Positions 1 through 64,000 of a DNA stretch of 64,000 nt are shown one piece after another. This stretch comes from Rhodothermales bacterium (GTDB taxonomy: Bacteria > Bacteroidota > Rhodothermia > Rhodothermales > VXPQ01). A program made the position numbers and the translations under genes. The notes under the pieces are model-generated. The model had not been told where the DNA came from. It worked only from the letters and a program-made list of their open reading frames with translations, and did not search any database. Positions within the stretch are counted from its first letter, which is position 1. Every line of letters begins with the position of its first letter. The stretch is taken from the NCBI GenBank assembly GCA_951812335.1, contig OX638293.1, forward strand, positions 886,501 to 950,500. The letters are read 5' to 3'.

Positions 1-258
1 TACAGTGTGTACGGGTTATGATGCATAAGGTGCCGATTGGTTGCAAACAAACGACGGAACTTATTGCTTTTTTCGAAGAAAGAACGACGTTCGTCCGGCT
101 CCAACGGCTTTGTCCCGGAATCAAGCAAACATCGCGCCATTTCCGGATCCTCCACGGAATATCTGGCTTTCCTCCTGTGACGCTGTCCGGATTCGTTCCG
201 GGCCGCCTGCGTTTCTCTCTATAGTGTATTTAATAAACGGCGCCCACTGTGCAATATT
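1..258. other. Upstream region of proS, no gene seen
   Basis: I see no convincing gene here. The short open frames lack family resemblance and overlap each other. The last 40 bases are AT-rich and probably hold the proS promoter, but no clean -35/-10 pair stands out. Confidence 0.4.
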
Positions 259-1734
259 ATGGCCGATGTGATTACAAGCCGCGAGAAAGATTATGCGCAA
301 TGGTATCTGGACATTGTGCAGCATGCGAAGCTGGCCGATTACTCGGCGGTGCGCGGGTGTATGGTCATTCGTCCGAACGGCTGTGCGCTGTGGGAGAACA
401 TGCGCCGGGCGCTCGATGACATGTTCCGGGAAACGGGGCACGAGAATGCCTATTTCCCCTTGTTCATTCCCCAATCCTTTCTGGCGCAGGAGGCCGAGCA
501 TGTAGAGGGTTTCGCCAAGGAGTGCGCCGTGGTCACCCACTCGCGTCTTATGGAAAACCCGTCCGGCGACGGGCTGTTGCCCGATCCCGATTCGAAGCTG
601 GAGGAGAATCTCATCGTCCGCCCCACCAGCGAAACGATCGTCTGGGACGCCTACCGTAACTGGATCCAATCGTGGCGCGACCTGCCCATTCTCGTCAATC
701 AATGGGCGAACGTCGTACGCTGGGAGATGCGTACGAGGCTGTTTCTGCGCACGATGGAATTTCTCTGGCAGGAAGGGCACACGGCCCACGAAACGAAGGA
801 GGAGGCCATTGAGGAAACGCTGCGCATGCTGGAGGTATACGCTACCTTTGCCGAGGAATGGATGGCCATGCCGGTGATCCGGGGCGTGAAAACGGCAAGC
901 GAACGTTTTGCGGGGGCAGTGGATACGTATTGTATCGAGGCCATGATGCAGGATGGGAAGGCCTTGCAGGCCGGCACCAGTCATTTCCTCGGCCAGAACT
1001 TCGCCAAAGCGTTCGACTGCCAATTCCAGAACCGGGAAAACCGGCTCGAATATGTGTGGGCTACTTCCTGGGGGGTCTCGACCCGTCTGATCGGGGCGCT
1101 CATCATGACGCATTCGGATGACCGGGGACTGATCCTCCCGCCTCGCCTCGCTCCCACGCAAGTCGTGATCGTACCCATTTTCCGGAAAGACGAAGAGCGG
1201 ACCGTCGTGCTCGAGGCGGCCGACCGCATCCAGGCAGCGCTGCGCGCGGCAGGCGTTCGCGTCAAGGTGGATGCCCGCGAGACGCACCGTCCCGGCTGGA
1301 AATTCAACGAGTACGAAGTGCAGGGGGTGCCGGTGCGGCTTGCCATCGGTCCCCGCGACGTCAAGAACCATAAGGTCGAAATGGCGCGCCGCGACAAGCC
1401 CGGGAAGGAAATCGTTTCGCAGGAGGGGCTGCCCGCCCGGATCGGGGCTGAGCTCGAAGATATTCAGCAGCACTTGTTTGACCGGGCGCTGGAAATGCGC
1501 GAAGCCTCCACCCGGTGCGTCGACGACTACGAAGCGTTCAAGGATACCCTGGACCGGCATGGCGGCTTTGTGTGGGCTCACTGGGACGGTACGCCGGAAA
1601 CCGAGGCCCGCATCAAACAGGAAACGAAAGCGACCATTCGGTGTATCCCGATGGGTGCGGACAAGGAACCGGGCAAGGATATGCTGACCGGCAACCCGTC
1701 GGAGCGCCGTGTTCTTTTCGCCCGGGCCTATTAA
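259..1734 (+). CDS. proS: Prolyl-tRNA synthetase, archaeal/eukaryotic type
   Basis: A class II aminoacyl-tRNA synthetase of 491 residues that charges tRNA-Pro in the cytoplasm. The length and layout match the short ProS form found in archaea, eukaryotes and some bacteria: an N-terminal catalytic core starting with YAQWYLDIV, motif 2 around [23 protein letters not shown], an anticodon-binding domain from about residue 300 (QVVIVPIF), and a C-terminal domain ending in ARAY. It lacks the INS editing insertion of E. coli-type ProS. The ATG at 259 gives the family's usual N-terminus. A palindromic repeat element starts two bases after the stop codon. Confidence 0.96.
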
Positions 1735-1735
1735 C

Positions 1736-1900
1736 GGATACTCTGATCAAGACCACTTCGATCAGCGCTTCACTTTCACGCGTAAGGAACGACATGCTTG
1801 CATCGTTGAAATCAGCGCAAAACACGGCGGATTCGGGTCGTCGCGGTCGTGAAGCGTCCCTGTCTGCCTCTGAATCTTTGCGGACTTAATCAGAGCATCC
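1736..1900. repeat. Palindromic intergenic element, copy A
   Basis: A 165-bp copy of the dispersed element also seen at 7595, 44357 and 45312. It opens with GGATACTCTGAT and closes with ATCAGAGCATCC, an inverted pair with one mismatch. The interior (ATCAGCGCTTCACTTTC, later GCGGATTCGGGTCGTCG) matches the copy at 45312, but the internal long hairpin is reduced. It begins directly after the proS stop codon. Confidence 0.8.
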
Positions 1901-2009
1901 TAACGTAATTCACAGTATTCACAGAAAGACCCATCCCTGGTACTGCCCATCGATCCACGGCTACATCGATTCATCCGGCCCTGAACTCAAACCGGGAGCG
2001 TAACGCTTC

Positions 2010-4448
2010 GTGCGCACTGCATTCGCCCTTTTCGCCGTCGCAGCAGCCTTGTGGCCTTCTTGTGTTCTTGCCCAGGAATGGGGCATGGTGTCCGGACACG
2101 TTCTGTCCGCAGAGGAGAATGTTTCCGTACCCAACGTCAGCATTCTGGTAAGCGATACCGAATTCGGCACCGCGAGCAGGCAAGACGGGGGATACACGCT
2201 CCGGCTGCCGGCAGGCGCGCACGTATTGCAATTCTCGGCGGTCGGGTACGAAACGACACGGCGTCGCGTACAGGTCCAGCCCGGCGAAACGACCGTGCTA
2301 AATGTTCGATTCGAGGCATCTGTTGTCGAGATGCAGGATATCGTGGTGGAAGAGGACGTGTTTTTCCCGGAACCCGGGGTGTATGAACTGGAGCCGGAAG
2401 TCGTTCGCAACGTGCCCTCCCCTTTCAAGGGTTTTCAGGCGCTGAGCGTATTACCCGGCGTAGCCGCCAACAACGAACTCTCCAACCAGTACTCGGTACA
2501 CGGCGGGGGATTTCACGAAAACCTTATTTTCGTCAACGGCTTCGAGGTATACATGCCGTTACGCCCAAGGCAGGGGGAACAGGAGGGCCTCGGCTTGCTT
2601 AATCCGGACCTGGCGGACCGGATCGTGCTGTATACGGGGGGATTTCCGGCGAAGTACGGGGGGAAACTTTCGTCCGTGCTGGAGACCCGCTACCACCGGC
2701 CGGATGACGAATCCATGCGCGGGTCCGCCACAGCGTCTCTGCTCGATGCAGGCTTTTCGCACCGGGGAGCTGTCGCAGGGGGACGTTTCGGATGGAATGC
2801 CGGCCTTAGAAAAGCGCGTGCCCGCCACTTCTTCCGCACGCAGGAAAAGAAGGGAGATTACCGTCCCGACTACACGGACGTGCAGGGTCTGGCGACCTGG
2901 CGCTTCGCATCCGGACACGAGGTCGAAGCGCTGGGTATTTACGCCAACCATGTGTTCCGTTTCGAACCGGAGAGCCGTAAGACGTATTTCGGCATCGTGA
3001 GCGCCAACCCCGACAGGCCGTCGGACCTGCGTTCCTTCTGGACCCGCTATGACGGGGCCGAAAACGACGGATACGAAACGCGATTTGCCGGCGTACGCCT
3101 GATTAACCGGATCGCCTCTTCTTTGTCCGTAGAACACGATGCGGCGTACTTCGGCGTTTCCGAGACGGAACGCTTCGATATTCGGGGGGCTTCCATCGTG
3201 TACCGTGTCGATACGGGCAGCGATCCCAATACCGGCGCGGGGCATATTCCCACAGGCAACGTGACAGAGGAGGAATTTGCCGACAACGTCATAGAAAGCG
3301 CCGCATGGACCGGGCAAGGTCGGTACCGATTCCAGGGCAGGCGGCATGCGTTGGAGGCAGGCTGGAGCGTGCGCGCCTTTTCTTTTTTCGACCGCATCGA
3401 CGAGTATGCCGTTCTGTACGGCAAAAACACGAACGGCGAATCCGTTCGTATCGAAGCGAACCGCCTGTCCGACGAAGCCACACTTTCCGCATGGAAAACC
3501 GGCGTGTACTTGCAGGACACGATCCAGCGGGGCGGGTTGCTCGTCACGGGCGGCATGCGAGCGGACCGGTTCTCTTTCAACGGCGCATGGACTCTTGCAC
3601 CCAGAATCTCGGCGCGGTACGTCGTAAGCGAACGCATGACGGCAACCGGTTCGTGGGGCTACTATCACCAGACCCCAACCTACCGCGAATTCCGTGGAAA
3701 ACCTGCGCCGGGCGAAACGATTCTTGGCGCCCTCAACCGGGATATCCGGTCCCAGCGGGCCGTACAGTATGTGCTGGGCGGCGAATATTTCCTGCCTGCA
3801 AGGCGGCTGTATGTACGCGCCACCGCTTTCTACAAGGATATGGACCGTCTCATATCGTATGACGTGCGGAACGTGCGCCTCCTGTATTCCGGGGAAAACG
3901 ATGCGGAAGGGCGGGCTTTGGGGCTGGATGTGCATCTGTACGGCGAACTCGTACCCGGGCTCGAAAGTCGGCTGAATTACGCGTACCTGAATGCCGTCGA
4001 GACGTTTCTGCCGGAGTACCGGTCGGAGGTCCTGGACGGAACGATTCCGCGCCCTTCGGACCAGCGCCACACCATCTCTCTCTTTGTGCAGGATTATATA
4101 CCGGGAGATTCCACATGGAAAGTGCATTTGCGCGGCCTCTTCGGAAGCGGCTTTCCGTACACGCCGCCCGTGCCCGACCGTCAACTCGGAAGATTCGTGA
4201 TTCAGGTGCCCGGCGAAAGAAATTCGGCCCGGTATCCCCCGTACCGCCGCGTGGATCTCGGCCTGACGAAAATCGTGAGCGTCGGGGCTGGATTGCGCCT
4301 GGAATTGACCGCAGAGCTACTCAATGCGTTCGATATGACGAATACGGTGGCCTATGCCTGGACGCCCGGCGGCGACGGTATCTGGGAGCGGATTCCCACG
4401 CGCCTGACCCCGCGCACATTCAACGTCCGGGCTCGTGTGGAATGGTGA
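2010..4448 (+). CDS. TonB-dependent receptor with N-terminal CarboxypepD_reg-like domain
   Basis: An outer-membrane active-transport receptor of 812 residues, substrate unknown. It starts at GTG, preceded by GGGAG, and opens with a signal peptide (residues 1-21, cut after VLA). A carboxypeptidase-regulatory-like beta-sandwich follows (about 28-105, GHVLSAEENVSVPNVSILV), then a plug domain (about 125-215, with SVHGGGFHENLIFVNG and YTGGFPAKYGG) and a long 22-strand-type barrel ending in RVEW, an aromatic C-terminal residue as expected for an outer-membrane protein. It stands alone with no SusD partner, so a small substrate such as a metal chelate or cofactor is more likely than a glycan; that is inference. 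Confidence 0.9.
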   Translation: MRTAFALFAVAAALWPSCVLAQEWGMVSGHVLSAEENVSVPNVSILVSDTEFGTASRQDGGYTLRLPAGAHVLQFSAVGYETTRRRVQVQPGETTVLNVRFEASVVEMQDIVVEEDVFFPEPGVYELEPEVVRNVPSPFKGFQALSVLPGVAANNELSNQYSVHGGGFHENLIFVNGFEVYMPLRPRQGEQEGLGLLNPDLADRIVLYTGGFPAKYGGKLSSVLETRYHRPDDESMRGSATASLLDAGFSHRGAVAGGRFGWNAGLRKARARHFFRTQEKKGDYRPDYTDVQGLATWRFASGHEVEALGIYANHVFRFEPESRKTYFGIVSANPDRPSDLRSFWTRYDGAENDGYETRFAGVRLINRIASSLSVEHDAAYFGVSETERFDIRGASIVYRVDTGSDPNTGAGHIPTGNVTEEEFADNVIESAAWTGQGRYRFQGRRHALEAGWSVRAFSFFDRIDEYAVLYGKNTNGESVRIEANRLSDEATLSAWKTGVYLQDTIQRGGLLVTGGMRADRFSFNGAWTLAPRISARYVVSERMTATGSWGYYHQTPTYREFRGKPAPGETILGALNRDIRSQRAVQYVLGGEYFLPARRLYVRATAFYKDMDRLISYDVRNVRLLYSGENDAEGRALGLDVHLYGELVPGLESRLNYAYLNAVETFLPEYRSEVLDGTIPRPSDQRHTISLFVQDYIPGDSTWKVHLRGLFGSGFPYTPPVPDRQLGRFVIQVPGERNSARYPPYRRVDLGLTKIVSVGAGLRLELTAELLNAFDMTNTVAYAWTPGGDGIWERIPTRLTPRTFNVRARVEW

Positions 4449-5104
4449 GCAAACATTTCATAAACCCCTATATTCGGACCCGGATCGGTCATCGACATTT
4501 CAGAAAATCTCATGCCCTGCCGCAGGGATATATTCTTTCGATTTTCCGGGCGTCGAAATTCTCCGATCGGGGCGTTCCGCCGGCGCCCGCAGGGAACAGA
4601 CGACCCCCTTGCCGTTAAAAACAATATTCCTGTCCGTAAACGGACGCGAATATCGCGCACCTGGTGCGGATGCGTATAAGAACCTGACAAATATATCTTC
4701 AGGGAGTTGGTCTTCACATTCGGACGGCAGGCCCACCCTCCTTGTGCAAACAGGGAGGTCCTTTCTTCGGAAAGGCAGGGACGATCGAAGGAATGCGAGC
4801 GATTCCCGCCTATGTAAGGTAGAGGTTCTTCTATCCACCGCTCGGGAGCGCGCCCTTTTCGGGAGCCGCCCCGGCGCCGACTTCGGGCGCTTCGTTGCGC
4901 CTGTACGGGCCGGGGTGTTCCTTTATATCAATGACAGGTCGGAGACGGTGCATATTGCGCATACCCCGCCTGTCCCCCGAAGAAGCCTTCCGTAAAATCT
5001 TCGCCGCCGCCAGGCCGCCTGATCCAACGCTACGCGCCGCCATGCCAAAGAAGCGATTCAGGCCCTGGTGAGTATCCTGTACTAATCCTCTGAAATAAAG
5101 CAGC
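4449..5104. other. Intergenic region, 656 bp, no gene recognised
   Basis: This stretch lies between the TonB receptor and ccmF. Short open frames exist on both strands but none resembles a known family. I saw no terminator hairpin or repeat. It could hold a degraded gene or a small RNA; nothing supports either. Confidence 0.4.
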
Positions 5105-7615
5105 ATGTCCGGCGTCATCGGACACATTCTGATCCTTTTCGGCTTTGTAGTCTGCGGGCTTGCGGGCTACGCCTATCTTCAGGCCGCGCGCACCGGCAAT
5201 CCGGAATGGCGGTGGATCGGACGCGCTGCATGGGGCGCCATGACCGCAAGCCTTGCGGTAGCTGCAGCGGTCCTGATGGTCCTGCTTCTGACGCACCAGT
5301 TCCAGTACTCCTACGTATATCAGCAAACGTCCCGTTCGCTGCCGACCCACTTTCTGGTTTCCTCTTTCTGGGCCGGTCAGGAAGGATCGTTTCTTCTCTG
5401 GATCCTTCTGATGAGTGTTCTCGGGCTGGTCCTGATGCGCACGAAACGCACATGGGAAGCCCCGGTCATGACGATCGTAGCAGGGTCGCAGTGGTTCCTT
5501 ATTTCCATGATCGCGGGGTTGCAACTGGGGCCGCTGCGCATAGGCGCTTCGCCCTTCGCCACGCTGGCCGAGAAATTCCCGGACGCCCCCATGCTGCAAA
5601 TTCCCGGGTTCATCCCGGCGGACGGGTCCGGACTCAACGACCTGCTCCAGAATTACTGGATGGTCATTCACCCCCCTACGCTTTTCCTGGGGTTCACCCT
5701 GATGGCCGTCCCGTTCGCCTTCGCCGTCGCGGCGCTATGGAAACGCCGGTATACCGAGTGGATTCCGCAGGCGCTGCCCTGGGCGCTCGTCGCTACCGCG
5801 GTGCTGGGCGTGGGCATCGCCATGGGCGGCTACTGGGCGTACGAAACCCTCAATTTTGGCGGCTACTGGGCGTGGGACCCCGTGGAAAATTCCTCGCTCG
5901 TGCCCTGGCTTACGGGGATCGCCGCCGTACACGCCATGATCATCCGGAAGAGAAGCGGAAGAGGGCACAAGTCCACCTTCCTGTTCTGCATTCTTTCGTA
6001 CATGCTGGTCATTTACTCGACCTTCCTGACGCGGAGCGGGATTCTTGGCGACGTGTCGGTGCATTCCTTCGTCGATCTGGGTATGATGAACCAGCTCCTC
6101 GTCTGGATCCTGGGCATGGCCGCCGTCGGGTTCGGGCTTTTCGCGTACCGTTACCGGGAGCTTCCGGCGCCCGACCGCGAACCCAACCTGCTCTCGCGCG
6201 AATTCATGACGTTTTGCGGGGCGATGCTGCTGGCCTGTCTGGCGGCGGTCATCATCGTGGGCACCAGTTCTCCGATTCTGGGTAAACTGTTCCGCGAAGC
6301 GCCCTCCACCGTGCCGATCGCCTTCTACAACAAGTGGACGATCCCGATTTCCATCCTGCTTGTGTTCCTGGCGGGTCTGGGGCAGCTTTTCTGGTGGCAC
6401 AGAATGGACATCGAGCAGGTGAACCGGGTGCTCATCAAGCCGATTGCGGGGGCCGTGGTCAGTACGGTTGCCGTGCTCATCTTTACGCCGTTCGTGGCGA
6501 CGACCGTCCAGCGGCCCGACCTTTCGGCAGCGGCTGCGGCGCAGGATGTTACCCAGGCGGGATTCGGGTTCGGCAGCGTCGGATTCCTCGAAGGCTTTCA
6601 AAATTTCGGGCAGATCTACGGAACGGGCATTCTCCTGCTGCTCCTCGTGTTTATGGCGTTCTTCGCCCTCTACGGGAACGGCATGGTGCTCTGGAGGATC
6701 GGGCGGGGCAATCCGCGCATGGCGGGCGGCGCTACGGCGCATGTAGGGTTCGCCATTATGGTCCTCGCCATTGTGGCGTCGAGCGGGTTCAGCAAGCCGA
6801 TCGGGGCCGTACGCGGCGCGCCGCTCGCCGAGGGCCGCGACAGTTTTATCATCGAGCGCGGCCAGACGCGCATGATCGGCGGGTACCGCGTGACCTATTC
6901 GGGGCGCGAACGCACGGCGCGCAACCGCCCGGTGTACGTGCTGGATTTCGTCGATCCGAACGGGCGGGAATTCACGGTCAGGCCGGTCGTGTACAAAAGC
7001 GCTCAGGCCCAGTGGATCCAGCACCCCGACCACGAAATGTACCCGGACAAGGACATCTTCGTGGCGGTGTCGCCGAGCGTGATGCAGGAGGATGTCCGGG
7101 CGTCCGACGACGATCCTGTGGCGCAGCAGGGCGAACTCACGATTTCTCGCGGCGATTCCATGGTGGTGGGCGACGACGCCTTCGCCATACAGTTCGTCAA
7201 TTACCAGACGGACCTGGCCGATCTGCCCGATTCCACGGAGATCGGCGTGGCGGCCCTGCTGGACGTGACCCATCTCGAAACCGGCGAAACCCGCCGTTTG
7301 ACGCCGGTCTACCTGATCATGCAGGACCGTTCGCAGCAATACATTCAGAATCGCGTCAGCGATTGGGGCCTGACGGTCACGTTTACGGGGATGAACGTGG
7401 ATAACGGCTCCATCCGCCTCTTCCTGGAAGGCGTTGCCGTAGCCCCCAACGACTGGCTCGTCGTGCAGGCCTACGAAAAGCCGTTCATCAACTTCCTCTG
7501 GTTCGGGTTTCTGCTTCTTACCTGTGGCTTCGGGTTCGCGGCGTACCGGCGCTATGCGGACAACCGCCATAGTGCGCAGCGCGCAGAACGCACAGGATAC
7601 TCCGATCAGGGGTAG
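5105..7615 (+). CDS. ccmF: Cytochrome c-type biogenesis protein CcmF (heme lyase subunit)
   Basis: An integral membrane protein of 836 residues of the CcmF/NrfE family, which hands heme to apocytochrome c on the outer face of the inner membrane. About 14 hydrophobic segments are visible. The heme-handling WWD signature lies near residue 250 (GGYWAWDPVENSSLVPWL), and conserved histidines occur in VIHPPTLFLG and in the loop after HSF. A large soluble periplasmic domain (about 575-790) precedes the last membrane helix. The C-terminus is odd: the final codons (GYSDQG) come from the left end of a repeat element starting at 7595. No ccmE, ccmG or ccmH genes are adjacent. Confidence 0.95.
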   Translation: MSGVIGHILILFGFVVCGLAGYAYLQAARTGNPEWRWIGRAAWGAMTASLAVAAAVLMVLLLTHQFQYSYVYQQTSRSLPTHFLVSSFWAGQEGSFLLWILLMSVLGLVLMRTKRTWEAPVMTIVAGSQWFLISMIAGLQLGPLRIGASPFATLAEKFPDAPMLQIPGFIPADGSGLNDLLQNYWMVIHPPTLFLGFTLMAVPFAFAVAALWKRRYTEWIPQALPWALVATAVLGVGIAMGGYWAYETLNFGGYWAWDPVENSSLVPWLTGIAAVHAMIIRKRSGRGHKSTFLFCILSYMLVIYSTFLTRSGILGDVSVHSFVDLGMMNQLLVWILGMAAVGFGLFAYRYRELPAPDREPNLLSREFMTFCGAMLLACLAAVIIVGTSSPILGKLFREAPSTVPIAFYNKWTIPISILLVFLAGLGQLFWWHRMDIEQVNRVLIKPIAGAVVSTVAVLIFTPFVATTVQRPDLSAAAAAQDVTQAGFGFGSVGFLEGFQNFGQIYGTGILLLLLVFMAFFALYGNGMVLWRIGRGNPRMAGGATAHVGFAIMVLAIVASSGFSKPIGAVRGAPLAEGRDSFIIERGQTRMIGGYRVTYSGRERTARNRPVYVLDFVDPNGREFTVRPVVYKSAQAQWIQHPDHEMYPDKDIFVAVSPSVMQEDVRASDDDPVAQQGELTISRGDSMVVGDDAFAIQFVNYQTDLADLPDSTEIGVAALLDVTHLETGETRRLTPVYLIMQDRSQQYIQNRVSDWGLTVTFTGMNVDNGSIRLFLEGVAVAPNDWLVVQAYEKPFINFLWFGFLLLTCGFGFAAYRRYADNRHSAQRAERTGYSDQG

Positions 7616-7767
7616 TGTCAGGAGTGGTGCGGGCGCGGAGCGCCCTTCGGGAGTCTGAGAGGGGCACGCTGGCCGCGTCATTTAATTATGTGGAGGACGG
7701 GCCACACTGCTTCGTCATTTCTTGCCAGCGCGCGCCTCTGAGCTTTGCGGACGTAATCAGAGCATCT
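7595..7767. repeat. Palindromic intergenic element, copy B
   Basis: The left end GGATACTCCGAT lies inside the 3' end of ccmF and supplies its last sense codons. The right end ATCAGAGCATCT stops just before the metal-permease stop codon. It keeps the internal inverted repeat (GAGGGGCACGCTGGC paired imperfectly with GCCAGCGCGCGCCTC), so it may act as a bidirectional terminator between these convergent genes. Confidence 0.8.
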
Positions 7768-7768
7768 T

Positions 7769-8896
7769 CTACAAATTCTCGATCGCCTCGGAAGCCGCCT
7801 TGCGGCCTTGCGGGGTCAGCGCCAGCAGATCGTCCTCGTCCTCGTCATTCGTCCGCTGCACCAGTCCGTTCGATTGCGCCCTGCGGACGACCCGCCGCGC
7901 AAAATCCCGTTCCCAGGAAAGGTGTTCCTCAAGGTGCCCGATACGGTGTTCTATGTCCGCCTCGGGCAGTCCCTCGTGGTTGAACAGGTGGATGGCGAGC
8001 ATCGTTTCGGCGAATTCCCACTTCTGCCGGATGCGCCGCTGCCGGCCCGCAAGGATGCCGTACCGGGGAGCGCCCAGCCAGACGGCCAGGAACACCAGAC
8101 CCGATGCCGTGGCCATGGCGCCCGCAATGGATACGTCGAAAAGGCGGGCCATCTGAAACCCGCCCACGGCGGACGCCGCCCCGAGGGCCACGCTCAGCAG
8201 GATCATGTCGCGAAGCCGGTCCGTGAGCAGGTAGGCCGCCGCGGACGGTGCCACCATCATGGCCACGACCAGGATCGACCCCACGGCGTCGAACGCCGCC
8301 ACCGCCGTGATGGACACGAAGGTCATCAGCCCGTAATGAATCAGCACCGGCCCGAAACCCAGCGCCGCCGCCAGCCCGGCGTCGAATGTGGCGATCTTCA
8401 GTTCCTTGTAGAAGAGGGTGATGAAGGCGACATTCGCCAGCCCGACGGCGCTCATTATATACAGGGCGCGCGGTCCGATATCCCTGCCCCCGACGATCAG
8501 CCGGTCGAAGGGCGCAAAGGCCGGTTCGCCCAGCAGCACCGCATCGGTGTCGAGGTGTACGTCCCCGGCAAAGCGGGCGATAAGAATAATGCCGATGCTG
8601 AACAGCACGGGAAACGTCAGCCCGATGGCGGCGTCTTCCCGGACCAGCCGCGTGGACATGAGCAGTTCGACCAGCATTACCGTGAGCACGCCCGTGGCTG
8701 CCGCAGCCAGAATCAGCAGGGGGGAATTGAGATTGTGGGTCAGAAAGAAGGCGATTACGATGCCCGGCAGGATCGCATGGCTGATGGCGTCGCTCATCAT
8801 GGCCATCTTGCGCAGCACGAGAAACGTTCCCGGCAGCGCGCACGCTGCGGCCACCACCACCGCGAGGAGTTGTATTTCCATCTCGCCCTGGGTCAT
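7769..8896 (-). CDS. Manganese/zinc ABC transporter permease with C-terminal winged-helix domain
   Basis: A TroD/ZnuB-type inner-membrane permease (375 residues) for divalent metal uptake. About eight transmembrane helices fill residues 1-275; family motifs are SDAISHAILPGIVIAFF and the DAVGSILVVAMMVAPSA region. From about residue 285 the chain becomes soluble and charged (RQKWEFAETMLAIHLF, then LLALTPQGRKAAS), resembling the winged-helix DNA-binding domain of DtxR/MntR regulators. The ATG at 8896 is chosen because it overlaps the upstream permease stop codon (ATGA), showing translational coupling; the open frame extends 19 codons further upstream. It is the last gene of a four-gene operon. 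Confidence 0.9.
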   Translation of the reverse strand: MTQGEMEIQLLAVVVAAACALPGTFLVLRKMAMMSDAISHAILPGIVIAFFLTHNLNSPLLILAAAATGVLTVMLVELLMSTRLVREDAAIGLTFPVLFSIGIILIARFAGDVHLDTDAVLLGEPAFAPFDRLIVGGRDIGPRALYIMSAVGLANVAFITLFYKELKIATFDAGLAAALGFGPVLIHYGLMTFVSITAVAAFDAVGSILVVAMMVAPSAAAYLLTDRLRDMILLSVALGAASAVGGFQMARLFDVSIAGAMATASGLVFLAVWLGAPRYGILAGRQRRIRQKWEFAETMLAIHLFNHEGLPEADIEHRIGHLEEHLSWERDFARRVVRRAQSNGLVQRTNDEDEDDLLALTPQGRKAASEAIENL

Positions 8897-9999
8897 GTCC
8901 GCTCCTCTTTCAGGGTTTCCACGTTTCGCAGGCCGGCGTCGGTGAGGGCCCACCCGCTCGCTGCGCGGCGGACCAGGCCATCCTTTTCCAGACGGTCAAG
9001 CAGGCGGTCTACCGGAACCTCTTTTGCGCGCATGGCCTGCACGGCCCCCCTCGGGTGGGGGCGGAGCGGATCGTTGTGCTGCATCCCGAGGGCGTACAGG
9101 TCCAGCAGCACGGTTTCCAGCTGGAAGCGTCCCGTGCTCCGCCGGGCCCGAAGATGTCGCGCCGCCAGACCGCGATTGGGCGCGAACAAGAGCGACAGGA
9201 CCATGATGACGCCCATGCAGAGCACGATCAGCGGGCCGGTGGGCAGGCCGGTCCCGGTGCTGCTGAGCACCGCGCCGGTTACGCCGGCCGCTGCGCCGAA
9301 CCCGGCGGACAGCAGCACCATCTTCCACAGGGTATCCGTCCATTGCCGTCCGGCCGCCGCAGGCGCCACGATCATCGCGCTCATCAGCACGACGCCGACG
9401 GTCTGCAACCCGATCACGATCGCCACGACCAGCAGCGCGGTCAGGAAAAGATCCACGCGGCGCATGGGCAGGCCCAGCGTACGCCCGAATTCCGGGTCGA
9501 AGGCCAGCAGTTTCAGTTCTTTCCAGAAGAGCGCCATCAGGAGGAGCGCCGCCCCTCCCGGAACCGCCATCGTAACGACGTCGCGCCGGACGAGCGAGGA
9601 GGCCTGCCCGAACAAAAATGTGTCGAGGCCGGCCTGTGCGGCCCCGGCCCGCTGCCGGATATAGGTCAGCAACACCAGACCGATACCAAAGAACACCGAC
9701 AGAGTCAGGGCAAGCATGCTATCGTACTTGATCCGGGTGGTCCCGGTGACGGACATGATCCAGAGCGTCGCCAGCCATCCCGCAAGCGCGGCTCCGATCA
9801 TGAGTGCAAGGGGCGTCTTGCCGCCCGTCAGCAGAAACGCGATCGCTATGCCGGGCAAGGCTGCGTGGGAAATGGCGTCGCCCAGGAGGCTTTGCCCGCG
9901 CAATACGGCGTAGGTCCCCAGGCCGCCGCTTACGATACCCAGCACGGCGGAACCCAGCGCCACCATCCGCAGCGTATAGTCGCTGAACAGTTGCTCCAT
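8893..9999 (-). CDS. Manganese/zinc ABC transporter permease, second subunit
   Basis: A TroC/MntC-type permease of 368 residues. The hydrophobic core (residues 1-280) carries GQSLLGDAISHAALPGIAIA and TVGVVLMSAMIVAPAAA, the hallmarks of metal-type ABC-3 permeases. Like its partner it has a soluble C-terminal tail (about 290-368: RFQLETVLLDLYALG, VDRLLDRLEKDGLVRR, GWALTDAGLRNV) that looks like a winged helix. The start at 9999 follows a repeat-rich 79-bp spacer; the longer open frame upstream is low-complexity translation of that spacer and of the ATPase gene. Its 3' end overlaps the next permease by 4 bp. Confidence 0.9.
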   Translation of the reverse strand: MEQLFSDYTLRMVALGSAVLGIVSGGLGTYAVLRGQSLLGDAISHAALPGIAIAFLLTGGKTPLALMIGAALAGWLATLWIMSVTGTTRIKYDSMLALTLSVFFGIGLVLLTYIRQRAGAAQAGLDTFLFGQASSLVRRDVVTMAVPGGAALLLMALFWKELKLLAFDPEFGRTLGLPMRRVDLFLTALLVVAIVIGLQTVGVVLMSAMIVAPAAAGRQWTDTLWKMVLLSAGFGAAAGVTGAVLSSTGTGLPTGPLIVLCMGVIMVLSLLFAPNRGLAARHLRARRSTGRFQLETVLLDLYALGMQHNDPLRPHPRGAVQAMRAKEVPVDRLLDRLEKDGLVRRAASGWALTDAGLRNVETLKEERT

Positions 10000-10078
10000 C
10001 GCGTTGTCCGGGGAATGTTTCGGGGAACGTCCTGGGGAACGTTTTTTGGAATATTCCGGGGAATGTCCCGGGGAATGT
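10000..10078 (-). repeat. Imperfect ACATTCCCCGG repeats between operon genes
   Basis: On the minus strand the spacer between the ATPase stop codon and the permease start consists of five imperfect copies of ACATTCCCCGG or ACGTTCCCCRG plus one GGAATATTCC palindrome. It is the only real gap in an otherwise overlapping operon. It may affect expression of the downstream permeases or simply be slippage-prone sequence. Confidence 0.6.
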
Positions 10079-10861
10079 CTACGGCGCGATCGCGTCGGAG
10101 GGGCCCGCGGCGTCCGCGCTCCGCAGAAAGGCGATGCGTCCGCCGTACGCAAGACGCAGGTTGTCCGGCGTAAACGCTTCGTCCACCGGGCCGGAAGCGA
10201 TCCGCCGCACATTCAGCAGCATCACATGATCGAAATACTCCGTGACGGTTTGCAGATCGTGATGCACGACCAGCAGCGTGCGCCCCCTTTCCCGGAGTTC
10301 GCGCAAGAGGTCGATAATGGCGCGTTCGGTGACGGCGTCGACCCCTTGCAACGGTTCGTCCATCAGGTAGATGCGGGCGTCCTGCACCAGTGCGCGCGCC
10401 AGAAAAACGCGCTGCTGCTGCCCGCCGGAGAGTTGCCGGATCTGCCGGTGGGCGAAATCTTCCATGCCCACCCTTCTCAAGGCTTCCCGGGCGCGTTCGC
10501 GTTCGCGTCTGCCCGGCCTGCGTATCCATCCCAGCTGCCCGTACCGCCCCATCATCACCACGTCGAGCACGCTGGTCGGGAAATCCCAATCGACGCTACC
10601 CCGTTGCGGCACATAGGCAATGTCCTGCCGGCAGGCCTCGTACGGAGACCCGAAGAAGCGGATGCGCCCCGCGGATATCTTCAGGAGATCCAGCAGGGCC
10701 TTGACGAAGGTGGTTTTCCCGGCGCCGTTCGGACCCACGACCGCCATGAGCACGCCGGAGGGCACGGTAAGGTCGATGTCCCACAGGACGGGCTTGTCCC
10801 GGTAGGCGACGGTCAGGTCGCGCACTTCTATGGCCGCAGGGTCGCTCACGCGGATATTCAC
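10079..10861 (-). CDS. Manganese/zinc ABC transporter ATP-binding protein
   Basis: The cytoplasmic ATPase (260 residues) of the metal-uptake transporter. It has Walker A GPNGAGKTT (about residues 43-51), a Q-loop in YVPQRGSVDWDFP (the SVDWDFP form is typical of Mn/Zn ATPases of the MntA/TroB type), signature LSGGQQQRVFLARAL, Walker B IYLMDEP and switch HHD. The GTG start overlaps the stop codon of the upstream binding-protein gene by 4 bp (GTGA). Gene order binding protein - ATPase - permease - permease is that of the tro/mnt operons. Confidence 0.94.
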   Translation of the reverse strand: MNIRVSDPAAIEVRDLTVAYRDKPVLWDIDLTVPSGVLMAVVGPNGAGKTTFVKALLDLLKISAGRIRFFGSPYEACRQDIAYVPQRGSVDWDFPTSVLDVVMMGRYGQLGWIRRPGRRERERAREALRRVGMEDFAHRQIRQLSGGQQQRVFLARALVQDARIYLMDEPLQGVDAVTERAIIDLLRELRERGRTLLVVHHDLQTVTEYFDHVMLLNVRRIASGPVDEAFTPDNLRLAYGGRIAFLRSADAAGPSDAIAP

Positions 10862-11805
10862 GCCGGGTCCCCGGCAAGGGCAGCCACGATGGTGTCGATG
10901 TTTTCGCGCATCATGCCGAGGTACGTGCCCGCCTGCGAATCGGGATCGCCCAGCGCATCGCCGTAGAGCGTCCCTCCGATGCCCACCTCGAAACCCCGCG
11001 ACCGCACGGCTTCCTGCACGGCCTCTATGCCGCGCGGAGAAATGGAGGTTTCGACGAACATCGCCGGTATCCGGCGGGCGGCCACCATATCGGCCAGTTG
11101 CTGCACATCCGCCGTGCCGGCTTCCGCCGCCGTACTGATGCCTTGCAGGCCGTGCACCTCGAACCCGTACGCCCTGCCGAAATATCCGAACGCGTCATGC
11201 GACGTGACGATCACGCGACGATCCGCCGGAATCGTTGCGGTCCGTTCCCGGACGTACGCATGCGCGCGATCCATCTCTGCAAGGTAGTTGTCGAGCCGTT
11301 CCCGGTAGTCTCCCGCCCGGAGCGGATCGGCTTCCGCAAGGATTTCCTGTACGCGCCGCGCCGTATCCTGCCACAGGGTTACATCGAACCAGATATGGGG
11401 GTCGTAGTTGCCCCGGAACAGTTCCGAATCGATCAGCTCCTCCTCGGTAACGCTTTCTTCCGCCACGGCGAATGCGGGGATCTCGCGCTGCCGCATCCGC
11501 TCGAACACGTCGGCCATTTTTCCCTCCAGATGCAAGCCGTTGTAGAGGATCACATCGGCCCCGGCCAGGCGGTTCACGTCTCCGGCGCTTGCCTTGTACA
11601 GGTGCGGGTCCACGCCCGGTCCCATGAGGCCGGTCACCGATACGTGTTCGCCGCCTATCTGCGCCGCCAGGTCCGCCAGCATGCCGGTGGTGGCGACGAC
11701 GCCGAGCCGGTCCGAGAAGGCCGCGTCGTTGCCGCGCGTTTGCCCGCAGGAAGCGACCACGCCGGCGGAGAGCAGCACCGCAAGGAAGAGGGGGTACGAT
11801 CGCAT
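10858..11805 (-). CDS. Metal ABC transporter substrate-binding lipoprotein (TroA/ZnuA family)
   Basis: A 315-residue cluster A-I metal-binding protein. It has a lipoprotein signal (VVASC lipobox), so it is probably anchored in the cell envelope. Likely metal ligands are the histidines in GPGVDPHLY and NYDPHIWFD, the SHDAFGYFGRAYG region, and the acidic residue near DALGDPDS. It lacks the long His-rich loop typical of zinc-specific ZnuA, which slightly favours manganese. It is the first gene of the operon and sits behind a promoter with a palindrome in its spacer. Confidence 0.93.
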   Translation of the reverse strand: MRSYPLFLAVLLSAGVVASCGQTRGNDAAFSDRLGVVATTGMLADLAAQIGGEHVSVTGLMGPGVDPHLYKASAGDVNRLAGADVILYNGLHLEGKMADVFERMRQREIPAFAVAEESVTEEELIDSELFRGNYDPHIWFDVTLWQDTARRVQEILAEADPLRAGDYRERLDNYLAEMDRAHAYVRERTATIPADRRVIVTSHDAFGYFGRAYGFEVHGLQGISTAAEAGTADVQQLADMVAARRIPAMFVETSISPRGIEAVQEAVRSRGFEVGIGGTLYGDALGDPDSQAGTYLGMMRENIDTIVAALAGDPA

Positions 11806-12130
11806 GGGAGGGTGTCTGTCAGAGATGCCTGTTAGAGAAACATGGCGCAGAAACGCCGAACTATGCCATTACTGTCTCAATACAAGTTAAATATACTTTT
11901 AGTTTCGGCTAAATTTCAAGAAAGATCATCGGTACGCTGTTTTTACACCTTTTTTACTCTATTTATACTCCATTTACACCCCTTTTTCGCTCCTTTTTCA
12001 TTCAATATCTTGCGCATGCGCCTCCGATTTCTTCCTTTCCGTTCGTCAAGAACATGGGGAGGATTCAGGAATAAAAAACCATTCTGCCCTTTCGCTCCGG
12101 CGACCCCGCCGATCCGTCCGATTCACCACC
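11806..12130. other. Divergent intergenic region between metal transporter and ABC exporter
   Basis: It holds the metal-operon promoter at 11890-11919. Further right, 11940-12000 is a pyrimidine-rich run with loosely repeated TTTTTACACC/ATTTACACC-like units of unknown meaning. I recognised no gene. Confidence 0.5.
11890..11919 (-). promoter_or_regulatory. Promoter and putative metal-responsive operator of the metal transporter operon
   Basis: On the minus strand a -35 TTGAAA (11914-11919) and a -10 TATATT (11890-11895) are 18 bp apart. The spacer is almost entirely a palindrome, TTTAG-N6-CTAAA (11898-11913). Its TTAG...CTAA halves recall DtxR/MntR-family boxes. A repressor bound there would block the polymerase. 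The identity of the regulator is inferred. Confidence 0.55.
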
Positions 12131-13927
12131 ATGCGCAAAGAGGATACCCAAGGCTTCGACGGGCGCCTGATGCGCCGCATCGTGCGCTATCTGGCGCCCT
12201 ACAAGTGGTGGGTGCTGGCGGCGTTCGTGCTGACGGCGGGCGCTTCTTTTCTGGGGCCGCTCCGCCCCCGGCTGGTGCAGGAGGCCATCGACGGGTATAT
12301 CGTGCCGGGGGACCTCGAAGGGTTGCAGGGGATCGTGCTGCTTCTGGTGGGCGCGCTGGTCGGCGAGGGCGTTTTTTCGCTCATGCAGGGGTATCTGACG
12401 CAGTGGATCGGGCAGAATGCGATCTACGATCTGCGCACCAAAGTTTTTCGCCATATCCAGCGGCAGCCGCTTCGTTTCTTCGACCGCACGCCCGTGGGCC
12501 GGTTGATCACGCGGGCGACGAGCGACGTGGAGGCGCTCAGCGACGTGTTGTCGGCGGGCGTGGTGGTGATTATGGGCAATCTGTTCCGGATCGCCTTCAT
12601 CCTGTATTTCATGTTCTCCCTGAACTGGGTGCTGGCGCTGGTTGTGCTGGCCGTGATGCCCGCCATGGCGTACGGGGTCTTCCAGTTTCGCCGCAAGGTG
12701 CGCGTACAGTACCGGGAAACCCGCAAGCAGGTGGCGCGGCTCAATTCGTTCCTGCAGGAGCATATTTCGGGGATGCACATCGTGCAGGCGTTCAACCGGG
12801 AACGGGAGGAAATGAAGCGGTTCAGCGGGATCAATCACGAGCACCGGGCCGCGCAGATCAAGACCATTTTTTACTTTGCGCTCTTCTGGCCGATGGTGGA
12901 CATCGTGGCGTCCACGGCGCTGGGGCTGGTGATCTGGTTCGGGGGGTTGCAGGCCATGGCCGGGACGCTCACGATCGGCGTGCTCATTGCCTTTATCCAG
13001 TTTTCCCGGCAGTTTTTCGAACCCATTCGCAATCTTTCGGACCAGTATAACACGTTGCAGAGCGCGATGGCCGGGGCGGAACGCATTTTCGGGCTGCTCG
13101 ACGAGGACGCCTCGCTGGTCGAGAAAACGACGCCGCTGGTGCTGGACCGCGTGCAGGGCCGCATCGAGTTCCGGAATGTCTGGTTTTCGTATCGTCCGGA
13201 AGAGGAGGACGGGGACCGGGAAACCGACTGGATTCTGCGCGACGTGTCGTTTGTGGTGGAGCCGGGGCAGCAGGTGGCCATTGTGGGGGCGACGGGGGCC
13301 GGGAAGACGACGATCATCAATACGCTTCTGCGTTTCTACGATATCCAGCGGGGGGGTATTTTCATCGACGGGATCGATATCCGGGACCTGCGGCTGGCCG
13401 AACTGCGCCGCCGCGTGGGACTGGTCTTGCAGGACGTGTTTCTGTTTTCCGGGTCGATCGCCCACAACCTGACGCTGGAAGATCCGGACATTACCGAGGC
13501 GGACATGCGGCGGGCTTCCGAACTGGTGGGTGCCGACGCGTTCATCCGCAAACTGCCCGACGGGTACGGACAGGACGTGCGCGAACGGGGCGCTTCGCTT
13601 TCGCATGGACAGCGGCAGTTGCTTTCGTTCGTGCGGGCGCTTGTGTACGATCCGGAGTTTCTGGTGCTGGACGAGGCGACGTCCAGCGTGGATACGGAAA
13701 CCGAACGCCTCATCGAGCAGGCCCTGGAGAAGTTGATGGCGGGCCGTACGTCCCTTGTGGTGGCGCACCGGCTGTCCACCATCCAGCATTCGGATCGGAT
13801 CCTTGTCATGCACAAGGGCCGCATCCGGGAGCAGGGCGCTCACCAGGAGTTGCTGGCGATGGACGGTCTGTACCGCCGGTTGTACGAATTGCAATACGCA
13901 GAACAGGAAGGGCAGCAGGCCGCCTGA
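12131..13927 (+). CDS. ABC transporter, fused permease/ATPase (MsbA-like exporter)
   Basis: A homodimeric or heterodimeric type IV exporter half-transporter of 598 residues. Six transmembrane helices occupy about residues 15-320. The nucleotide-binding domain has Walker A GATGAGKTT (about 386-394), signature LSHGQRQ (SHGQ instead of the usual SGGQ), Walker B FLVLDEATS and the H-loop in VVAHRLSTIQ. The substrate cannot be read from sequence; lipid, drug or peptide export are possible. A similar gene lies at 34063-35862. No adjacent partner half-transporter is present. Confidence 0.92.
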   Translation: MRKEDTQGFDGRLMRRIVRYLAPYKWWVLAAFVLTAGASFLGPLRPRLVQEAIDGYIVPGDLEGLQGIVLLLVGALVGEGVFSLMQGYLTQWIGQNAIYDLRTKVFRHIQRQPLRFFDRTPVGRLITRATSDVEALSDVLSAGVVVIMGNLFRIAFILYFMFSLNWVLALVVLAVMPAMAYGVFQFRRKVRVQYRETRKQVARLNSFLQEHISGMHIVQAFNREREEMKRFSGINHEHRAAQIKTIFYFALFWPMVDIVASTALGLVIWFGGLQAMAGTLTIGVLIAFIQFSRQFFEPIRNLSDQYNTLQSAMAGAERIFGLLDEDASLVEKTTPLVLDRVQGRIEFRNVWFSYRPEEEDGDRETDWILRDVSFVVEPGQQVAIVGATGAGKTTIINTLLRFYDIQRGGIFIDGIDIRDLRLAELRRRVGLVLQDVFLFSGSIAHNLTLEDPDITEADMRRASELVGADAFIRKLPDGYGQDVRERGASLSHGQRQLLSFVRALVYDPEFLVLDEATSSVDTETERLIEQALEKLMAGRTSLVVAHRLSTIQHSDRILVMHKGRIREQGAHQELLAMDGLYRRLYELQYAEQEGQQAA

Positions 13928-13990
13928 GGTGTTTACAATCCACTTTTCGATCCGATTTCCCCGCGCCATTCACCTGATACACCGCACGCC

Positions 13991-14323
13991 ATGACCGCCT
14001 ATTACGAATCGCACCACCTGTCCCGCTTTGGCGATATCGGGAAGGGGAACAAGGAGTTGGCCGATCTTTTCTTTGCCTGGTACGGGAAGGTGTTCGAGGA
14101 GGGCGCTCTGACGGTGCGCGAAAAGGCGCTGATTGCGCTGGCTGTGGCGCATACCGTACAGTGTCCTTATTGTATCGACGCCTACACGGACGAGTGTCTC
14201 GGGAAGGGGGCGGACCTCGAGCAGATGACCGAGGCGGTGCATGTGGCCTCGGCGATCCGGGGCGGGGCTTCGCTGGTGCACGGCGTACAGATGCTGGAGC
14301 AAGCCGAAGCACAAACTATGTGA
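13991..14323 (+). CDS. Arsenosugar biosynthesis-associated peroxidase-like protein (AhpD/CMD fold)
   Basis: A small alpha-helical protein (110 residues) of the carboxymuconolactone decarboxylase/AhpD superfamily. The redox CxxC is visible in TVQCPYCIDAYTDE, followed by the helix AVHVASAIRGGASLVHG. A gene of this type regularly precedes arsS in arsenosugar loci, as it does here 63 bp upstream. It probably supports the redox chemistry of ArsS or detoxifies peroxide; its exact role is not established. Confidence 0.85.
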   Translation: MTAYYESHHLSRFGDIGKGNKELADLFFAWYGKVFEEGALTVREKALIALAVAHTVQCPYCIDAYTDECLGKGADLEQMTEAVHVASAIRGGASLVHGVQMLEQAEAQTM

Positions 14324-14386
14324 ACCATTTCTTGTGCCGGTTCGTAGGCCGGGTGTCTATTCGTTCTGCGGGACGGTTTTTCGCAT

Positions 14387-15532
14387 ATGGAAGTATCCAC
14401 TGAATTCATCGCTTTGGAGCAGCTTGCCGGCGGGGACGGCAGTGCGCTCGAGCTCGAAGGGCCGAGGGTGACCACCAGTCTCCGGTACCGGCGCGAGCCG
14501 CTGGCCCGGCCGGAGGAGCAGTTGCGCGTGCTGAATGCGGTCGAAATCGAGGCGGGCCCCTCGAAAACGGGGGATTTCGACAGGGATCTGGCGGTTTCGG
14601 GGTGGGGGCGTCTGGCGCCTGCGAGGCTGGACGTGTTCCAGATCAATGTGGGCAAGCTGTGCAACATGACCTGCCGGCATTGCCATGTCGATTCGGGGCC
14701 GGACCGGACGAAGGAGAACATGGACCGGGAGACGGTGGACGCCTGTCTGCGGGCGATCGACCTGTCCGGGGCGCACACGGTCGATCTGACGGGCGGGGCG
14801 CCGGAACTGAATCCTCATTTCAGGTATCTGGTGGAGGAGTGCGTCCGGCGGGGCAAGCATGTTATCGACCGGTGTAACCTGACCATTCTTATGACGCGCC
14901 GGTTTGCCGATCTGCCGGAGTGGATGGCCGAGCGGGGGGTAGAGGTGGTTTGTTCGCTGCCGCATTACCGGCAGTCGGGCACGGACGCGCAGCGGGGGGA
15001 GGGGACGTACGAACAGAGCATTGCGGCGATCCGCAATCTGAATGCCGCGGGGTACGGTCAGGGGGATGCGGACCGGATATTGACGCTGGTGACGAATCCG
15101 GTCGGGGCGTTTCTTGCGGCCAGCCAGCAGTCGCTCGAAAGGGAATGGAAGGAGGCGCTGGCGCGGAATCACGGGATTGCGTTCGATCGCCTGATTGCGC
15201 TCAACAATATGCCGATGTCCCGGTATCTCGAATGGCTGGCGGGCAAGGGGCTTGTGGAGGAATATATGCACCGGATCGTGCAGGCTTTCAATCCGGCGGC
15301 TATTCCGGGGTTGATGTGCCGCAATACGTTGTCGGTGTCCTGGGACGGGTATTTGTACGATTGCGATTTCAACCAGCAGCTCGATATGCGGCTCGACCTG
15401 CCCGGCGGGCTGCGTCCGCATGTGCGGGATTTCGATCTGGAGGCGTGGCGCCGGCACGCGGTGCGGACGGCGCGGCATTGTTACGGATGCACGGCAGGGG
15501 CGGGGAGTTCGTGTGGCGGGCAGATGGTGTAG
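14387..15532 (+). CDS. arsS: Arsenosugar biosynthesis radical SAM protein ArsS
   Basis: A 381-residue radical SAM enzyme proposed to join the adenosyl moiety of SAM to methylated arsenic on the way to arsenosugars. The 4Fe-4S motif CNMTCRHC (CxxxCxxC) lies near residues 90-97 after the family-specific DVFQINVGKLC, followed by the GGAPELNPHF motif. Extra cysteines near the C-terminus (CRNTLSVSWDGYLYDCDFN, CYGCTAG, SSCGG) suggest an additional cluster-binding domain. It pairs with the peroxidase-like gene upstream. No arsM (arsenite methyltransferase) is visible in the window, so the methylation step must be encoded elsewhere. Confidence 0.93.
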   Translation: MEVSTEFIALEQLAGGDGSALELEGPRVTTSLRYRREPLARPEEQLRVLNAVEIEAGPSKTGDFDRDLAVSGWGRLAPARLDVFQINVGKLCNMTCRHCHVDSGPDRTKENMDRETVDACLRAIDLSGAHTVDLTGGAPELNPHFRYLVEECVRRGKHVIDRCNLTILMTRRFADLPEWMAERGVEVVCSLPHYRQSGTDAQRGEGTYEQSIAAIRNLNAAGYGQGDADRILTLVTNPVGAFLAASQQSLEREWKEALARNHGIAFDRLIALNNMPMSRYLEWLAGKGLVEEYMHRIVQAFNPAAIPGLMCRNTLSVSWDGYLYDCDFNQQLDMRLDLPGGLRPHVRDFDLEAWRRHAVRTARHCYGCTAGAGSSCGGQMV

Positions 15533-15571
15533 GAGTGGGGGGGTGGGAACAAGGCTGTAACATTATGCCTT

Positions 15572-15625
15572 ACATTCCGAACATTCCGAACATTCCGAAC
15601 ATTCCGAACATTCCGAACATTCCGA
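15572..15625. repeat. Six tandem 9-bp units ACATTCCGA
   Basis: Six perfect head-to-tail copies of ACATTCCGA occupy 54 bp just downstream of arsS. The minus-strand frame would read MFG repeats and the plus-strand NIP repeats, but neither belongs to a credible gene. Such perfect arrays are prone to length variation between strains. Confidence 0.9.
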
Positions 15626-15726
15626 CGAAATTTGTCCAATCAATCCGGACCACCTCTGTCTTAACGAAAAACCGCCAAATCTCGGCCTGATGGGAGTAGG
15701 GTGTGTACTCGTGCGGTTTATTAGCA

Positions 15727-17418
15727 TTAATCTGAAGTAGGAGCGCTATTTCCATGTACCGCTCCGGATAGCAGTTCAATCACGTCCGGATCGTCCCACT
15801 CCTGACTTCTCGCCCAGTCCAGAGGCGTTTTTCCTTCGTCGTCTTTTGCGTGTACGTCGGCGCCCGCTTCGATCAAAGTGCGGACAACTTCCTCGAAGCT
15901 TCTGTTGGCTGCCCAATGCAGAGGCGTTTTTCCCTCGTCGTCTTTTGCATGTATGTCTGCTCCTGCTTCGATTAGAAGGCAGACAGATTCCGCATCGGCG
16001 CTCTGAACCGCTTCGTGCAGAGGCGTTTTTCCCTTGCCGTCTTTTGCATGTACGTCGGCGCTTGCTTCAATCAGAGGGCGGGTGGCGCGTTCATCGCATA
16101 CCCAGTGCAGAGGCGTTTGGCCCTCGCCGTCTTTTGCGTGTATGTCGGCGCCTGCTTCGATAAGAGTGCGGATAGCGTCTCCGCCTTCTTCCCATGCCAT
16201 TCCGATTTCCCATATGATATTGCCCCCCCAAGCCATTTGGTGCAGAGGCGTTTGGCCCTCGTCGTCTTTTGCGTTTACGTCGGCGCCCGCTTCGATAAAA
16301 ACGCGGAGGACAGATTTATCCCCGGCGTTATGAGCCGCTTGGTACAGAGGCGTTTGGCCCTTGTTGTCTTTCGCATGTACGTCTGCGCCTGCTTCGATCA
16401 AAGCGCGGATAGTTTCCTCCCCGGCGTTCTGAGCCGCTTCGTGCAGAGGTGTTTGGTCCCCGTTTGTTTTTACATGTACGTCTGCGCCCGCTTCGATCAG
16501 AATACGGACAACTTCCGCTCGGTTCGCCCAGGCCGCCGTGTGCAGAGGCGTTCGGGCCCAATTGTCTTTCGCATGTACGTCTGCGCCCGCCTCGATAAGG
16601 ATGCGGATAGATTCTGCATCGACAGTCCCAGCCAAGACATGCAGAGGCGTTTTTCCTCCGTCGTCTTTTGCATGTATGTCTGCTCCTGCTTCGATCAGGA
16701 TGCGGATAGATTCTGCATCGACGCTATTATGCATCCCATGCAGAGGCGTTCGGCCCCAATTGTCTTTCGCATGTACGTCGGCGCCCGTTTCGATCAGAAT
16801 GCGGATGGATTCCGTGTGGGCACTCCAGGCCGCTTTGTGCAGAGGCGTTTGGTCCCCGTTTGTTTTTGCGTGTACGTCCGCCCCCGCTTCGATCAGAACG
16901 CGGATAATCTCCGCCTGGTTCATTGAGGCTGCTTGGTGCAGAGGTGTTTGGCCTTGGTCGTCTTTCGCATGTACGTTGGCGCCCGCTTCGATAAGAACGA
17001 GGATGGATTCCACGTCACTTCCCAAAGCTGCCCGATGCAGAGACGTTCGGTTCTCGTTGTCTTTTGCATGTACATTGACGCCTGCCTCGATAAGAACGCG
17101 GATAGTGTCTTCATTGGCCCCCCATGCACGGTGGGAATCCCGTGAACTAAGATGCAAAGGGTTATTCCATGCTGTGTCTCCTCTGAACGCTTGGTGCAGA
17201 GGCGTTTGGTCCTTTTCGTCTTTTTCGTGTACGTCCGCGCCCGCTTCGATAAGAATGCGGATGGCTTCCAGATTCCTTCCCAAAACCGCCCAGTGCAGAG
17301 GCGTTTCGTCGCGGACGTTTTTTTCGTTTACGTCGGCGCCTGCGTCGATCAGGGCGTGAACAGATTCCGTGTCCTTAATAGCTGCCTGGTGCAGACTCGT
17401 TTCCCTGATTATTCTCAT
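15727..17418 (-). CDS. Ankyrin-repeat protein, about 16 repeats
   Basis: A 563-residue protein built almost wholly from 33-residue ankyrin repeats of consensus TPLHxAA...IRxLIEAGADVHAKDxxGQ. I count fifteen full repeats and a degenerate C-terminal cap (TPLDWARSQEWDD). Repeats 3 and 12 carry insertions of about 12-20 residues. No signal peptide or membrane segment is seen, so it is cytosolic unless exported by a dedicated system. Repeat-to-repeat DNA similarity is high, implying recent internal expansion. Partners are unknown; long ankyrin proteins are frequent in host-associated bacteria. The ATG at 17418 is the first in frame. A 24-codon upstream frame (17449-17375) overlaps its start in another phase. 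Confidence 0.9.
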   Translation of the reverse strand: MRIIRETSLHQAAIKDTESVHALIDAGADVNEKNVRDETPLHWAVLGRNLEAIRILIEAGADVHEKDEKDQTPLHQAFRGDTAWNNPLHLSSRDSHRAWGANEDTIRVLIEAGVNVHAKDNENRTSLHRAALGSDVESILVLIEAGANVHAKDDQGQTPLHQAASMNQAEIIRVLIEAGADVHAKTNGDQTPLHKAAWSAHTESIRILIETGADVHAKDNWGRTPLHGMHNSVDAESIRILIEAGADIHAKDDGGKTPLHVLAGTVDAESIRILIEAGADVHAKDNWARTPLHTAAWANRAEVVRILIEAGADVHVKTNGDQTPLHEAAQNAGEETIRALIEAGADVHAKDNKGQTPLYQAAHNAGDKSVLRVFIEAGADVNAKDDEGQTPLHQMAWGGNIIWEIGMAWEEGGDAIRTLIEAGADIHAKDGEGQTPLHWVCDERATRPLIEASADVHAKDGKGKTPLHEAVQSADAESVCLLIEAGADIHAKDDEGKTPLHWAANRSFEEVVRTLIEAGADVHAKDDEGKTPLDWARSQEWDDPDVIELLSGAVHGNSAPTSD

Positions 17419-17815
17419 GGTTTTCGATAGGCTTCGTAAGCGGACCCATGTGCCTTGGTGCGTTCTTGCGGGCAGCGGGGTTCAGGGGTTGGGCCCTGAT
17501 TCCACTCACCTGAAAGTCATCTATGAGGCAAGCCAGCGTATCCTCCAAGGTACTGAATCGGTGGGTTTCCTCGGCCTCCGATTCGGGTTTTTTCCCCCCC
17601 GCCATCTGCATTCCAAACGCAACCCGCAACCCCTCCCCCCGTACACACGATAAACCCCAGTACTGTCCCAACGAAAAACCGCCAACCCCCGGCCCCGGTC
17701 TGTCGCACCCGTTACCGGCTCCCGGCAGCCCGGCAAGACGATTCCGGTTCGAATCGCCTTTCGTATATATTATATTGAGTCCTTCCGGCGCAGAACCCGG
17801 GTCAGCCAAAACGCT
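17419..17815. other. Intergenic region between ankyrin gene and ABC exporter
   Basis: No gene recognised. It contains a leader block (17439-17488) shared with the ABC exporter at 35862. It also contains the 16-mer AACGAAAAACCGCCAA (17670-17685), which recurs at 15663-15678 on the other side of the ankyrin gene. An AT-rich stretch before 17816 probably carries the promoter of the ABC genes. Confidence 0.5.
17439..17488 (-). repeat. Leader block shared with the ABC exporter at 35.9 kb, copy 1
   Basis: On the minus strand about 50 bp, including CTGCCCGCAAGAACGCACC and an ATG in AAGGCACATGGGTCCGCT, match 35852-35902 upstream of and across the start of the ABC exporter gene, with roughly 8 differences. 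In the exporter the ATG is the true start. Here the same ATG opens only a 24-codon frame overlapping the ankyrin start. Confidence 0.7.
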
Positions 17816-18733
17816 ATGCAACCCATCATCGAAGTCGAAGGAATCCGCAAGACCTACGGGGAAACCGTGGCGGTCGACGACGTGTCGTTTTCCGTACAGC
17901 CGGGTGAAATCTTCGGGATCATCGGACCGAACGGCGCCGGCAAGACGACGACGGTCGAGAGCGTCATCGGCCTGCGCAAGCCGGATCGGGGCCGGATATC
18001 GGTGCTGGGGCTGGACCCCGTCAGGGAGCGGGCTGCGCTGGCGCAACGCATCGGCGTACAACTGCAGGCCGCAGCCCTCGCCGAACGCATGAAAGTGTGG
18101 GAGGCGCTGGACCTGTTCTCCTCCTTGTACGCGCATACCGTCCCCTACGAGCCGCTCCTGAAACAATGGGGGCTGACCGACAAGCGCAATGCGGCCTTCG
18201 GAAACCTTTCCGGCGGGCAGAAGCAACGACTGTTTATCGCCCTGGCGCTGGTCAACGATCCGGACGTCGTATTTCTGGACGAACTGACCAGCGGATTGGA
18301 CCCGCAAGCCCGCAGGGCCACTTGGGAACTGGTCCGGACGATCCGGGCGCAGGGCAAAACAGTGGTGCTTGTTACCCACTTCATGGACGAAGCCGAGCAC
18401 CTGTGCGACCGCATCGCCATCGTCGATCGGGGCAAAATCATTGCGCTGGACACGCCGGCCGGGTTAGTGAAAGCATTGGACCGGGAAAGGCGTATCGTGT
18501 TCGAGGTGGAGCCGGAATTCGACCTGTCGCCGCTGCAATCTCTCCCGCAGGTAAAGGAAGTGACGTGCAGCGGTCGCCAGGCGATCGTTTCCGGCGACAC
18601 GGACGGACTGCTTGCCGCAGTGGTCGCCCGGCTGGAAGAAGAGCGCATTCCGTTCCGGAGCCTGCGCACGGAACAGGCCGATCTGGAGGATGTCTTCCTG
18701 CGGCTTACCGGGCGGGCGATTCGGGATTCATGA
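17816..18733 (+). CDS. ABC transporter ATP-binding protein (ABC-2 exporter type)
   Basis: A 305-residue cytoplasmic ATPase of the CcmA/DrrA class. It shows Walker A GPNGAGKTT (about residues 39-47), signature LSGGQKQRLFIALAL, Walker B VVFLDELTSGLD and switch HFMDEAEHLCDR. The C-terminal 70 residues form the extra domain common in drug/antibiotic ABC-2 ATPases. It is followed 112 bp downstream by a matching permease, and the two form one exporter of unknown substrate. Confidence 0.92.
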   Translation: MQPIIEVEGIRKTYGETVAVDDVSFSVQPGEIFGIIGPNGAGKTTTVESVIGLRKPDRGRISVLGLDPVRERAALAQRIGVQLQAAALAERMKVWEALDLFSSLYAHTVPYEPLLKQWGLTDKRNAAFGNLSGGQKQRLFIALALVNDPDVVFLDELTSGLDPQARRATWELVRTIRAQGKTVVLVTHFMDEAEHLCDRIAIVDRGKIIALDTPAGLVKALDRERRIVFEVEPEFDLSPLQSLPQVKEVTCSGRQAIVSGDTDGLLAAVVARLEEERIPFRSLRTEQADLEDVFLRLTGRAIRDS

Positions 18734-18845
18734 CGACCGCGCGCCGTATAGCACAGCACACAGGGGAACGATCGCCGGGACGCGAATGCCCGATTCGCTT
18801 ATCGCAGATCGGCAGCCATTTTCGCGTCCGTAACGGGAAAGCCGC

Positions 18846-19643
18846 ATGACGACAACCACTCCACAGATTCGGCCCGCAACAGGAAGCGTTTTTGCTCCTT
18901 TCCTGCGCTCCTATGGCAAACTCACTGCGGTGAAATTGAAGCTGTTCCTGCGCGAGCCGATCGCGCTGTTCTTCAATCTGTGCTTCCCGGTGCTGGTGCT
19001 GCTGCTCTACGGCTTCATATGGGGGAACGAACCGGGTGGCTATTTCAACCCGGAGTTCGGCTATATCGACATGATGACGCCCGCGCTGGCCGGGCTGATT
19101 ATCGCCACGGTCGCTTTCATGACGATTCCCGTGGCCACGGCGAGCGACAGGGAGCAGAAGCTCCTGCGGCGCTATCAGGTCACGCCCATGCGTCCGATCG
19201 TCTATTTCACCGCAGACGTGAGCGTGTACTTCGGGGTGGCGCTGGTGGGGGCGGCGTTGTTGATCCTGGTGGCGAAACTGTTCTTCGGGCTGTGCTTCGA
19301 CGGCAACTGGGCTGTTGTGCTGGCCGGCTTTACCTTGAGTCTTCTGGCGTTTATCTCACTTGGATACATTATCGCCAGTCTGGCGCCCACCAGTAAACTG
19401 GCTCAGATAGCCGGGATGGTGGCGTTCTTCCCGATGATGTTTCTTTCCGGCATGACTATCCCTCTGATGGCTATGCCGCCGGGCGTCCAGGAGTTTGCAA
19501 ACTGGCTGCCCCTGACCCATGTGGTGCATCTGTTGCAGGATATATGGCTCGACGGCGCCTGGAACAGCCTGTCCGGCCTGATCCTGCTGGGTGTGCTGGC
19601 AGTCGGCACAGCCGTCTCTACGGCAACCTTTCGTTGGGAGTAG
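18846..19643 (+). CDS. ABC-2 type transporter permease
   Basis: An inner-membrane protein of 265 residues with six predicted helices, the usual size for an ABC-2 permease. It has the family's cytoplasmic segment between helices 2 and 3 (ATASDREQKLLRRYQVTPMRP) and the characteristic SLAPTSKLAQIAGMVAFFPMMFLSG stretch. It works with the ATPase at 17816 and lacks an accessory MFP protein, so export across the inner membrane only is likely. Confidence 0.92.
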   Translation: MTTTTPQIRPATGSVFAPFLRSYGKLTAVKLKLFLREPIALFFNLCFPVLVLLLYGFIWGNEPGGYFNPEFGYIDMMTPALAGLIIATVAFMTIPVATASDREQKLLRRYQVTPMRPIVYFTADVSVYFGVALVGAALLILVAKLFFGLCFDGNWAVVLAGFTLSLLAFISLGYIIASLAPTSKLAQIAGMVAFFPMMFLSGMTIPLMAMPPGVQEFANWLPLTHVVHLLQDIWLDGAWNSLSGLILLGVLAVGTAVSTATFRWE

Positions 19644-19696
19644 GGGGGTGCTTGTGCGGCGGATCCGGGGTGGAGACGGTGCGCCAAACCCCGTTG

Positions 19697-19729
19697 AAAA
19701 AAAGTCCCGTTCGTACGCCCGAACAGGGA
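19697..19729 (-). terminator. Possible rho-independent terminator on the minus strand
   Basis: A hairpin with arms TCCCGTTCG and CGAACAGGGA (one bulge, loop TACGCC, 19705-19729) is followed on the minus strand by a run of seven T (complement of 19697-19703). It would stop transcripts leaving the debris region at 19.8-20.4 kb. On the plus strand it also forms a hairpin downstream of the ABC permease, but without a U tract. Confidence 0.5.
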
Positions 19730-19808
19730 ACGTTAGCGTCCCTTTCGCTTTTTCTTCCGACCCCTCCCTTTGCCGCATCCTTTCCGTAGTTGTATCGAGG
19801 CTGGCGCA

Positions 19809-20057
19809 ATGAACACAGAGAATCCCGTAACGCCCCAGGACGAAAAGGTCGTCGTTTACGAAACGCCCGATGGCGAGATGCGCGTGGATGTGCGGCTCGA
19901 TCAGGAGACTGTCTGGCTGACGCCGCCGCAAATGGCGGAATTGTTCGGGCGTGATCGCTCGGTCGTAACCAGACATATTCGTAACATATTCAGGGAAGAA
20001 GAGCTGGATCCCGAGGCAACTTGTGCAAAATTTGCACAAGTTCGATTTACAGCCTGA
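19809..20057 (+). pseudogene. RhuM-family protein, N-terminal remnant
   Basis: 82 residues matching the start of RhuM/virulence-associated proteins (normally about 330 residues): VVVYETPDGEMRVDVRLDQETVWLTPPQMAELFGRDRSVVTRHIRNIF. It breaks off after DPEATCAKFAQV. RhuM proteins are commonly found in islands. A second, even shorter relic of the same region lies at 27494-27556. Confidence 0.75.
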
Positions 20058-20247
20058 ATATCAGCCCTTCATACCATACAAAGTCGTTAAACGATAAAGT
20101 TTCTTCTCCCCCGGAGTCATAATTTTTACGGCGGTAAGCTACCGACATGTCCAAGGCTATATGCCGACGTATACGTGCTTGCAGTCCGGCATCCAGTTCA
20201 AAGGCAAAACCGTTTTCTGATTCGTCAACACTGGTGCTGCCAATGGG
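20047..20247 (-). pseudogene. C-terminal remnant of an outer-membrane beta-barrel protein
   Basis: About 65 residues with the alternating pattern of the last barrel strands (FAFELDAGLQARIRRHIALD, then SVAYRR, then FVWYEGLIFRL). The 5' part is missing; the frame runs into the IS256-like end. It overlaps the RhuM remnant by about 10 bp, so two broken genes are joined tail to tail. Confidence 0.5.
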
Positions 20248-20252
20248 CGTGT

Positions 20253-20412
20253 CCTGAAAACTGTGTAAGTGGTCAATCGTACACATAGTTTCACAAGGAG
20301 GTGAAGCCGATGACCGAACTTACAGACAAACAGCAGGCTCTTCTGGACGAGTTGCTGAAGGATTTCAAGGGAGACGCCCGGGACCTATTCGGGGAGGGGG
20401 GCTTGCCGTTTC
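20253..20412 (+). mobile_element. IS256-family element, left-end remnant
   Basis: Contains the start of an IS256/mutator-type transposase: MTELTDKQQALLDELLKDF from 20310, continuing KGDARDLFGEGG, preceded by a strong AGGAGG. The matching reading frame ends near 20402, where the sequence runs into the DUF488 gene. Upstream CCTGAAAACTGTGTAAG probably belongs to the IS terminus. The rest of the element is gone. Confidence 0.7.
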
Positions 20413-20415
20413 CAA

Positions 20416-20877
20416 CTACCCGGCCCCGCTTTCGCCCGACTGCCCGATATGCACGATATCCAGTCCGCCCCATTCCTGTTCGAGATATTCTGCGACGAGC
20501 CGGCGGTGGCAATGGTGGGGCTGGTCTTCGCTGCATAGCAGGCACCCGTCTCGTATGACTTCCTCCGGGATCGTTTCCTCGATTCTCCGTTCCCGCATCA
20601 GTTCCAGGAACCGGGTTTCGTACGTTTCCCAGTCGATTCGCTTTTTCCGGTAATCGCTAAATATCTCCTGCGTGGGAGCCAACTGCGGAAGGTGCGTATA
20701 TTCCATTCCGCAGAGTTCGCGGAGGAAATACGCAAGGTCGTCCTGCTTGGCGAAGCCGGAAAGCTGAGAGGAGTTGTTGAGCCGTACGTCGACGATGCGT
20801 CGGGCGCCCGACGCCCTGAGAAGATCGAAAAAACGTCGGGCGGATTTTTTGGTGAACCCTATGGTGTATACCTTCAT
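20416..20877 (-). CDS. DUF488 family protein (three-Cys operon)
   Basis: 153 residues, full length for DUF488. It has the N-terminal strand YTIGFTKKSARRFFDLL, the RIVDVRLNN motif where family members have DVR, and the conserved C-terminal Cys/His cluster CLLCSEDQPHHCHRRLVAEYL, possibly a metal site. Biochemical function is unknown. It is the third gene of a minus-strand operon after DUF5131 and TcmP, 51 bp downstream of TcmP. A truncated relative lies at 26746 beside a truncated DUF5131, so the pairing is repeated in the same genome. Confidence 0.85.
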   Translation of the reverse strand: MKVYTIGFTKKSARRFFDLLRASGARRIVDVRLNNSSQLSGFAKQDDLAYFLRELCGMEYTHLPQLAPTQEIFSDYRKKRIDWETYETRFLELMRERRIEETIPEEVIRDGCLLCSEDQPHHCHRRLVAEYLEQEWGGLDIVHIGQSGESGAG

Positions 20878-20928
20878 GCTTTCTGGACCGCGACCTGTGC
20901 GTCCACTCGATACCAGAGCCCTTTGCTA

Positions 20929-21849
20929 TTACCGAATCTTCCTGAGCAAGTGCTCGGCAATAGGCAGAGCGATTTCCTTAGCCCGCTCGTTGCCTACGGC
21001 GAAACACAAGAGATAAAGCGGGTTATTCGCCGAATTTCGCAAGATGCCCGGCTCATCTGCTACGCCAGCAAAAATGTTTTTGAGCCGGTTGTTGAAATAG
21101 CGACCGATGGTTTCTGTCGTTGCTTTGACCACGCGCTCCTGCGCATTGCCGAATATATCCGGGGTGGTTTGTATATCGTAGAATTCGTCGTACCAACCCT
21201 CGGTTCCGAGAAGAAGGTTGAGCCTCTTCCGCCATGATTCTGGTATTTCGCCGGACTTCGTGAGTAGGCGATTAACGCCTATACCGAGAGGAAAGAGGAG
21301 CCAGAGATCAATGGCTTTCGTTTGGGCGATTGCCTTGATGGTTTCCCATTCAACCTGCATCCCGTATGGGTCGAGGAATAAAACCGCCCTGTGGGAGCTC
21401 CAGTTCTTGCTGCATATATCTTGAATCTCTCTGTTCGCATCTCCCTGACGGACTGCAATATCATTGGCCATACCCGGGGAATCCTTCTTGATTACCTCAA
21501 GCGCGGCACATCGCTTAGCATTTTGCTCAATGAAAATGTACCTGTCGAAGCGTGGCTTCGCCTTCAGCGCAAGGAGAGCCGAGCCCTCCAAAAGAGCCTG
21601 AGGCTCAGGTTCGGCGAGGTCGGGGAACAGAAGGCCTTGAGATGAGAATTCGCTCGAATCTTCGCGTTTTGCATCCCGGTAACCGCTTCCGGCAAATGCA
21701 TCGATGTACCCTTTCTTGAAGGGACGAGCAGCGGATGGCTTATTTTTGAGTGCCGTCGTGTAGCTCTCTAAGTATTCGAAAAGCACCTGCAACTTTGCCG
21801 AGGTCCAATCTCCCCCAAATTGAAGCGGTGTCGCATCCGTGTTTCCCAT
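20929..21849 (-). CDS. tcmP: Three-Cys-motif partner protein TcmP
   Basis: 306 residues matching the TcmP family, named for its regular company with three-Cys-motif (Gp37/Gp68) proteins. The sequence suggests a Rossmann methyltransferase-like fold: YIDAFAGSGYRD (about 48-59) resembles motif I of DNA methylases and AVLFLDPYGMQVEW (about 155-168) resembles the DPPY-like motif IV. Neither activity nor target is established. The start at 21849 follows AGGAAA and lies 23 bp after the DUF5131 stop codon. Base composition is visibly more AT-rich than flanking core genes, which suggests transfer. Confidence 0.88.
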   Translation of the reverse strand: MGNTDATPLQFGGDWTSAKLQVLFEYLESYTTALKNKPSAARPFKKGYIDAFAGSGYRDAKREDSSEFSSQGLLFPDLAEPEPQALLEGSALLALKAKPRFDRYIFIEQNAKRCAALEVIKKDSPGMANDIAVRQGDANREIQDICSKNWSSHRAVLFLDPYGMQVEWETIKAIAQTKAIDLWLLFPLGIGVNRLLTKSGEIPESWRKRLNLLLGTEGWYDEFYDIQTTPDIFGNAQERVVKATTETIGRYFNNRLKNIFAGVADEPGILRNSANNPLYLLCFAVGNERAKEIALPIAEHLLRKIR

Positions 21850-21872
21850 ATTTCCTAATACAAGTTTAATAT

Positions 21873-22676
21873 TTATCCGACATCAGGTAAATCTTCGGAG
21901 ACTCCAACCGGCGCCCCGGCAGCTTGTAACGGTGTTTCCAACACCCGGTCGTACACCATGTCCGGGTACTCCTGCCACTGGCATCCGTCAAGAGTGTTGC
22001 CGCCAGCCTTGGGAGTGCGCCCTCCCCACTGCTTGAAGAAGAAAGCGACCTGCTGCGTTAGGCACTGATCGCGCAAGGAACGCGCCCAGTCCGCCTCCAT
22101 GGGGCGCGCACCCGGCCCGCTCTCGCCCCCGACGATGACCCAGTGAATCCCGTCCAGAGCGACTTTGCCTATCGGGCCCAGCAACGGCTCGAAGGAAACG
22201 AATCGCATGGAAGCATTCGTCTGCTTCAGATGTCGCAGCCGAGTCATCGCAGCCGTATCCTCAATGGACACGCCCAGCCAGATATGAGGAGGCACGGGTT
22301 TCTCCCCATAATGCTTTCCGACGAAATCGCGCATTAGCGAACTGCGCTTGGTGAGAATCTGGTAGATGTGCCAATCGGCCCGCTCCATCGTATCGAATAC
22401 CCGCCGGATGTACTCGTCGGGTATCTCCTTATGAAACAGGTCGCTCATCGAGTTCACGAAGATGAGCTGCGGGCGTCGCCAATGCAGAGGCTGCTCTATG
22501 CGCTCAGGCCGCAGGGTCAGATCGAAACCGGGTTCGAAAGGATGGCCCTCGACCCCACGAAACCGCTCGGAAAACCGTTCTGCGTAGCACCGATCGCATC
22601 CGGCGCTGACCTTCGTGCAACCCGTAACCGGGTTCCAGGTGCTGTTCGTCCACTCGATGGCGCTTTTCAGAGACAT
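21873..22676 (-). CDS. Phage Gp37/Gp68 family (DUF5131) three-Cys-motif protein
   Basis: 267 residues. The N-terminus carries the family signature [20 protein letters not shown] followed by YAERF, with cysteines spaced C-x6-C-x2-C. That spacing suggests a radical-SAM-like 4Fe-4S site, and the rest fits a barrel (LIFVNSMSDLFHKEIP, VSIEDTAAMTRL, RFVSFEPLLGPIG, WVIVGGESGPGARPM). Function is unproven. The ATG at 22676 is chosen because a TATAAT promoter lies 35 bp upstream; the longer frame to 22808 would cross promoter and operator. It is first gene of the DUF5131-TcmP-DUF488 operon. Confidence 0.88.
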   Translation of the reverse strand: MSLKSAIEWTNSTWNPVTGCTKVSAGCDRCYAERFSERFRGVEGHPFEPGFDLTLRPERIEQPLHWRRPQLIFVNSMSDLFHKEIPDEYIRRVFDTMERADWHIYQILTKRSSLMRDFVGKHYGEKPVPPHIWLGVSIEDTAAMTRLRHLKQTNASMRFVSFEPLLGPIGKVALDGIHWVIVGGESGPGARPMEADWARSLRDQCLTQQVAFFFKQWGGRTPKAGGNTLDGCQWQEYPDMVYDRVLETPLQAAGAPVGVSEDLPDVG

Positions 22677-22710
22677 AGGGTTCTTTTCAGAATCAGTCGA
22701 GAGGTAAGCG

Positions 22711-22739
22711 ATTATATACGATTCCGATGGATACAACAA
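22711..22739 (-). promoter_or_regulatory. Promoter of the three-Cys operon
   Basis: On the minus strand -35 TTGTTG (22734-22739) and a perfect -10 TATAAT (22711-22716) are separated by 17 bp. The inverted repeat at 22740 directly abuts the -35. In the duplicate at 27.2 kb the equivalent -10 reads CACAAT. Confidence 0.7.
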
Positions 22740-22762
22740 ATATATGTACAATACACATATAT
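22740..22762. promoter_or_regulatory. Inverted-repeat operator of the three-Cys operon
   Basis: ATATATGT-ACAATAC-ACATATAT: two perfect 8-bp arms around a 7-bp spacer (9-bp arms counting one more base each side). The arms are identical in the duplicate at 27240-27262 although the spacer differs, as expected for a dimeric repressor site. Confidence 0.65.
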
Positions 22763-22839
22763 TGCAAGATTTCAAGTAAATAATCTGTTCCGGGCATAGG
22801 ACACGCAAGCGGAACAGGCGTTCCGGGGTATGGCCTGTG

Positions 22840-23118
22840 CAGAAATGGTCCGAAAGAACTGGACAGTTTTCCCGGCGATTTTAAGTGTACTGCTGCGTCG
22901 GGTTATGCTGCCTTGGGCAGCGGTTTTCGTTTGTAGAATACATCGTCGGGAGTTCGGTTGTCAAGGCTCTGGTGCGGACGCTCTTCGTTGAAGTAGCGCA
23001 GGTAATCGGCGATTCCCTTCCTGGCCTCGGCCACCGTGTCGTAGGCGCGCCGGTAGACTTCCTCCTGTTTGAGGCTGCGCCAGAGGCGCTCCACGTACAC
23101 GTTGTCCAGCCAGCTTTA
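22840..23118 (-). mobile_element. IS3-family element, 3' remnant with broken transposase
   Basis: The C-terminal part of an IS3-type OrfB integrase: NVYVERLWRSLKQEEVY from about 23103, with the last DDE region and NEERPHQSLDNRTPDDVFY, stop at 22903. The frame begins at a stop codon near 23118, so the N-terminal two thirds are missing. Downstream, TGTCCAGTTCTTTCGGACC (complement of 22847-22865) looks like the IS right end. Confidence 0.75.
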
Positions 23119-23125
23119 CATGCCC

Positions 23126-23812
23126 TTAGTTCTCAATCATCGCTTCCAGCTGCTTTATGCCGGAGCCGATGTTGGCTTTCGCCCTTGATCTGTTGTCCTG
23201 GAGTTCTTCCAAAGGAATCTCGTTATCGGGCTGGTTCTTTGAAGCTTGATCCATTTTGTGCGCTGGGCGTCCGAGGTAATACTCGGCGTTGTCTACGGCC
23301 TTGTTCGCCGCAGTCTGGATATCTTCGCTTGTCCAGTAGCCGTCAAGCACTTCAAGGGCGCGGGCAACCTCCTCGGCATGCGGAGAATTCGCTTCGACCA
23401 AAGCCTGCGTATGGCGTGCTATCTGCGGCTTGATGGCCTCAGGGTTTTCGCTCTCCAACAATGCGCTTAAAGCCGCATGAGATACCAACTGGGGTATGAC
23501 TGTGCGCACGATCGGGTTTTGCGTATGCTCGGCCACGATCTTGTCGGCCTCTTTGCTCAGCTTCTCTGCGGTTATCTCACCTGCGTGATACTGTCTTGTC
23601 AGTTCGCGCATCTTCGTTCCCGCATCGTTGATAGCGTTGGCTATCTCCGCTCCTTGGGGCTGATAACCTTCACTATCTTTAACAACCATAGCCGAATTGA
23701 ACGAAGCATCTGTGCTTCCAACCGAAGCCGGAGACATGGAATCGGTGGCTGTGCCACACCCTGCAAACAGGATTAGAGCCGCAATGGCGGTAAGGTTTCT
23801 GATTGTTTTCAT
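23126..23812 (-). CDS. Predicted lipoprotein of unknown function
   Basis: 228 residues with a clear lipoprotein signal (MKTIRNLTAIAALILFAGC), so probably attached to a membrane facing the periplasm. The mature part is mostly helical and charged (TKMRELTRQYHAGEITAEKL, HTQALVEANSPHAEEVARAL) and has no recognised domain. It lies 34 bp after the anti-sigma gene and is probably co-transcribed with it, which suggests an envelope-stress role; that is inference from context. The start is the ATG next to the signal peptide, not the longer upstream frame. Confidence 0.7.
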   Translation of the reverse strand: MKTIRNLTAIAALILFAGCGTATDSMSPASVGSTDASFNSAMVVKDSEGYQPQGAEIANAINDAGTKMRELTRQYHAGEITAEKLSKEADKIVAEHTQNPIVRTVIPQLVSHAALSALLESENPEAIKPQIARHTQALVEANSPHAEEVARALEVLDGYWTSEDIQTAANKAVDNAEYYLGRPAHKMDQASKNQPDNEIPLEELQDNRSRAKANIGSGIKQLEAMIEN

Positions 23813-23846
23813 AGCTATTTCTGTTTGGTTTCGTGTCGGGTTGGGA

Positions 23847-24278
23847 TTAACCGGATGGGCCGGTCTCATAAAAATAGACCCATTGATTGGGACCATCCTC
23901 GCACTCCCACGAGTAGCTGACAGTACCATCTTCATTACCGTAACCGCGAACGGAGCATCCGTCCCGCAAGGCCAGTCCTATAGCAATCATGACCACTACG
24001 GCGGCGGCGGCGGCAGACAGCACGACCCAGCGCCGGCGGACGAGACGAAGCAGCGGTCGCACCTGGATTCTCCCTTCTTCGCTTGCACGAGATATGGCCC
24101 GGACATGGGCGCTGAGAAACGCTCCTGTCCGGTCGTGTCGATCTGCATCGATGCCGGGCCAACTGGAATCGTTCCGGACGGTTTCCCAGGTCGCTGCGAG
24201 TTCGGAACGTTCGTCTTCTTCGAGCGGCCCGAGGGCGTCCCGAACCGGATCGGACGGCGAGGGCTTGTGCACTGTCAT
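23847..24278 (-). CDS. Putative anti-sigma factor, single-pass membrane protein
   Basis: 143 residues: a cytoplasmic N-terminal half (ERSELAATWETVRND), one transmembrane helix (VVLSAAAAAVVVMIAIGLAL, about 92-111) and a short periplasmic tail with two cysteines (DGCSVRGYGNEDG, WECEDGP). It overlaps the sigma gene stop codon by 4 bp (ATGA), the classic arrangement of ECF sigma/anti-sigma pairs. No ZAS zinc motif is seen, so assignment rests on topology and position. Confidence 0.65.
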   Translation of the reverse strand: MTVHKPSPSDPVRDALGPLEEDERSELAATWETVRNDSSWPGIDADRHDRTGAFLSAHVRAISRASEEGRIQVRPLLRLVRRRWVVLSAAAAAVVVMIAIGLALRDGCSVRGYGNEDGTVSYSWECEDGPNQWVYFYETGPSG

Positions 24279-24880
24279 GGCATGTGTTCGTTTAATCCAT
24301 AGGCCTGGATCTTGCCGCGAAGAAACCGGAGTCCTTCCACCAGATGGTTGTTGACGGTCTTGCCGGAGATCGCCAGTACGTGGGCTATCTCCTGGTGGGA
24401 GAGGCATTCGACACGGCTCAACTGAAACACTTCCCGGCGACGTGGCGGCATCTCCGAGACCCACTGCTGGATGAGCCGATCCAGCTCCTGCCCGATGTAA
24501 CCCGATTCAGGTGTTTCGCGCAAGGACGGTTCCCGATCCAACGCCACCTCGCTGCGGATGCGCCTCGTGCGATGCGTCTTATAGGCCAGGTTCCTCACGA
24601 CCCGAAACAGCCAGGCTTTGATCGATTGTTCGGGATCGAGCTCCGCCCGTTTATGCCAGAGCTTGAGGAATGCTTCCTGTACGATATCGTAGATCATGTC
24701 CTCGTCTCGCGTCAACATCCAGGCATAGCGTAGCAGGGGCTCGGACAACGCCTGATAGAGCGCATCGAAGGCGTCGGCGTTCGAGTGTCGCAGAGCCAGC
24801 AGCCATTGCTTTTGATGTTGGTCGAACGGTATTTCTTCCCTCGGCAACGTGTCGTTCCGCGTCAATGACCGTTCATCCAT
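24275..24880 (-). CDS. ECF-family RNA polymerase sigma factor
   Basis: 201 residues. Region 2 is NADAFDALYQALSEPLLRYA followed by DIVQEAFLKLWHKR. Region 4 is MPPRRREVFQLSRVECLSHQ followed by EIAHVLAISGKTVNNHL, a helix-turn-helix for -35 recognition. The overall layout matches ECF factors of the Bacteroidota. It is translationally coupled to the putative anti-sigma factor and followed by a lipoprotein gene. The sigma/anti-sigma operon is likely autoregulated, but I could not identify the cognate promoter motif. Confidence 0.88.
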   Translation of the reverse strand: MDERSLTRNDTLPREEIPFDQHQKQWLLALRHSNADAFDALYQALSEPLLRYAWMLTRDEDMIYDIVQEAFLKLWHKRAELDPEQSIKAWLFRVVRNLAYKTHRTRRIRSEVALDREPSLRETPESGYIGQELDRLIQQWVSEMPPRRREVFQLSRVECLSHQEIAHVLAISGKTVNNHLVEGLRFLRGKIQAYGLNEHMP

Positions 24881-25075
24881 GTTATGTATGCACGTGTTTT
24901 GTTATCAAGTAGGTACGTCTCACGCGTGCCACCGGAGCCCGAACCAATCCATGAGGCTCGCATGTATAATCCACAAGAGGCCTGTAGTACCTATTCCCGA
25001 CAGGAAAAAGAACCGCTTCACCTGCGGATCGCTCGGCACGCGGCCCTGTTGAAGCGGCTGAGGGGATATTCGCTT
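24881..25075. other. Intergenic region, no gene seen
   Basis: About 195 bp between the sigma gene start and the PIN gene end. It must hold the sigma-operon promoter, but no motif is distinct enough to call. Confidence 0.4.
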
Positions 25076-25564
25076 CTATGCCCAGCGCGCGATTCGTTTT
25101 GCGATTTCTTTTTCGGGCAATCTGCAACGCGGGTGAGCATGGATTGCTCTTAGCCCGGCACACAATACATCCGGATTTGCAACGCCAACTTCGAATATTC
25201 GGTCGAGCAGCCACAGCACCCCATGGCACTCGACTCCTTCTTCGACGGCCAGCGCTCGAAGGGCGCGATCACCCGTCAGTAACTTCCATTCATTTGTTGC
25301 GGCCAGCGCCAGTGCAAACGCGTCCGGTAGGGAAAGAGCCGGTTTTTGTCGTCGATAATGTATGCCTCGGGCAGCTCCATGCCCGTCCATTTTGGCAACG
25401 ATAAGCCCCAGTTCGAGCAGAGCCGGACCGTTGTATGTTTTCAGTTCGAGCTCGTAAAGCACATCCGGGACGACAAATTTGAAGGGTAATCGAAAAGCGG
25501 CCTCCAGAAGCGATCCATGTTCGAGATCGATCAGGACGGAGACATCCGAAACCAGCACCGTCAT
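25076..25564 (-). CDS. PIN-domain protein (putative toxin-like nuclease)
   Basis: 162 residues of the PIN nuclease fold. Acidic positions typical of the active site are visible: VSDVSVLIDLEHG at the N-terminus, LPDAFALALA in the middle and LLTGDRALRALA toward the C-terminus. Related proteins cleave RNA. It starts 5 bp after the stop codon of the XRE-ImmA regulator gene, and the pair probably forms one operon. Whether it acts as a toxin of a toxin-antitoxin pair is inferred from this pairing. Confidence 0.8.
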   Translation of the reverse strand: MTVLVSDVSVLIDLEHGSLLEAAFRLPFKFVVPDVLYELELKTYNGPALLELGLIVAKMDGHGAARGIHYRRQKPALSLPDAFALALAATNEWKLLTGDRALRALAVEEGVECHGVLWLLDRIFEVGVANPDVLCAGLRAIHAHPRCRLPEKEIAKRIARWA

Positions 25565-25569
25565 GATGT

Positions 25570-26652
25570 TTACTCATGCATCGATTTATTTGATGGAGGT
25601 TCTGCCATTTGCCGGTGCAATTCATGCACCGATATGCCGAGCAATTCGGCCGCTTTGGGTTCTGACACCGCATCTTCGGATAAGGCGCGAAAACACAAAC
25701 GTTCGAAACGTTGCGGCTTTTCGCCTTGTAGTTGGTGTGGCTCCTCGTAAGGCGGACTGCGCCAGCCACGACGGGAAAAATCCCGGAAGAGTCTTCGGAA
25801 CAGCGTGTCGTTAAAGACGCCGAGGTCCTTGCACCTGTATGTAAGAGCCTGCACGCTTACGCCGAAAAGGTTCTTGAGGGCGAAAAGCTCGCTGTAGCCT
25901 ATGGAGTGGCGATGCTTGCCTACGGTAGCCCATACCATCTCTGCCGGCATGAGGAATGCCCCTGCAAAGCGATGCGCAGCCTTTTCTTCATCCATGTCAG
26001 GGGCTACATCCAGCATCAGGTGTCCGAGTTCATGGGCAATGGTAAAGCGTTGCCGCTCGCCGCATTCCTGGCCGTTTACGACAATCACGGATACGACATC
26101 CTCGTTTGCCCGGCGTACGCGAGCCGTCAGCCCGGCGATATTATTCGTAAGGTCTATCCACAGCACTTTGATTCCGCGCTCCTCCAAAAGCCCTGTGAGG
26201 TTCGGGACAGGGTCCAGCCCAAGATTCCAGGCGTTGCGCAAAAGATGCGCGGCCCGATCGGCTTCCCATAGATCGTTGGCGACAGGGTAGGGGGCTTCGC
26301 GCGGTTTGTCCCAGTCGAAGCCCGGCAGGCCGAGGATGCTTTTGATCGCAAGGTAGCGTTCAAGGTCGTGCAGGATGGTGGCCTCGACGCGCGCCACTTC
26401 ACGCTTCCTTGTGATTTTCTTTTTGCGAAAATCGATGCTCTCCACCGTCATGTCCTGGGTTCCAATCAGGTAATCCAAAGAGACGTCGAGTGCGGCAGCA
26501 AGGGCAAGGAGGACCTCCGAACCCGGCGTGGTCACATCGCGCTCGTAGTAGCTGATGGCCTGCGCGCTCACGAGGTTTCCGATTTTGTCCGATAGGCCGC
26601 GCAGGGAAAGTCCCGAAGCGGCGCGGGCGATTTTGAGTCGTTGTCCTATCAA
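25570..26652 (-). CDS. XRE-family regulator fused to ImmA/IrrE metallopeptidase
   Basis: 360 residues. An N-terminal helix-turn-helix of the XRE/Cro type (residues 1-65: GQRLKIARAASGLSLRGLSD) is followed by an ImmA/IrrE zinc-peptidase domain with the HExxH motif in FTIAHELGHLMLD (about residue 217). The C-terminus has a helical region, LSEDAVSEPKAAELLGISVH, seen in such proteins. They regulate mobile elements or toxin-antitoxin loci by binding DNA and degrading partners. Start is TTG, chosen because it gives the normal MIGQRLKIAR opening. A 9-bp-arm inverted repeat lies just upstream. Confidence 0.88.
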   Translation of the reverse strand: MIGQRLKIARAASGLSLRGLSDKIGNLVSAQAISYYERDVTTPGSEVLLALAAALDVSLDYLIGTQDMTVESIDFRKKKITRKREVARVEATILHDLERYLAIKSILGLPGFDWDKPREAPYPVANDLWEADRAAHLLRNAWNLGLDPVPNLTGLLEERGIKVLWIDLTNNIAGLTARVRRANEDVVSVIVVNGQECGERQRFTIAHELGHLMLDVAPDMDEEKAAHRFAGAFLMPAEMVWATVGKHRHSIGYSELFALKNLFGVSVQALTYRCKDLGVFNDTLFRRLFRDFSRRGWRSPPYEEPHQLQGEKPQRFERLCFRALSEDAVSEPKAAELLGISVHELHRQMAEPPSNKSMHE

Positions 26653-26678
26653 GGGTCAGTGTCTGTCTGTGATGGATA

Positions 26679-26713
26679 TTTACAAAAATATAAATATTTT
26701 TCACTTTTGTAAA
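26679..26713. promoter_or_regulatory. Putative operator of the XRE-ImmA/PIN operon
   Basis: Perfect arms TTTACAAAA (26679-26687) and TTTTGTAAA (26705-26713) flank a 17-bp AT-rich spacer 27 bp upstream of the TTG start; another TTTACAAA half site lies at 26745-26752. This fits autoregulation by the XRE domain. Confidence 0.55.
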
Positions 26714-26745
26714 GTAAATAATCAGATGCCAATTTAAATATTCCT

Positions 26746-27045
26746 TTACAAATCTGGCATTTTGTTTTTGTATTCGATGCGTTCGGTTTGTTTCGCTATC
26801 GCTCTCGCGATTCGTTCGTCGCGGGGTCCGAACAGTTCACTGCCCAGGAACGCGTATTCGATGCCGCATGCAGCGAGGCGGTTCGCCAGCGTTTCGCGGT
26901 TGAACTGCGGATTGAAGCGGCTGTACGGAGACGAACGGACATCCGCTATTTCCGTTACGCCGTAGCGTTGCAGCAATGCGACGAACGCTTCGCTGTCGTG
27001 CGTGGAATGGCCGATGGTGAAAACCGATGCGCCGGCTGCGTTCAT
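26746..27045 (-). CDS. Truncated DUF488 protein
   Basis: 99 residues with the canonical DUF488 N-terminus ([36 protein letters not shown]) and [11 protein letters not shown]. It ends after [10 protein letters not shown] without the C-terminal Cys/His cluster, so about one third of the usual length is missing. The ATG overlaps the stop codon of the mini three-Cys frame (ATGA). It is either a relic or a minimal form. It is a different, more typical DUF488 than the one at 20416. Confidence 0.65.
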
Positions 27046-27176
27046 ACTTTCGTTTCTGGCAGGTCTTCGGAAAACCGTTCGGCGTAGCAATGATCGCATC
27101 CGGCGCTGACCTTCGTGCAGCCCGTAACCGGGTTCCAGGTGCTGTTCGTCCACTCGATGGCGCTTTTCAGAGACAT
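27042..27176 (-). CDS. Miniature three-Cys-motif peptide (truncated DUF5131)
   Basis: A 44-residue frame nearly identical to the start of the DUF5131 protein at 22676, keeping the whole cysteine motif [17 protein letters not shown] and then ending in SEDLPETKV. The end is created by fusion to the leader of the DUF488 gene, and its TGA overlaps the DUF488 ATG. It could be non-functional debris, but the frame is intact and upstream operator arms are conserved. Confidence 0.5.
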
Positions 27177-27263
27177 AAGGTTCTTTTCAGAATCAGTCGA
27201 GAGGTAAGCGATTGTGTCCGATTCTGGTGAATGTAATAAATATATGTACAATGAACATATATC
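27067..27263. repeat. Direct repeat, copy 2 (5' part of DUF5131 with operator)
   Basis: Second copy of the segment at 22567-22763, same orientation, exactly 4500 bp away. The two copies bracket the IS3 remnant, sigma operon, PIN/XRE pair and truncated DUF488. Confidence 0.85.
27240..27262. promoter_or_regulatory. Inverted-repeat operator, second copy
   Basis: ATATATGT-ACAATGA-ACATATAT, arms identical to those at 22740-22762. The promoter beside it is altered: the -10 position reads CACAAT. Confidence 0.55.
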
Positions 27264-27580
27264 ACAAAGTTTCGGAAAAATAATCAGTACGTCTTCTACT
27301 GCATTTTTTTTAAAAACCGCTCCGGCCCGAAGGATCGTGCGGCGGATAACCGGGACGGTGCGTCGTCCCCTCCTTTAGAACCGCCTCCGGCACATGCTTG
27401 CCTGTCGTCTCGGACAGGCCCCCTTCTTCCCAAACCTTGCATTCAGCCGGAGGCTAACCTTGCATTCAGCCGATGTCCAGACCGGTTTTCTATCCCCGAT
27501 GGCGAGATGCGCGTGGATGTGCGGCTCGCCCAAGAGACTGTCTGGCTGACGCAGCGTCAGACTTAATCAGACGGTTTTCT
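27264..27580. other. Debris region before the DUF4143 ATPase
   Basis: No intact gene. It holds a 23-bp-spaced duplication of AACCTTGCATTCAGCCG (27433-27449 and 27456-27472) and the RhuM relic at 27494-27556. Confidence 0.5.
27494..27556 (+). pseudogene. RhuM-family relic, second copy
   Basis: 63 bp nearly identical to codons of the RhuM remnant at 19866-19923 (DGEMRVDVRL then ETVWLT). No start codon and no continuation. Confidence 0.7.
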
Positions 27581-27668
27581 CTTTCAATCAGTCGCCGGTT
27601 TACTTTCAATTGGTCGGAGGTTGACTTTCAATTGGTCGGAGAATATTTTTCAAATAGTCGCTCGTCCG
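27581..27668 (+). repeat. Four tandem 22-bp repeats upstream of the DUF4143 gene
   Basis: Head-to-tail units beginning CTTTCAATCAGTCG, CTTTCAATTGGTCGGA, CTTTCAATTGGTCGGA and TTTTCAAATAGTCG, at 27581, 27603, 27625 and 27647, end 10 bp before the ATG. The two middle units are almost identical; the outer two are degenerate. A 22-bp period is about two helical turns, so protein bound to each unit would lie on one face, as expected for a cooperative operator. Confidence 0.75.
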
Positions 27669-27678
27669 AAACAGCCGC

Positions 27679-28917
27679 ATGTATCCTCGCTTCGTCAAAC
27701 AGCGGATCAAAGAGGCTCTGGCCGATACCAGAGTGGTGCTGCTCTGCGGCCCCCGACAATCGGGAAAGACCACACTGGCGCGGCAGATCGCGGGCGAGGC
27801 CATCTCCTTCGTTACTCTCGATGACGCCACGACCCTCGACGCCGCCATGGCCGACCCCGTCGGCTTCGTGCGCGAGCTCGATCGAGCAATCATCGACGAG
27901 ATACAACGTGCGCCGAACATCATCCTGGCGATCAAGACTGCCGTGGACGCCGACCCGCGCCCCGGACGGTTCCTTCTCACCGGGTCTGCCAACTTGATGA
28001 CGCTTCCACGCGTTGCGGATTCACTCGCCGGTCGCATGGGAATTACCCGTTTGCTGCCATTGGCCCAGGCAGAGTTGCGCGGCGCGCGGCCGCTCTTCTT
28101 CGACCAGGCGTTTGCGGGGGAGACCCCGACATGCGGAACCGCGGTTGTCGGCGATGACCTTGTGGAGATCGTTCTCGCGGGCGGCTATCCCGAGGCGCTG
28201 ACCCGTTCCGGATGGCGACGACGGCAAGATTGGCACCTGGATTATATCGAGGCGATCATTCAACGCGATGTCCGTGACATTGCCCGGATAGAACAACTGA
28301 GCGCGATGCCGCAGTTACTGCGCATTCTCGCCGAGCATTCCGGGCAACTCGTCAACTACTCCGGATTCGGCGTACCGCTCACTATGAACCATGTTACCAC
28401 GCGCAAATATATAGGAATCCTGGAAAACCTGTTTCTCGTGCACGCCCTGCCGCCCTGGTACGCCAGCGCTCTCAAGCGCATGACGAAGTCCCCGAAACTG
28501 CATTTCCTCGATGCCGGATTGCTGGCGGCGCTTAGAGGTATCACGCCGGATCGCCTGCGCCGCGACCGGACGCCATTTGGAGCGATACTGGAGACCTTCG
28601 TGTTCGGCGAACTTCTCAAGCTCGCGAGTTGGTCCGAGGACCGGTATACATTCTCCCACTTCCGCAGCAAGGAGCGCAATGAGGTCGATATCGTGATCGA
28701 AGACGGGCGCGGGCGGATTGTCGGCATCGAGGTGAAGGCGTCGGCAACGGTCTCCAGAAAAGATTTTTCCGGCATGCGCCGCCTTGCGAATGCTTGCGGC
28801 GACCGATTCGCGCTCGGCCTGGTTTTGTACGACCACGAGCAGGCTGTCCCGTTCGGCGAGCGAATGATTGCCGCACCGATTTCGACGCTGTGGTCGTCGA
28901 TTCGAGGCCACCGGTAG
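27679..28917 (+). CDS. AAA ATPase with DUF4143 domain
   Basis: 412 residues of the COG1373 type: Walker A GPRQSGKTTLA (about 24-34), Walker B RAIIDEIQRAP, sensor-like FLLTGSANLM, then a DUF4143 winged-helix/nuclease-like C-terminal half (FGAILETFVFGELLKL, FSHFRSKERNEVDIVIED, GIEVKASATVSRKDF). The E-x-D-x-V...E-V-K pattern in that half recalls PD-(D/E)XK folds. Members are common singletons in islands and their function is unclear. The start lies directly after four 22-bp repeats. A C-terminal fragment of another family member is at 52834. Confidence 0.88.
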   Translation: MYPRFVKQRIKEALADTRVVLLCGPRQSGKTTLARQIAGEAISFVTLDDATTLDAAMADPVGFVRELDRAIIDEIQRAPNIILAIKTAVDADPRPGRFLLTGSANLMTLPRVADSLAGRMGITRLLPLAQAELRGARPLFFDQAFAGETPTCGTAVVGDDLVEIVLAGGYPEALTRSGWRRRQDWHLDYIEAIIQRDVRDIARIEQLSAMPQLLRILAEHSGQLVNYSGFGVPLTMNHVTTRKYIGILENLFLVHALPPWYASALKRMTKSPKLHFLDAGLLAALRGITPDRLRRDRTPFGAILETFVFGELLKLASWSEDRYTFSHFRSKERNEVDIVIEDGRGRIVGIEVKASATVSRKDFSGMRRLANACGDRFALGLVLYDHEQAVPFGERMIAAPISTLWSSIRGHR

Positions 28918-28950
28918 TTTCCTGTCAAGCGATTGAATATCGGCTCGAAG

Positions 28951-29100
28951 GATTCCAATCTCCCCGCGACTCCCCGCGTCTATGTCTTTGTGGATGCACA
29001 CGGGCATCCCCTCTATGTGGGGAAGAGCGTGAACCTGCGGCGCCGCGTTCGGGGCTCAACGCCTGTCACGGAACCCCGTCACCGTCAGCCGGGTCTTTGA
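28951..29100 (+). pseudogene. GIY-YIG nuclease domain relic
   Basis: About 50 codons reading PRVYVFVDAHGHPLYVGKS then VNLRRRVRG, the core of a GIY-YIG domain as in UvrC-type nucleases (VYVF and LYVG replace GIY and YIG). The frame has no credible start, follows directly on the DUF4143 stop codon and ends at a stop 5 bp before the threonine dehydratase ATG. A relic, not a working gene. Confidence 0.65.
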
Positions 29101-29105
29101 TTCCC

Positions 29106-30317
29106 ATGCTCAAGAACTCAGATATCGTCGCGGCCCACGAACGGATCCGGTCCGGGGTGGCGCGGACCACCTGCCCGCAATCCTTCGCCCTTGAGGCACG
29201 CGCCAACGGCCGGTTTTATCTCAAAACCGAGTTCCGGCAGCGCACGGGATCGTTCAAGGACCGGGGATCGCTCAACAAGCTTCAGCGTCTCGGCCCGACC
29301 GCCCGTGAGGGTGGTGTCGTTGCGGCCAGCGCCGGAAATCACGCCCAGGCCCTCGCGTATCACGCCTCCCGGCTGGGGATCGCGTGTACGATCGTGATGC
29401 CCACCCATGCGCCCCTCATCAAGATTGCTCACACGCGCGGCTATGGCGCCCGCGTGATTCAGACCGGCGAAACCCTCTCCGACGGGATGGCGCTCGTCGA
29501 CCGCCTGGCCCGAGAGGAGGGACTCACGCCCGTCCACGCCTTCGACGACCTTGATGTGATGGCTGGCCAGGGGACGATCGGGCTGGAGATCCTCGAACAG
29601 GTGCCCGACCTCACGACGGTCATCGTCCCTGTCGGAGGGGGCGGGATGATTTCCGGTATCGCGACGGTGGTGAAGGCGCAGCGCCCCAATGTGCGCGTGA
29701 TCGGCGTGGAGGCCGCAGCCTCACCGGGGGCCCGGGAGTCGCTGGCTGCCGGAAAACCCGTACGCCTGGAGAACTCCAACACGCTCGCGGACGGCATCGC
29801 CGTGAAGCGGATCGGCGACCTCGCATTCCCTCACCTGGCGACGCTCGTGGACGACATCGTCCTCATCGACGAGGAACAGATCACCCGCGCGATCTTCTTC
29901 CTCCTCGAATCCGAGAAGTTTGTAGTAGAAGGCGGTGGAGCGGTGTCCGTGGCCGCCATCCTCGAGGGAAAGGTCGAACTCGGCTCCTCCGATGTCACCG
30001 TCTGCATCCTCTCGGGCGGCAACATCGACATGAACCTCGTATCGCGGGTCATCGACCGTGCACTCTGGGCCGACGGCCGGCTCGCGCGTCTCGCTGTCGT
30101 CGTTCGCGACCGCCCCGGCTACCTCAGCGAGGTGACGGCCCTCGTCGCGATCGAGGGCGCGAACGTTCTCCACATCGAACACACACGCGCCTTCGGGGAT
30201 ATCTCCGTGGGGAAGGTGGGGATCGAACTCACGATCGAGACGCGCGGCCACGACCATATCGCGACGATTGTGGCCAGGTTCCGCGAACTCGGGCACCGGG
30301 TGGAAGAGCTGGCCTGA
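29106..30317 (+). CDS. Threonine ammonia-lyase (threonine dehydratase) with ACT domain
   Basis: A PLP enzyme (403 residues) that deaminates threonine to 2-oxobutanoate, feeding isoleucine synthesis or threonine breakdown. The PLP lysine is K51 in RTGSFKDRG, the phosphate-binding loop is GGGGMISG, and SAGNHAQALAY is the substrate-loop motif. A C-terminal ACT domain (about 325-403: VVVRDRPGYLSEVTALVA) is of the tdcB/short-ilvA type with one ACT copy, so allosteric control is likely. It sits alone among debris genes, not with other isoleucine genes, and may be a transferred copy. Confidence 0.93.
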   Translation: MLKNSDIVAAHERIRSGVARTTCPQSFALEARANGRFYLKTEFRQRTGSFKDRGSLNKLQRLGPTAREGGVVAASAGNHAQALAYHASRLGIACTIVMPTHAPLIKIAHTRGYGARVIQTGETLSDGMALVDRLAREEGLTPVHAFDDLDVMAGQGTIGLEILEQVPDLTTVIVPVGGGGMISGIATVVKAQRPNVRVIGVEAAASPGARESLAAGKPVRLENSNTLADGIAVKRIGDLAFPHLATLVDDIVLIDEEQITRAIFFLLESEKFVVEGGGAVSVAAILEGKVELGSSDVTVCILSGGNIDMNLVSRVIDRALWADGRLARLAVVVRDRPGYLSEVTALVAIEGANVLHIEHTRAFGDISVGKVGIELTIETRGHDHIATIVARFRELGHRVEELA

Positions 30318-30341
30318 CGCGTCCCGAGGGCGACTCCGGGA

Positions 30342-30482
30342 TCGCGGCGAGCAGCAGTCGAGGAACAACCCTTCGATCCGACCCGCGACGACGAACTGTC
30401 GAACCTTGCTCGCCGCTTCAAGGTCAGCCCTCAGGCCATGACCACGCGCCTGATATATCTCGGGCTTATCTCGGACGTCTGA
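30342..30482 (+). pseudogene. ImmA/XRE-type protein, C-terminal relic
   Basis: About 45 codons ending FDPTRDDELSNLARRFKVSP then QAMTTRLIYLGLISDV, the usual C-terminus of ImmA/IrrE metallopeptidases. It has no start and no catalytic part. The last 50 bp recur at 33177-33227. Confidence 0.6.
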
Positions 30483-30491
30483 AGCCGCTGG

Positions 30492-30534
30492 CTGCACCCG
30501 CCAGCATGGCAATGGAAATCAGTTGGCGGAGCAT
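30492..30534 (-). pseudogene. Copy of the 5' end of the DUF5686 gene
   Basis: On the minus strand MLRQLISIAMLAG repeats the signal peptide start MLRKLIFIAMLAG of the gene whose ATG is at 33043, including some 15 bp upstream. It breaks off after about 14 codons, at the junction with the ImmA relic. Confidence 0.65.
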
Positions 30535-30592
30535 GGGGAGTATGGAGTAATAAAATCCTGCACGATGATGTGCGGACAGAATCCTTAAAAGG

Positions 30593-33043
30593 CTAAAAAA
30601 GAGGCCCGCCTATGCCAATACCCACGCTATGACCCGGCCTGTCGAGCCGGCGGGCGAAGAACACCCGGAAAATAACCATAATACCGTTCAGCGAAACGCT
30701 TATTTCGTGGTGCATCCCATCCGGGGAAAGGTGCAGGTCGGGCTGTTCGACAAGCGGAGAGGGGGATATCCAGGTTTGGGCATGGCCTCCGCCGACGATG
30801 ACGCCGTAGCCGCGCCGCGCCAGGCCATGCAAGCCGAGCAATTCGAAGGGTATCGTTCCGAAATTATGCTCCCAGAAGAATCCAACGTACTGGTCTCCCT
30901 CATACGGGCGTCTGGACAGCGTATGTAATGAGTTGGGTAAGCGCAAGATTCCGATACCGGCGGGTATCCTTCCGAAGCGATGGATGGGGAGGTTTCCCCA
31001 ACTGGTAAGCCCCGTCAAGCGAATACGGAGTGTGTTCGGTATGGGCCGCCGCGAAAAAAAGGTGTCGAAGTTCCCGGAGATATTGCCGCTAAGTCGTACA
31101 TAGGCATTCTCGATGCCTTCCAGCTTGCCGTATTCGATGCGGAGGGAAGCACCCCGACTCAGGAAACGGGGAAAGATCGAGTCCGTCATGTGGAAGAAAG
31201 AATAAGAGCCGGTCAGCGCAACCGAATGCAACCTGCGCTCGGAAACCGGAGGATTTGGCCGGGGGGCGCCCGGTTGGCCGAAGAGATCGTAGGCGGTGAT
31301 TGCTTCGACCGGAGCAGGCGTCTCGCGCGATGCGGAGAATCCAATGCCGAAACCTTCCTTGCGGTATCTTCCGAACGCGTTTATGCGCCGGTTGCGGAGC
31401 TGGTCGAAATAATCTCCGCTCCCGAAAAGACTGAATATGGTGGCCGGGGATATGATCCCTGAATATCCGAATCCACCCCCGAAGCGGTTTTCGATCCCGT
31501 CGAAGTACGATACGCCGAGCGTCTTTCGTTCCTCGGGCCCCAAGCCGATGCTTCCTCTGATTCCATAGGTCCATGGTTGTCCGAGTTTGCGGTTCCATCG
31601 CCCATGGCTCCACCTGCCATGGCCCTCGAAATTCAGGCGCCCCCGTTCGATTTTCACGGCTGCTCCCGGAGCGAATCCTTCCGTGCGGTTGAAGCGGAAA
31701 TGCGAGCGCAGGCCCGGTATGGGTTCGCTTATTCTCGCAAGGACGCCGGTTCTTTTCCTGTCCCTTTTTTCGCTTTCGCTTTCGACCATCCTGTTGAATC
31801 GGCCCGCCAGAAGACCTTTGGGCTCGAACGCTTTTTCAAGCGTCAGGGTGCTGTCTATGCCGGCGTAAGCCACCCGCTCCGGTTCCTCGAACGGCACGGC
31901 AATGCCTGCGCGGTCCAGCAGCGTGTCGGCGGCAATGGCTTCCTGATCTATGCCGAGGCGTTTCCCTTCGACATAGAGCGAATCCGGGAGCGTGGCTTCT
32001 ATCTCGTAGTTGGTTATGCGGGAAAGTTGCCTTGCTCTTAGTGTGGGAAAGTCCAAGAGCAGATCACCGAGCAAGCCGAAGGATATGTCCAGCCCGAACT
32101 CGGCCCGATAATCGATCGGGAGCCATGCGCTTCCGTCGAAGGAATCATACTGCTGGTAGAGCGTCATGCCTCTGTGGCTAAGCGGCCAAGGCAACAAAAA
32201 AGATTCTCCCGGTTCGAGCGCGACTTCGAGCAGGGCGCATTCGTCGGCAAGGACCGATATTTCTCCGGCAAAAGCGGTGCTAAGCCGGCTTTTCGGCGTC
32301 ACCTCGATGTCATACACAAGGCGGTCGTCCATGAGGCGCGTGCCCTGGAGGGAAAAGCGGTACATGTCGAGCGCATCCGGGTGCGTTACGCCCATGAAAT
32401 TGTATTCCAGCAGGGGGATATCGTCGTCGTAGAGATTAGCCATGAGCAGTATCCCTTCGAGATCGCTCGTCATATCCGCGGGAAGGTTCAGGGTTTGACG
32501 CCGCGATTTGATGAGTTCGCGCATCCCCTCCTCCTTGTCCCAGAAGACCTCGCTGAGCGTTTCGATGATGCCGGCGATACTTGTGTCGCTCGACACGGTG
32601 AACCGGGTATAGGCTTCCGAGGCGTACGACGACAGCAAGGCCCTGCGTTCCTTCTTCCGGTCGATGACGCAGCGCATGATCCCGATGGCCGGGTTCTCGT
32701 CCGTAACGACGAGTTCCGGCATCAAGTAGGTGGTCGGCTGCATGCGGACTTCGATCTGTTGCACAGACCGGTCCGTAATGGCGTACCGCTGCGATTCGTA
32801 GCCGATGTACCGGAACACGAGTTCGGCGGGCGCCCCCTCGATGGCTATTTCGAAGACCCCGTCCGCGTTGGTAATGGTGCCCCGATACGTTCCCTCGATC
32901 CGTATGTTGGCCGACGGCAGGGATTCTCCCGTCTGCGCGTCAAGGACCTGTCCGCGTACGATGTGCGTGGGCTCCTGGGCATGGACGACCCGGATGCTGG
33001 ACATACCCGCCAGCATGGCGATGAAAATCAGTTTGCGGAGCAT
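30593..33043 (-). CDS. DUF5686 outer-membrane protein with CarboxypepD_reg-like domain
   Basis: 816 residues. Signal peptide (MLRKLIFIAMLAGMSSIRVV, cut after HA), then a carboxypeptidase-regulatory-like domain (HIVRGQVLDAQTGESLPSAN), then the DUF5686 region starting around NPAIGIMRCVIDRKKERR and a C-terminal barrel with alternating strands ending GIGIGGPLF. The terminal phenylalanine fits outer-membrane insertion. The family is widespread in Bacteroidota with no defined role. The start at 33043 was chosen by the signal peptide; the open frame extends 13 codons upstream. Confidence 0.88.
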   Translation of the reverse strand: MLRKLIFIAMLAGMSSIRVVHAQEPTHIVRGQVLDAQTGESLPSANIRIEGTYRGTITNADGVFEIAIEGAPAELVFRYIGYESQRYAITDRSVQQIEVRMQPTTYLMPELVVTDENPAIGIMRCVIDRKKERRALLSSYASEAYTRFTVSSDTSIAGIIETLSEVFWDKEEGMRELIKSRRQTLNLPADMTSDLEGILLMANLYDDDIPLLEYNFMGVTHPDALDMYRFSLQGTRLMDDRLVYDIEVTPKSRLSTAFAGEISVLADECALLEVALEPGESFLLPWPLSHRGMTLYQQYDSFDGSAWLPIDYRAEFGLDISFGLLGDLLLDFPTLRARQLSRITNYEIEATLPDSLYVEGKRLGIDQEAIAADTLLDRAGIAVPFEEPERVAYAGIDSTLTLEKAFEPKGLLAGRFNRMVESESEKRDRKRTGVLARISEPIPGLRSHFRFNRTEGFAPGAAVKIERGRLNFEGHGRWSHGRWNRKLGQPWTYGIRGSIGLGPEERKTLGVSYFDGIENRFGGGFGYSGIISPATIFSLFGSGDYFDQLRNRRINAFGRYRKEGFGIGFSASRETPAPVEAITAYDLFGQPGAPRPNPPVSERRLHSVALTGSYSFFHMTDSIFPRFLSRGASLRIEYGKLEGIENAYVRLSGNISGNFDTFFSRRPIPNTLRIRLTGLTSWGNLPIHRFGRIPAGIGILRLPNSLHTLSRRPYEGDQYVGFFWEHNFGTIPFELLGLHGLARRGYGVIVGGGHAQTWISPSPLVEQPDLHLSPDGMHHEISVSLNGIMVIFRVFFARRLDRPGHSVGIGIGGPLF

Positions 33044-33169
33044 AGGGCAGTACGAAGTAACAAACAGGAAGAAGGTAGGCAAGCGCGTGCTTGTGCGGCG
33101 ATTGGGGCAAAAAGCATGACGCGTGCGAGATTACAGCCGCAGAACAGAAAAGGTTACGGGCGGTCGCGT

Positions 33170-33223
33170 TCCGTGGCCATGACCACACGCCTGATCCATC
33201 TCGGGCTTATTTCGGATGTGTGA
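33170..33223 (+). pseudogene. ImmA/XRE-type C-terminal relic, second copy
   Basis: 17 codons, SVAMTTRLIHLGLISDV, matching the end of the relic at 30482. Together the two relics and the duplicated 5' end show that a segment spanning this junction was copied on both sides of the DUF5686 gene. Confidence 0.55.
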
Positions 33224-33261
33224 AGCCCGCAAAAGACCTGGAAGATTTCCGTTTTGCACAT

Positions 33262-33633
33262 CTATGCAGCGTCCCCGCCGGTGGCGTTCAACAGATTTTG
33301 CAATGCAGGCAGCAGGTTTGGGATCGCGTCTTGAATGATTGTCCAAATAACATTGTCACTCAGACCCAAATATCCATGGGCCAGACGGTTGCGCGTCCCC
33401 ACAATCGCGTGCCAGGGGATGTCCGGGTATGCCTCGCGCACCTCAGCCGGGATATGGGTGGCTGCCTCGCCGATCAACTCCAGATTGCGCAGGGTCGCGT
33501 CATACGTAAGGGTATCGGCGATAAACGCATCCCGATCCAGGTTCTCCGTATAGGCAAGCACCTTTTCGCTGAATTCGATCATGTCCTACACGTAGAAACG
33601 CCACGCTCTCGGTTGCTCTTTAGCATCAGACAT
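33262..33633 (-). pseudogene. hepT: HepT-like RNase toxin with an in-frame amber codon
   Basis: The natural start is the ATG at 33633, which overlaps the mntA stop codon by 8 bp (ATGTCTGA). From there it reads MSDAKEQPRAWRFYV, then TAG at 33586-33588, then DMIEFSEKVLAYTENL and the rest of a normal HepT/DUF86 protein. The amber replaces what is usually a polar residue, so CAG to TAG is plausible. The RNase motif RNRLAHGY (Rx4HxY) is intact. An internal ATG at 33582 would give 106 residues lacking part of helix 1. Either the toxin is inactivated or it is made by reinitiation. Confidence 0.7.
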
Positions 33634-33916
33634 TGATCGCCTCCCGCTCCACATAGGGGCGTATCTCGACGCGCAGATCCTGGTTGGTTGCCATATCCAC
33701 CGATCGCCCCAGCAGATCTTCCAGGTATTCCTGGGCTCCGAAATAGCGTTTCCAATTGGGAGGCCCGTCGAACCGCACCAGGATGTCCAAATCGCTATCG
33801 TCCGCGGCCTGATCGCGGGCGAAGGAGCCGAACAAGGCGAGCCCGGTCACGCCGAAACGTTGCGCAAGAGTCGCCTTGTGCGTTCGGAGCAGTTTGAGCA
33901 CATCATCTCTGTTCAT
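33626..33916 (-). CDS. mntA: MntA-like minimal nucleotidyltransferase antitoxin
   Basis: 96 residues with the nucleotidyltransferase motif GSFARDQAADDSDLDILVRF (GSF...DxD), about residues 32-51. In characterised MntA/HepT pairs this protein AMPylates the HepT RNase near its active-site tyrosine and neutralises it. The ATG at 33916 gives the usual short N-terminus; the GTG at 33928 is an alternative. Its stop codon overlaps the original hepT start. Its promoter carries a 12-bp perfect palindrome. Confidence 0.85.
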   Translation of the reverse strand: MNRDDVLKLLRTHKATLAQRFGVTGLALFGSFARDQAADDSDLDILVRFDGPPNWKRYFGAQEYLEDLLGRSVDMATNQDLRVEIRPYVEREAINV

Positions 33917-33941
33917 TTGTCGAATCACTCTTCATTAATCA

Positions 33942-33969
33942 GCTATAACTTCGAGCATGCTCGGTACAA
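33942..33969 (-). promoter_or_regulatory. Promoter of mntA/hepT with palindrome in spacer
   Basis: On the minus strand -35 TTGTAC (33964-33969) and -10 TATAGC (33942-33947) are 16 bp apart. The spacer contains the perfect 12-bp palindrome CGAGCATGCTCG (33952-33963), a likely autoregulatory site. Confidence 0.5.
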
Positions 33970-33976
33970 AGATAAC

Positions 33977-34020
33977 GGATACGCTGATCAAAACCGCTTC
34001 GCTCAGCGCTCCGCAATCGG
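33977..34020. repeat. Palindromic element, one-ended relic (copy C)
   Basis: GGATACGCTGATCAAAACCG followed by CTTCGCTCAGCGC matches the left end of the family at 44357 and 45312. The right end is missing; the ABC exporter stop codon follows at 34063. Confidence 0.65.
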
Positions 34021-34062
34021 GAACCGCCTCTTATCTCCGTTCCCAATCTTCTCCTAATCCCC

Positions 34063-35862
34063 CTACAACTCCGCAATCTCCTGCTCCAGCAGTTGCTTCC
34101 GGTAGAGGTCCGCATACAACCCTTCGCGGCGCAGCAGTTCTTCGTGCGATCCCCTTTCGGAAATAATCCCGTCTTCCAGCACGAGAATGAGATCGGCGTC
34201 CATCACCGAGGAAATGCGGTGACTGACGATGACGACCGTGCAGGAGCCGTAGTACCGGCGCAGATGCCCCAGCAGTTCGTTTTCGGTACTTGTATCCACC
34301 GCCGAAAGCGCATCGTCCAGAATCAGAATAGCGGGCCGGCGAATGAGCGCCCGCGCAATGGAAGCCCGTTGTTTCTGCCCGCCGGAAAGCGTGATGCCCC
34401 GTTCTCCCACAAGCGTTTCGAATCCGTCCGGAAAATCACGCACATTCTCCAGCAGCGCCGCTTCTCTGGCAGCCTGTTCGATACGCTCTCCGTTCGCATC
34501 CGGCGCCCCGAAGGCGATGTTGTTTCCTACCGTGTCGCTGAAAAGGAATACGTCCTGGGGGACATAGCCGATCGACGAACGAACGACATCCAGCGGAATG
34601 TGCCGGATAGGCCGGTCGTCGATGCGCACCGTACCCCGCGTGGCTTCCAGGAGCCGGGGAATCATCTCGACGAGCGTCGTTTTTCCGGAGCCCGTGCGCC
34701 CCACCACGGCCAGCGTAGTACCGGCGGGCACATCGAACGACACGTCCCGCAGCACCCAGGGCCCCTTTTCTCCGTAACGGAACGAGACATTGTCGAACCG
34801 GATCGTCCCGCGAATGTCCCGAACGGACGCGACCATTTCTTCCGTGTCCGCGATGTCCGGCTCCGTGTCGAAAATGCGTTTCAGGCGAATCATTGAAGCG
34901 GATGCGCGCTGGATCATCGTAACCACAAAGCCCATGGAGGCCACCGGCCAGGTCATATACGCCACATAGATCATGTATTCGGCAATGTTGCCGATGGTAA
35001 TGGAGCCCTCGGCGACAAGCCGCCCGCCGAGCCAGACCACAATGATGCCCGCCATACCTACCAGCAGAAGAAATACGGGCCGGAACCCTGCATCGACTAC
35101 GGCCAGATCGAGGTTGCGCTGGCGGTAGGCTGCGCTTTCCTCTTCGAACATCTCGGCTTCCGCATCTTCCCGCGTATAGGCTTTCAGGACGCGGATCCCC
35201 GCGAGCGCTTCCTGCACCCGGCTGGTGAGCCGGGAATACTGTGCCTGGAGCGCATCGCTGCGGCGGTGCTGCATGCTCGCCATAAAGAAGACCGCCACCG
35301 CCAGGAAGGGCATGGGAATGAGCGCATACAGGGTGAGCGTCGGCGAGATAATGAACATGACCGTCATGGCCGTGACAATGACGACCCCGGCGCGCACGAT
35401 ATACATGATGGCCGGACCGATGTAGCGCCGCACGCTCTCGATGTCGCTCGTGGCGCGGGCCATCACGTCCCCTGTCGAATACGTGTGATAGAATCCCTGC
35501 GACAGCCGCTGCAACTTGTCGTACAGCGCATTGCGCAGATCGAACTCGATATGCCGCGAGGCCACGACCACCGTCTGCCGCTGCAGAAACGAGAACGTGC
35601 CGCTCAGCAGGCTTAACGCGATGATGATCAGCCCGAAAGAAAGCAGGCCCACGAAGAAGCTCGCATACAGGTAGTCCCGGACCGGAGTCCCCTCGTACAC
35701 ATGGTACAGATTCACCAGGCGCGGAATGCTATCGACCGCGATGCGCACCACGATAGGCACCGCTACGGAAAACCCGGCGGATACGATGGCGCACAGCAAT
35801 CCCGGAATGAAGAGATGCTTGTACTTCCAGTAGTACTTATTTAGATCGGCGAGCGGGCCCAT
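34063..35862 (-). CDS. ABC transporter, fused permease/ATPase (MsbA-like exporter)
   Basis: 599 residues: six transmembrane helices (about 15-315) then an ATPase domain with Walker A GRTGSGKTT (about 377-385), Q-loop IGYVPQDVFLFSDT, signature LSGGQKQRASIARAL, Walker B ILILDDALSAVD and H-loop IVSHRISSVMDADLILVL. The Walker B acidic residue is D (DDA), not E, which in heterodimeric exporters marks a weak catalytic site; a partner could be the gene at 12131, but they are 20 kb apart. The start at 35862 (MGPLADLNKYYWKYK) avoids an extension that reads the shared leader block. Confidence 0.9.
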   Translation of the reverse strand: MGPLADLNKYYWKYKHLFIPGLLCAIVSAGFSVAVPIVVRIAVDSIPRLVNLYHVYEGTPVRDYLYASFFVGLLSFGLIIIALSLLSGTFSFLQRQTVVVASRHIEFDLRNALYDKLQRLSQGFYHTYSTGDVMARATSDIESVRRYIGPAIMYIVRAGVVIVTAMTVMFIISPTLTLYALIPMPFLAVAVFFMASMQHRRSDALQAQYSRLTSRVQEALAGIRVLKAYTREDAEAEMFEEESAAYRQRNLDLAVVDAGFRPVFLLLVGMAGIIVVWLGGRLVAEGSITIGNIAEYMIYVAYMTWPVASMGFVVTMIQRASASMIRLKRIFDTEPDIADTEEMVASVRDIRGTIRFDNVSFRYGEKGPWVLRDVSFDVPAGTTLAVVGRTGSGKTTLVEMIPRLLEATRGTVRIDDRPIRHIPLDVVRSSIGYVPQDVFLFSDTVGNNIAFGAPDANGERIEQAAREAALLENVRDFPDGFETLVGERGITLSGGQKQRASIARALIRRPAILILDDALSAVDTSTENELLGHLRRYYGSCTVVIVSHRISSVMDADLILVLEDGIISERGSHEELLRREGLYADLYRKQLLEQEIAEL

Positions 35863-35902
35863 GCGCCTTGGTACGTCCTTGCGGGCAGCGTGGTTCGCGG
35901 GG
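35852..35902 (-). repeat. Leader block shared with the ankyrin gene, copy 2
   Basis: About 50 bp spanning the ABC exporter start codon and its upstream leader, matching 17439-17488. See that entry for the relation. Confidence 0.7.
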
Positions 35903-36470
35903 TGGCCAGAAGCCCTGTGCACTTTATTGCCTTATTCGAAGCGGGTGGGGTTTCGGTGATTTGCGATCACCGCTGGGCTTGGATATGCCCCTGCTTAGGT
36001 GGTGCTTGTGCGCTGTTTAAACTCGGTCGCTATGGAGTCGTATCGTTTGCCGTACCCCGTGCATGGGACCCGAAGAGAATGATACGCAAAGGCTGGAAGC
36101 CATTCACGATACGGTCCACCATCGTCGGTATGAATGCTTTTAAGGCAGCGATTTTCATGTTTCCTTTACCTGTTCTATCCCCATCCCCTGCGCGGCGGTT
36201 TCGGCCGCCTTGTTACCCGGCTTTCGATTTTCGATGGCCCTAAAATGATGATGCGTTACGAGAAAATTACACGAAGGCGTTTATGCCTTTGTTCGCTCCC
36301 GAAGCATTTCCCCAAATCCACCCGGAAACCCAAACTTTGACGAAATCGTACCGTATGCCACAGGAATAGCCCGTATCGTCCGGCGTTCTGAGCAGTTCTA
36401 TCCCCCGCCGGCGATCCGGACCATCCCGGAACAATCCGCACCCGCCTCCATCATTCAGCCGTCATCACCC
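35903..36470. other. Intergenic region with a gene relic
   Basis: About 570 bp between divergent genes. Apart from the nucleotidyltransferase relic at 36030-36158 I see no gene. The right part should contain the promoter of the M16 peptidase pair; AAACTTTGACG around 36330 resembles a Bacteroidota -33 element but the rest is unclear. Confidence 0.45.
36030..36158 (-). pseudogene. Minimal nucleotidyltransferase relic
   Basis: A 42-codon frame from an ATG at 36158: FIPTMVDRIVNGFQPLRIIL, then FGSHARGTAND, then TTP and a stop. This is the N-terminal half of an MntA-like nucleotidyltransferase up to the GSxARG motif; the DxD that should follow is lost by frameshift or deletion. Confidence 0.65.
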
Positions 36471-38057
36471 ATGAGCGCCCGCACCATTCTGGTCATCTTT
36501 TTCCTTCTTCTCGCCTGTATGCTCCCCGTGTACATGGCGCCCGCGCAAGAACAGGAACAGGACCTGCTTGCCCGATTCGAAGAGCGCGTTACGGAGTTTA
36601 CCCTCGACAACGGACTGCGCTTCATCGTGATCGAACGCCACGACGCCCCCGTCGCCACATTCTACACCTACGCCGACGTAGGGTCGGTGGACGAGGTCAA
36701 GGGCATTACGGGCCTGGCCCACATGTTCGAGCACATGGCCTTCAAGGGGACCTCCACCATCGGCTCGACGGATTACGCCGCAGAACAGGCGGCCCTCGAC
36801 CAGGTGGACGCCGCCTACGACATGCTCAAGGCCGAGCAGCACAAGGGCCTCCACGCCGATCCCGAAAAAATCGCCGAACTGGAAGCGGCGTTCGCTGCGG
36901 CTCGCGACGAAGCGCAGACCTACAGCACCCCCGAATTCGAGGAGGCGCTCGAGCGCAACGGAGGCACGGGGCTCAACGCAACCACGGCGAACGACCGGAC
37001 GGATTATTTCGTGAGTTTGCCGGTCAATCAGACCGAACTCTGGTTTTCTCTGGAGTCGGAACGGTTCCTGGATCCTGTGCTGCGGGAGTTTTATATCGAA
37101 CGCGATGTGGTGGCCGAGGAGCGCCGCATGCGCACCGAGAGCAATCCCTTCGGACGTCTCCTCGAAGAATTCTGGACCACGGCGTTCAAGGCCCATCCGT
37201 ACGGCGAGCCCGGCATCGGCCATATGTCGGATATCCAGTCCTATACGCGGGCCGAGGCCATAGATTTCTTCCATAAATTCTACAATCCCGCCAACCTTAT
37301 CGTGGCGATCGCCGGGGATGTGGATCCGGACGAAATCCGTACGTTGGCCGAAACCTATTTCGGGCGGCTTCCCGAAGGCGCCCGGCCCGATCCCGTGGAA
37401 ACGGTCGAACCCCCGCAGATCGCCGAGCGGCGCGTCGTGATCGAGGAGCAGAGCCAGCCGATCGTCATTGCCGGGTGGCACAAGGGCAGTGTGAATCATC
37501 CCGATCAGGCCGTGTACGATATTCTGGAACGCATCCTCAGCGACGGGCGGACCAGCCGTATCTACCGGGATGTCGTCGAGGAAAAACAGATTGCCCTGCA
37601 GGCGCAGGCGCTGAACGGCTTCCCCGGCATGAACAAGTACCCGCATCTGTTCCTGATCTACGCAGTGATCAACCAGGGACATACGCCGGAAGCATTCGAG
37701 GAGGCGACGTACGCCATCCTCGAAGACATCGGGGAGAACGGCGTCTCCGAGGAAGAAATCGAACGGGCCAAAACGCAGGCCCGCGCCCAGTTGGTGCGCC
37801 AGTTGCAGTCGAACACCGGGCTGACCGTGCTCTTTTCCTATCATGAGGCGGTGACCGGCGACTGGAGCGACATCTTCACCTATCTCGACGAGATCGATCA
37901 GGTCTCCGGCGAGGATATCCAGCGCGTGATCGGAGAAACCTTTACGAAGTCCAACCGGACCGTTGCGATGATCAGCACCACGACGCCCGATATGGAGGAG
38001 GAGATGGAAGACGAAGAGGCTATGGAAGAAGACATGGACGAGGAGGCTTCGAACTGA
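36471..38057 (+). CDS. M16 family zinc metallopeptidase, catalytic subunit
   Basis: 528 residues with an N-terminal signal segment (LVIFFLLLACMLPVYMAPAQ), so periplasmic. The inverted zinc motif HxxEH is intact: H84-M-F-E87-H88 in GLAHMFEHMAFKG, with the third ligand region LWFSLESERFLDP and VVAEERRMRTESNPFG downstream. Two M16 domains are visible (catalytic to about 270, then the inactive-type C domain). The C-terminus is a striking acidic tail (EEEMEDEEAMEEDMDEEAS). It is followed 76 bp later by a second M16 protein lacking the zinc motif; such pairs form heterodimeric peptidases. Confidence 0.93.
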   Translation: MSARTILVIFFLLLACMLPVYMAPAQEQEQDLLARFEERVTEFTLDNGLRFIVIERHDAPVATFYTYADVGSVDEVKGITGLAHMFEHMAFKGTSTIGSTDYAAEQAALDQVDAAYDMLKAEQHKGLHADPEKIAELEAAFAAARDEAQTYSTPEFEEALERNGGTGLNATTANDRTDYFVSLPVNQTELWFSLESERFLDPVLREFYIERDVVAEERRMRTESNPFGRLLEEFWTTAFKAHPYGEPGIGHMSDIQSYTRAEAIDFFHKFYNPANLIVAIAGDVDPDEIRTLAETYFGRLPEGARPDPVETVEPPQIAERRVVIEEQSQPIVIAGWHKGSVNHPDQAVYDILERILSDGRTSRIYRDVVEEKQIALQAQALNGFPGMNKYPHLFLIYAVINQGHTPEAFEEATYAILEDIGENGVSEEEIERAKTQARAQLVRQLQSNTGLTVLFSYHEAVTGDWSDIFTYLDEIDQVSGEDIQRVIGETFTKSNRTVAMISTTTPDMEEEMEDEEAMEEDMDEEASN

Positions 38058-38133
38058 CATGAACCCGCACATGAACCACCCGACTTCGCTCTTTCCCGGA
38101 ACCCCTGTTTCAAGCACCCAATCCTGTGACGCT

Positions 38134-40266
38134 ATGACACGCTCTGTGTATCGGATACTGACCGCCTGCATCGTTTCCGCACTGTGCACGCTGCCCGCCT
38201 TCGCGCAATCCCATTATGCGGATATCGACACGCCGCCGCTTCCCGAATTCGACATTCCGGAGCCGGAGCAGGTAACGCTTCCCAACGGCATGATCGTCTT
38301 TCTTATCGAGAATCATGAATTGCCGCTCATCTCCATGTCGGCGCGCGTGGGCGCGGGCGCGGTCTACGAACCGGCCGACAAGATCGGGTTGGCCTCCATC
38401 GCCGGTCAGGTCATGCGCACCGGCGGCACGGAAAACGTGGACGCCGACGCCCTGAACCTCCGGCTGGAAAACATGGGCGCCCAGATCGAAGCGTCGATCG
38501 GGACGGTTTCCGGTCAGGTGTTCATGTCCTCCCTGACCGAGACGGTGGACGAGGTGCTGCCGTTGTTCGCCGATGTGCTCATGCATCCTGCATTCCCCGA
38601 GGACAAGATAGACCTGGCGAAAACCCAGTCGAAATCGGGGATTGCGCGGCGCAACGACCAGGCCCAATCCATTGTGAACCGCGAATTCGACAAACTATTG
38701 TACGGAGCCGATTCCCCGTATGCGCGGCATACCGAATACGCGACCATCGACGCGATCGAACGCCAGGACCTGATCGACTTTCACGGGCGGTATTTCCTCC
38801 CGAACAATACGATTCTCGGCGTATGGGGGGATTTCGATACGGACGAGATGGTGTCGAAGCTCGAAAACGCCTTTGCCGCATGGCAGGCACAGGAGGATTT
38901 CGTGCGTCCGACGCAACCGTCGCCCGATACGGGTTCCGAGTACGGGGTATACTATGCGCCCAAGGCGGATGTGACGCAGAGCGCCATACTGATGGGCCAT
39001 CCCGGCGAGATTACCATGAATCATCCGGACTATTTTGCGGTCACCGTGATGAACCAGGTGCTGAGCGGGTTTACCGGGCGGCTTTTCCAGAATGTGCGCG
39101 ACGACAAGGGGCTCGCCTACGCGGTCTTCGGCGGATACACCGCCAATTTCGAGCGGCCCGGGCAGTTCTATGCGGGTATCATGACCAAGTCGGAAACGAC
39201 GGTGGACGGAACGGAAGCCGTACGCGAGGAAATCGAAAAGTTACGCGCTGCGCCGCCGTCCGACGAGGAACTGGAACTGGCGAAGGACAACTACCTGAAC
39301 AGTTTCGTTTTCAATTTCGATACGCGTCAGGAAATCGTGAATCGCATGATGACCTATGCGTACTACGATTATCCGCTGGATTTCCTGAACCGGGTGCGGG
39401 AAGGCGTGCAAGCCGTCGATGCGAGCGAGGTGCACCGCGTGGCGCAGAAGTATCTCCGCCCGGACGACATGAAGATTCTCGCCGTCGGCAACGGGGACGA
39501 TTTCGGGCGCCCACTGGCCGACCTCGGCGAGGTGGAAACGATAGACATTGCCATTCCGACGGGTCTCGAGCCGGCGCCCGAAGCCACCGAGGAAACCCTT
39601 TCGGAAGGGCAGGAACTCTTGGAGAAAGCCGTGGATACGCTCGGCGGGCGGGAAGCCTTTGCGGCGATCAAAACCTTGCGCCAGACCATGACGGTAGGAG
39701 TCATGCTGCCCGGCGGTCAGCAGATGGAAATGGAGGCGATGCAGTATGTGTCGTACCCGGATCGGGTACGCGCCGAAATGTCCATTCCCGGCATGGGAGC
39801 GATCGTTGTCGTCATCAATGGAGACGACATCATGGTAGATCTGCCGCAGGGCCTGCCGATGGAGCCTCCCGGTATACGCGAACAGTACAAGTCGCAGAAG
39901 GATCGCGACATGATCTCCATGCTGGCCCGCGACGATCTCACGGTGCAGCATCTGGGTCAGGAAGAACTCGATACGGGTCAGACGGTGGAGGTGCTTTCCG
40001 TTACGATGCCGGACGTGGCGAGTCCCACGCAGTTGCTGCTCGACCCCGATACGCACGAACCGGTCGGAGTGCGGTATACCGAGGGGCCTGCGCAGGTGCT
40101 CGCGATCATCACCGAGATGCAGGAGGTCGGGGGCGTCCGGCTTCCGAGCCGGCTTGAAACCTATATGGACGGCACTCCGGCAGGTTCTATGGAACTGGAG
40201 ACCGAGCTCAACGTCGATCTGCCGGATCACCTCTTTGAACTCAAGGCGTCCGGCGGGTCGTTTTAA
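38134..40266 (+). CDS. M16 family peptidase-like subunit without zinc motif, with extra C-terminal domain
   Basis: 710 residues, signal peptide MTRSVYRILTACIVSALCTL cut after FAQ. Two M16 domains are recognisable (LPNGMIVFLIENHELPLISM, FPEDKIDLAKTQSKSGIARR, NVRDDKGLAYAVFGG), but where HxxEH should lie the sequence is GLASIAGQVMRTGG, so it cannot bind zinc in the usual way. From about residue 510 a further 200 residues (VDTLGGREAFAAIKTLRQTM onward) look like a LolA/outer-membrane-lipoprotein-carrier type half barrel. The start at 38134 gives the signal peptide; the frame opens earlier at 38059. Confidence 0.9.
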   Translation: MTRSVYRILTACIVSALCTLPAFAQSHYADIDTPPLPEFDIPEPEQVTLPNGMIVFLIENHELPLISMSARVGAGAVYEPADKIGLASIAGQVMRTGGTENVDADALNLRLENMGAQIEASIGTVSGQVFMSSLTETVDEVLPLFADVLMHPAFPEDKIDLAKTQSKSGIARRNDQAQSIVNREFDKLLYGADSPYARHTEYATIDAIERQDLIDFHGRYFLPNNTILGVWGDFDTDEMVSKLENAFAAWQAQEDFVRPTQPSPDTGSEYGVYYAPKADVTQSAILMGHPGEITMNHPDYFAVTVMNQVLSGFTGRLFQNVRDDKGLAYAVFGGYTANFERPGQFYAGIMTKSETTVDGTEAVREEIEKLRAAPPSDEELELAKDNYLNSFVFNFDTRQEIVNRMMTYAYYDYPLDFLNRVREGVQAVDASEVHRVAQKYLRPDDMKILAVGNGDDFGRPLADLGEVETIDIAIPTGLEPAPEATEETLSEGQELLEKAVDTLGGREAFAAIKTLRQTMTVGVMLPGGQQMEMEAMQYVSYPDRVRAEMSIPGMGAIVVVINGDDIMVDLPQGLPMEPPGIREQYKSQKDRDMISMLARDDLTVQHLGQEELDTGQTVEVLSVTMPDVASPTQLLLDPDTHEPVGVRYTEGPAQVLAIITEMQEVGGVRLPSRLETYMDGTPAGSMELETELNVDLPDHLFELKASGGSF

Positions 40267-40273
40267 CGTTCCC

Positions 40274-41050
40274 ATGCTGGTCGAAATACTTCCGGATTAT
40301 GACGCCCTCAGCGAGCGGGCGGCCCGGCTTGTCTCCGAGGAGATACGCCGCCGCTCGTTACGTACAGGGCGCGCGGTCCTCGGCTGCGCGACAGGAAGCA
40401 CGCCGATCGGCCTCTACCGGCGCCTGATCGCGGGCGACGGGGAAGAAGGCCCGGATTTTTCAAGGGTCGCCACGTTCAATCTCGACGAGTACGTGGGCCT
40501 GCCTCCCGAGCACCCGCAGAGCTACTGGCATTTCATGCGGGAGCATCTTTTCGATCACGTAGACATTCCCGCCGACCGGATCCGTATGCCGGACGGAATG
40601 GCCGCCGATCTGGACGCCGCCTGCGCTGCGTACGAACAGAGCATCGTCGAGGCCGGGGGCATCGACCTGCAGATTCTCGGCATCGGGTCCAATGGACATC
40701 TCGCGTTCAACGAACCGGGTTCCTCGCTCGGCTCCCGCACGCGGGTCCAGATACTGACCGAAAAAACGCTGGCCGACAACGCGCGCTTTTTCGAGGAGAG
40801 GGAAGCGCCGCCCCGCGAGGCGGTCACGATGGGACTCGGCACCATCATGGAGGCGCGCAAACTCCTGATGCTGGCGAGCGGAAGAGGGAAGGCCGCCGCC
40901 GTACGCGACGCCCTGGAGGGTCCGGTTACCGCCATGTGTCCGGCTTCCGTGCTGCAGATGCACCCTCATGCCCACATTCTTCTGGACGAAGAGGCCTCCT
41001 CCGCGCTTGCGTACAGGGACCGCGACGGGATCGCCGAGCCGAAGCGGTAA
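40274..41050 (+). CDS. nagB: Glucosamine-6-phosphate deaminase
   Basis: 258 residues; converts glucosamine 6-phosphate to fructose 6-phosphate and ammonia in amino-sugar use. Diagnostic motifs: LGCATGSTPIGLYRRL (phosphate loop), FNLDEYVGLP, GIGSNGHLAFNEPGSS and TMGLGTIMEARKLLMLASG. The length matches the bacterial enzyme. The ATG at 40274 lies 7 bp after the M16-like gene and may be co-transcribed with it. The last codons (GIAEPKR) are part of a segment duplicated 466 bp downstream. Confidence 0.95.
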   Translation: MLVEILPDYDALSERAARLVSEEIRRRSLRTGRAVLGCATGSTPIGLYRRLIAGDGEEGPDFSRVATFNLDEYVGLPPEHPQSYWHFMREHLFDHVDIPADRIRMPDGMAADLDAACAAYEQSIVEAGGIDLQILGIGSNGHLAFNEPGSSLGSRTRVQILTEKTLADNARFFEEREAPPREAVTMGLGTIMEARKLLMLASGRGKAAAVRDALEGPVTAMCPASVLQMHPHAHILLDEEASSALAYRDRDGIAEPKR

Positions 41051-41058
41051 GGGCGGGT

Positions 41059-41286
41059 TTACGGTATGAACCGCAGGGCGGCGAACAGCAGGCCGGAGGC
41101 TGCGAAAACCGTTCCGACCATCCAGCGCACAAGGCGGGTTTCGAGGGTGCTTATTTCCGCGCGCACAAAATCTTTTGTGGCGACGTCTTCTTGCCGGGTT
41201 CCGATAGCGTTCGCGATCGCTTCGGCGTGGGGCCTTTCGATACCCGCTTCGGAAAGATCGCTGGCGATGGAAAGGGTGTTGACCAT
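41059..41286 (-). CDS. Small coiled-coil/membrane protein, DUF1640-like, copy 1
   Basis: 75 residues: an N-terminal helix (LSIASDLSEAGIERPHAEAI), a linker with KDFVRAEISTLETRLVRW, and a C-terminal transmembrane helix (MVGTVFAASGLLFAALRFI). This layout (ATKxDL...coiled coil...TM) is that of short bacterial DUF1640/CCDC90-like proteins. The function is unknown. A nearly identical copy follows at 41525. No Shine-Dalgarno site is visible. Confidence 0.75.
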   Translation of the reverse strand: MVNTLSIASDLSEAGIERPHAEAIANAIGTRQEDVATKDFVRAEISTLETRLVRWMVGTVFAASGLLFAALRFIP

Positions 41287-41403
41287 GGCGTTTTCGGGTG
41301 GTCTAAAAGTTAATATACCGTTTCAGGCGTTCTGTTTCACGCTTGTCGGTAGTATCCGGGCGAAGGCGCGGCGCTGGCGTTCCCTCGGTAAGGGCCTCGA
41401 TAA

Positions 41404-41473
41404 GGATGCGCTGACCAAAACCGCTTCGCTTGGCGCTTTTAAACCATGTCCTGATTCCATCGCTGGAATCAGG
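41404..41473. repeat. Spacer between the duplicates: relic of the palindromic element plus a perfect hairpin
   Basis: GGATGCGCTGACCAAAACCG (41404-41423) is a degenerate left end of the dispersed element. At 41450-41473 CCTGATTCCA-TCGC-TGGAATCAGG forms a perfect 10-bp stem with a 4-base loop. Confidence 0.6.
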
Positions 41474-41524
41474 GGAAGCACTGCGAATTCACGGCGTCGC
41501 CGAGCCGAAAAAAGAAGGGCGGGT

Positions 41525-41773
41525 TTACGGGATGAGTCGCAGGGCGGCGAACAATAGGCCGGAGGCTGCGAAAACCGTTCCGACCATCCAGCGCACAAGG
41601 TGGGTTTCGAGGGTGCTCATTTCCGTGCGGACGGTGCTTATTTCCGCGCGCACAAAATCTTTTGTGGCGACGTCTTCTTGCCGGGATCCGATAGCGTTCG
41701 CGATCGCTTCGGCGTGGGGCCTTGCGATGCCCGCTTCGGAAAGATCGCTGGCGATGGAAAGGGTGTTGACCAT
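41525..41773 (-). CDS. Small coiled-coil/membrane protein, DUF1640-like, copy 2
   Basis: 82 residues, nearly identical to the 75-residue copy at 41059. The only length change is a 7-residue insertion (one heptad) in the coiled coil: EISTVRTEMSTLETH against EISTLETR. A one-heptad change keeps the coil in register, so both are likely stable. The ATG at 41773 corresponds to the start of copy 1; the longer open frame upstream reads the duplicated leader. Confidence 0.75.
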   Translation of the reverse strand: MVNTLSIASDLSEAGIARPHAEAIANAIGSRQEDVATKDFVRAEISTVRTEMSTLETHLVRWMVGTVFAASGLLFAALRLIP

Positions 41774-41881
41774 GGCGTTTTCGGGTGACTTAAGGGTTAG
41801 TATACCGTTTTCGGCGTTCTGTTTCACGTTTGCCGGTAGTGTCCGGGCAAAGGCACGGCACTGGCGCCCCCAGCCGTTAGG

Positions 41882-41897
41882 GGAAAATGCATTTTCC
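41882..41897. promoter_or_regulatory. Perfect 16-bp palindrome
   Basis: GGAAAATGCATTTTCC lies between DUF1640-like copy 2 and the response-regulator stop codon. It may be an operator for copy 2; no equivalent is present before copy 1. Confidence 0.35.
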
Positions 41898-41992
41898 ACC
41901 ACGGATCGCGAGCAGGAAGAACAAGTTCATTCCAGGCCCGATGCCTGGCATACGCCGAGCCGGAAGAGTAAAGGCAGTCCCAGGGAGCGCGA

Positions 41993-42781
41993 TTACGCGC
42001 CCGATACGTGCGCGTCTTCCGCGAAGCGGGGGGGAACCGCAGAGGGCGCCAACAAGGGATGGAGTTTCTCCTCGCGGCGTGGGTGCTGCACGAACCGGTA
42101 CCCGACGCCGTATACCGTCTTGATCCACATCGGGTCTTCGGGGTCGGGTTCGATTTTCTTTCGGAGCGCCGAGACATGCCGGTCGATGGTGCGCGTCGAT
42201 ATTTCAAGCGGAATCCCCCATACGTTGCGCAGGATCTGTCTTCGGCTGACGGTTCGCCCCCGGTGTTCGACAAAATATCGGAGTATATCGAACTCTTTTG
42301 CAGTAAGCCGAACCGCAGCGCCGTTGCGATGGGCCGTGTGGCTGCTGAAATTCACGTGCAGGTTTCCGAAATCGTAGGCGTCCAAAGGGTGTTCGGCCGG
42401 CCGGCTGCTTCGTCGAAGCATCACCTTTACGCGGGCCGCGAGTTCTTCTATATGGAACGGTTTCGTCACGTAATCGTCTGCGCCGATATGGAACGCTCGC
42501 AACTTGTCGTTGGCGCTTGCCTGAAATGTCAGCATGATGATCGGCGTCGTGACCCCGGCGAGGCGGGCTTCGCGCAATACGTCGAAGCCGTTTCTTCGCG
42601 GCATTACGGTTTCGAGCAGGACAATGTCGTATGCGGGCGTCCGGGTGAGGAGACGGAGCCCCTCCTCTCCGTCCCAGGCTCCCGTTACGGCATATCCCTG
42701 CCGTTCAAAGATGCTGTGCAAGTTCGTGGACATTTTTACGTCGCCGTCGACGATCAACATGCGCGCAGGGGCGTTCTTCAT
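41993..42781 (-). CDS. OmpR-family response regulator with altered phosphorylation site
   Basis: 262 residues: receiver domain (about 8-122) and OmpR/PhoB winged helix (about 140-240: VRLTAKEFDILRYFVEHRGR, then HVSALRKKIEP and VYGVGYRFV). In the receiver the conserved phosphoacceptor Asp is Glu (E57 in YDIVLLETVMPRRNG), and one of the two acidic Mg-binding residues is Gly (LIVDGD, G13). T85 and K107 (KPF) are kept. Glu at this place often mimics the phosphorylated state. No histidine kinase is nearby. A good ribosome-binding site (AGGAGG) precedes the ATG. The last 25 residues (HPRREEKLHPLLAPS onward) are an extra tail. Confidence 0.92.
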   Translation of the reverse strand: MKNAPARMLIVDGDVKMSTNLHSIFERQGYAVTGAWDGEEGLRLLTRTPAYDIVLLETVMPRRNGFDVLREARLAGVTTPIIMLTFQASANDKLRAFHIGADDYVTKPFHIEELAARVKVMLRRSSRPAEHPLDAYDFGNLHVNFSSHTAHRNGAAVRLTAKEFDILRYFVEHRGRTVSRRQILRNVWGIPLEISTRTIDRHVSALRKKIEPDPEDPMWIKTVYGVGYRFVQHPRREEKLHPLLAPSAVPPRFAEDAHVSGA

Positions 42782-42822
42782 AGGGGCTAACCTCCTGTTT
42801 CGATGATTTTTTGCGTGATTCC

Positions 42823-43017
42823 ATGAATGAGTACAACGGGGTCATTCTCCTTGCATTGATCGGCTTTGCGGCGCTGGCCGCGTTGTTGCTGGCGCCGGTA
42901 TACCGGTTTCTGAAGCGCGAGGAGAAGGTTGCCGAAGCCTGGACGGAAGACCCCTATCGCCCGGCCGACGAATCGCCGGAGGACGAGTCGACGAGTGAGG
43001 AAGGCGCTCCTGCGTAA
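42823..43017 (+). CDS. Small single-pass membrane protein, unknown
   Basis: 64 residues from the ATG at 42823: one transmembrane helix (GVILLALIGFAALAALLLAP), a short basic stretch (VYRFLKREEK) and an acidic tail (EDPYRPADESPEDESTSEEG). It is divergent to the response regulator with 41 bp between starts and overlaps the ComEA-like gene tail to tail by 64 bp. No Shine-Dalgarno site. The protein-like composition supports a gene, but I know no family. Confidence 0.5.
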   Translation: MNEYNGVILLALIGFAALAALLLAPVYRFLKREEKVAEAWTEDPYRPADESPEDESTSEEGAPA

Positions 43018-43541
43018 ACGTGAGGTCGAAGGAGTTCAAGGGTTTTTGGTCCGATGCCCTTCACCTGTTGCAGATCGTCTGCCGAGCGAAACGCCCCATA
43101 GGCATTGCGAAACGCAAGAATGCGTTCGGCAGTTTTCGGTCCGATTCGGGGGAGTGTTTCGAGTTCCGATGCGCCCGCCCGGTTTATGTCGATGCGTAGT
43201 CTGCCCGAAGCGGATGCCTGCCCTGGCGGCTCGCGAACCGGGGGTGTTGCCGCGGCGGATGTCATGTCGTCGGAGATTCCATGCTTGCCGGAATCCGCTT
43301 CGCTGGCGGAGGCAAGAAGCGCCGGCGTAGTTGCATCCGGCGCTGCGTCGTTCTCCTTCCTCGATCGCTCGAAGAAGATCCGGTCCAGTTCGTGGTACGC
43401 GTCCGGCGGCACCAATATGGCTTGTTGCTGGACTTGACGCACAATAATGCCGATTATGAATAACCCCGACAGGCATGAGAGCGCCATGGCCTCGTGTTTC
43501 GTCAGGCTTAGTCGTTGTTGCAAGCGGTGAAGCAGTCGCAT
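42954..43541 (-). CDS. ComEA-like helix-hairpin-helix protein
   Basis: 195 residues: a membrane helix near the N-terminus (MALSCLSGLFIIGIIVRQV), a variable linker, and two helix-hairpin-helix motifs (DINRAGASELETLPRIGPKT and VKGIGPKTLELLRPH) that bind DNA without sequence specificity. This is the arrangement of ComEA, the receptor for incoming DNA in natural transformation, though house-keeping ComEA-like proteins also exist. The start at 43541 is preferred because the longer frame runs back into recO, which is divergent. Confidence 0.85.
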   Translation of the reverse strand: MRLLHRLQQRLSLTKHEAMALSCLSGLFIIGIIVRQVQQQAILVPPDAYHELDRIFFERSRKENDAAPDATTPALLASASEADSGKHGISDDMTSAAATPPVREPPGQASASGRLRIDINRAGASELETLPRIGPKTAERILAFRNAYGAFRSADDLQQVKGIGPKTLELLRPHVYAGAPSSLVDSSSGDSSAGR

Positions 43542-43596
43542 GTTTTTTCCTGACACAGACACAAAAAAGCCGCGGATATAACTTCCATCCCGAAAA

Positions 43597-44355
43597 ATGA
43601 TCGTTCGCACGGAAGCCATCGTGCTCAGAAGTATCCAGTACGGCGAGACCAGCCGGATTGTGACCCTCTTTACAAGGGAGAAGGGAAAGGTTGCTGTCAT
43701 GGCCCGGGGAGCGCTACGGCCGAAAAGCCGGTTCGGATCGACCCTGCAACCCATGTCGTATGTGCAGGCCGTCCTGTACTGGAAGGATACCCGGCAGGTA
43801 CAGACGCTTTCCGAAAGCAGCCACATTCGAACGTTCGGGGACCTGCACAAGCATCTTGCGGCGCTCGCATACGGCCAGCGCGTGGTCGAACTCGTTCAAG
43901 CGATGATGCAGGACGAGGACGAGAACCCGCTCGCGTTCCAGCTTACCCTCGATGTGCTGGACCGGCTAAATCGTCATGCGGATCGAGCCGAGCACATATT
44001 CTATTTCTTCCAGTTGCGGCTGGCGAACATTCTTGGTTTTGCGCCGCACATCGACCGGGAAGAGGTCGAGCGCATCCCTGAATCCGGCGGTGTGCTCCTG
44101 CTGGAAACCGGGTCGGTTGAGCCGTCCGGGTCTCTCCGGAACCGTGAAACCATGCGCTTTGCCCCACGCCGGACCTTGCGTGCGTTCGCTATTGTCGCCT
44201 GCGCCGATCCCGATACGATCATGCAGATGCGACTGGACGAGCGCACGTCTGCGGAACTGGGTCGGCTGATCGAGGATTTTCTGCGGTATCACGTTGAGGA
44301 CACCCTGCCCACACGCGGGAGCCGCGTGGTGAAGCAACTCCTCAACCCCAAATGA
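43597..44355 (+). CDS. recO: DNA repair protein RecO
   Basis: 252 residues. N-terminal OB fold (MIVRTEAIVLRSIQYGETSR, IVTLFTREKGKVAVMARGA), then the helical domain. RecO helps RecR load RecA on SSB-coated single-stranded DNA. The C-terminal zinc cysteines of many RecO proteins are absent, which is common in this phylum. A palindromic repeat and lexA follow, so two SOS-relevant genes are neighbours. Confidence 0.93.
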   Translation: MIVRTEAIVLRSIQYGETSRIVTLFTREKGKVAVMARGALRPKSRFGSTLQPMSYVQAVLYWKDTRQVQTLSESSHIRTFGDLHKHLAALAYGQRVVELVQAMMQDEDENPLAFQLTLDVLDRLNRHADRAEHIFYFFQLRLANILGFAPHIDREEVERIPESGGVLLLETGSVEPSGSLRNRETMRFAPRRTLRAFAIVACADPDTIMQMRLDERTSAELGRLIEDFLRYHVEDTLPTRGSRVVKQLLNPK

Positions 44356-44356
44356 C

Positions 44357-44476
44357 AAGGATACTCTGATCAAGACCGCTTCGCTCAGCATGTCACGTTC
44401 GCAAGTACAGGGCGTCATTCCTTGCCAGCGCCCCCTCTCAGCCTCTGAGCTTTGTGGACGTAATCAGAGTATCCTT
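44357..44476. repeat. Palindromic intergenic element, copy E (shortest complete)
   Basis: 120 bp with perfect 14-bp terminal inverted repeats, AAGGATACTCTGAT and ATCAGAGTATCCTT. The interior has TCGCTCAGC and a TCATTCCTTGCCAGCGCCCC stretch found in the other copies. It lies between recO and the lexA promoter. Confidence 0.88.
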
Positions 44477-44511
44477 GCACTCCGCGTTCGGAAGATTTTT
44501 TGACGTTTCTC

Positions 44512-44556
44512 TTGACGTTGCAAAGAAACAATCATATACTGTACGTTATATGTACA
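44512..44556 (+). promoter_or_regulatory. lexA promoter with putative LexA operator
   Basis: A consensus-like promoter: TTGACG (44512-44517), 17-bp spacer, TATACT (44535-44540). Immediately after, TGTAC-N7-GTACA (44540-44556) is a perfect inverted repeat overlapping the -10 end and the transcription start, where an autoregulatory SOS box should lie. The box itself is unproven for this lineage. Confidence 0.65.
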
Positions 44557-44657
44557 AGGCGCCGGGTATGGTATCGGGTATCGCACCGAATAATTGCTCC
44601 GCTCGCGGCGCCTGTACAGTCCTCGTGGTGTCATAAAAACAGGCGCGTTCAACCGTC

Positions 44658-45311
44658 ATGAGTCGTAAAAAACTGACATCGAAGCAATACGAATTTCTCC
44701 GGTATATCTCGGAATACGTGCGTGCCCACCGGGTATGGCCCACCTACCGTCAGATCGCCGCTCATTTCGGGTTCCGGTCGCCCAACAGCGTCACCCAGAA
44801 CCTGGATGCCCTCTGGAAGAAGGAATTTCTCACGCGCGGTAACCGGGGATACCGCCTCGTCAACGAGGACGATTTTCTGACGAGTGCAGTGGGTATTCCT
44901 GTGCGCGGCATTATATCGGCAGGACAGCTGCAGGAAGCCGTCGATGCCGATTTGGGAACCATTACGCTGGAGACGCTCTTCCCTAATCTTGATCGCATTT
45001 TTGCGATCCGCGTATCGGGGCAATCGATGATCGGCGCCGACATCCGTGACGGCGATTATGTGCTGCTGATAGACGACGATATTCCCAACGGGGGCATCGG
45101 CGCCATTCTCTACAATGGCGAGACGTCTTTGAAGCGGGTGTACTACGATGGGGACGGGTTGCGCCTCGAACCGGCCAACGAGGAGTACGAGGATATCCGC
45201 ATCAAGCCGGATATTTTCGAGGAAGTCCGGGTGCTGGGACGATACGTAGGGCATGTGAACCATACCGGCATCTACCATACCCATACGTACGGCCCGCCTC
45301 GCAATTATTAA
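44658..45311 (+). CDS. lexA: SOS repressor LexA
   Basis: 217 residues. N-terminal winged helix (TSKQYEFLRYISEYVRAHRV, recognition helix around FRSPNSVTQNLDALWKK) and C-terminal S24 self-cleavage domain. The scissile Ala-Gly is A88-G89 (IISAGQLQ); the catalytic dyad is S123 (GQSM) and K159 (TSLKR). Upon RecA* stimulation it cleaves itself and derepresses SOS genes. A strong promoter with a palindrome lies upstream, and repeat-element copies flank the gene on both sides. Confidence 0.95.
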   Translation: MSRKKLTSKQYEFLRYISEYVRAHRVWPTYRQIAAHFGFRSPNSVTQNLDALWKKEFLTRGNRGYRLVNEDDFLTSAVGIPVRGIISAGQLQEAVDADLGTITLETLFPNLDRIFAIRVSGQSMIGADIRDGDYVLLIDDDIPNGGIGAILYNGETSLKRVYYDGDGLRLEPANEEYEDIRIKPDIFEEVRVLGRYVGHVNHTGIYHTHTYGPPRNY

Positions 45312-45569
45312 GGGACACTCTGATCAAAACCACTTCGCTCAGCGCGTCACTTTCGCCCGTAAAGGATGTCATGATTGCATGGTTGAAATCGGCAAAAAAC
45401 ACCGCGGATTCGGGTCGTCGAGGGCGTGACGCGCCCTTCGGGAGGCTGCGAGGGGTGCGCTGGCTGTGTCATTCCTCATTATGTGGGGCCTGCCACATTG
45501 CTTCGTCATTCCTTGCCAGCGCACCCCTCGCAAGCCTCTGAGATTTGAGGACTTAATCAGAGTATCCCC
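45312..45569. repeat. Palindromic intergenic element, copy F (fullest)
   Basis: 258 bp. Ends GGGACACTCTGAT and ATCAGAGTATCCC (one mismatch). Inside, CGAGGGGTGCGCTGGC (45449-45464) pairs perfectly with GCCAGCGCACCCCTCG (45515-45530), and within that loop ATGTGG (45481-45486) pairs with CCACAT (45493-45498). A transcript would fold into a long nested hairpin. It fills the gap between lexA and hyuA completely. Confidence 0.88.
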
Positions 45570-45572
45570 GGC

Positions 45573-47564
45573 ATGACGGAACGCATCGGGATCGACACGG
45601 GCGGCACGTTCACGGATTTCGTGTATCTGAAGGGCGGGACGCCCGTCATTCGCAAAACGGCCACTACGCCGGATGACCAAAGCCGCGCTGTGGAAGAAGG
45701 CGTACAGCTGCTCGGGGCTGGCGAAACTGCGGCCATTGCACACGGCACCACCACGGCCACGAATGCGCTCCTCGAACATCGCGGCGCGCGCTGCGCCCTT
45801 GTGACGACCAGAGGTTTTCGCGACGTCCTGGCGATCGGGCGCCAGAACCGGCCCGCCCTGTATGCGCTTTCCCAGCGCCGCCCGCCCCCGCTCGTGCCGG
45901 AGGACCTGCGTTTCGAGGTCACGGAGCGGGTGGGTGCCGACGGCTCGATCCTGACTCCTCTTGACGAACACGAAGTGGCCGAGCTGGGCGAAAGCCTGCA
46001 ACGCCTGGACGTGGCCGGCGTGGCCATCGTGTTTCTGTTCTCGTTCCTGTATCCGGAACATGAACGGAAAGCGGCGGGGATTCTGAAGGAATACCTTCCC
46101 GATGCGCGGTTCTCCCTGAGTGCGGATATTCTGCCGGAATACCGGGAGTACGAACGTACGGCTGCAACCGTCGTGAATGTCTATGTGCAACCCATCGTGG
46201 CGCGGTACCTGGACCGGCTCGAACGAGCCGTGGCGCCGAGGCGAGTACGCATCATGCAATCGAACGGTGGCGTTATCGGGACGAAACAGGCGGCGCGCCG
46301 TCCCGCGCGCCTTGTGCTCAGCGGGCCGGCCGGCGGGGTCGTGGGCGCCTTCCGGCTTGCCGGAACCGCCCTCGACGAGAAGGCTCCGAAGATTCTCACG
46401 CTCGACATGGGGGGCACCAGTACGGACGTGGCGTTGTGTCCCGGCGAAATACCACGCACTGCCGAAAGCGACATTGCGGGATTGCCGCTGCACCTTCCTT
46501 CCGTCGATATCCATACGGTGGGAGCCGGTGGGGGGAGTATTGCCCATGCCGATACGGCCGGGGCGCTCCGTGTCGGCCCCGCCAGCGCCGGGGCCGTACC
46601 GGGTCCGGCGTGCTACGGGCAGGGCGGAGATGCGCCTACCGTCACGGACGCGAATGTGACGCTGGGCCGCATCCTGCCCGATCGGTTTCTGGGGGGCGAC
46701 TTTGCCCTCGACGCCGACGCTGCGCGGGCCGCCGTAGAAAAACTGGGCCGTCCGTTGGGCCTTTCTCTCCGGGAAACGGCTCTTGGCGTCGTCCGGATCG
46801 CCAATGCGTCGATGGAGCGCGCCTTGCGCCGCGTATCCGTCGAGCGCGGGTACGATCCGAAGGATTATGTGCTGGTCCCTTTCGGGGGCGCCGGACCGCT
46901 GCATGCCTGCGACCTGGCGGACGCGCTCTCGATCCGCCGCATTCTGCTTCCTCCGCAGCCTGGTGTACTGAGTGCGTTGGGTCTGTTGATGGCGGACATT
47001 GTGTACGATACGTCCGTTTCCGCCCCCGACGACGAAACCTGCCTCGAAGCCCTCTATGCGCAGGAAACCGAACGAGTCCTGAACGTCTTTGCCGGGGAGG
47101 ACTGCGAGCGTCCCGTCATCGAAACCCTTGCGGATATGCGTTACCGGGGGCAGAGTTACGAATTGACCGTGCCGATGAACCCCGCGAGCCCCGAACGTGC
47201 CCGGGAGCGTTTCCACGAGCGGCACGCCCGCCGATACGGGTACGCCATGCAGGACGTCATCGTGGAGATCGTGACGCTGCGCGTGCGTGGAACGGCAGCC
47301 GGGGCCGAGGTTTTTTTGCCGCGGGATACGGATCGGGCCGGCGTGTCGGAGACATCCGAAGCGGCGCAGATCGGGGAGACGCCTGTCGTACTGGATAGCG
47401 GCCGGGAGGTCATGGCGGCGCTTTACGACCGCGACCGGTTGCGCTTGGGTCATGCGTTTGACGGTCCCGCTGTGGTGGCCCAGTACGATGCGACCGTTTT
47501 CGTTCCCTCCTCGTGGCATGTCGAGGTGGGCGCCTGGCGTACCCTGCATTTCTCCGGAATGTGA
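45573..47564 (+). CDS. hyuA: Hydantoinase/oxoprolinase family protein, subunit A
   Basis: 663 residues of the HyuA/5-oxoprolinase N-terminal type, an ATP-dependent amidohydrolase of hydantoins, 5-oxoproline or related rings. Motifs: GIDTGGTFTDFVYL (nucleotide loop), AHGTTTATNALLEHRGA, LTLDMGGTSTDVALCPGE, TVGAGGGSIAHAD and VPFGGAGPLHACDLA. It overlaps hyuB by one base (TGATG), so the two subunits are co-translated. The exact substrate cannot be read from sequence. Confidence 0.93.
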   Translation: MTERIGIDTGGTFTDFVYLKGGTPVIRKTATTPDDQSRAVEEGVQLLGAGETAAIAHGTTTATNALLEHRGARCALVTTRGFRDVLAIGRQNRPALYALSQRRPPPLVPEDLRFEVTERVGADGSILTPLDEHEVAELGESLQRLDVAGVAIVFLFSFLYPEHERKAAGILKEYLPDARFSLSADILPEYREYERTAATVVNVYVQPIVARYLDRLERAVAPRRVRIMQSNGGVIGTKQAARRPARLVLSGPAGGVVGAFRLAGTALDEKAPKILTLDMGGTSTDVALCPGEIPRTAESDIAGLPLHLPSVDIHTVGAGGGSIAHADTAGALRVGPASAGAVPGPACYGQGGDAPTVTDANVTLGRILPDRFLGGDFALDADAARAAVEKLGRPLGLSLRETALGVVRIANASMERALRRVSVERGYDPKDYVLVPFGGAGPLHACDLADALSIRRILLPPQPGVLSALGLLMADIVYDTSVSAPDDETCLEALYAQETERVLNVFAGEDCERPVIETLADMRYRGQSYELTVPMNPASPERARERFHERHARRYGYAMQDVIVEIVTLRVRGTAAGAEVFLPRDTDRAGVSETSEAAQIGETPVVLDSGREVMAALYDRDRLRLGHAFDGPAVVAQYDATVFVPSSWHVEVGAWRTLHFSGM

Positions 47565-49135
47565 TGGATCCGATTCTCCTCGAACTCTACCGGCATCGTT
47601 TCTCAGGGGTCGCTGAGGAAATGGGCGTTACCCTTCAGCGTACGGCCTATTCGCCCAATATCAAGGAGCGGCTGGACTTTTCGTGCGCCGTGTTCGACCG
47701 CAGCGGCGGGATGGCGGCGCAGGCGGCGCACATTCCTGTGCATCTCGGCGCCATGCCGCGCAGCCTCGAAGCTGCGCTGGACGCCATCGATGTATGGCGC
47801 CCCGGCGATACGGTCATTCTGAACGATCCCTATGCAGGCGGGACGCACTTGCCGGATATCACCATGATCTCCCCGGTATTCGTAGCCGACCGCCTCGTTT
47901 TCCTTGCCGCCAGCCGGGCCCACCACGCCGACGTGGGGGGCATGAGTCCCGGATCGCTTCCGCTCTCTCGCGAATTGTACCAGGAAGGCGTCATTATCCC
48001 GCCCGTGAAATGGCGCAACGAGGGCAAGCTCGCAGCCGACCTGGAGAAGCTCGTATTGCGTAATGTCCGCACGCCGGAAGAGCGGCGCGGCGATCTGGCC
48101 GCGCAACAGGCGGCGCACTCGGTAGCCGAGACCCGGCTTGCGGCATTGATCGACCGCCATGGCGCTGCCGAGGTCGAAGCGTATGCGGAGTATTTGCCGA
48201 TCTGGAGCGAACGCCTGCTTCGCGAACATATCCGGCAATGGCCGGACGGGGTCTTCCGGTTCGAGGATACCCTGGAAATCGCTCCCGGGGAAGCGCCGAA
48301 CGGGGAAACGGCGACCGTCCGGGTGGCGGCCCATATCCGGGGGGACGGCGTCACGTTCGATTTTGAGGGTACCTCTCCCGCCGCGGCCGGTTCGCTGAAC
48401 GCGGTGCTTCCTATCGCGGAGTCCGCCTGTTACTATGCGGTGCGTTGTCTGGCTGATTCCGACATCCCCATGAATGCGGGGTGTTTTGTCCCTGTGCAGG
48501 TTGCTGCCCCGCCGGGGTGCCTCGTGAACGCCAGCCCCCCCCATGCGGTATCCGCCGGCAACGTGGAAACCTCGCAACGCATCGTGGACGCGGTCTTCGG
48601 CGCCCTGGCGCAGGCCATGCCGACCCGTGTGTCCGCAGCCGGGCAAGGCACGATGAATAACCTGACCATCGGGGGTTCCCGCGCGGACGGATCGCCCTAT
48701 GCGTACTACGAAACCATTGGAGGAGGCATGGGCGCTTCTGCCGGAGCGGACGGCCTCAGCGGCGTACACGTGCATATGAGCAACACGCTGAACACGCCTG
48801 TCGAAGCGCTGGAGATGACGTTCCCGTTTCGTATAGAGACCTATGCGCTGCGCCGGGGGAGTGGCGGAGTGGGCGAGCGAAGGGGCGGAGACGGCCTGAT
48901 TCGCGCCTACCGGTTGCTTCGGCCCGCCACCGTTACGGTGATCAGCGAACGGCGGGAGACGCCTCCATGGGGGCTACAGGGCGGCGCGCCCGGCGCCTGT
49001 GGACGCAATACGCTCATACGGCCCGGCGGCGAGGAGGAGCCGCTACCCGGGAAGTTCAGCCGGCGGCTCGAAGCCGGTGATGTGCTGCGGATCGAAACAC
49101 CGGGCGGCGGAGGTTGGGGTAAAGGCGAAGAGTAA
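47564..49135 (+). CDS. hyuB: Hydantoinase/oxoprolinase family protein, subunit B
   Basis: 523 residues of the HyuB type. N-terminal [20 protein letters not shown] and [20 protein letters not shown], then [20 protein letters not shown] (a conserved metal-site region), [12 protein letters not shown], and C-terminal [15 protein letters not shown] and PGGGGWG. It completes the heteromeric enzyme with HyuA. The start at 47564 is fixed by the coupled TGATG; the frame is open further upstream. Its last 60 or so bases are partly duplicated at 49236-49304. Confidence 0.93.
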
Positions 49136-49166
49136 TCTGGAACATTGCACAGGTGTCCCGATGCTG

Positions 49167-49191
49167 CTTCTATGCGAAAGATGCATAGAAG
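49167..49191 (+). terminator. Hairpin downstream of hyuB
   Basis: CTTCTATGC-GAAAGAT-GCATAGAAG, a perfect 9-bp stem with a 7-base loop 31 bp after the hyuB stop codon. It has no U tract, so it may be a weak terminator or an RNA-stabilising hairpin. Confidence 0.45.
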
Positions 49192-49235
49192 GAACTGCAT
49201 CTATGCAAAAAGCGCATAAAGAAAATACGGGATAG

Positions 49236-49304
49236 CTGAACCGGGAAGCTCACCGGGGGCAGCCGGATGTGTGCTGCGGATCGAAACGCCGGAAGGCGGA
49301 ACCG
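49236..49304 (+). repeat. Degenerate copy of the hyuB 3' end
   Basis: ACCGGGAAGCTCACC ... TGTGCTGCGGATCGAAACGC repeats 49047-49107 of hyuB (CCCGGGAAGTTCAGCC ... TGTGCTGCGGATCGAAACAC) with gaps. It is not in a gene. Confidence 0.6.
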
Positions 49305-49431
49305 ATGTCCCGCATGCACATCCAATAAACAGGATGACGCCCCGGCCGGTTTTTATGAGCACTTCCCGGTTTTTACGACCGCTTCCGGCCGCCTCTCCCA
49401 AAGCTCTTTCACGGAACCGTACGAGATCCGA

Positions 49432-49965
49432 ATGAAAAGGCATATTCCCATCGCTGTGCTCGCGGTCGTCGCGCTGGCTACTGAAACCCGCGCGCAATCC
49501 TCGGATATTTTTGTAGAGGACGCGCAGCAGGTGCAAATAGCTCGGTTGGTGCGGTATATGGAGGATATCGAGGCCCTGGGGCAATTGAGACAAGAGAACA
49601 ATGCTCGTGTGGCGGAAGAGCATGAGCAATTAGCAAGGATCGCCGCCGAAAATACGCGCAGATTCGCCGCGAACATTTCTTCGGAAACCGACAAAATTGC
49701 CGATATGCAATACCGTTCGGTGGACCACGTCCGGGCATGGACCGATCGTATGCTGGAATTGCAGAGATTAGCCCGGGAGGGTGCACGGAAAGCTATGGAG
49801 TTGAAGCGAAGCGCCAGAAAAGCTGCAGGGGGGCTGTACGCTCCCCATGCGTGGATGTCGGCTTCGCGAGCGTACGGCGAATGGCATGCGGAACTTGAGC
49901 ATTTGGAGGAGGCCGCCACGGAAGCAGTGGATGCGGGCCGCGGTATACTGGAAGTTGGGATATGA
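49432..49965 (+). CDS. Secreted helical protein of unknown function
   Basis: 177 residues: signal peptide (MKRHIPIAVLAVVALATETR, cut after AQ) followed by continuous helix with heptad-like pattern (LVRYMEDIEALGQLRQENNA, EEHEQLARIAAENTRRF, MLELQRLAREGARKAMELK). A coiled-coil periplasmic protein is likely. It vaguely recalls TrbJ/VirB5-type proteins in its opening (VEDAQQVQIARLVRYMEDIE), but no conjugation genes are near. It is convergent with acnA, 18 bp apart. Confidence 0.65.
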   Translation: MKRHIPIAVLAVVALATETRAQSSDIFVEDAQQVQIARLVRYMEDIEALGQLRQENNARVAEEHEQLARIAAENTRRFAANISSETDKIADMQYRSVDHVRAWTDRMLELQRLAREGARKAMELKRSARKAAGGLYAPHAWMSASRAYGEWHAELEHLEEAATEAVDAGRGILEVGI

Positions 49966-49983
49966 AGGGAGGGGTTCACCCCC

Positions 49984-52704
<2,721 letters not shown>

Positions 52705-52833
52705 GATTCCGTTCCGGATGTATCGGAGCGGCGGGTGAGGCGATCCGGGGTGTTCCGGACGATCATGCCGCAAATTCTAACGCAAACAATTAATACTGTC
52801 CGAAGGGTGGAATTGTTCGGGAGAAAACGTGGA

Positions 52834-53205
52834 TCAGGGCTGCCAAAGTCCTTCGGCGCAGGCGACGGACAGCCCTGTCGATTCCACCCGTTCGTGCAGG
52901 GGGAAGCAGGTATTTCCCGGGAAGATGACGAAGAGGCGGTCGAGCTTGAGGTCGTCCAATGCCGAGTGCATGGAGCGCGTCATGGCGGGCGTACTGGTGC
53001 GCTTGAATTCAAAGCCGATTCGCTGTCCCTTTTTCATCGTCAAGAGGTCCAGTTCCGCTCCCTGGTGGGTTGCCCAGTAGTAACACTGGTCCCAGGCGAT
53101 ATCCAGTATGCGGGCGATCTCCTGCATTGCGAATCCCTTCCAGGATGCGCCGGACCTGGGGGCCGATGAATCATGAAAATCTAAAATGCCGCTATGGATT
53201 TTCAT
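52834..53205 (-). pseudogene. DUF4143-family ATPase, C-terminal remnant
   Basis: About 120 residues matching the last part of COG1373 proteins: SGASWKGFAMQEIARIL, YYWATHQGAELDLLTMKKGQ, IGFEFKRTSTPAMTRSMHSA and LFVIFPGNTCFPLHERVE. The ATPase half is absent and the frame opens near HSGILDFHDSSAPR. A relic of a second member of the family found intact at 27679. Confidence 0.7.
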
Positions 53206-53315
53206 GGTTGAAATGCATTTTCGGGGTCGGAATACGTATCCCTCTTTTATTATACGCAATATATGCGGTGAATAAATCTGCGCTCTGGGTCTGGATCGGC
53301 CGGTGTATGCTTACA

Positions 53316-53350
53316 TTCTTATTCTCCGCAAAATTTGCGTAGAATAAGAA
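53316..53350. other. 35-nt near-perfect hairpin upstream of tRNA-Ala
   Basis: Arms TTCTTATTCT and AGAATAAGAA enclose CGCAAA-A-TTTGCG, giving two stacked perfect stems separated by one C/T mismatch. It lies 58 bp upstream of the tRNA gene, next to the DUF4143 relic. It could be a bidirectional terminator or a structure recognised by an integrase or transposase. Confidence 0.5.
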
Positions 53351-53408
53351 TAACCCCCCCCTCCGGAACCGCACCGCGCCGAACCTCGTTCGGATAACCT
53401 TTATGAAT

Positions 53409-53481
53409 GGGGCTATAGCTCAGTTGGTAGAGCGCTGCAATCGCACTGCAGAGGTCAGCGGTTCGACTCCGCTTAGCTCCA
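53409..53481 (+). tRNA. tRNA-Ala, anticodon CGC
   Basis: Complete cloverleaf of 73 nt: acceptor GGGGCTA paired with TAGCTCC (one G-T), D arm GCTCAGTTGGTAGAGC, anticodon stem CTGCA/TGCAG with loop ATCGCAC (anticodon CGC, codon GCG), T arm AGCGGTTCGACTCCGCT, discriminator A. The 3' CCA is not encoded. Confidence 0.95.
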
Positions 53482-53569
53482 CGGAAAAGGTCGAGTCGTG
53501 CGGGTGTGTCCGTCCGGTTTGTTTTTTGTCCCGTATTTCGTTCACGTAATCCCGTCCGGCACCGCAATT

Positions 53570-54346
53570 ATGGCAAACCACAAGCAGTCGGGTCGTTTCG
53601 TATGGTACGACCTGCTCACCACCGACACGGAAGCGGCAATAGCATTTTACGGAAACGTCATCGGTTGGGGAACCGAGGCGTTCGAGGGCGGCCCCGGGCC
53701 CTACACGATGCTCACCAACCAGGAGGCGCCCTTTGGCGGCCTCATGGAGATCGAACCGGAAATGGGGGAGATTCCGCCCCACTGGCTTCCCTACATTTCT
53801 ACGCCGGACGTGGATGAGACGGTCGAAAAAATCCAGGAACTGGGCGGGGAAATCCACGTTGCGCCGCAGGACGTTCCGGGCGCGGGCCGCTTTGCCATAG
53901 CAACCGACCCGCAGGGCGGCGTTTTTGCGGTGTTCGCATCGACCATGGGCGAACCGGACATGGAAGCGCAGCCGGGCGTCGGCGAGTTTTCCTGGCATGA
54001 ACTGGCCACCTCGGATTACAAGGCCGCTTTCGATTTCTACCAGACCCTGTTCGGCTGGGAGATCGCGAGCGAAATGGATATGGGCGACTCGGGCATCTAT
54101 CGTATGTACGGCCAGAACGATCTTGTCTATGGGGGCATTTTTACCAAAACCGACAGCATGCCAGGGCCTCCGCCTTCCTGGTGGGCGTTATACGTGACGG
54201 TGGAAGACATCGACCAGAGCGTCGAAGATGTCGCGGAATACGGCGGCAAGGTGCTCATGGGCCCCATGGAAGTGCCCGGCGGGGATCGGGTAGCCCATTG
54301 CGTGGATCCGCAGGGCGCCGGTTTTGCGCTGCATTGTAAGGTGTAG
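53570..54346 (+). CDS. VOC/glyoxalase superfamily protein with two domains
   Basis: 258 residues made of two vicinal-oxygen-chelate modules: residues 6-125 (GRFVWYDLLTTDTEAAIAFY, GRFAIATDPQGGVFAVF) and 135-258 (GEFSWHELATSDYKAAFDFY, GDRVAHCVDPQGAGFALH). This is the layout of the CFP30B/glyoxalase-like group. Metal ligand positions resemble the family, but the reaction is unknown. The start ATG at 53570 lies 88 bp after the tRNA. The 3' end is partly duplicated just downstream. Confidence 0.88.
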   Translation: MANHKQSGRFVWYDLLTTDTEAAIAFYGNVIGWGTEAFEGGPGPYTMLTNQEAPFGGLMEIEPEMGEIPPHWLPYISTPDVDETVEKIQELGGEIHVAPQDVPGAGRFAIATDPQGGVFAVFASTMGEPDMEAQPGVGEFSWHELATSDYKAAFDFYQTLFGWEIASEMDMGDSGIYRMYGQNDLVYGGIFTKTDSMPGPPPSWWALYVTVEDIDQSVEDVAEYGGKVLMGPMEVPGGDRVAHCVDPQGAGFALHCKV

Positions 54347-54370
54347 ACGCTGGTGCGAGTCATGCATGCG

Positions 54371-54414
54371 GCGATCCGCAGGGCGCCGTGGTTCCGTTGC
54401 ATTGCGAGAAATAG
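54371..54414 (+). repeat. Degenerate copy of the VOC gene 3' end
   Basis: GCGATCCGCAGGGCGCCGTG then GTTCCGTTGCATTG and TAG resembles 54302-54346 (GTGGATCCGCAGGGCGCCGG then TTTTGCGCTGCATTG and TAG), including the stop codon. Confidence 0.6.
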
Positions 54415-54512
54415 CAAAGCGCGCCATTTTCTTCCGCGTGAATTGTTATTGAAGAAATGCTTGCGTAATATGTCTCTCAATACTCCACTCGCAAAGACAT
54501 GGAGGCTCTTGT

Positions 54513-54953
54513 ATGAGACGCGCATTGTTTATCGGAATGGTTTCACTGTTCGCCGTGTCCGGGACCTTGGGGCAGCTTCCGGCCAATCCGCTCGAAGGAA
54601 CATGGGAAATGGTTTCCCAGCATGCCGTGTATCCGGACAGCACCGTAGATCGGACCCATCAGATACCGTATACCATCAAGATCCTCAATTCCACGCATTT
54701 CGCCTTCGGGCGGCAGATCCTGGACGAGGAAGTGTTCGCCGGCGGGGGCACCTATACACTCGATGGCGACACCTACACCGAGCACATCACCTGGCACAGT
54801 TCTGCGGGGCTGGCAGGGCAGTCCATCGTCTTTGAAGCCCGCATCGAAGGTGATACGTGGTACCATGTGGGTCACATTCTCGATTTCCGGCTCGAAGAGG
54901 TCTGGCAGCGAATTGACCCGTCTGGAGAAGGGGACGAGGAAGAGATGGAGTAG
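54513..54953 (+). CDS. Secreted lipocalin-like protein
   Basis: 146 residues: signal peptide (MRRALFIGMVSLFAVSGTLG) then a small beta-barrel-like domain opening with the typical NPLEGTWEMVS and containing STHFAFGRQILD, GGGTYTLDGDTYTEHITWHS and LEEVWQRI. It fits lipocalin-like/DUF4488-type proteins of Bacteroidota. The C-terminus is acidic (GEGDEEEME). A clear GGAGG precedes the ATG. No function is known. Confidence 0.75.
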   Translation: MRRALFIGMVSLFAVSGTLGQLPANPLEGTWEMVSQHAVYPDSTVDRTHQIPYTIKILNSTHFAFGRQILDEEVFAGGGTYTLDGDTYTEHITWHSSAGLAGQSIVFEARIEGDTWYHVGHILDFRLEEVWQRIDPSGEGDEEEME

Positions 54954-55035
54954 GGGGGGTGGCCTGCCCTTTTGCCGTTATGGCTATCGTTGCAGCTGTT
55001 GAATCGTCGCCCGCCTGCGTACGCAAACAGGCGAC

Positions 55036-55782
55036 CTACCCGTCCAGCACGACCATCACCATCACATCGTAGAGGGCGTGCGTCCAGGCGGCGATGCCGA
55101 ATCCCCGCACGAGGAACAGGACGTTCAGCGCTAGCCCGAAAAGCATCCGGAAAAGGAACGAGTTCAAGCGGAAGGCGTCGCCCAGCGGTCCGATGTAGTG
55201 CACCAGGCTGAAAAGAAAGGCCCCGGCGACCGCTGCTATGATATAGGCGAGAACCCGGTCTCCCATGAACCGGCGCAGCACCCAGAACAGGGCGCCCACC
55301 AGCAGTACGCGAAACAGCAGTTCCTCGTACAGGCCCGCCCCGACCGAAAGCGCCAGTTTCATGGCGATCCCCTCCGCCGGTCCGGATTGCGCCAGGGCCG
55401 GCAGAATCGTATAAACCACTCCGGACACGATGACTGCAATCACTACCGCATACACCGTGCTTTCGAGGAACATCCACAGGAAATAGCGGGCGCGAAAGGG
55501 CGTCTTTTTCTTTCGGTCGTACCAGAATACGGCGATTCCGGCGAGCAGTACGGCAATCCCGAAGGCTGTCAGGCCGTGGTCTCCTGCCACCAGCAGCAAC
55601 TGCTTGAGCCACATTTCGGACGAAACGCGCACCTGCGCTACGGCGCTGCGGTTCGCAAAAACGATCAGCGATTCGTACAGGACGAGAAGGGGAAGTGCGG
55701 CCAGAAACCCGTACTTGGCCGAACGGGAGGCGTTGTGATACGTGTTCCAGACGCCGGGTCGATGTGTGGTTTCACCGGTCAT
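55036..55782 (-). CDS. CPBP-family intramembrane glutamic protease
   Basis: 248 residues with eight hydrophobic segments. The CPBP/Abi motifs are present: EELLFRVLLVGALFW (motif 1, EExxFR-like), FLFSLVHYIG (motif 2, FxxxH) and ALYDVMVMVVL (third motif, HALYD). These enzymes cleave substrates within the membrane, as in Rce1 for prenylated proteins; bacterial members act in bacteriocin immunity or maturation or are of unknown role. The start at 55782 was chosen over the upstream frame that reads into the divergent region. Confidence 0.85.
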   Translation of the reverse strand: MTGETTHRPGVWNTYHNASRSAKYGFLAALPLLVLYESLIVFANRSAVAQVRVSSEMWLKQLLLVAGDHGLTAFGIAVLLAGIAVFWYDRKKKTPFRARYFLWMFLESTVYAVVIAVIVSGVVYTILPALAQSGPAEGIAMKLALSVGAGLYEELLFRVLLVGALFWVLRRFMGDRVLAYIIAAVAGAFLFSLVHYIGPLGDAFRLNSFLFRMLFGLALNVLFLVRGFGIAAWTHALYDVMVMVVLDG

Positions 55783-55901
55783 GATTCTCCGTACTCCGAC
55801 GGATAGACAAAATGCTGCGTGCGGCCCCAAACATTTTTACGGGATGGAAACCGGGCAGATCGTTACAAACAGACGACAAGGGCGCTCTGTCGCCAGCGGT
55901 T

Positions 55902-56237
55902 TCAATCGTCGAACCCTACCCCTTCTATCTGCATCAGGGCGTCCCGGAGCTCGGCCTGTGCATGGGTGTCGCGCTGCCGCCCCGCGATCGCGATGCCTTG
56001 TTTACAGGTCCGTATGGCGTCCTCCTTCCGACCCAGTTCCTGATACAATTTCCCCAGGTGGTACCACGTCCCCACGTACTCGGGATCTTTGGAAACGAGG
56101 CCCTCGAAAAAACGAAGCGCCTCCTCGATATCTCCACGCTTGAGGTATTCCTGTGCAAGAGCGAACCGGACAAATGCGTCGTCAGGATCTTCTTGATGGA
56201 ATGCTTGCAGCGCCTGTAACCGGTCAGCCTGCATCAT
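55902..56237 (-). CDS. Tetratricopeptide-repeat protein
   Basis: 111 residues, essentially three TPR helices pairs: DDAFVRFALAQEYLKRGDIE, EYVGTWYHLGKLYQELGRKE and TCKQGIAIAGRQRDTHAQAE. Small soluble adaptors of this type mediate protein contacts. Two adjacent ATG codons occur at the start; the first is given. It lies 64 bp downstream of the TPM protein gene and may share its transcript. Confidence 0.8.
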   Translation of the reverse strand: MMQADRLQALQAFHQEDPDDAFVRFALAQEYLKRGDIEEALRFFEGLVSKDPEYVGTWYHLGKLYQELGRKEDAIRTCKQGIAIAGRQRDTHAQAELRDALMQIEGVGFDD

Positions 56238-56301
56238 GAGAGGAGAAATCTTGCCGGGCAGATCCGGGTCGGATCGTGCCTTGAAAAATTACCGGACAGG
56301 T

Positions 56302-57180
56302 TTACCATCCGCCTCCTGCGCCGCCCCCTCCGAATCCACCGCCACCAAATCCGCCGAAACCGCCTCCCAAGCCTCCTCCGCCCAGACCCCCTCCGAATCC
56401 GCCGCCGCCCCCGCCTAGTCCGCCACCCCAAACAATGAAGCCGGGGCCGTACGCATGGCGCCGATAGCGTTTACCTCCGTCGTTTCCGCCCCCGCGCCGG
56501 CGGATAGACGTAATAACGAACCACGCAATGATGAACAACCCCATCAGCGCGGATGGATTGATCGGGGGCTTCCCGGAGCGCCTCGGCGCTGCTTCCTCCG
56601 CTGTAAATTCGCCTGCCGCCGCAGCGATCAGCAGGTCCGCGGCGCCGGAAATTCCCTCATAGAATCGTCCCTCGCGGAAATACGGCACTATGACATTGCG
56701 ATAAATGCGGGCAGCCACCGCGTCGGGAATCGCGCCTTCGAGACCGTAGCCCGTTTCGATACGCACCTCCCGGTCGTCGCGCGCCACCAGGATCACCACG
56801 CCGTTGTCCTGCCCCGCCTGTCCTATGCCCCAGCTGCGGCCCAAAGCCAGTGCATATTCGGCGGCGGGGACGCCCTCTAGCGACGGAATCGTAACGACCA
56901 CGATTTGTGTGGAGGTGGTATCCTCGTACGCTGTCAACTTCGCGGTCAACCTTTGCTCCTCGGAAAGAGTAAGCAGGTCCGCCCGATCCGTCACCAGGCG
57001 ACCCGTGGAAGGAATCACATCCACGGGTCCCTGGGCGTGTACTACGCCGACGGAGAACAACCCCGCCAGAAACAATCCCGCCGCAAACAGCTTGTTCGGA
57101 AGCAATCCCGTCAGGCGCCGAGCAAGGAGGCCTGCCAGGATGTTCTGCTCCACGCACGTTTTGTTGCACTGCCTGTGCAT
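56302..57180 (-). CDS. TPM-domain membrane protein (YgcG-like)
   Basis: 292 residues: an N-terminal signal/anchor, a TPM domain (TGRLVTDRADLLTLSEEQRL, ALGRSWGIGQAGQDNGVVIL, IETGYGLEGAIPDAVAARI), a transmembrane helix (PSALMGLFIIAWFVITSI) and a glycine-rich tail of GGGLGG units. TPM proteins are linked to photosystem repair in plants and phosphatase-like activity in bacteria, but their role here is unknown. It lies 6 bp after lemA, the usual partner. Confidence 0.9.
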   Translation of the reverse strand: MHRQCNKTCVEQNILAGLLARRLTGLLPNKLFAAGLFLAGLFSVGVVHAQGPVDVIPSTGRLVTDRADLLTLSEEQRLTAKLTAYEDTTSTQIVVVTIPSLEGVPAAEYALALGRSWGIGQAGQDNGVVILVARDDREVRIETGYGLEGAIPDAVAARIYRNVIVPYFREGRFYEGISGAADLLIAAAAGEFTAEEAAPRRSGKPPINPSALMGLFIIAWFVITSIRRRGGGNDGGKRYRRHAYGPGFIVWGGGLGGGGGGFGGGLGGGGLGGGFGGFGGGGFGGGGAGGGW

Positions 57181-57186
57181 CCGGTA

Positions 57187-57789
57187 TCAAGAGGAAAAGT
57201 CGACTGTGGGCGCCTCTTCGGCTCCTGCTTCCGCCTCGAAGGGAGTGCGCCGCTCGAAGCCGAACATGGAAGCAAAGATAGCGCCGGGAAAGCGGCGGAT
57301 CTGCGTATTGTAGCGGCGCACCGATCCGTTGTAATCGCGCCGGGCCACGTTAATCCTGTTCTCTGTGCCTTCGAGTTGCGCCTGCAAATCCCGGAAAGCC
57401 TCCGTGGCGCGCAGTTGCGGATAATTTTCGGAGACGGCGAGCAGTCGTCCCAGCGCGCCGCCCAATCGGCTTTGCGCTGCTTCAAACTCGCGCAGGCGGG
57501 CGGGGTCTTCCAGATCGTCCACGGTCAGTCGGATCGATGTCGCCTCGGCTCGCGCCTGCGTCACCGCCTGGAGTGTTTCCTGTTCGAAGTCGGCGGCGCC
57601 GCGTACGGTGCTGACCAGATTGGGAATCAGGTCCGCGCGGCGCTGGTATTGCGTTTCGACATTCGCCCAGGACTGTTCGACGAGTTCTTCGCCCTCGACC
57701 ATTCCATTGTATGCGTTGCATCCCATGCACCCGCCGAAAAGCACAATAAGAAGAACAAGAAGGAGAGCAATCGTTCCGTTGCTGCGCAT
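57187..57789 (-). CDS. lemA: LemA family protein
   Basis: 200 residues: one N-terminal membrane helix (GTIALLLVLLIVLFGG), then the helical LemA domain with the conserved GEELVEQSWANVETQYQRRA, DLIPNLVSTVRGAADFEQET and AVSENYPQLRATEAFRDLQ. Orientation with most of the protein outside or in the periplasm is usual. It forms a conserved pair with the TPM-domain gene. The start at 57789 avoids 26 upstream codons lacking family similarity. Confidence 0.92.
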   Translation of the reverse strand: MRSNGTIALLLVLLIVLFGGCMGCNAYNGMVEGEELVEQSWANVETQYQRRADLIPNLVSTVRGAADFEQETLQAVTQARAEATSIRLTVDDLEDPARLREFEAAQSRLGGALGRLLAVSENYPQLRATEAFRDLQAQLEGTENRINVARRDYNGSVRRYNTQIRRFPGAIFASMFGFERRTPFEAEAGAEEAPTVDFSS

Positions 57790-58175
57790 CGCACTGCGAA
57801 TTAATGACCTGTGAGGAAAAGGGTAAGGGAGTCGCCGGAGCGCTCTTGCAATCATAAGGTACGACAAGGGGCCGCCGGAGTTGCGACGATTTTGTGTGTG
57901 TCCTTAAGCATTTTGGATGCGATTTGCGCATTTTTCCGAAACACGCCGTATTCGTCATCGCGAACAGAAACGTCGGAATGGCGCGATTGGCGTTATGAAT
58001 CGGGGCGTTGTTCGGTAAAGAGAGGGTAAGGTGGTACCGGATCATTCCATGCCGGAGCGTCTCTGTTCCATGGAATTTCCCGTATAAATTCGCGCCTGGA
58101 TGGGCACTTTACGAAAATGGTCTCGTACAGAATACATTCGGGGTGAAATGCCTTACCGCTGCACTGTTGAACATT
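57790..58175. other. Divergent intergenic region, 386 bp
   Basis: Between lemA and the S41 protease. I see no gene and no clear operator; both promoters must lie here. Confidence 0.45.
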
Positions 58176-59897
58176 ATGTCCGCTTCCCCCAAACGATTTC
58201 GGATTTTCCCCGTCACGGCCCTTCTTCTGGCGGGCGTTTTGCTCGGACTCACGATCGACTCCGTACGTATCGGGGAGGATACCGTGGCGCAACTTCGCAA
58301 GCTCGAGGATGCGTTTTTGCTCATCAACAAGCAGTATGTCGAACCTGTCGACGCGGCGTCGCTTGCGGAAGAAGCCATTACGAGCATGCTGGACGAACTT
58401 GATCCGCATTCCGTCTATGTTTCCGCCGAAGATGCGCAGGATATGCAGGAACGGTTTAAGGGGTCGTTCGGCGGTATCGGTATCTGGTTTGAAATTGCCC
58501 GTAACGACGAGGATTTGAGTGACGACACGGTACGTGTGATGTCGGTCATCGGGGACGGTCCCAGCGAAAGGGCCGGTTTAATGGCTGGAGATCGCATTAT
58601 TCGCATTGACGATTCCACGGCGGTGGGTCTGTCGGAGGACGAGGTTACCTCGAGATTGAAGGGAGAGATCGGAACGCAGGTAGAGGTCACTATCCAGCGG
58701 CATGGAACGCGTGCGCCGCTCGGATTCACGCTCACGCGCGATGCGATTCCGCTTTACACGGTGGATACCTCATACATGGTGGATACCGTGACGGGATACC
58801 TTCGCGTGTCGCGTTTTTCCCAGGAGACCTACAACGAGTTCATAGAGCATGTGCGGGCATTGAAAGATCAGGGCATGGAGCGGCTGGTGCTGGACCTCCG
58901 CTCCAATACCGGCGGGTATATGGGTGAGGCCATAGAAATTGTCGACGAGATGGTGCCCGGGCGGAAAACCGTGGTCTATACCCAGGGTCGGCGGCCGGAA
59001 ACGACCAGTACCTACCGGACGCGGCGCGCCGGCATTCTCGAAAAAGAACCGGTTATCGTGCTGGTGAACGCCTATTCGGCCTCGGCCAGTGAAATCGTAG
59101 CCGGTGCCCTGCAGGATCACGATCGTGCGCTCATCGTGGGGCAACGCACGTTCGGCAAGGGACTCGTTCAGCACCAGTTTGCCCTGCCGGACCAGAGTAT
59201 TCTCCAAATGACGGTCGCGCGCTACTATACGCCTTCGGGACGACTCATCCAGACTCCGTACAAAGACGGCGACCAGAAGGATTATTACGAAGAGAAGTTC
59301 GCTTCGCTGGAGGATGCGACGTATCGTCCCGGCGAGTACTCGGATAGCATCCCTGATTCGCTGCGCTTCAAAACCGCCCGTGGCCGCGACGTGTTCGGCG
59401 GGGGCGGCATTCTTCCCGATTACATTGTGAAACCGGATACTACACCTGCACTGCGTGCTGTGTTGGGGTACGGTCTTGCAAGGAACTTTGCCCGGCAGTG
59501 GTTCCGTGACGACGAACGGCGCCTGCGGGAAAGATGGCGTGACCGGGAATCGGAATTTGCCTCCACGTTCGATATATCCGACGATCTATGGGCGTCTTTT
59601 GTGGAGTATTCCACCGATTCCGACGCTGAGGAAACCCGGGCGGAGGTTTCGGAAGAAGCGGACAGCACGCAGGTAGTTACGGCGGGCGCATTGCATACGT
59701 ATCGCGAGACGCTGGAAGTGTATCTGCGCGGACGTATCGCCCAGGAAATATTCGGTCACAAGGCATGGTATGGCGTCTATAAGGAAATCGATCCGGAACT
59801 GAATGCGGCGCTGGGCTTGTGGGGCCTTGCCGAAGGTCTTGCGGTCTGGCAGGAATCGCCCCGGCAGGAAACCGATCGCCCCGCAAACCGCCGATAG
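58176..59897 (+). CDS. S41 family carboxyl-terminal processing protease
   Basis: 573 residues: N-terminal membrane anchor (IFPVTALLLAGVLLGL), PDZ domain (about 85-185: GDGPSERAGLMAGDRIIRID) and S41 catalytic domain. The Ser of AYSASASEIVAG and the Lys 25 residues later in TFGKGLVQ form the Ser/Lys dyad. It is a periplasmic Ctp/Tsp-type enzyme that trims C-termini of envelope proteins. The C-terminal 130 residues after PDYIVKPD are an additional helical domain, common in Bacteroidota members. The start at 58176 fits the anchor; the frame opens earlier. Confidence 0.93.
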   Translation: MSASPKRFRIFPVTALLLAGVLLGLTIDSVRIGEDTVAQLRKLEDAFLLINKQYVEPVDAASLAEEAITSMLDELDPHSVYVSAEDAQDMQERFKGSFGGIGIWFEIARNDEDLSDDTVRVMSVIGDGPSERAGLMAGDRIIRIDDSTAVGLSEDEVTSRLKGEIGTQVEVTIQRHGTRAPLGFTLTRDAIPLYTVDTSYMVDTVTGYLRVSRFSQETYNEFIEHVRALKDQGMERLVLDLRSNTGGYMGEAIEIVDEMVPGRKTVVYTQGRRPETTSTYRTRRAGILEKEPVIVLVNAYSASASEIVAGALQDHDRALIVGQRTFGKGLVQHQFALPDQSILQMTVARYYTPSGRLIQTPYKDGDQKDYYEEKFASLEDATYRPGEYSDSIPDSLRFKTARGRDVFGGGGILPDYIVKPDTTPALRAVLGYGLARNFARQWFRDDERRLRERWRDRESEFASTFDISDDLWASFVEYSTDSDAEETRAEVSEEADSTQVVTAGALHTYRETLEVYLRGRIAQEIFGHKAWYGVYKEIDPELNAALGLWGLAEGLAVWQESPRQETDRPANRR

Positions 59898-59954
59898 TGT
59901 CGTCTTTACCCGCTCGTTACTCATTTCAGATAATCCGCCGCAGGAGCGCTTTTC

Positions 59955-61961
59955 ATGCCCTATCGCTTTCCATTCGCTCCATTTTTTGCGGCGACGGGGA
60001 TCATGCTCCTTGCAGGGTGCGCGACAGCCAATCTCGCCGGGGTAGCGCAAACGACACATATCGAACAAGTGGCGAATCGGCCCATCCCCTGGGAGATTAC
60101 GCCTCCCGGCAACTACCAGCGGGCCGTCCGACAGGGAACGCGTTCCGCCACCGGAGAACCCGGCCTGAATTACTGGGTGCAGGAAACCGACTATGTACTG
60201 AACGCCCGCATTTTCCCCCTGTCCGGGCTGCTTGACGGGAGTGGCACGATCACCTACACGAACCACTCGCCCGCTACGCTTGCCCGGCTATACATGGAGA
60301 TCACACAGAATTTCCATACGCCTGGTGTGCGCCGTGCCGAAGCGGCGGAAGTCACCGGAGGAATGGCCATTCGCCGCGTGGCCGTGCAGGGAGAGGAATT
60401 GCCGTTCGGTGCTGTTCCCGAAGGGCCGCATTACCAGATCAGCGGGACCAATATGATTCTGACGCTACCGCAGCCGATCGCTTCGGGAGAAACGGTGGAA
60501 ATCGATATCGAATGGCGTTTCAATATTCCGAGCGTCGGTGCAGGGGGGCGCATGGGGCGCAACCAGGACAATCTGCTATTTCTCGCCTACTGGTATCCGA
60601 CCATGGCCGTGCACGACGATGTGGCGGGTTGGCACACCGAGGCATTTACGGGCATGTCCGAATTTTACCACGGTTTCGCCGATTACGACATCATGGTTGA
60701 GGTTCCCGCAGGGTGGATTGTGGCCTCGACCGGCGAACTGCAAAATCCTGAAGAGGTGCTGGCGCCGCATATCCTTGATCGCCTGAATGCAGCGTGGGAG
60801 AGCGATAGTGTGTTACAGGTGATCGGACCGGACGATTTCGGAGAGGCGGGTACGGCAACAACCGACGACGGTTTATTGCGGTGGCGTTTTTTGGCCGGAA
60901 ACGTACGCGATGCCGCTTTCAGCGCTACGAAGCAGTCTATCTGGGAGGCGGGTCGCACGTCTGTCGGCGACCGCGACGGGGATGGAGAAGAGGACTTTAC
61001 AAGAATCAATACGTTCTATCGCGAAGAAGCGCCGCTTTGGGCGAACGTTACGGAGTATCAGCAGCACGCGCTCCGGTATCACTCCCAGAACACCGGTTTG
61101 GCTTATCCGTGGCCGCACATGACTGCCGTGGAAGGCGAAGGGATCATCGGCGGAGGGATGGAATATCCGATGATGACGCTGATGGGGGATTACAACGCGC
61201 GCGGCGACAGTGCGTTGTACAACGTCACGGCGCACGAATTGGCCCACATGTGGATTCCGATGGTTGTCGGTACGAACGAGCGGCAATTCAGCTGGATGGA
61301 CGAGGGATTCACGACCTTCCTCGAGAACGATGCCCGTATGGACTACCACCCGGGTCTCAACCATTATCTCCGCGATCAACAGATCTACGCTGCGGTGGCT
61401 CGGCAGCGCAGCGAGGGAGCGGTTATGCGGCATTCCGGCTATCACGCAACGTCGCTTGCTTTCACGATCGCTTCCTACATGAAGCCCGCCACGATGCTGA
61501 CCGCCTTGCGCGGCGTGCTGGGCGACGATGTGTTTTACGAAGCCACCCAAACGTTCATCGCCGAGTGGGCGTACAAGCATCCCTATCCATGGGACTTGTT
61601 CAATACGTTCGAGCGCGTTTCCGGGCGCGATCTGGACTGGTTCTGGCGGTCGTGGTATTACGAAACCTGGACGCTCGATCAAGCCATTGAAAAGGTGCAG
61701 GCAGACGGGGTCGAAACGACCATTACGGTGCGCGACAACGGACTGGCGCCTATGCCGGTGCTTCTTGGTATCGAGTTGGCGTCCGGCGAAGTGATGGGGA
61801 GGCGGATTCCCGTCACCGCCTGGTTGAATGGCGCCACCACCGCTTCCTTTACGCTTGCCACCGAAAGCCCCGTCGTACGAGTCGTCATCGATCCGGAAAA
61901 CATCTTCCCGGATGTGGATCTTTCAAACAATGGCTGGAACCGGAAAGAAGAGGCCGACTAA
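59955..61961 (+). CDS. M1 family metallopeptidase, lipoprotein
   Basis: 668 residues with a lipoprotein signal (IMLLAGC). An aminopeptidase N-like domain follows: zinc motif H427-E-L-A-H431 in VTAHELAHMWIP with third ligand E450 in WMDEGFTTFLEN, and GGGMEYPMMTLMG in place of the GAMEN substrate motif. The N-terminal beta domain (ARIFPLSGLLDGSGTITYTN) is also present. It probably degrades peptides at the cell envelope. It ends 3 bp from the convergent oxidoreductase gene. Confidence 0.92.
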   Translation: MPYRFPFAPFFAATGIMLLAGCATANLAGVAQTTHIEQVANRPIPWEITPPGNYQRAVRQGTRSATGEPGLNYWVQETDYVLNARIFPLSGLLDGSGTITYTNHSPATLARLYMEITQNFHTPGVRRAEAAEVTGGMAIRRVAVQGEELPFGAVPEGPHYQISGTNMILTLPQPIASGETVEIDIEWRFNIPSVGAGGRMGRNQDNLLFLAYWYPTMAVHDDVAGWHTEAFTGMSEFYHGFADYDIMVEVPAGWIVASTGELQNPEEVLAPHILDRLNAAWESDSVLQVIGPDDFGEAGTATTDDGLLRWRFLAGNVRDAAFSATKQSIWEAGRTSVGDRDGDGEEDFTRINTFYREEAPLWANVTEYQQHALRYHSQNTGLAYPWPHMTAVEGEGIIGGGMEYPMMTLMGDYNARGDSALYNVTAHELAHMWIPMVVGTNERQFSWMDEGFTTFLENDARMDYHPGLNHYLRDQQIYAAVARQRSEGAVMRHSGYHATSLAFTIASYMKPATMLTALRGVLGDDVFYEATQTFIAEWAYKHPYPWDLFNTFERVSGRDLDWFWRSWYYETWTLDQAIEKVQADGVETTITVRDNGLAPMPVLLGIELASGEVMGRRIPVTAWLNGATTASFTLATESPVVRVVIDPENIFPDVDLSNNGWNRKEEAD

Positions 61962-61964
61962 CCC

Positions 61965-64000
61965 TTACCGAAGCGCGTCAAGCAGGATTTCCGCCGGGTG
62001 GAACGTGCTTCGACCCGTGGTATCGAAAATCTGGGTGCGGCACGATATACCGGCGGCGGCGATCAGTGTATCCTCCGGCGTTTTCCGGACAGCCGGCGCA
62101 AGGCGCCGCTCGGCCATGGCGATGGACAGATCGTAGTGCTCTGCTTCGTAGCCGAATGCGCCGGCCATGCCGCAGCACCCTGAATCGACCGTGCGGACTG
62201 TATAGTTCGGCGGTAGCCCAAGGCATGCCGTGGTTGCGGTCGTTCCCGCAAGAGCTTTCTGGTGACAATGCTCATGCAGGAGTACTTCGCGGGCTTCGTC
62301 GGTCCATGTCGCCTCTTCGGCAAAAGAATCCGCCTTCCCGATCACGAATTCCTCGAAGGTAAACACCTGTCTGGCGAGCATGTCTACGCGAGCATCTCCG
62401 GGCAAGAGCACCCGGGCTTCGTCGCGAAACGTAAGAATGCAACTCGGTTCGAGCCCGATCACGGGGATGCCCTGTTTAGCCCATGGATACAGGGCGTCCA
62501 CGGCTTGCCGGACCTGTTTGCGCGCTTCTTCCAGAAATCCTTTGGTGAACATGGGGCGTCCGCAGCAGAGCGCTTCCGATGCGACGCGTACGGCGAAGCC
62601 GGTGCGGCGTAAGAATTCCGCTGCCGCTTGCGCCGTCTCGGGATGATGCCAGTTATTGAACGTATCGACGAAAAGAAGCACGAGCGGGCCGTCCGCAGGA
62701 GCATTTTTCGTCCCTTGTTTCGCAAACCGTTTCGTAAAAGGCTCGGGAGCGAAGGAGGGCAGCGCGCGATGCGGGGATAGCCCCATGGTGCGTTCGAGGA
62801 GTCGCCGGATGCTCCGCTGCCTGTTCAACCCGTTGACGATACGCGCTGTCCTTCCGTTCATGCGCCGTGCAAGAAGGGGCATGTGCGCAAAAAGCCGCGT
62901 ACGCAGCGACGGAGCATGCTTTTGCCAGTACATACCGAGCCATTCGGACTTGATCCGGGCCATATCTACGTTCGAGGGACATTCCGTTTTGCATCCCTTG
63001 CACTGAATGCATAAGTCCATCACCTCGTACATTCGTTTTCCGGTCAGCGCTTCTAGGGGAAGCCTGCCCGACAATGCCTCGCGCAATGCATTGGCCCGTC
63101 CCCGCGTGTTGTCCTGCTCGTTTCGCGTGATCATGAACGGGGGGCACATGACGCCGGTATCGAGTTTGCGGCATGCTCCGTTGCCGTTGCACAACTCGAT
63201 GGATCGGGCAAACCCGCCCTGGTCGGAAAAATCCAGCTGTTCCACTACCGGAAGCGTTTCGTATTCTGGCCCCATTCGCAGGTTTTCGGTCATGGGAGGC
63301 GACCCGACGATCTTGCCTGGATTGAGCAGGCCGCGCGGGTCGAAAAGGTTTTTCGTTTCCTGGTAGACCCGGTACAGTTTCGGTCCGAGGAGCGGTTCGA
63401 GAAACTCGCTGCGGGCCAGTCCGTCGCCGTGCTCGGACGAGACCGTTCCGCCGAACCGCCGCACGAGCTCCATCGATCCCTGCGCAATGTCACGCATCTT
63501 TGCCACGTCTTCCGCGTCCTTCGTATTAATGAACGGGCGGATGTGTAGGGCGCCGGCGGAGGCATGGGCGTACAGGACGGTTCGGGTATCTTTCAGAAGC
63601 GACATGAGTGCTGCCACGTACTCCGCAAGATGCTCGACCGGCACGGATGCGTCCTCGATGAAGGCGATGGGCTTGTGTTCGCCTTCGACGCCCATGATCA
63701 GGCCAAGGCCCTCCTTGCGTACGGCCCACACATTGGCGATTTCTTCCGGCGTGCGGGCAGGCACGACCGCGTAGCCGGCTTTTCTTCGTTCGAGCTTTTG
63801 TTTCAGATCGTTCAGCCGGGCGGTCAGTTGCTGTTCGCTGTCGCCAAAGTATTCCGTGATGAGTACCGCCTCCGGATTATCTTCGATAAACGTGAGACGG
63901 TGTGCAAAGCCCGGTGCGCGCCGGGTTTGTTCGATGGCAATGCCGTCAAACAGTTCGACGGCCGAAGGCCCCGTTTCCAGAATGGTCGTCACAGATTCGA
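61965..64000 (-). CDS. FAD-linked oxidase/Fe-S fusion protein (YdiJ-like), 5' end beyond window
   Basis: 678 visible residues; the frame runs off the right edge, so the FAD-binding PCMH half is missing. What is seen: the C-terminal FAD-oxidase domain (FGGTVSSEHGDGLARSEFLE, NLFDPRGLLNPGKIVG), a first Fe-S segment (LCNGNGACRKLDTGVMCPPF), a second CIQCKGCKTECP ferredoxin motif, and two CCG-type domains (ALCCGRPMFTKG and DSGCCGMAGAFG). This is the D-lactate/2-hydroxyacid dehydrogenase fusion type, which passes electrons to quinones or another acceptor. A GTG at 63992 is not the start because homology continues upstream of it. Confidence 0.92.
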   Translation of the reverse strand, partial: ESVTTILETGPSAVELFDGIAIEQTRRAPGFAHRLTFIEDNPEAVLITEYFGDSEQQLTARLNDLKQKLERRKAGYAVVPARTPEEIANVWAVRKEGLGLIMGVEGEHKPIAFIEDASVPVEHLAEYVAALMSLLKDTRTVLYAHASAGALHIRPFINTKDAEDVAKMRDIAQGSMELVRRFGGTVSSEHGDGLARSEFLEPLLGPKLYRVYQETKNLFDPRGLLNPGKIVGSPPMTENLRMGPEYETLPVVEQLDFSDQGGFARSIELCNGNGACRKLDTGVMCPPFMITRNEQDNTRGRANALREALSGRLPLEALTGKRMYEVMDLCIQCKGCKTECPSNVDMARIKSEWLGMYWQKHAPSLRTRLFAHMPLLARRMNGRTARIVNGLNRQRSIRRLLERTMGLSPHRALPSFAPEPFTKRFAKQGTKNAPADGPLVLLFVDTFNNWHHPETAQAAAEFLRRTGFAVRVASEALCCGRPMFTKGFLEEARKQVRQAVDALYPWAKQGIPVIGLEPSCILTFRDEARVLLPGDARVDMLARQVFTFEEFVIGKADSFAEEATWTDEAREVLLHEHCHQKALAGTTATTACLGLPPNYTVRTVDSGCCGMAGAFGYEAEHYDLSIAMAERRLAPAVRKTPEDTLIAAAGISCRTQIFDTTGRSTFHPAEILLDALR

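What the first reader, a model, noticed from the sequence alone, without database searches (positions are those of the whole stretch)
27581..27678. Four 22-bp tandem repeats directly before a DUF4143 ATPase
Units TTTCAATTGGTCGGA... repeat at a two-helical-turn period and stop 10 bp from the start codon. Intact central units and degenerate outer ones suggest selection for binding by a protein, perhaps the ATPase itself through its winged helix, or by another regulator. DUF4143 proteins are abundant but unexplained, so a conserved cis-element would be a useful handle.
Basis: partly seen in the sequence, partly recalled or inferred. Interest (0 to 1): 0.55.

Follow-up and report, generated by a model that had tools for sequence, protein, structure and literature searches.

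The report
Self-recognised repeat array before PDC-S01 gene
A very common but unexplained bacterial ATPase-nuclease gene, listed as a likely anti-virus defence gene, carries a row of short repeats in its own promoter that appear to be read by the protein the gene makes, and repeats and protein change together across bacteria.

Summary
Four 22-bp units (27581-27668) end 10 bp before a DUF4143 gene (27679-28917). All four keep TTTCAA-N3-GTCG exactly; the outer units are not decayed.

It is family-wide. Of 226 DUF4143 relatives, 156 have tandem units upstream at a lag of exactly 22 or 23 bp (135 of 180 among those at least 35% identical, at a stricter score). No other lag is enriched; shuffled, internal, downstream and distal DNA lack it. 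Of 70 array-less relatives, 38 have a strong inverted repeat instead.

Unit sequence drifts with the adjacent protein, not with the host genome. Bases 2-3 change together with residue 239, at the start of the winged-helix recognition helix; bases 9-14 with residues 328-332, beside the nuclease active site. Rules fixed in advance for residues 239 and 331 held in new phyla (20 of 24, 14 of 15), though not significantly in the most distant subset.

Best reading: each unit is a binding site for the gene's own product, and the array overlaps the promoter, so the gene is self-regulated, probably self-repressed. The protein is PDC-S01, a widespread phage-defence candidate without validation. Binding has not been measured.

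The parts
27582..27595 (+). core 1 of the array, TTTCAATCAGTCGC
27604..27617 (+). core 2, TTTCAATTGGTCGG
   Evidence: pattern with up to 1 mismatch found nowhere else in the genome than cores 2 and 3
27626..27639 (+). core 3, TTTCAATTGGTCGG; lies between the -35-like and -10-like hexamers
27648..27661 (+). core 4, TTTCAAATAGTCGC; ends 17 bp before the ATG
27621..27649 (+). sigma-70-like promoter inside the array: TTGACT (27621-27626), 17 nt, TATTTT (27644-27649), 9 of 12 matches
   Evidence: 1 found; shuffles mean 0.2; family-wide test
27679..28917 (+). PDC-S01 gene: AAA_14 ATPase + winged helix (DUF4143) + PD-(D/E)XK nuclease domain, 412 aa
   Evidence: Pfam; PADLOC; AlphaFold2; fold searches
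28393..28395 (+). codon of V239, second residue of recognition helix 238-250; co-varies with unit bases 2-3
28669..28671 (+). codon of K331, in the turn between strands 324-329 and 335-341 next to the catalytic motif; co-varies with unit bases 9-11
28687..28737 (+). nuclease motif D337 ... E351-x-K353
   Evidence: D337 and K353 in 226 of 226 proteins, E351 in 222 of 226
27436..27472 (+). orphan array: two units CTTGCATTCAGCCG at 23-bp spacing, running into ATG 27473 (MSRPVFYPRW), remnant of a second, truncated PDC-S01 gene of the 23-bp class
   Evidence: same layout in intact L200 (core directly joined to ATG, MAATDFYPR)

Best explanation
The repeats are an operator array for the DUF4143/PDC-S01 protein encoded directly downstream. 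Each 22-bp unit (14-bp asymmetric core, 8-bp spacer; 9-bp spacer in 23-bp relatives) is a site for one protomer. The winged-helix recognition helix (residues 237-239) reads the 5' part of the core, and a loop of the nuclease domain (328-332) reads the 3' part. The units recur about every two helical turns, and the promoter lies inside the array, so occupied units would block RNA polymerase and the protein would repress its own gene. Shown by computation: the array, its family-wide occurrence, core-versus-spacer conservation, residue-base co-variation, promoter overlap (clear in the 22-bp class, weak in the 23-bp class) and intact ATPase and nuclease motifs. Inferred: direct binding, one protomer per unit, the sign of regulation, and release of repression on phage attack.
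For: Arrays at lag 22 or 23 only: 120 of the 146 upstreams with score >=12 (of 232), with 17 more at 44-46; same threshold: shuffled 3 of 232, inside gene 3 of 232, downstream 12 of 224, far upstream 7 of 186. By identity to the window protein: 11 of 13, 29 of 39, 77 of 103, 18 of 25, then 6 of 25 and 5 of 21 below 35%. Unit similarity follows protein identity (Mantel r 0.435, 0 of 300 permutations). Residue 239 is the top column for bases 2 and 3 (partial r 0.54, 0.51): K to CC 30 of 34, P to T2 26 of 26, V to TT 10 of 12, N to GA 7 of 8, A to AG 5 of 5. Tree test: V239 first of 357 columns for bases 2-3 (16 of its 23 changes coincide); K331 first for bases 9 and 11. With a register that ignores the tested bases, V239 is first for 2-3 and K331 first for 9 and 10-11. 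Hold-out in new phyla: rule 239 20 of 24 (shuffled mean 12.7, 0 of 2000 reach it), rule 331 14 of 15 (11.4; 22 of 2000). Same-genome pairs no more alike than other pairs of equal protein identity (20 pairs, -0.02, se 0.21). In 8 genomes 15 of 18 pattern matches lie in the arrays. Promoter score 7.85 against 7.22 with shuffled spacers in the 22-bp class.
Against: No binding or expression data. The residue code was found and first tested on the same 109 arrays. Hold-out: in the subset under 70% identical to the old set neither rule is significant (11 of 15 against 9.3, 267 of 2000; 6 of 7 against 5.1, 285 of 2000), and the rule for residue 275 had no power (16 of 22 against 16.0). In the tree test the top columns for base 3 alone, base 4 and base 10 lie outside the proposed contacts. 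With the independent register, groups of contact residues as a whole are mostly not above the rest; only the hairpin for base 11 is (p 0.005). Promoter evidence is weak in the 23-bp class (7.92 against 7.58). About a quarter of relatives over 35% identical lack a detectable array. The sign of regulation (repression or activation) is not shown.
Confidence: 0.75

Rival explanations
1. The units are sites for a separate host or defence-island regulator, not for the ATPase.
For: Known defence islands use small dedicated repressors on direct repeats, e.g. RptR (passages of PMC12255303). The region around the window array holds an HTH_3/Peptidase_M78 protein.
Against: Unit sequence follows the adjacent protein across phyla and same-genome paralogs do not share units beyond expectation. 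Co-variation peaks in the winged helix and nuclease loop of the ATPase.
Confidence: 0.07
2. The array is a recombination, integration or homing site of a mobile cassette, or a cleavage target of the nuclease, rather than an operator.
For: The gene is on plasmids (175 records) and in a few viral contigs (18). A truncated second copy lies next to the intact one. The nuclease motif is invariant, and the loop that co-varies with the 3' half of the unit sits beside it.
Against: No second array at the other end: the downstream 150 bp is near background, and in 109 loci 283 core matches lie in the array region against 13 elsewhere in 478 kb, with a reversed-core control of 2. The array overlaps promoter-like hexamers.
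Confidence: 0.12
3. The element acts at RNA level (leader structure or protein binding to the mRNA).
For: The last units can fall in the 5' leader if transcription starts inside the array; fixed orientation.
Against: No structure beyond shuffles in the window (z +1.30); no Rfam match; co-variation with a DNA-type recognition helix.
Confidence: 0.04
4. Neutral tandem duplication without function.
For: Tandem arrays arise by slippage (general knowledge).
Against: Spacers between copies are poorly conserved (0.29-0.49 identity) while core positions 1-13 are 0.56-0.91; between orthologs 70-95% identical, cores are 0.75 and spacers 0.43 identical. Only lags 22, 23 and their multiples.
Confidence: 0.02

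Closest known systems
PDC-S01 (PADLOC phage-defence candidate; Pfam AAA_14 + DUF4143)
   Same: The window protein is a member: PADLOC PDLC04790 E 2.1e-173, PF13635 154 bits, PF13173 85 bits. Passages of PMC12988326 call PDC-S01 the fourth most common defence across prokaryotes, with an ATPase fused to a PD-(D/E)XK member, validation pending for most PDCs.
   Different: The passages seen do not describe a cis-element or self-recognition for it (searches).
RptR, repressor of a phage-defence island (PMC12255303; passages seen)
   Same: Direct repeats in the gene's own promoter overlapping the -10 box; repressor encoded downstream.
   Different: RptR is a 9-kDa dedicated repressor binding palindromic TAGCTA in 9-bp repeats; here the predicted binder is the ATPase-nuclease itself, units are 22/23 bp and their sequence diverges across the family.
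Archaeal STAND-like ATPases SSO1545 (2fna) and PAB2304 (2qen)
   Same: Best matches of the model over the ATPase and winged-helix part: VIA Z 14.3 (rmsd 4.5, 250 aligned) and 15.3 (rmsd 4.9, 254 aligned).
   Different: The aligned range ends at model residue 286-287, so the nuclease domain is not covered.
PD-(D/E)XK defence nucleases Can2 and McrC
   Same: C-terminal domain model: Can2 8q41 Foldseek E 3.3e-4, VIA Z 9.4 (rmsd 3.2, 116 aligned); McrBC entry 6hz4 chain N Z 9.2 (rmsd 2.7, 105 aligned).
   Different: No CARF domain or separate McrB partner; the nuclease is fused to its own ATPase and winged helix.

Membership tests
PDC-S01 / DUF4143 ATPase family | AAA_14 ATPase followed by DUF4143 over cut-offs | tested here: met
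   Walker K30, D73, E74 in 226 of 226 relatives
PDC-S01 / DUF4143 ATPase family | anti-phage activity | not testable with these tools
   candidate only; validation pending for most PDCs according to PMC12988326 (passages)
PD-(D/E)XK nuclease superfamily | core fold and D...E-x-K motif | tested here: met
   D337 226 of 226, E351 222 of 226, K353 226 of 226
PD-(D/E)XK nuclease superfamily | nuclease activity | not testable with these tools
STAND NTPases | NB-ARC-like ATPase plus winged helix | tested here: inconclusive
   nearest folds 2qen, 2fna, plant NLR, CED-4; nSTAND3 22.7 bits, below its cut-off 27.2
Autoregulated repressor with repeated operator | repeated sites overlapping the gene's own promoter | tested here: met
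   (by consensus only; weak in the 23-bp class)
Autoregulated repressor with repeated operator | sites bound by the gene's own product | tested here: inconclusive
   indirect: residue-base co-variation
Autoregulated repressor with repeated operator | expression falls when the product is present | not testable with these tools
   no expression data for this gene
Transposon ends with repeated transposase sites (Tn7-like) | repeat arrays at both ends of the element | tested here: not met

The most novel reading that the evidence does not exclude
PDC-S01 is a self-targeting guard. A sequence-specific ATPase-nuclease sits on a private array in its own promoter, reading each unit with both its winged helix and a loop beside its nuclease active site. 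Each lineage has evolved its own lock and key. Phage interference with DNA or ATP state would release it, at once derepressing the gene and freeing or arming the nuclease. If so, tens of thousands of natural variants form a ready-made, readable DNA-recognition code.
Probability: 0.25. Interest if true: 0.92.

Novelty: new variant of a known kind. Interest (0 to 1): 0.8.

Why it matters
PDC-S01 is reported as one of the most common defence candidates in prokaryotes (passages of PMC12988326), yet nothing seen here says what DNA it touches. The array names its likely target in most relatives over 35% identical, gives point predictions (which residue change should move which base), and supplies a reporter for what triggers the system. 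It also gives a natural data set in which a protein-DNA recognition code has diverged many times, and a way to spot truncated copies, as the orphan array in this window shows.

Tried and rejected
Host-wide regulon: rejected, since TTTCAATTGGTCGG with up to 1 mismatch occurs twice in the 2.69-Mb genome, both in the array, and in 8 genomes only 3 of 18 pattern matches lie outside arrays, all with C or T at base 9. Palindromic units: my test found no excess; some relatives show GTGG...CCAC by eye, so the test may be poor and I make no claim. RNA structure and Rfam: nothing. DUF234 ATPases as an outgroup: only 6 of 148 genomes had one, not followed. Phage records: three distant hits. Thermus thermophilus HB27 TT_P0211 (L324): by eye an inverted repeat at the start codon, no array. 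H275 with base 4: strong in the first set, no power in the hold-out, not claimed. Pfam found nothing in the short frames after the orphan start. PDB sequence search with the C-terminal profile gave only a weak Card1 hit, E 0.11.

Rows dropped: 275 loci, 270 with a hit, 255 usable (15 dropped for partial N-termini, short upstream or low score), 232 after removal at 95% identity, 226 full-length proteins. For co-variation, 156 arrays, of which 109 fit the main core; 47 arrays with other cores were left out. Hold-out: 42 loci, 41 usable, 38 below 95% identity to the old set, 30 with arrays.

Full report
OBSERVATION. Four 22-bp units lie at 27581-27668, 10 bp before the ATG of a 412-aa gene at 27679-28917. 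The 14-bp cores are TTTCAATCAGTCGC, TTTCAATTGGTCGG, TTTCAATTGGTCGG and TTTCAAATAGTCGC; all keep TTTCAA-N3-GTCG. The self-match score at lag 22 is 34; twenty Markov copies of the window reach at most 16 over lags 15-40.

THE GENE. Pfam gives AAA_14 and DUF4143. PADLOC gives PDC-S01, E 2.1e-173; NCBIfam gives nothing. AlphaFold2 on an 82-sequence alignment gives pLDDT 94.1, with helix 238-250 following helix 227-234 (winged helix), strand 273-276, and a hairpin of strands 324-329 and 335-341. The ATPase plus winged-helix part is nearest to archaeal ATPases 2qen and 2fna and to NLR/CED-4 ATPases. The C-terminal domain folded alone matches PD-(D/E)XK nucleases such as Can2 and McrC. Across 226 relatives, K30, D73, E74, D337 and K353 are invariant and E351 is present in 222. 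Passages of PMC12988326 report PDC-S01 as the fourth most common defence in prokaryotes, 29 494 systems in bacteria and 9986 in archaea, with validation pending for most PDCs. PMC4406477 (one passage) lists Thermus TT_P0211 (AAA_14, DUF4143) among genes whose expression changes in the presence of plasmid DNA.

FAMILY-WIDE ARRAYS. Relatives came from the genome search, one scan of genome contigs, one of viral contigs and fetched regions. Of 232 non-redundant upstream regions of 150 bp, 146 score at least 12 for self-match; the best lag is 22 in 64, 23 in 56 and 44-46 in 17. Controls at the same threshold: shuffled 3 of 232, inside the gene 3 of 232, downstream 12 of 224, far upstream 7 of 186. 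The mean score is 10.7 at lag 22, 10.0 at 23, about 7 at 44 and 46, and at most 4.2 at other lags. By identity to the window protein (score at least 10 at lag 22 or 23): 11 of 13 (>=60%), 29 of 39, 77 of 103, 18 of 25 (35-40%), 6 of 25 (30-35%), 5 of 21 (<30%); other lag pairs give 0.7%. At score 9 or more, 156 of 226 have an array. Of 63 named genome-contig loci in the set 47 have an array; by record title these include Proteobacteria, Acidobacteria, Verrucomicrobia, a member of the Chitinophagales, Turneriella, Calditrichota, Actinobacteria and Uhrbacteria. Of the 70 relatives without an array, 38 have a strong inverted repeat in the last 100 bp, against 7 shuffled and 3 inside the gene. In the window genome three of eight DUF4143 matches show four units by eye, each with a different unit.

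ANATOMY. Between copies, core positions 1-13 are 0.56-0.91 identical and spacer positions 0.29-0.49; orthologs 70-95% identical share 0.75 of the core and 0.43 of the spacer (138 pairs). Arrays have 2-6 units, mostly 3-4. The window has TTGACT-17-TATTTT at 27621-27649, with core 3 in between. In the 22-bp class the best promoter score is 7.85 against 7.22 when spacer letters are shuffled; in the 23-bp class 7.92 against 7.58. The distance between the starts of the two promoter hexamers, 22-24 bp, is close to the array period, which may explain the period; this is inference.

WHO READS IT. Unit similarity follows protein identity (Mantel 0.435, 0 of 300 permutations); of 15-residue stretches, residues 321-335 predict it best (partial r 0.34). 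In the 109 main-class arrays, bases 2 and 3 are best explained by residue 239 (partial r 0.54 and 0.51), with N237 and P233 also high for base 2; base 9 is best explained by residue 331 and base 11 by residue 328. Counts: K239 CC 30 of 34, P239 T at base 2 26 of 26, V239 TT 10 of 12, N239 GA 7 of 8, A239 AG 5 of 5, E239 G at base 3 6 of 9, Q239 A at base 3 5 of 5; K331 G10 57 of 58; R331-D332 GC at 10-11 13 of 13. The window (V239, K331-E332; TT, G10, T11) fits. On a tree built without these regions, residue 239 ranks first of 357 columns for bases 2-3 (phi 0.48; mean 0.046, sd 0.083), K331 first for bases 9 and 11, S330 first for 12 and 14; for bases 3, 4 and 10 taken alone the top columns lie elsewhere. 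With a register fixed by a mask that ignores bases 2-4 and 9-11 (101 of 109 unchanged), V239 remains first for bases 2-3, K331 for 9 and 10-11, F328 for base 11, but contact regions as groups are mostly not above the rest.

HOLD-OUT. Rules were written down before fetching relatives from two further phyla. 30 of 38 had arrays. Rule 239 held in 20 of 24 (shuffled mean 12.7; 0 of 2000, or 1 of 2000 in the repeat), rule 331 in 14 of 15 (11.4; 22 of 2000), rule 275 in 16 of 22 (16.0, no power). In the 20 arrays less than 70% identical to the old set, results point the same way but are not significant.

HOST OR SELF. Twenty same-genome pairs are no more alike than expected from protein identity (-0.02, se 0.21). 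The pattern TTTCAATYNGTCGG has 18 matches in 8 genomes, 15 of them in arrays. Four plasmid relatives (R. etli CFN 42, A. fabrum, Salipiger, Sulfitobacter), picked from 175 records, have units by eye; their lag-22 scores are 11, 12, 29 and 29. The Sulfitobacter gene lies beside a restriction endonuclease and QatA.

ORPHAN ARRAY. 27436-27472 holds two CTTGCATTCAGCCG units at 23 bp that end in an ATG, reading MSRPVFYPRW and then losing similarity. The intact relative L200 has the same layout. I read this as the remnant of a second PDC-S01 gene.

MECHANISM. Best supported: each unit binds one protomer of the downstream protein, winged helix on the 5' half and nuclease loop on the 3' half, and occupancy of the promoter represses the gene. 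Binding, stoichiometry and sign are inferred. The contact beside the nuclease active site leaves open that the array is also a docking or nicking site.

LITERATURE. 'DUF4143' is in one held paper, 'PDC-S01' in three, and DUF4143 with tandem repeats and upstream in none; further searches are. The library holds no bioRxiv and few subscription papers, so absence is only from these.

Noticed in passing
window 27436-27502: Orphan two-unit 23-bp array plus start codon and about ten codons of a truncated second PDC-S01 gene, just upstream of the intact one; a short following frame (DGEMRVDVRLAQETVWLTQRQ) looks like a RhuM-type remnant by recall, Pfam found nothing.
   Followed up: partly
window 52834-53259 (-): C-terminal fragment of another DUF4143 gene (PF13635 30.7 bits); the genome holds eight DUF4143 matches.
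   Followed up: no
L037, L038, L257, L262, L267, L269, L274 and others: Distant DUF4143 relatives have one long inverted repeat next to the start codon in place of direct repeats (L037 seen by eye).
   Followed up: partly
window 15572-15625: Six perfect tandem copies of the 9-mer ACATTCCGA.
   Followed up: no
window 15727-17418 (-): 563-aa frame made largely of 99-bp (33-codon) tandem repeats, ankyrin-like by period only.
   Followed up: no
window 25076-26652 (-): HTH_3/Peptidase_M78 protein with a 162-aa frame directly after it, PIN-like by recall; no Pfam hit for the second.
   Followed up: no
window 26746-27251 (-): DUF488 protein and a DUF5131 N-terminal fragment between the above pair and the array.
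   Followed up: no
L328 (Sulfitobacter plasmid): PDC-S01 with array directly followed by a restriction endonuclease gene and the Qat anti-phage system.
   Followed up: no

Follow-up and report, generated by a model that had tools for sequence, protein, structure and literature searches.

The window that we analysed is a 64,000-nucleotide stretch (C1:886501-950500) of the host genome, G000, which is a single contig of 2.69 Mb. In this window, a 255-bp repeat (45313-45567) stands between lexA and a hydantoinase-like gene, and an internally deleted, 116-bp copy of the same repeat (44359-44474) lies upstream of lexA. A profile search (nhmmer) with the 254-bp unit of the family matched this window at exactly six positions, 1736-1900, 7622-7766, 33977-34022, 41404-41502, 44359-44474 and 45313-45567, all on the + strand, and all the copies that the original prediction had described, four with both ends and two relics with a single end, were thus confirmed at their positions. 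The 45313-45567 copy matched the profile over its full length and is bounded by a left terminal inverted repeat, GGACACTCTGAT (45313-45324, + strand), and a right one, GGATACTCTGAT (45556-45567, - strand). The copy upstream of lexA has perfect 12-bp ends, and the 14-bp perfect ends that had been claimed for it (AAGGATACTCTGAT/ATCAGAGTATCCTT) are present but include the flanking AA/TT; it is flanked by TAAG and CCGG and so shows no target duplication. The remaining places hold an internally deleted copy of 165 bp with TAAC/TAAC target duplication flanks (1736-1900), a decayed copy that has lost most of its left half and provides the stop codon for an upstream ORF ending at 7615 (7595-7767), a one-ended relic of the left ~46 bp (33977-34022) and a second, decayed relic of the left ~110 bp (41404-41502). 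The end motif occurred in the window far more often than expected by chance, with 11 matches (at most 2 mismatches) against 2.9 expected, a count that none of 100 shuffles equalled.

Comparison of these sites with related species provided direct evidence of insertion. Exact empty sites corresponding to the 45313-45567 copy were found in four relatives: in G003 and G005 the sequence ..TTAT runs directly into CCGGCATGACGG, and in G001 and G002 likewise, with CGAGCATGACGG. These exact empty sites fix the boundaries of the element. In the four relatives that lack the copy, the TGA stop of lexA overlaps the start codon (ATG) of the next gene, whereas in G000 and in G004 (a Rhodothermales MAG, OX638295.1) the insertion supplies lexA with a new TAA stop. 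Across 45290-45580, the insertion parts lexA from the next gene, and lexA loses its final codons and stop (..SYPA in G003), which are replaced by ..NY and TAA. Both the full-length copy and the copy upstream of lexA are identical in G004; at the site of the latter, G003 and G005 carry a different short sequence, as does G004 at the site of the 1736-1900 copy. The decayed copy at 7595-7767 is shared with G004, in diverged form.

The family extends well beyond the window, and its copies are not restricted to orthologous positions, so that the refutation proposed with the original prediction (no other copies, or orthologous ones alone) failed. The end motif GGATACTCTGATNAAGAC had 359 matches in the host genome and its reversed pattern had none. 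Scanning the profile over 800 kb of G000 yielded 94 matches, 38 of them full length, that occupy 1.9% of the sequence; extrapolated to 2.69 Mb, this corresponds to ~315 copies and fragments, of which ~128 would be full length. The unit of ~254 bp carries no gene, and its 12-bp terminal inverted repeats, GGATACTCTGAT at both ends, were retained in 97% of the end pairs of 58 copies. All six species of the genus that we examined contain the family (94-350 end matches each), 108 other Rhodothermales genomes yielded only two stray single end matches, and no matches were found in plasmids, phages or viral contigs; among the genomes searched, the family is therefore confined to one genus. Many of the draft contigs of G001, G002, G003 and G005 start or stop within or beside a copy, and the family probably breaks these assemblies, making the copy counts there lower bounds. 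One copy was found inserted within another. Additionally, two identical copies, each nested in another copy of the family, lie at ~563735 and ~565495 of the G000 contig (L025 and L026); they are inverted and ~1.8 kb apart, and thus form an inverted duplication.

Turnover of these copies between species was high. Among full-length G000 copies, 19 of the 25 testable were missing at the same site in G004 (at a few of the 19, the G004 site is not cleanly empty but retains a short remnant), and all 12 testable were missing at the same site in G003. G001 and G002, at 95% identity to each other, had none of four testable copies in common. The largest class of overlap at empty sites was 4 bp, and in 64 full-length copies the two 4-bp flanks agreed at 183 of 256 bases, relative to 120 +/- 6.6 after shuffling (maximum 142 in 1000 shuffles), with a perfect 4-bp duplication in only 22 of the 64. 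The targets are AT-rich with the consensus TNNA (TTAA, TATA and TAAA), and CATG and CTAG also occur. The exact empty sites in relatives prove the 4-bp target duplication, and the element has inserted recently at many differing sites in those species of the genus that allowed a comparison.

An insertion sequence with matching ends is present in the genus. G004 contains several broken IS5-family transposase genes (NCBIfam NF033581; Pfam DDE_Tnp_1 and DUF772), and the ends of this insertion sequence are the 12-bp ends of the MITE, GGATACTCTGAT. In the fragment whose ends are best preserved (L139:1175-1840), the boundaries are GGATACTCTGATTTAATCC, preceded by TTTAT, and GGATACTCTGATCAATCCGG, with TTAT and TTAA as flanks, and two other copies (L131 and L135) have kept the right end. 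The host genome has only a decayed IS5 right end, near the contig end (L144). Of the mobilising transposase with matching ends that the original prediction proposed to look for, every copy detected was broken; none of the six genomes of the genus (assemblies 87-97% complete) yielded an intact one, though the MITE copies look recent. More distant IS5 relatives occur in another family: G049 has the ends GGATAGTCTGATTAAGTC/GGAAGGTCTGATCAATCC with a TATA duplication, and G029 has one intact transposase of 328 amino acids. The interior of the MITE shows no resemblance to the IS5-family insertion sequence past the ends, indicating that the MITE is not a simple deletion derivative of it.

From the identical ends and the equal target size, we infer that an IS5-family transposase with the same ends moved the MITE. 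Taken as a whole, the evidence leaves little doubt that this is a gene-less MITE with 12-bp inverted ends and a 4-bp target duplication that has spread recently, very probably moved in trans by an IS5-family transposase, and the non-autonomous MITE proposed in the original prediction is upheld by the hundreds of dispersed copies, the 4-bp duplications, the exact empty sites and the IS5-family element with the same ends. According to this model, the DDE transposase of that insertion sequence would act on the MITE in trans; insertion duplicates a 4-bp AT-rich target (TNNA), and copies are tolerated in intergenic DNA and at narrow sites just behind stop codons. Of the source itself, broken copies would survive in G004 and a scrap in the host genome. 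The other type named in that proposal was REP. Palindromes of the REP/BIME type, mobilised by a RAYT (Y1, IS200/IS605-like) transposase, would account for elements that are palindromic, lie outside genes and have a hairpin close to either end. However, the genome has no match to Y1_Tnp (PF01797), the elements have inverted terminal repeats and 4-bp target duplications, and the matching ends belong to a DDE transposase, so that we consider a REP-type origin extremely unlikely.

The original prediction also held that the copies might act as terminators or give structured RNA, and we therefore weighed whether they are kept for function as RNA structures at gene 3' ends (terminators or mRNA stabilisers). 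The consensus fold is predicted to be very stable (-124 kcal/mol) and comprises a stem at the ends together with two long hairpins. In the 45313-45567 copy, the consensus fold and pair counts place hairpin H1 at 45342-45434 (arms 45342-45357 and 45419-45434) and hairpin H2 at 45444-45536 (arms 45444-45464 and 45515-45536); nested in the H2 loop is a small hairpin. The GCGAGGGGTGCGCTGGC/GCCAGCGCACCCCTCGC hairpin reported earlier for this copy (45448-45464 with 45515-45531) is real, as is the second hairpin in its loop, a small GTGG..CCAC; an extra hairpin, GCGCGTCAC/GTGACGCGC (45342-45350 with 45426-45434), had been overlooked. As RNAalifold on the full alignment gave scattered structure, we instead counted the pairs of the consensus fold: 91.7% of the named pairs were retained over 58 copies, and two-sided (compensatory) changes were observed in 18 of 55 pairs, above both shuffled and slid controls. 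These changes, the stability of the fold and the near-identity of the copies common to G000 and G004 would favour a maintained RNA, as would the position of stop-facing ends, 25 of 55 of which lie at most 10 bp from a stop codon, relative to ~10% of random TWWA intergenic sites. However, insertion alone can truncate a gene so that a stop ends up close to the element, and closeness to stop codons is predicted without function by gene-end trimming, by a TAA stop serving as target and by selection against hitting the next gene. Moreover, in the 800 kb of G000 sampled (86% coding, with genes called by a simple in-house script with which small errors are possible), 39 of the 74 classified clusters lay between tandem genes, 26 (35%) between divergent and 8 between convergent ones, and 1 was intragenic. 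The claim that all copies lie in or against gene 3' ends therefore holds in the window but fails genome-wide, where 26 of 74 clusters lie between divergent genes and only 8 between convergent ones.

The manner in which the helices decay also argues against a 3'-end RNA role. On the tree, A-C and G-U events numbered 33 and 38 in H1 and 36 and 21 in H2, and mismatches were common; strand-specific selection on an RNA was rejected, as G-U was no commoner than A-C. Because pairs decay to A-C as frequently as to G-U, the fold most likely derives from the source lineages and is not kept in each copy as RNA. A terminator scan of the copies found none, with no T-run after either hairpin, and Rfam at the gathering score matched no element in the window, only a tRNA at 53409. 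The majority of copies are, in addition, missing from sister species. The terminator and structured-RNA suggestions are thus not sustained, and we regard retention of the copies for such a function as improbable. Under the preferred explanation, MITE spread by an IS5-family transposase, the two-hairpin fold would stem from source elements and would not be upheld copy by copy.

The copies common to G000 and G004 pose a separate question. Six common full-length copies were identical at 1500 of 1509 bases (99.4%), as compared to 85-96% identity with their nearest paralogues, ~91-92% in their flanks, and 91.7% and 87.4% in the coding and other noncoding DNA, respectively, of the aligned region. 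An internally deleted common copy was identical at 116 of 116 bases, a seventh common G004 copy that is not full length in G000 at 241 of 250, and old common fragments showed ordinary divergence. Three copies, at 642152-642394 and 742489-742737 of the G000 contig and at 45313-45567 of the window, are 100% identical in G004 with flanks at ~73-96%. One explanation, to which we assign an even chance, is that the common intact copies passed recently between G000 and G004 by homologous recombination in short tracts, after insertion in one of them. Flank divergence around the common copies climbed with distance from the element (2.9% at 0-9 bp, 5.7% at 10-24, 7.1% at 25-49 and 10.3% at 50-99), as compared to 6.7, 11.9, 11.8 and 11.0% in the same bins around empty sites, which favours such passage. 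Gene flow is suggested by ten stretches of 300 bp or more that are identical between G000 and G004, within 224 kb aligned at 91%, and the fast copy turnover between other species points the same way. Against it, identity stops 1-13 bp from the element at several loci, which is short for recombination tracts, and the comparison comprises no more than seven loci, of which two are separated by 1 kb.

Recent passage is compatible with the MITE explanation and competes with constraint or element-centred exchange. It is possible, though we think it rather doubtful, that intact same-site copies are kept near-identical over the element alone while the neighbouring DNA, coding included, is ~9% diverged; if true, this would imply element-centred overwriting or passage (for instance, if breaks made by the transposase were repaired from incoming DNA) or, for these particular copies, constraint stronger than that on proteins. 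An assembly effect may also be a source of the identity. If near-identity against diverged flanks were to hold genome-wide, it would raise the question of how small repeats move from one bacterial species to another.

The family is new but belongs to a familiar class, being an expansion of IS5-type MITEs. Its interest lies in a clean expansion that can be traced over sister species by exact empty sites, with the likely helper element caught decaying, and in two nearly complete single-contig genomes from which gain rates and inter-species sharing become measurable. The Correia elements of Neisseria have a TA target duplication, and promoter, IHF and RNase III roles have been shown for them. They resemble the present family as high-copy MITEs adjoining genes (>120 copies in N. 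gonorrhoeae; review PMC10969869) but have unrelated ends. The IS5-related MITEs of Porphyromonas gingivalis (BrickBuilt, MITE239/293, MITEPgRS/464 and MITE700), which make up ~1% of the genome and whose terminal repeats are identical or nearly so to those of resident IS5-family elements (PMC4596501), are likewise non-coding with ends that match IS5-family elements. Their end sequence is different, their target duplications are irregular, and full-length IS5 elements reside in the genome; in the Rhodothermales family, only broken IS5 copies were seen and the copy number is much higher. MITECca01 of Cardinium is also a single MITE family, whose 169 copies occupy 3.5% of the chromosome and are mainly intergenic (PMC9769881), but its parent is an intact IS982-family element, whereas the putative parent here is of the IS5 family and broken in all genomes examined.

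A further counterpart is the G004 IS5-family insertion sequence itself, which has the same 12-bp ends and AT-rich 4-bp flanks and differs in having a (broken) transposase gene and an interior unrelated to the MITE. A fused relic in G001 (L142, C10:13343) joins MITE interior to an IS5 transposase fragment. A second IS5-type element of the genus (NF033580, L132/L136) was rejected as the mobiliser because its ends, GGGCSTGTTAACACTA, differ; this element (L132, L134 and L136) has two overlapping transposase frames and is present in G000, G001 and G002. At the contig end of G000, a separate palindrome of ~40 bp, TAAGGATAGTTCC...GGAACTATCCTTA (L144:1790-1850), adjoins the IS5 remnant and is possibly another small inverted-repeat element.
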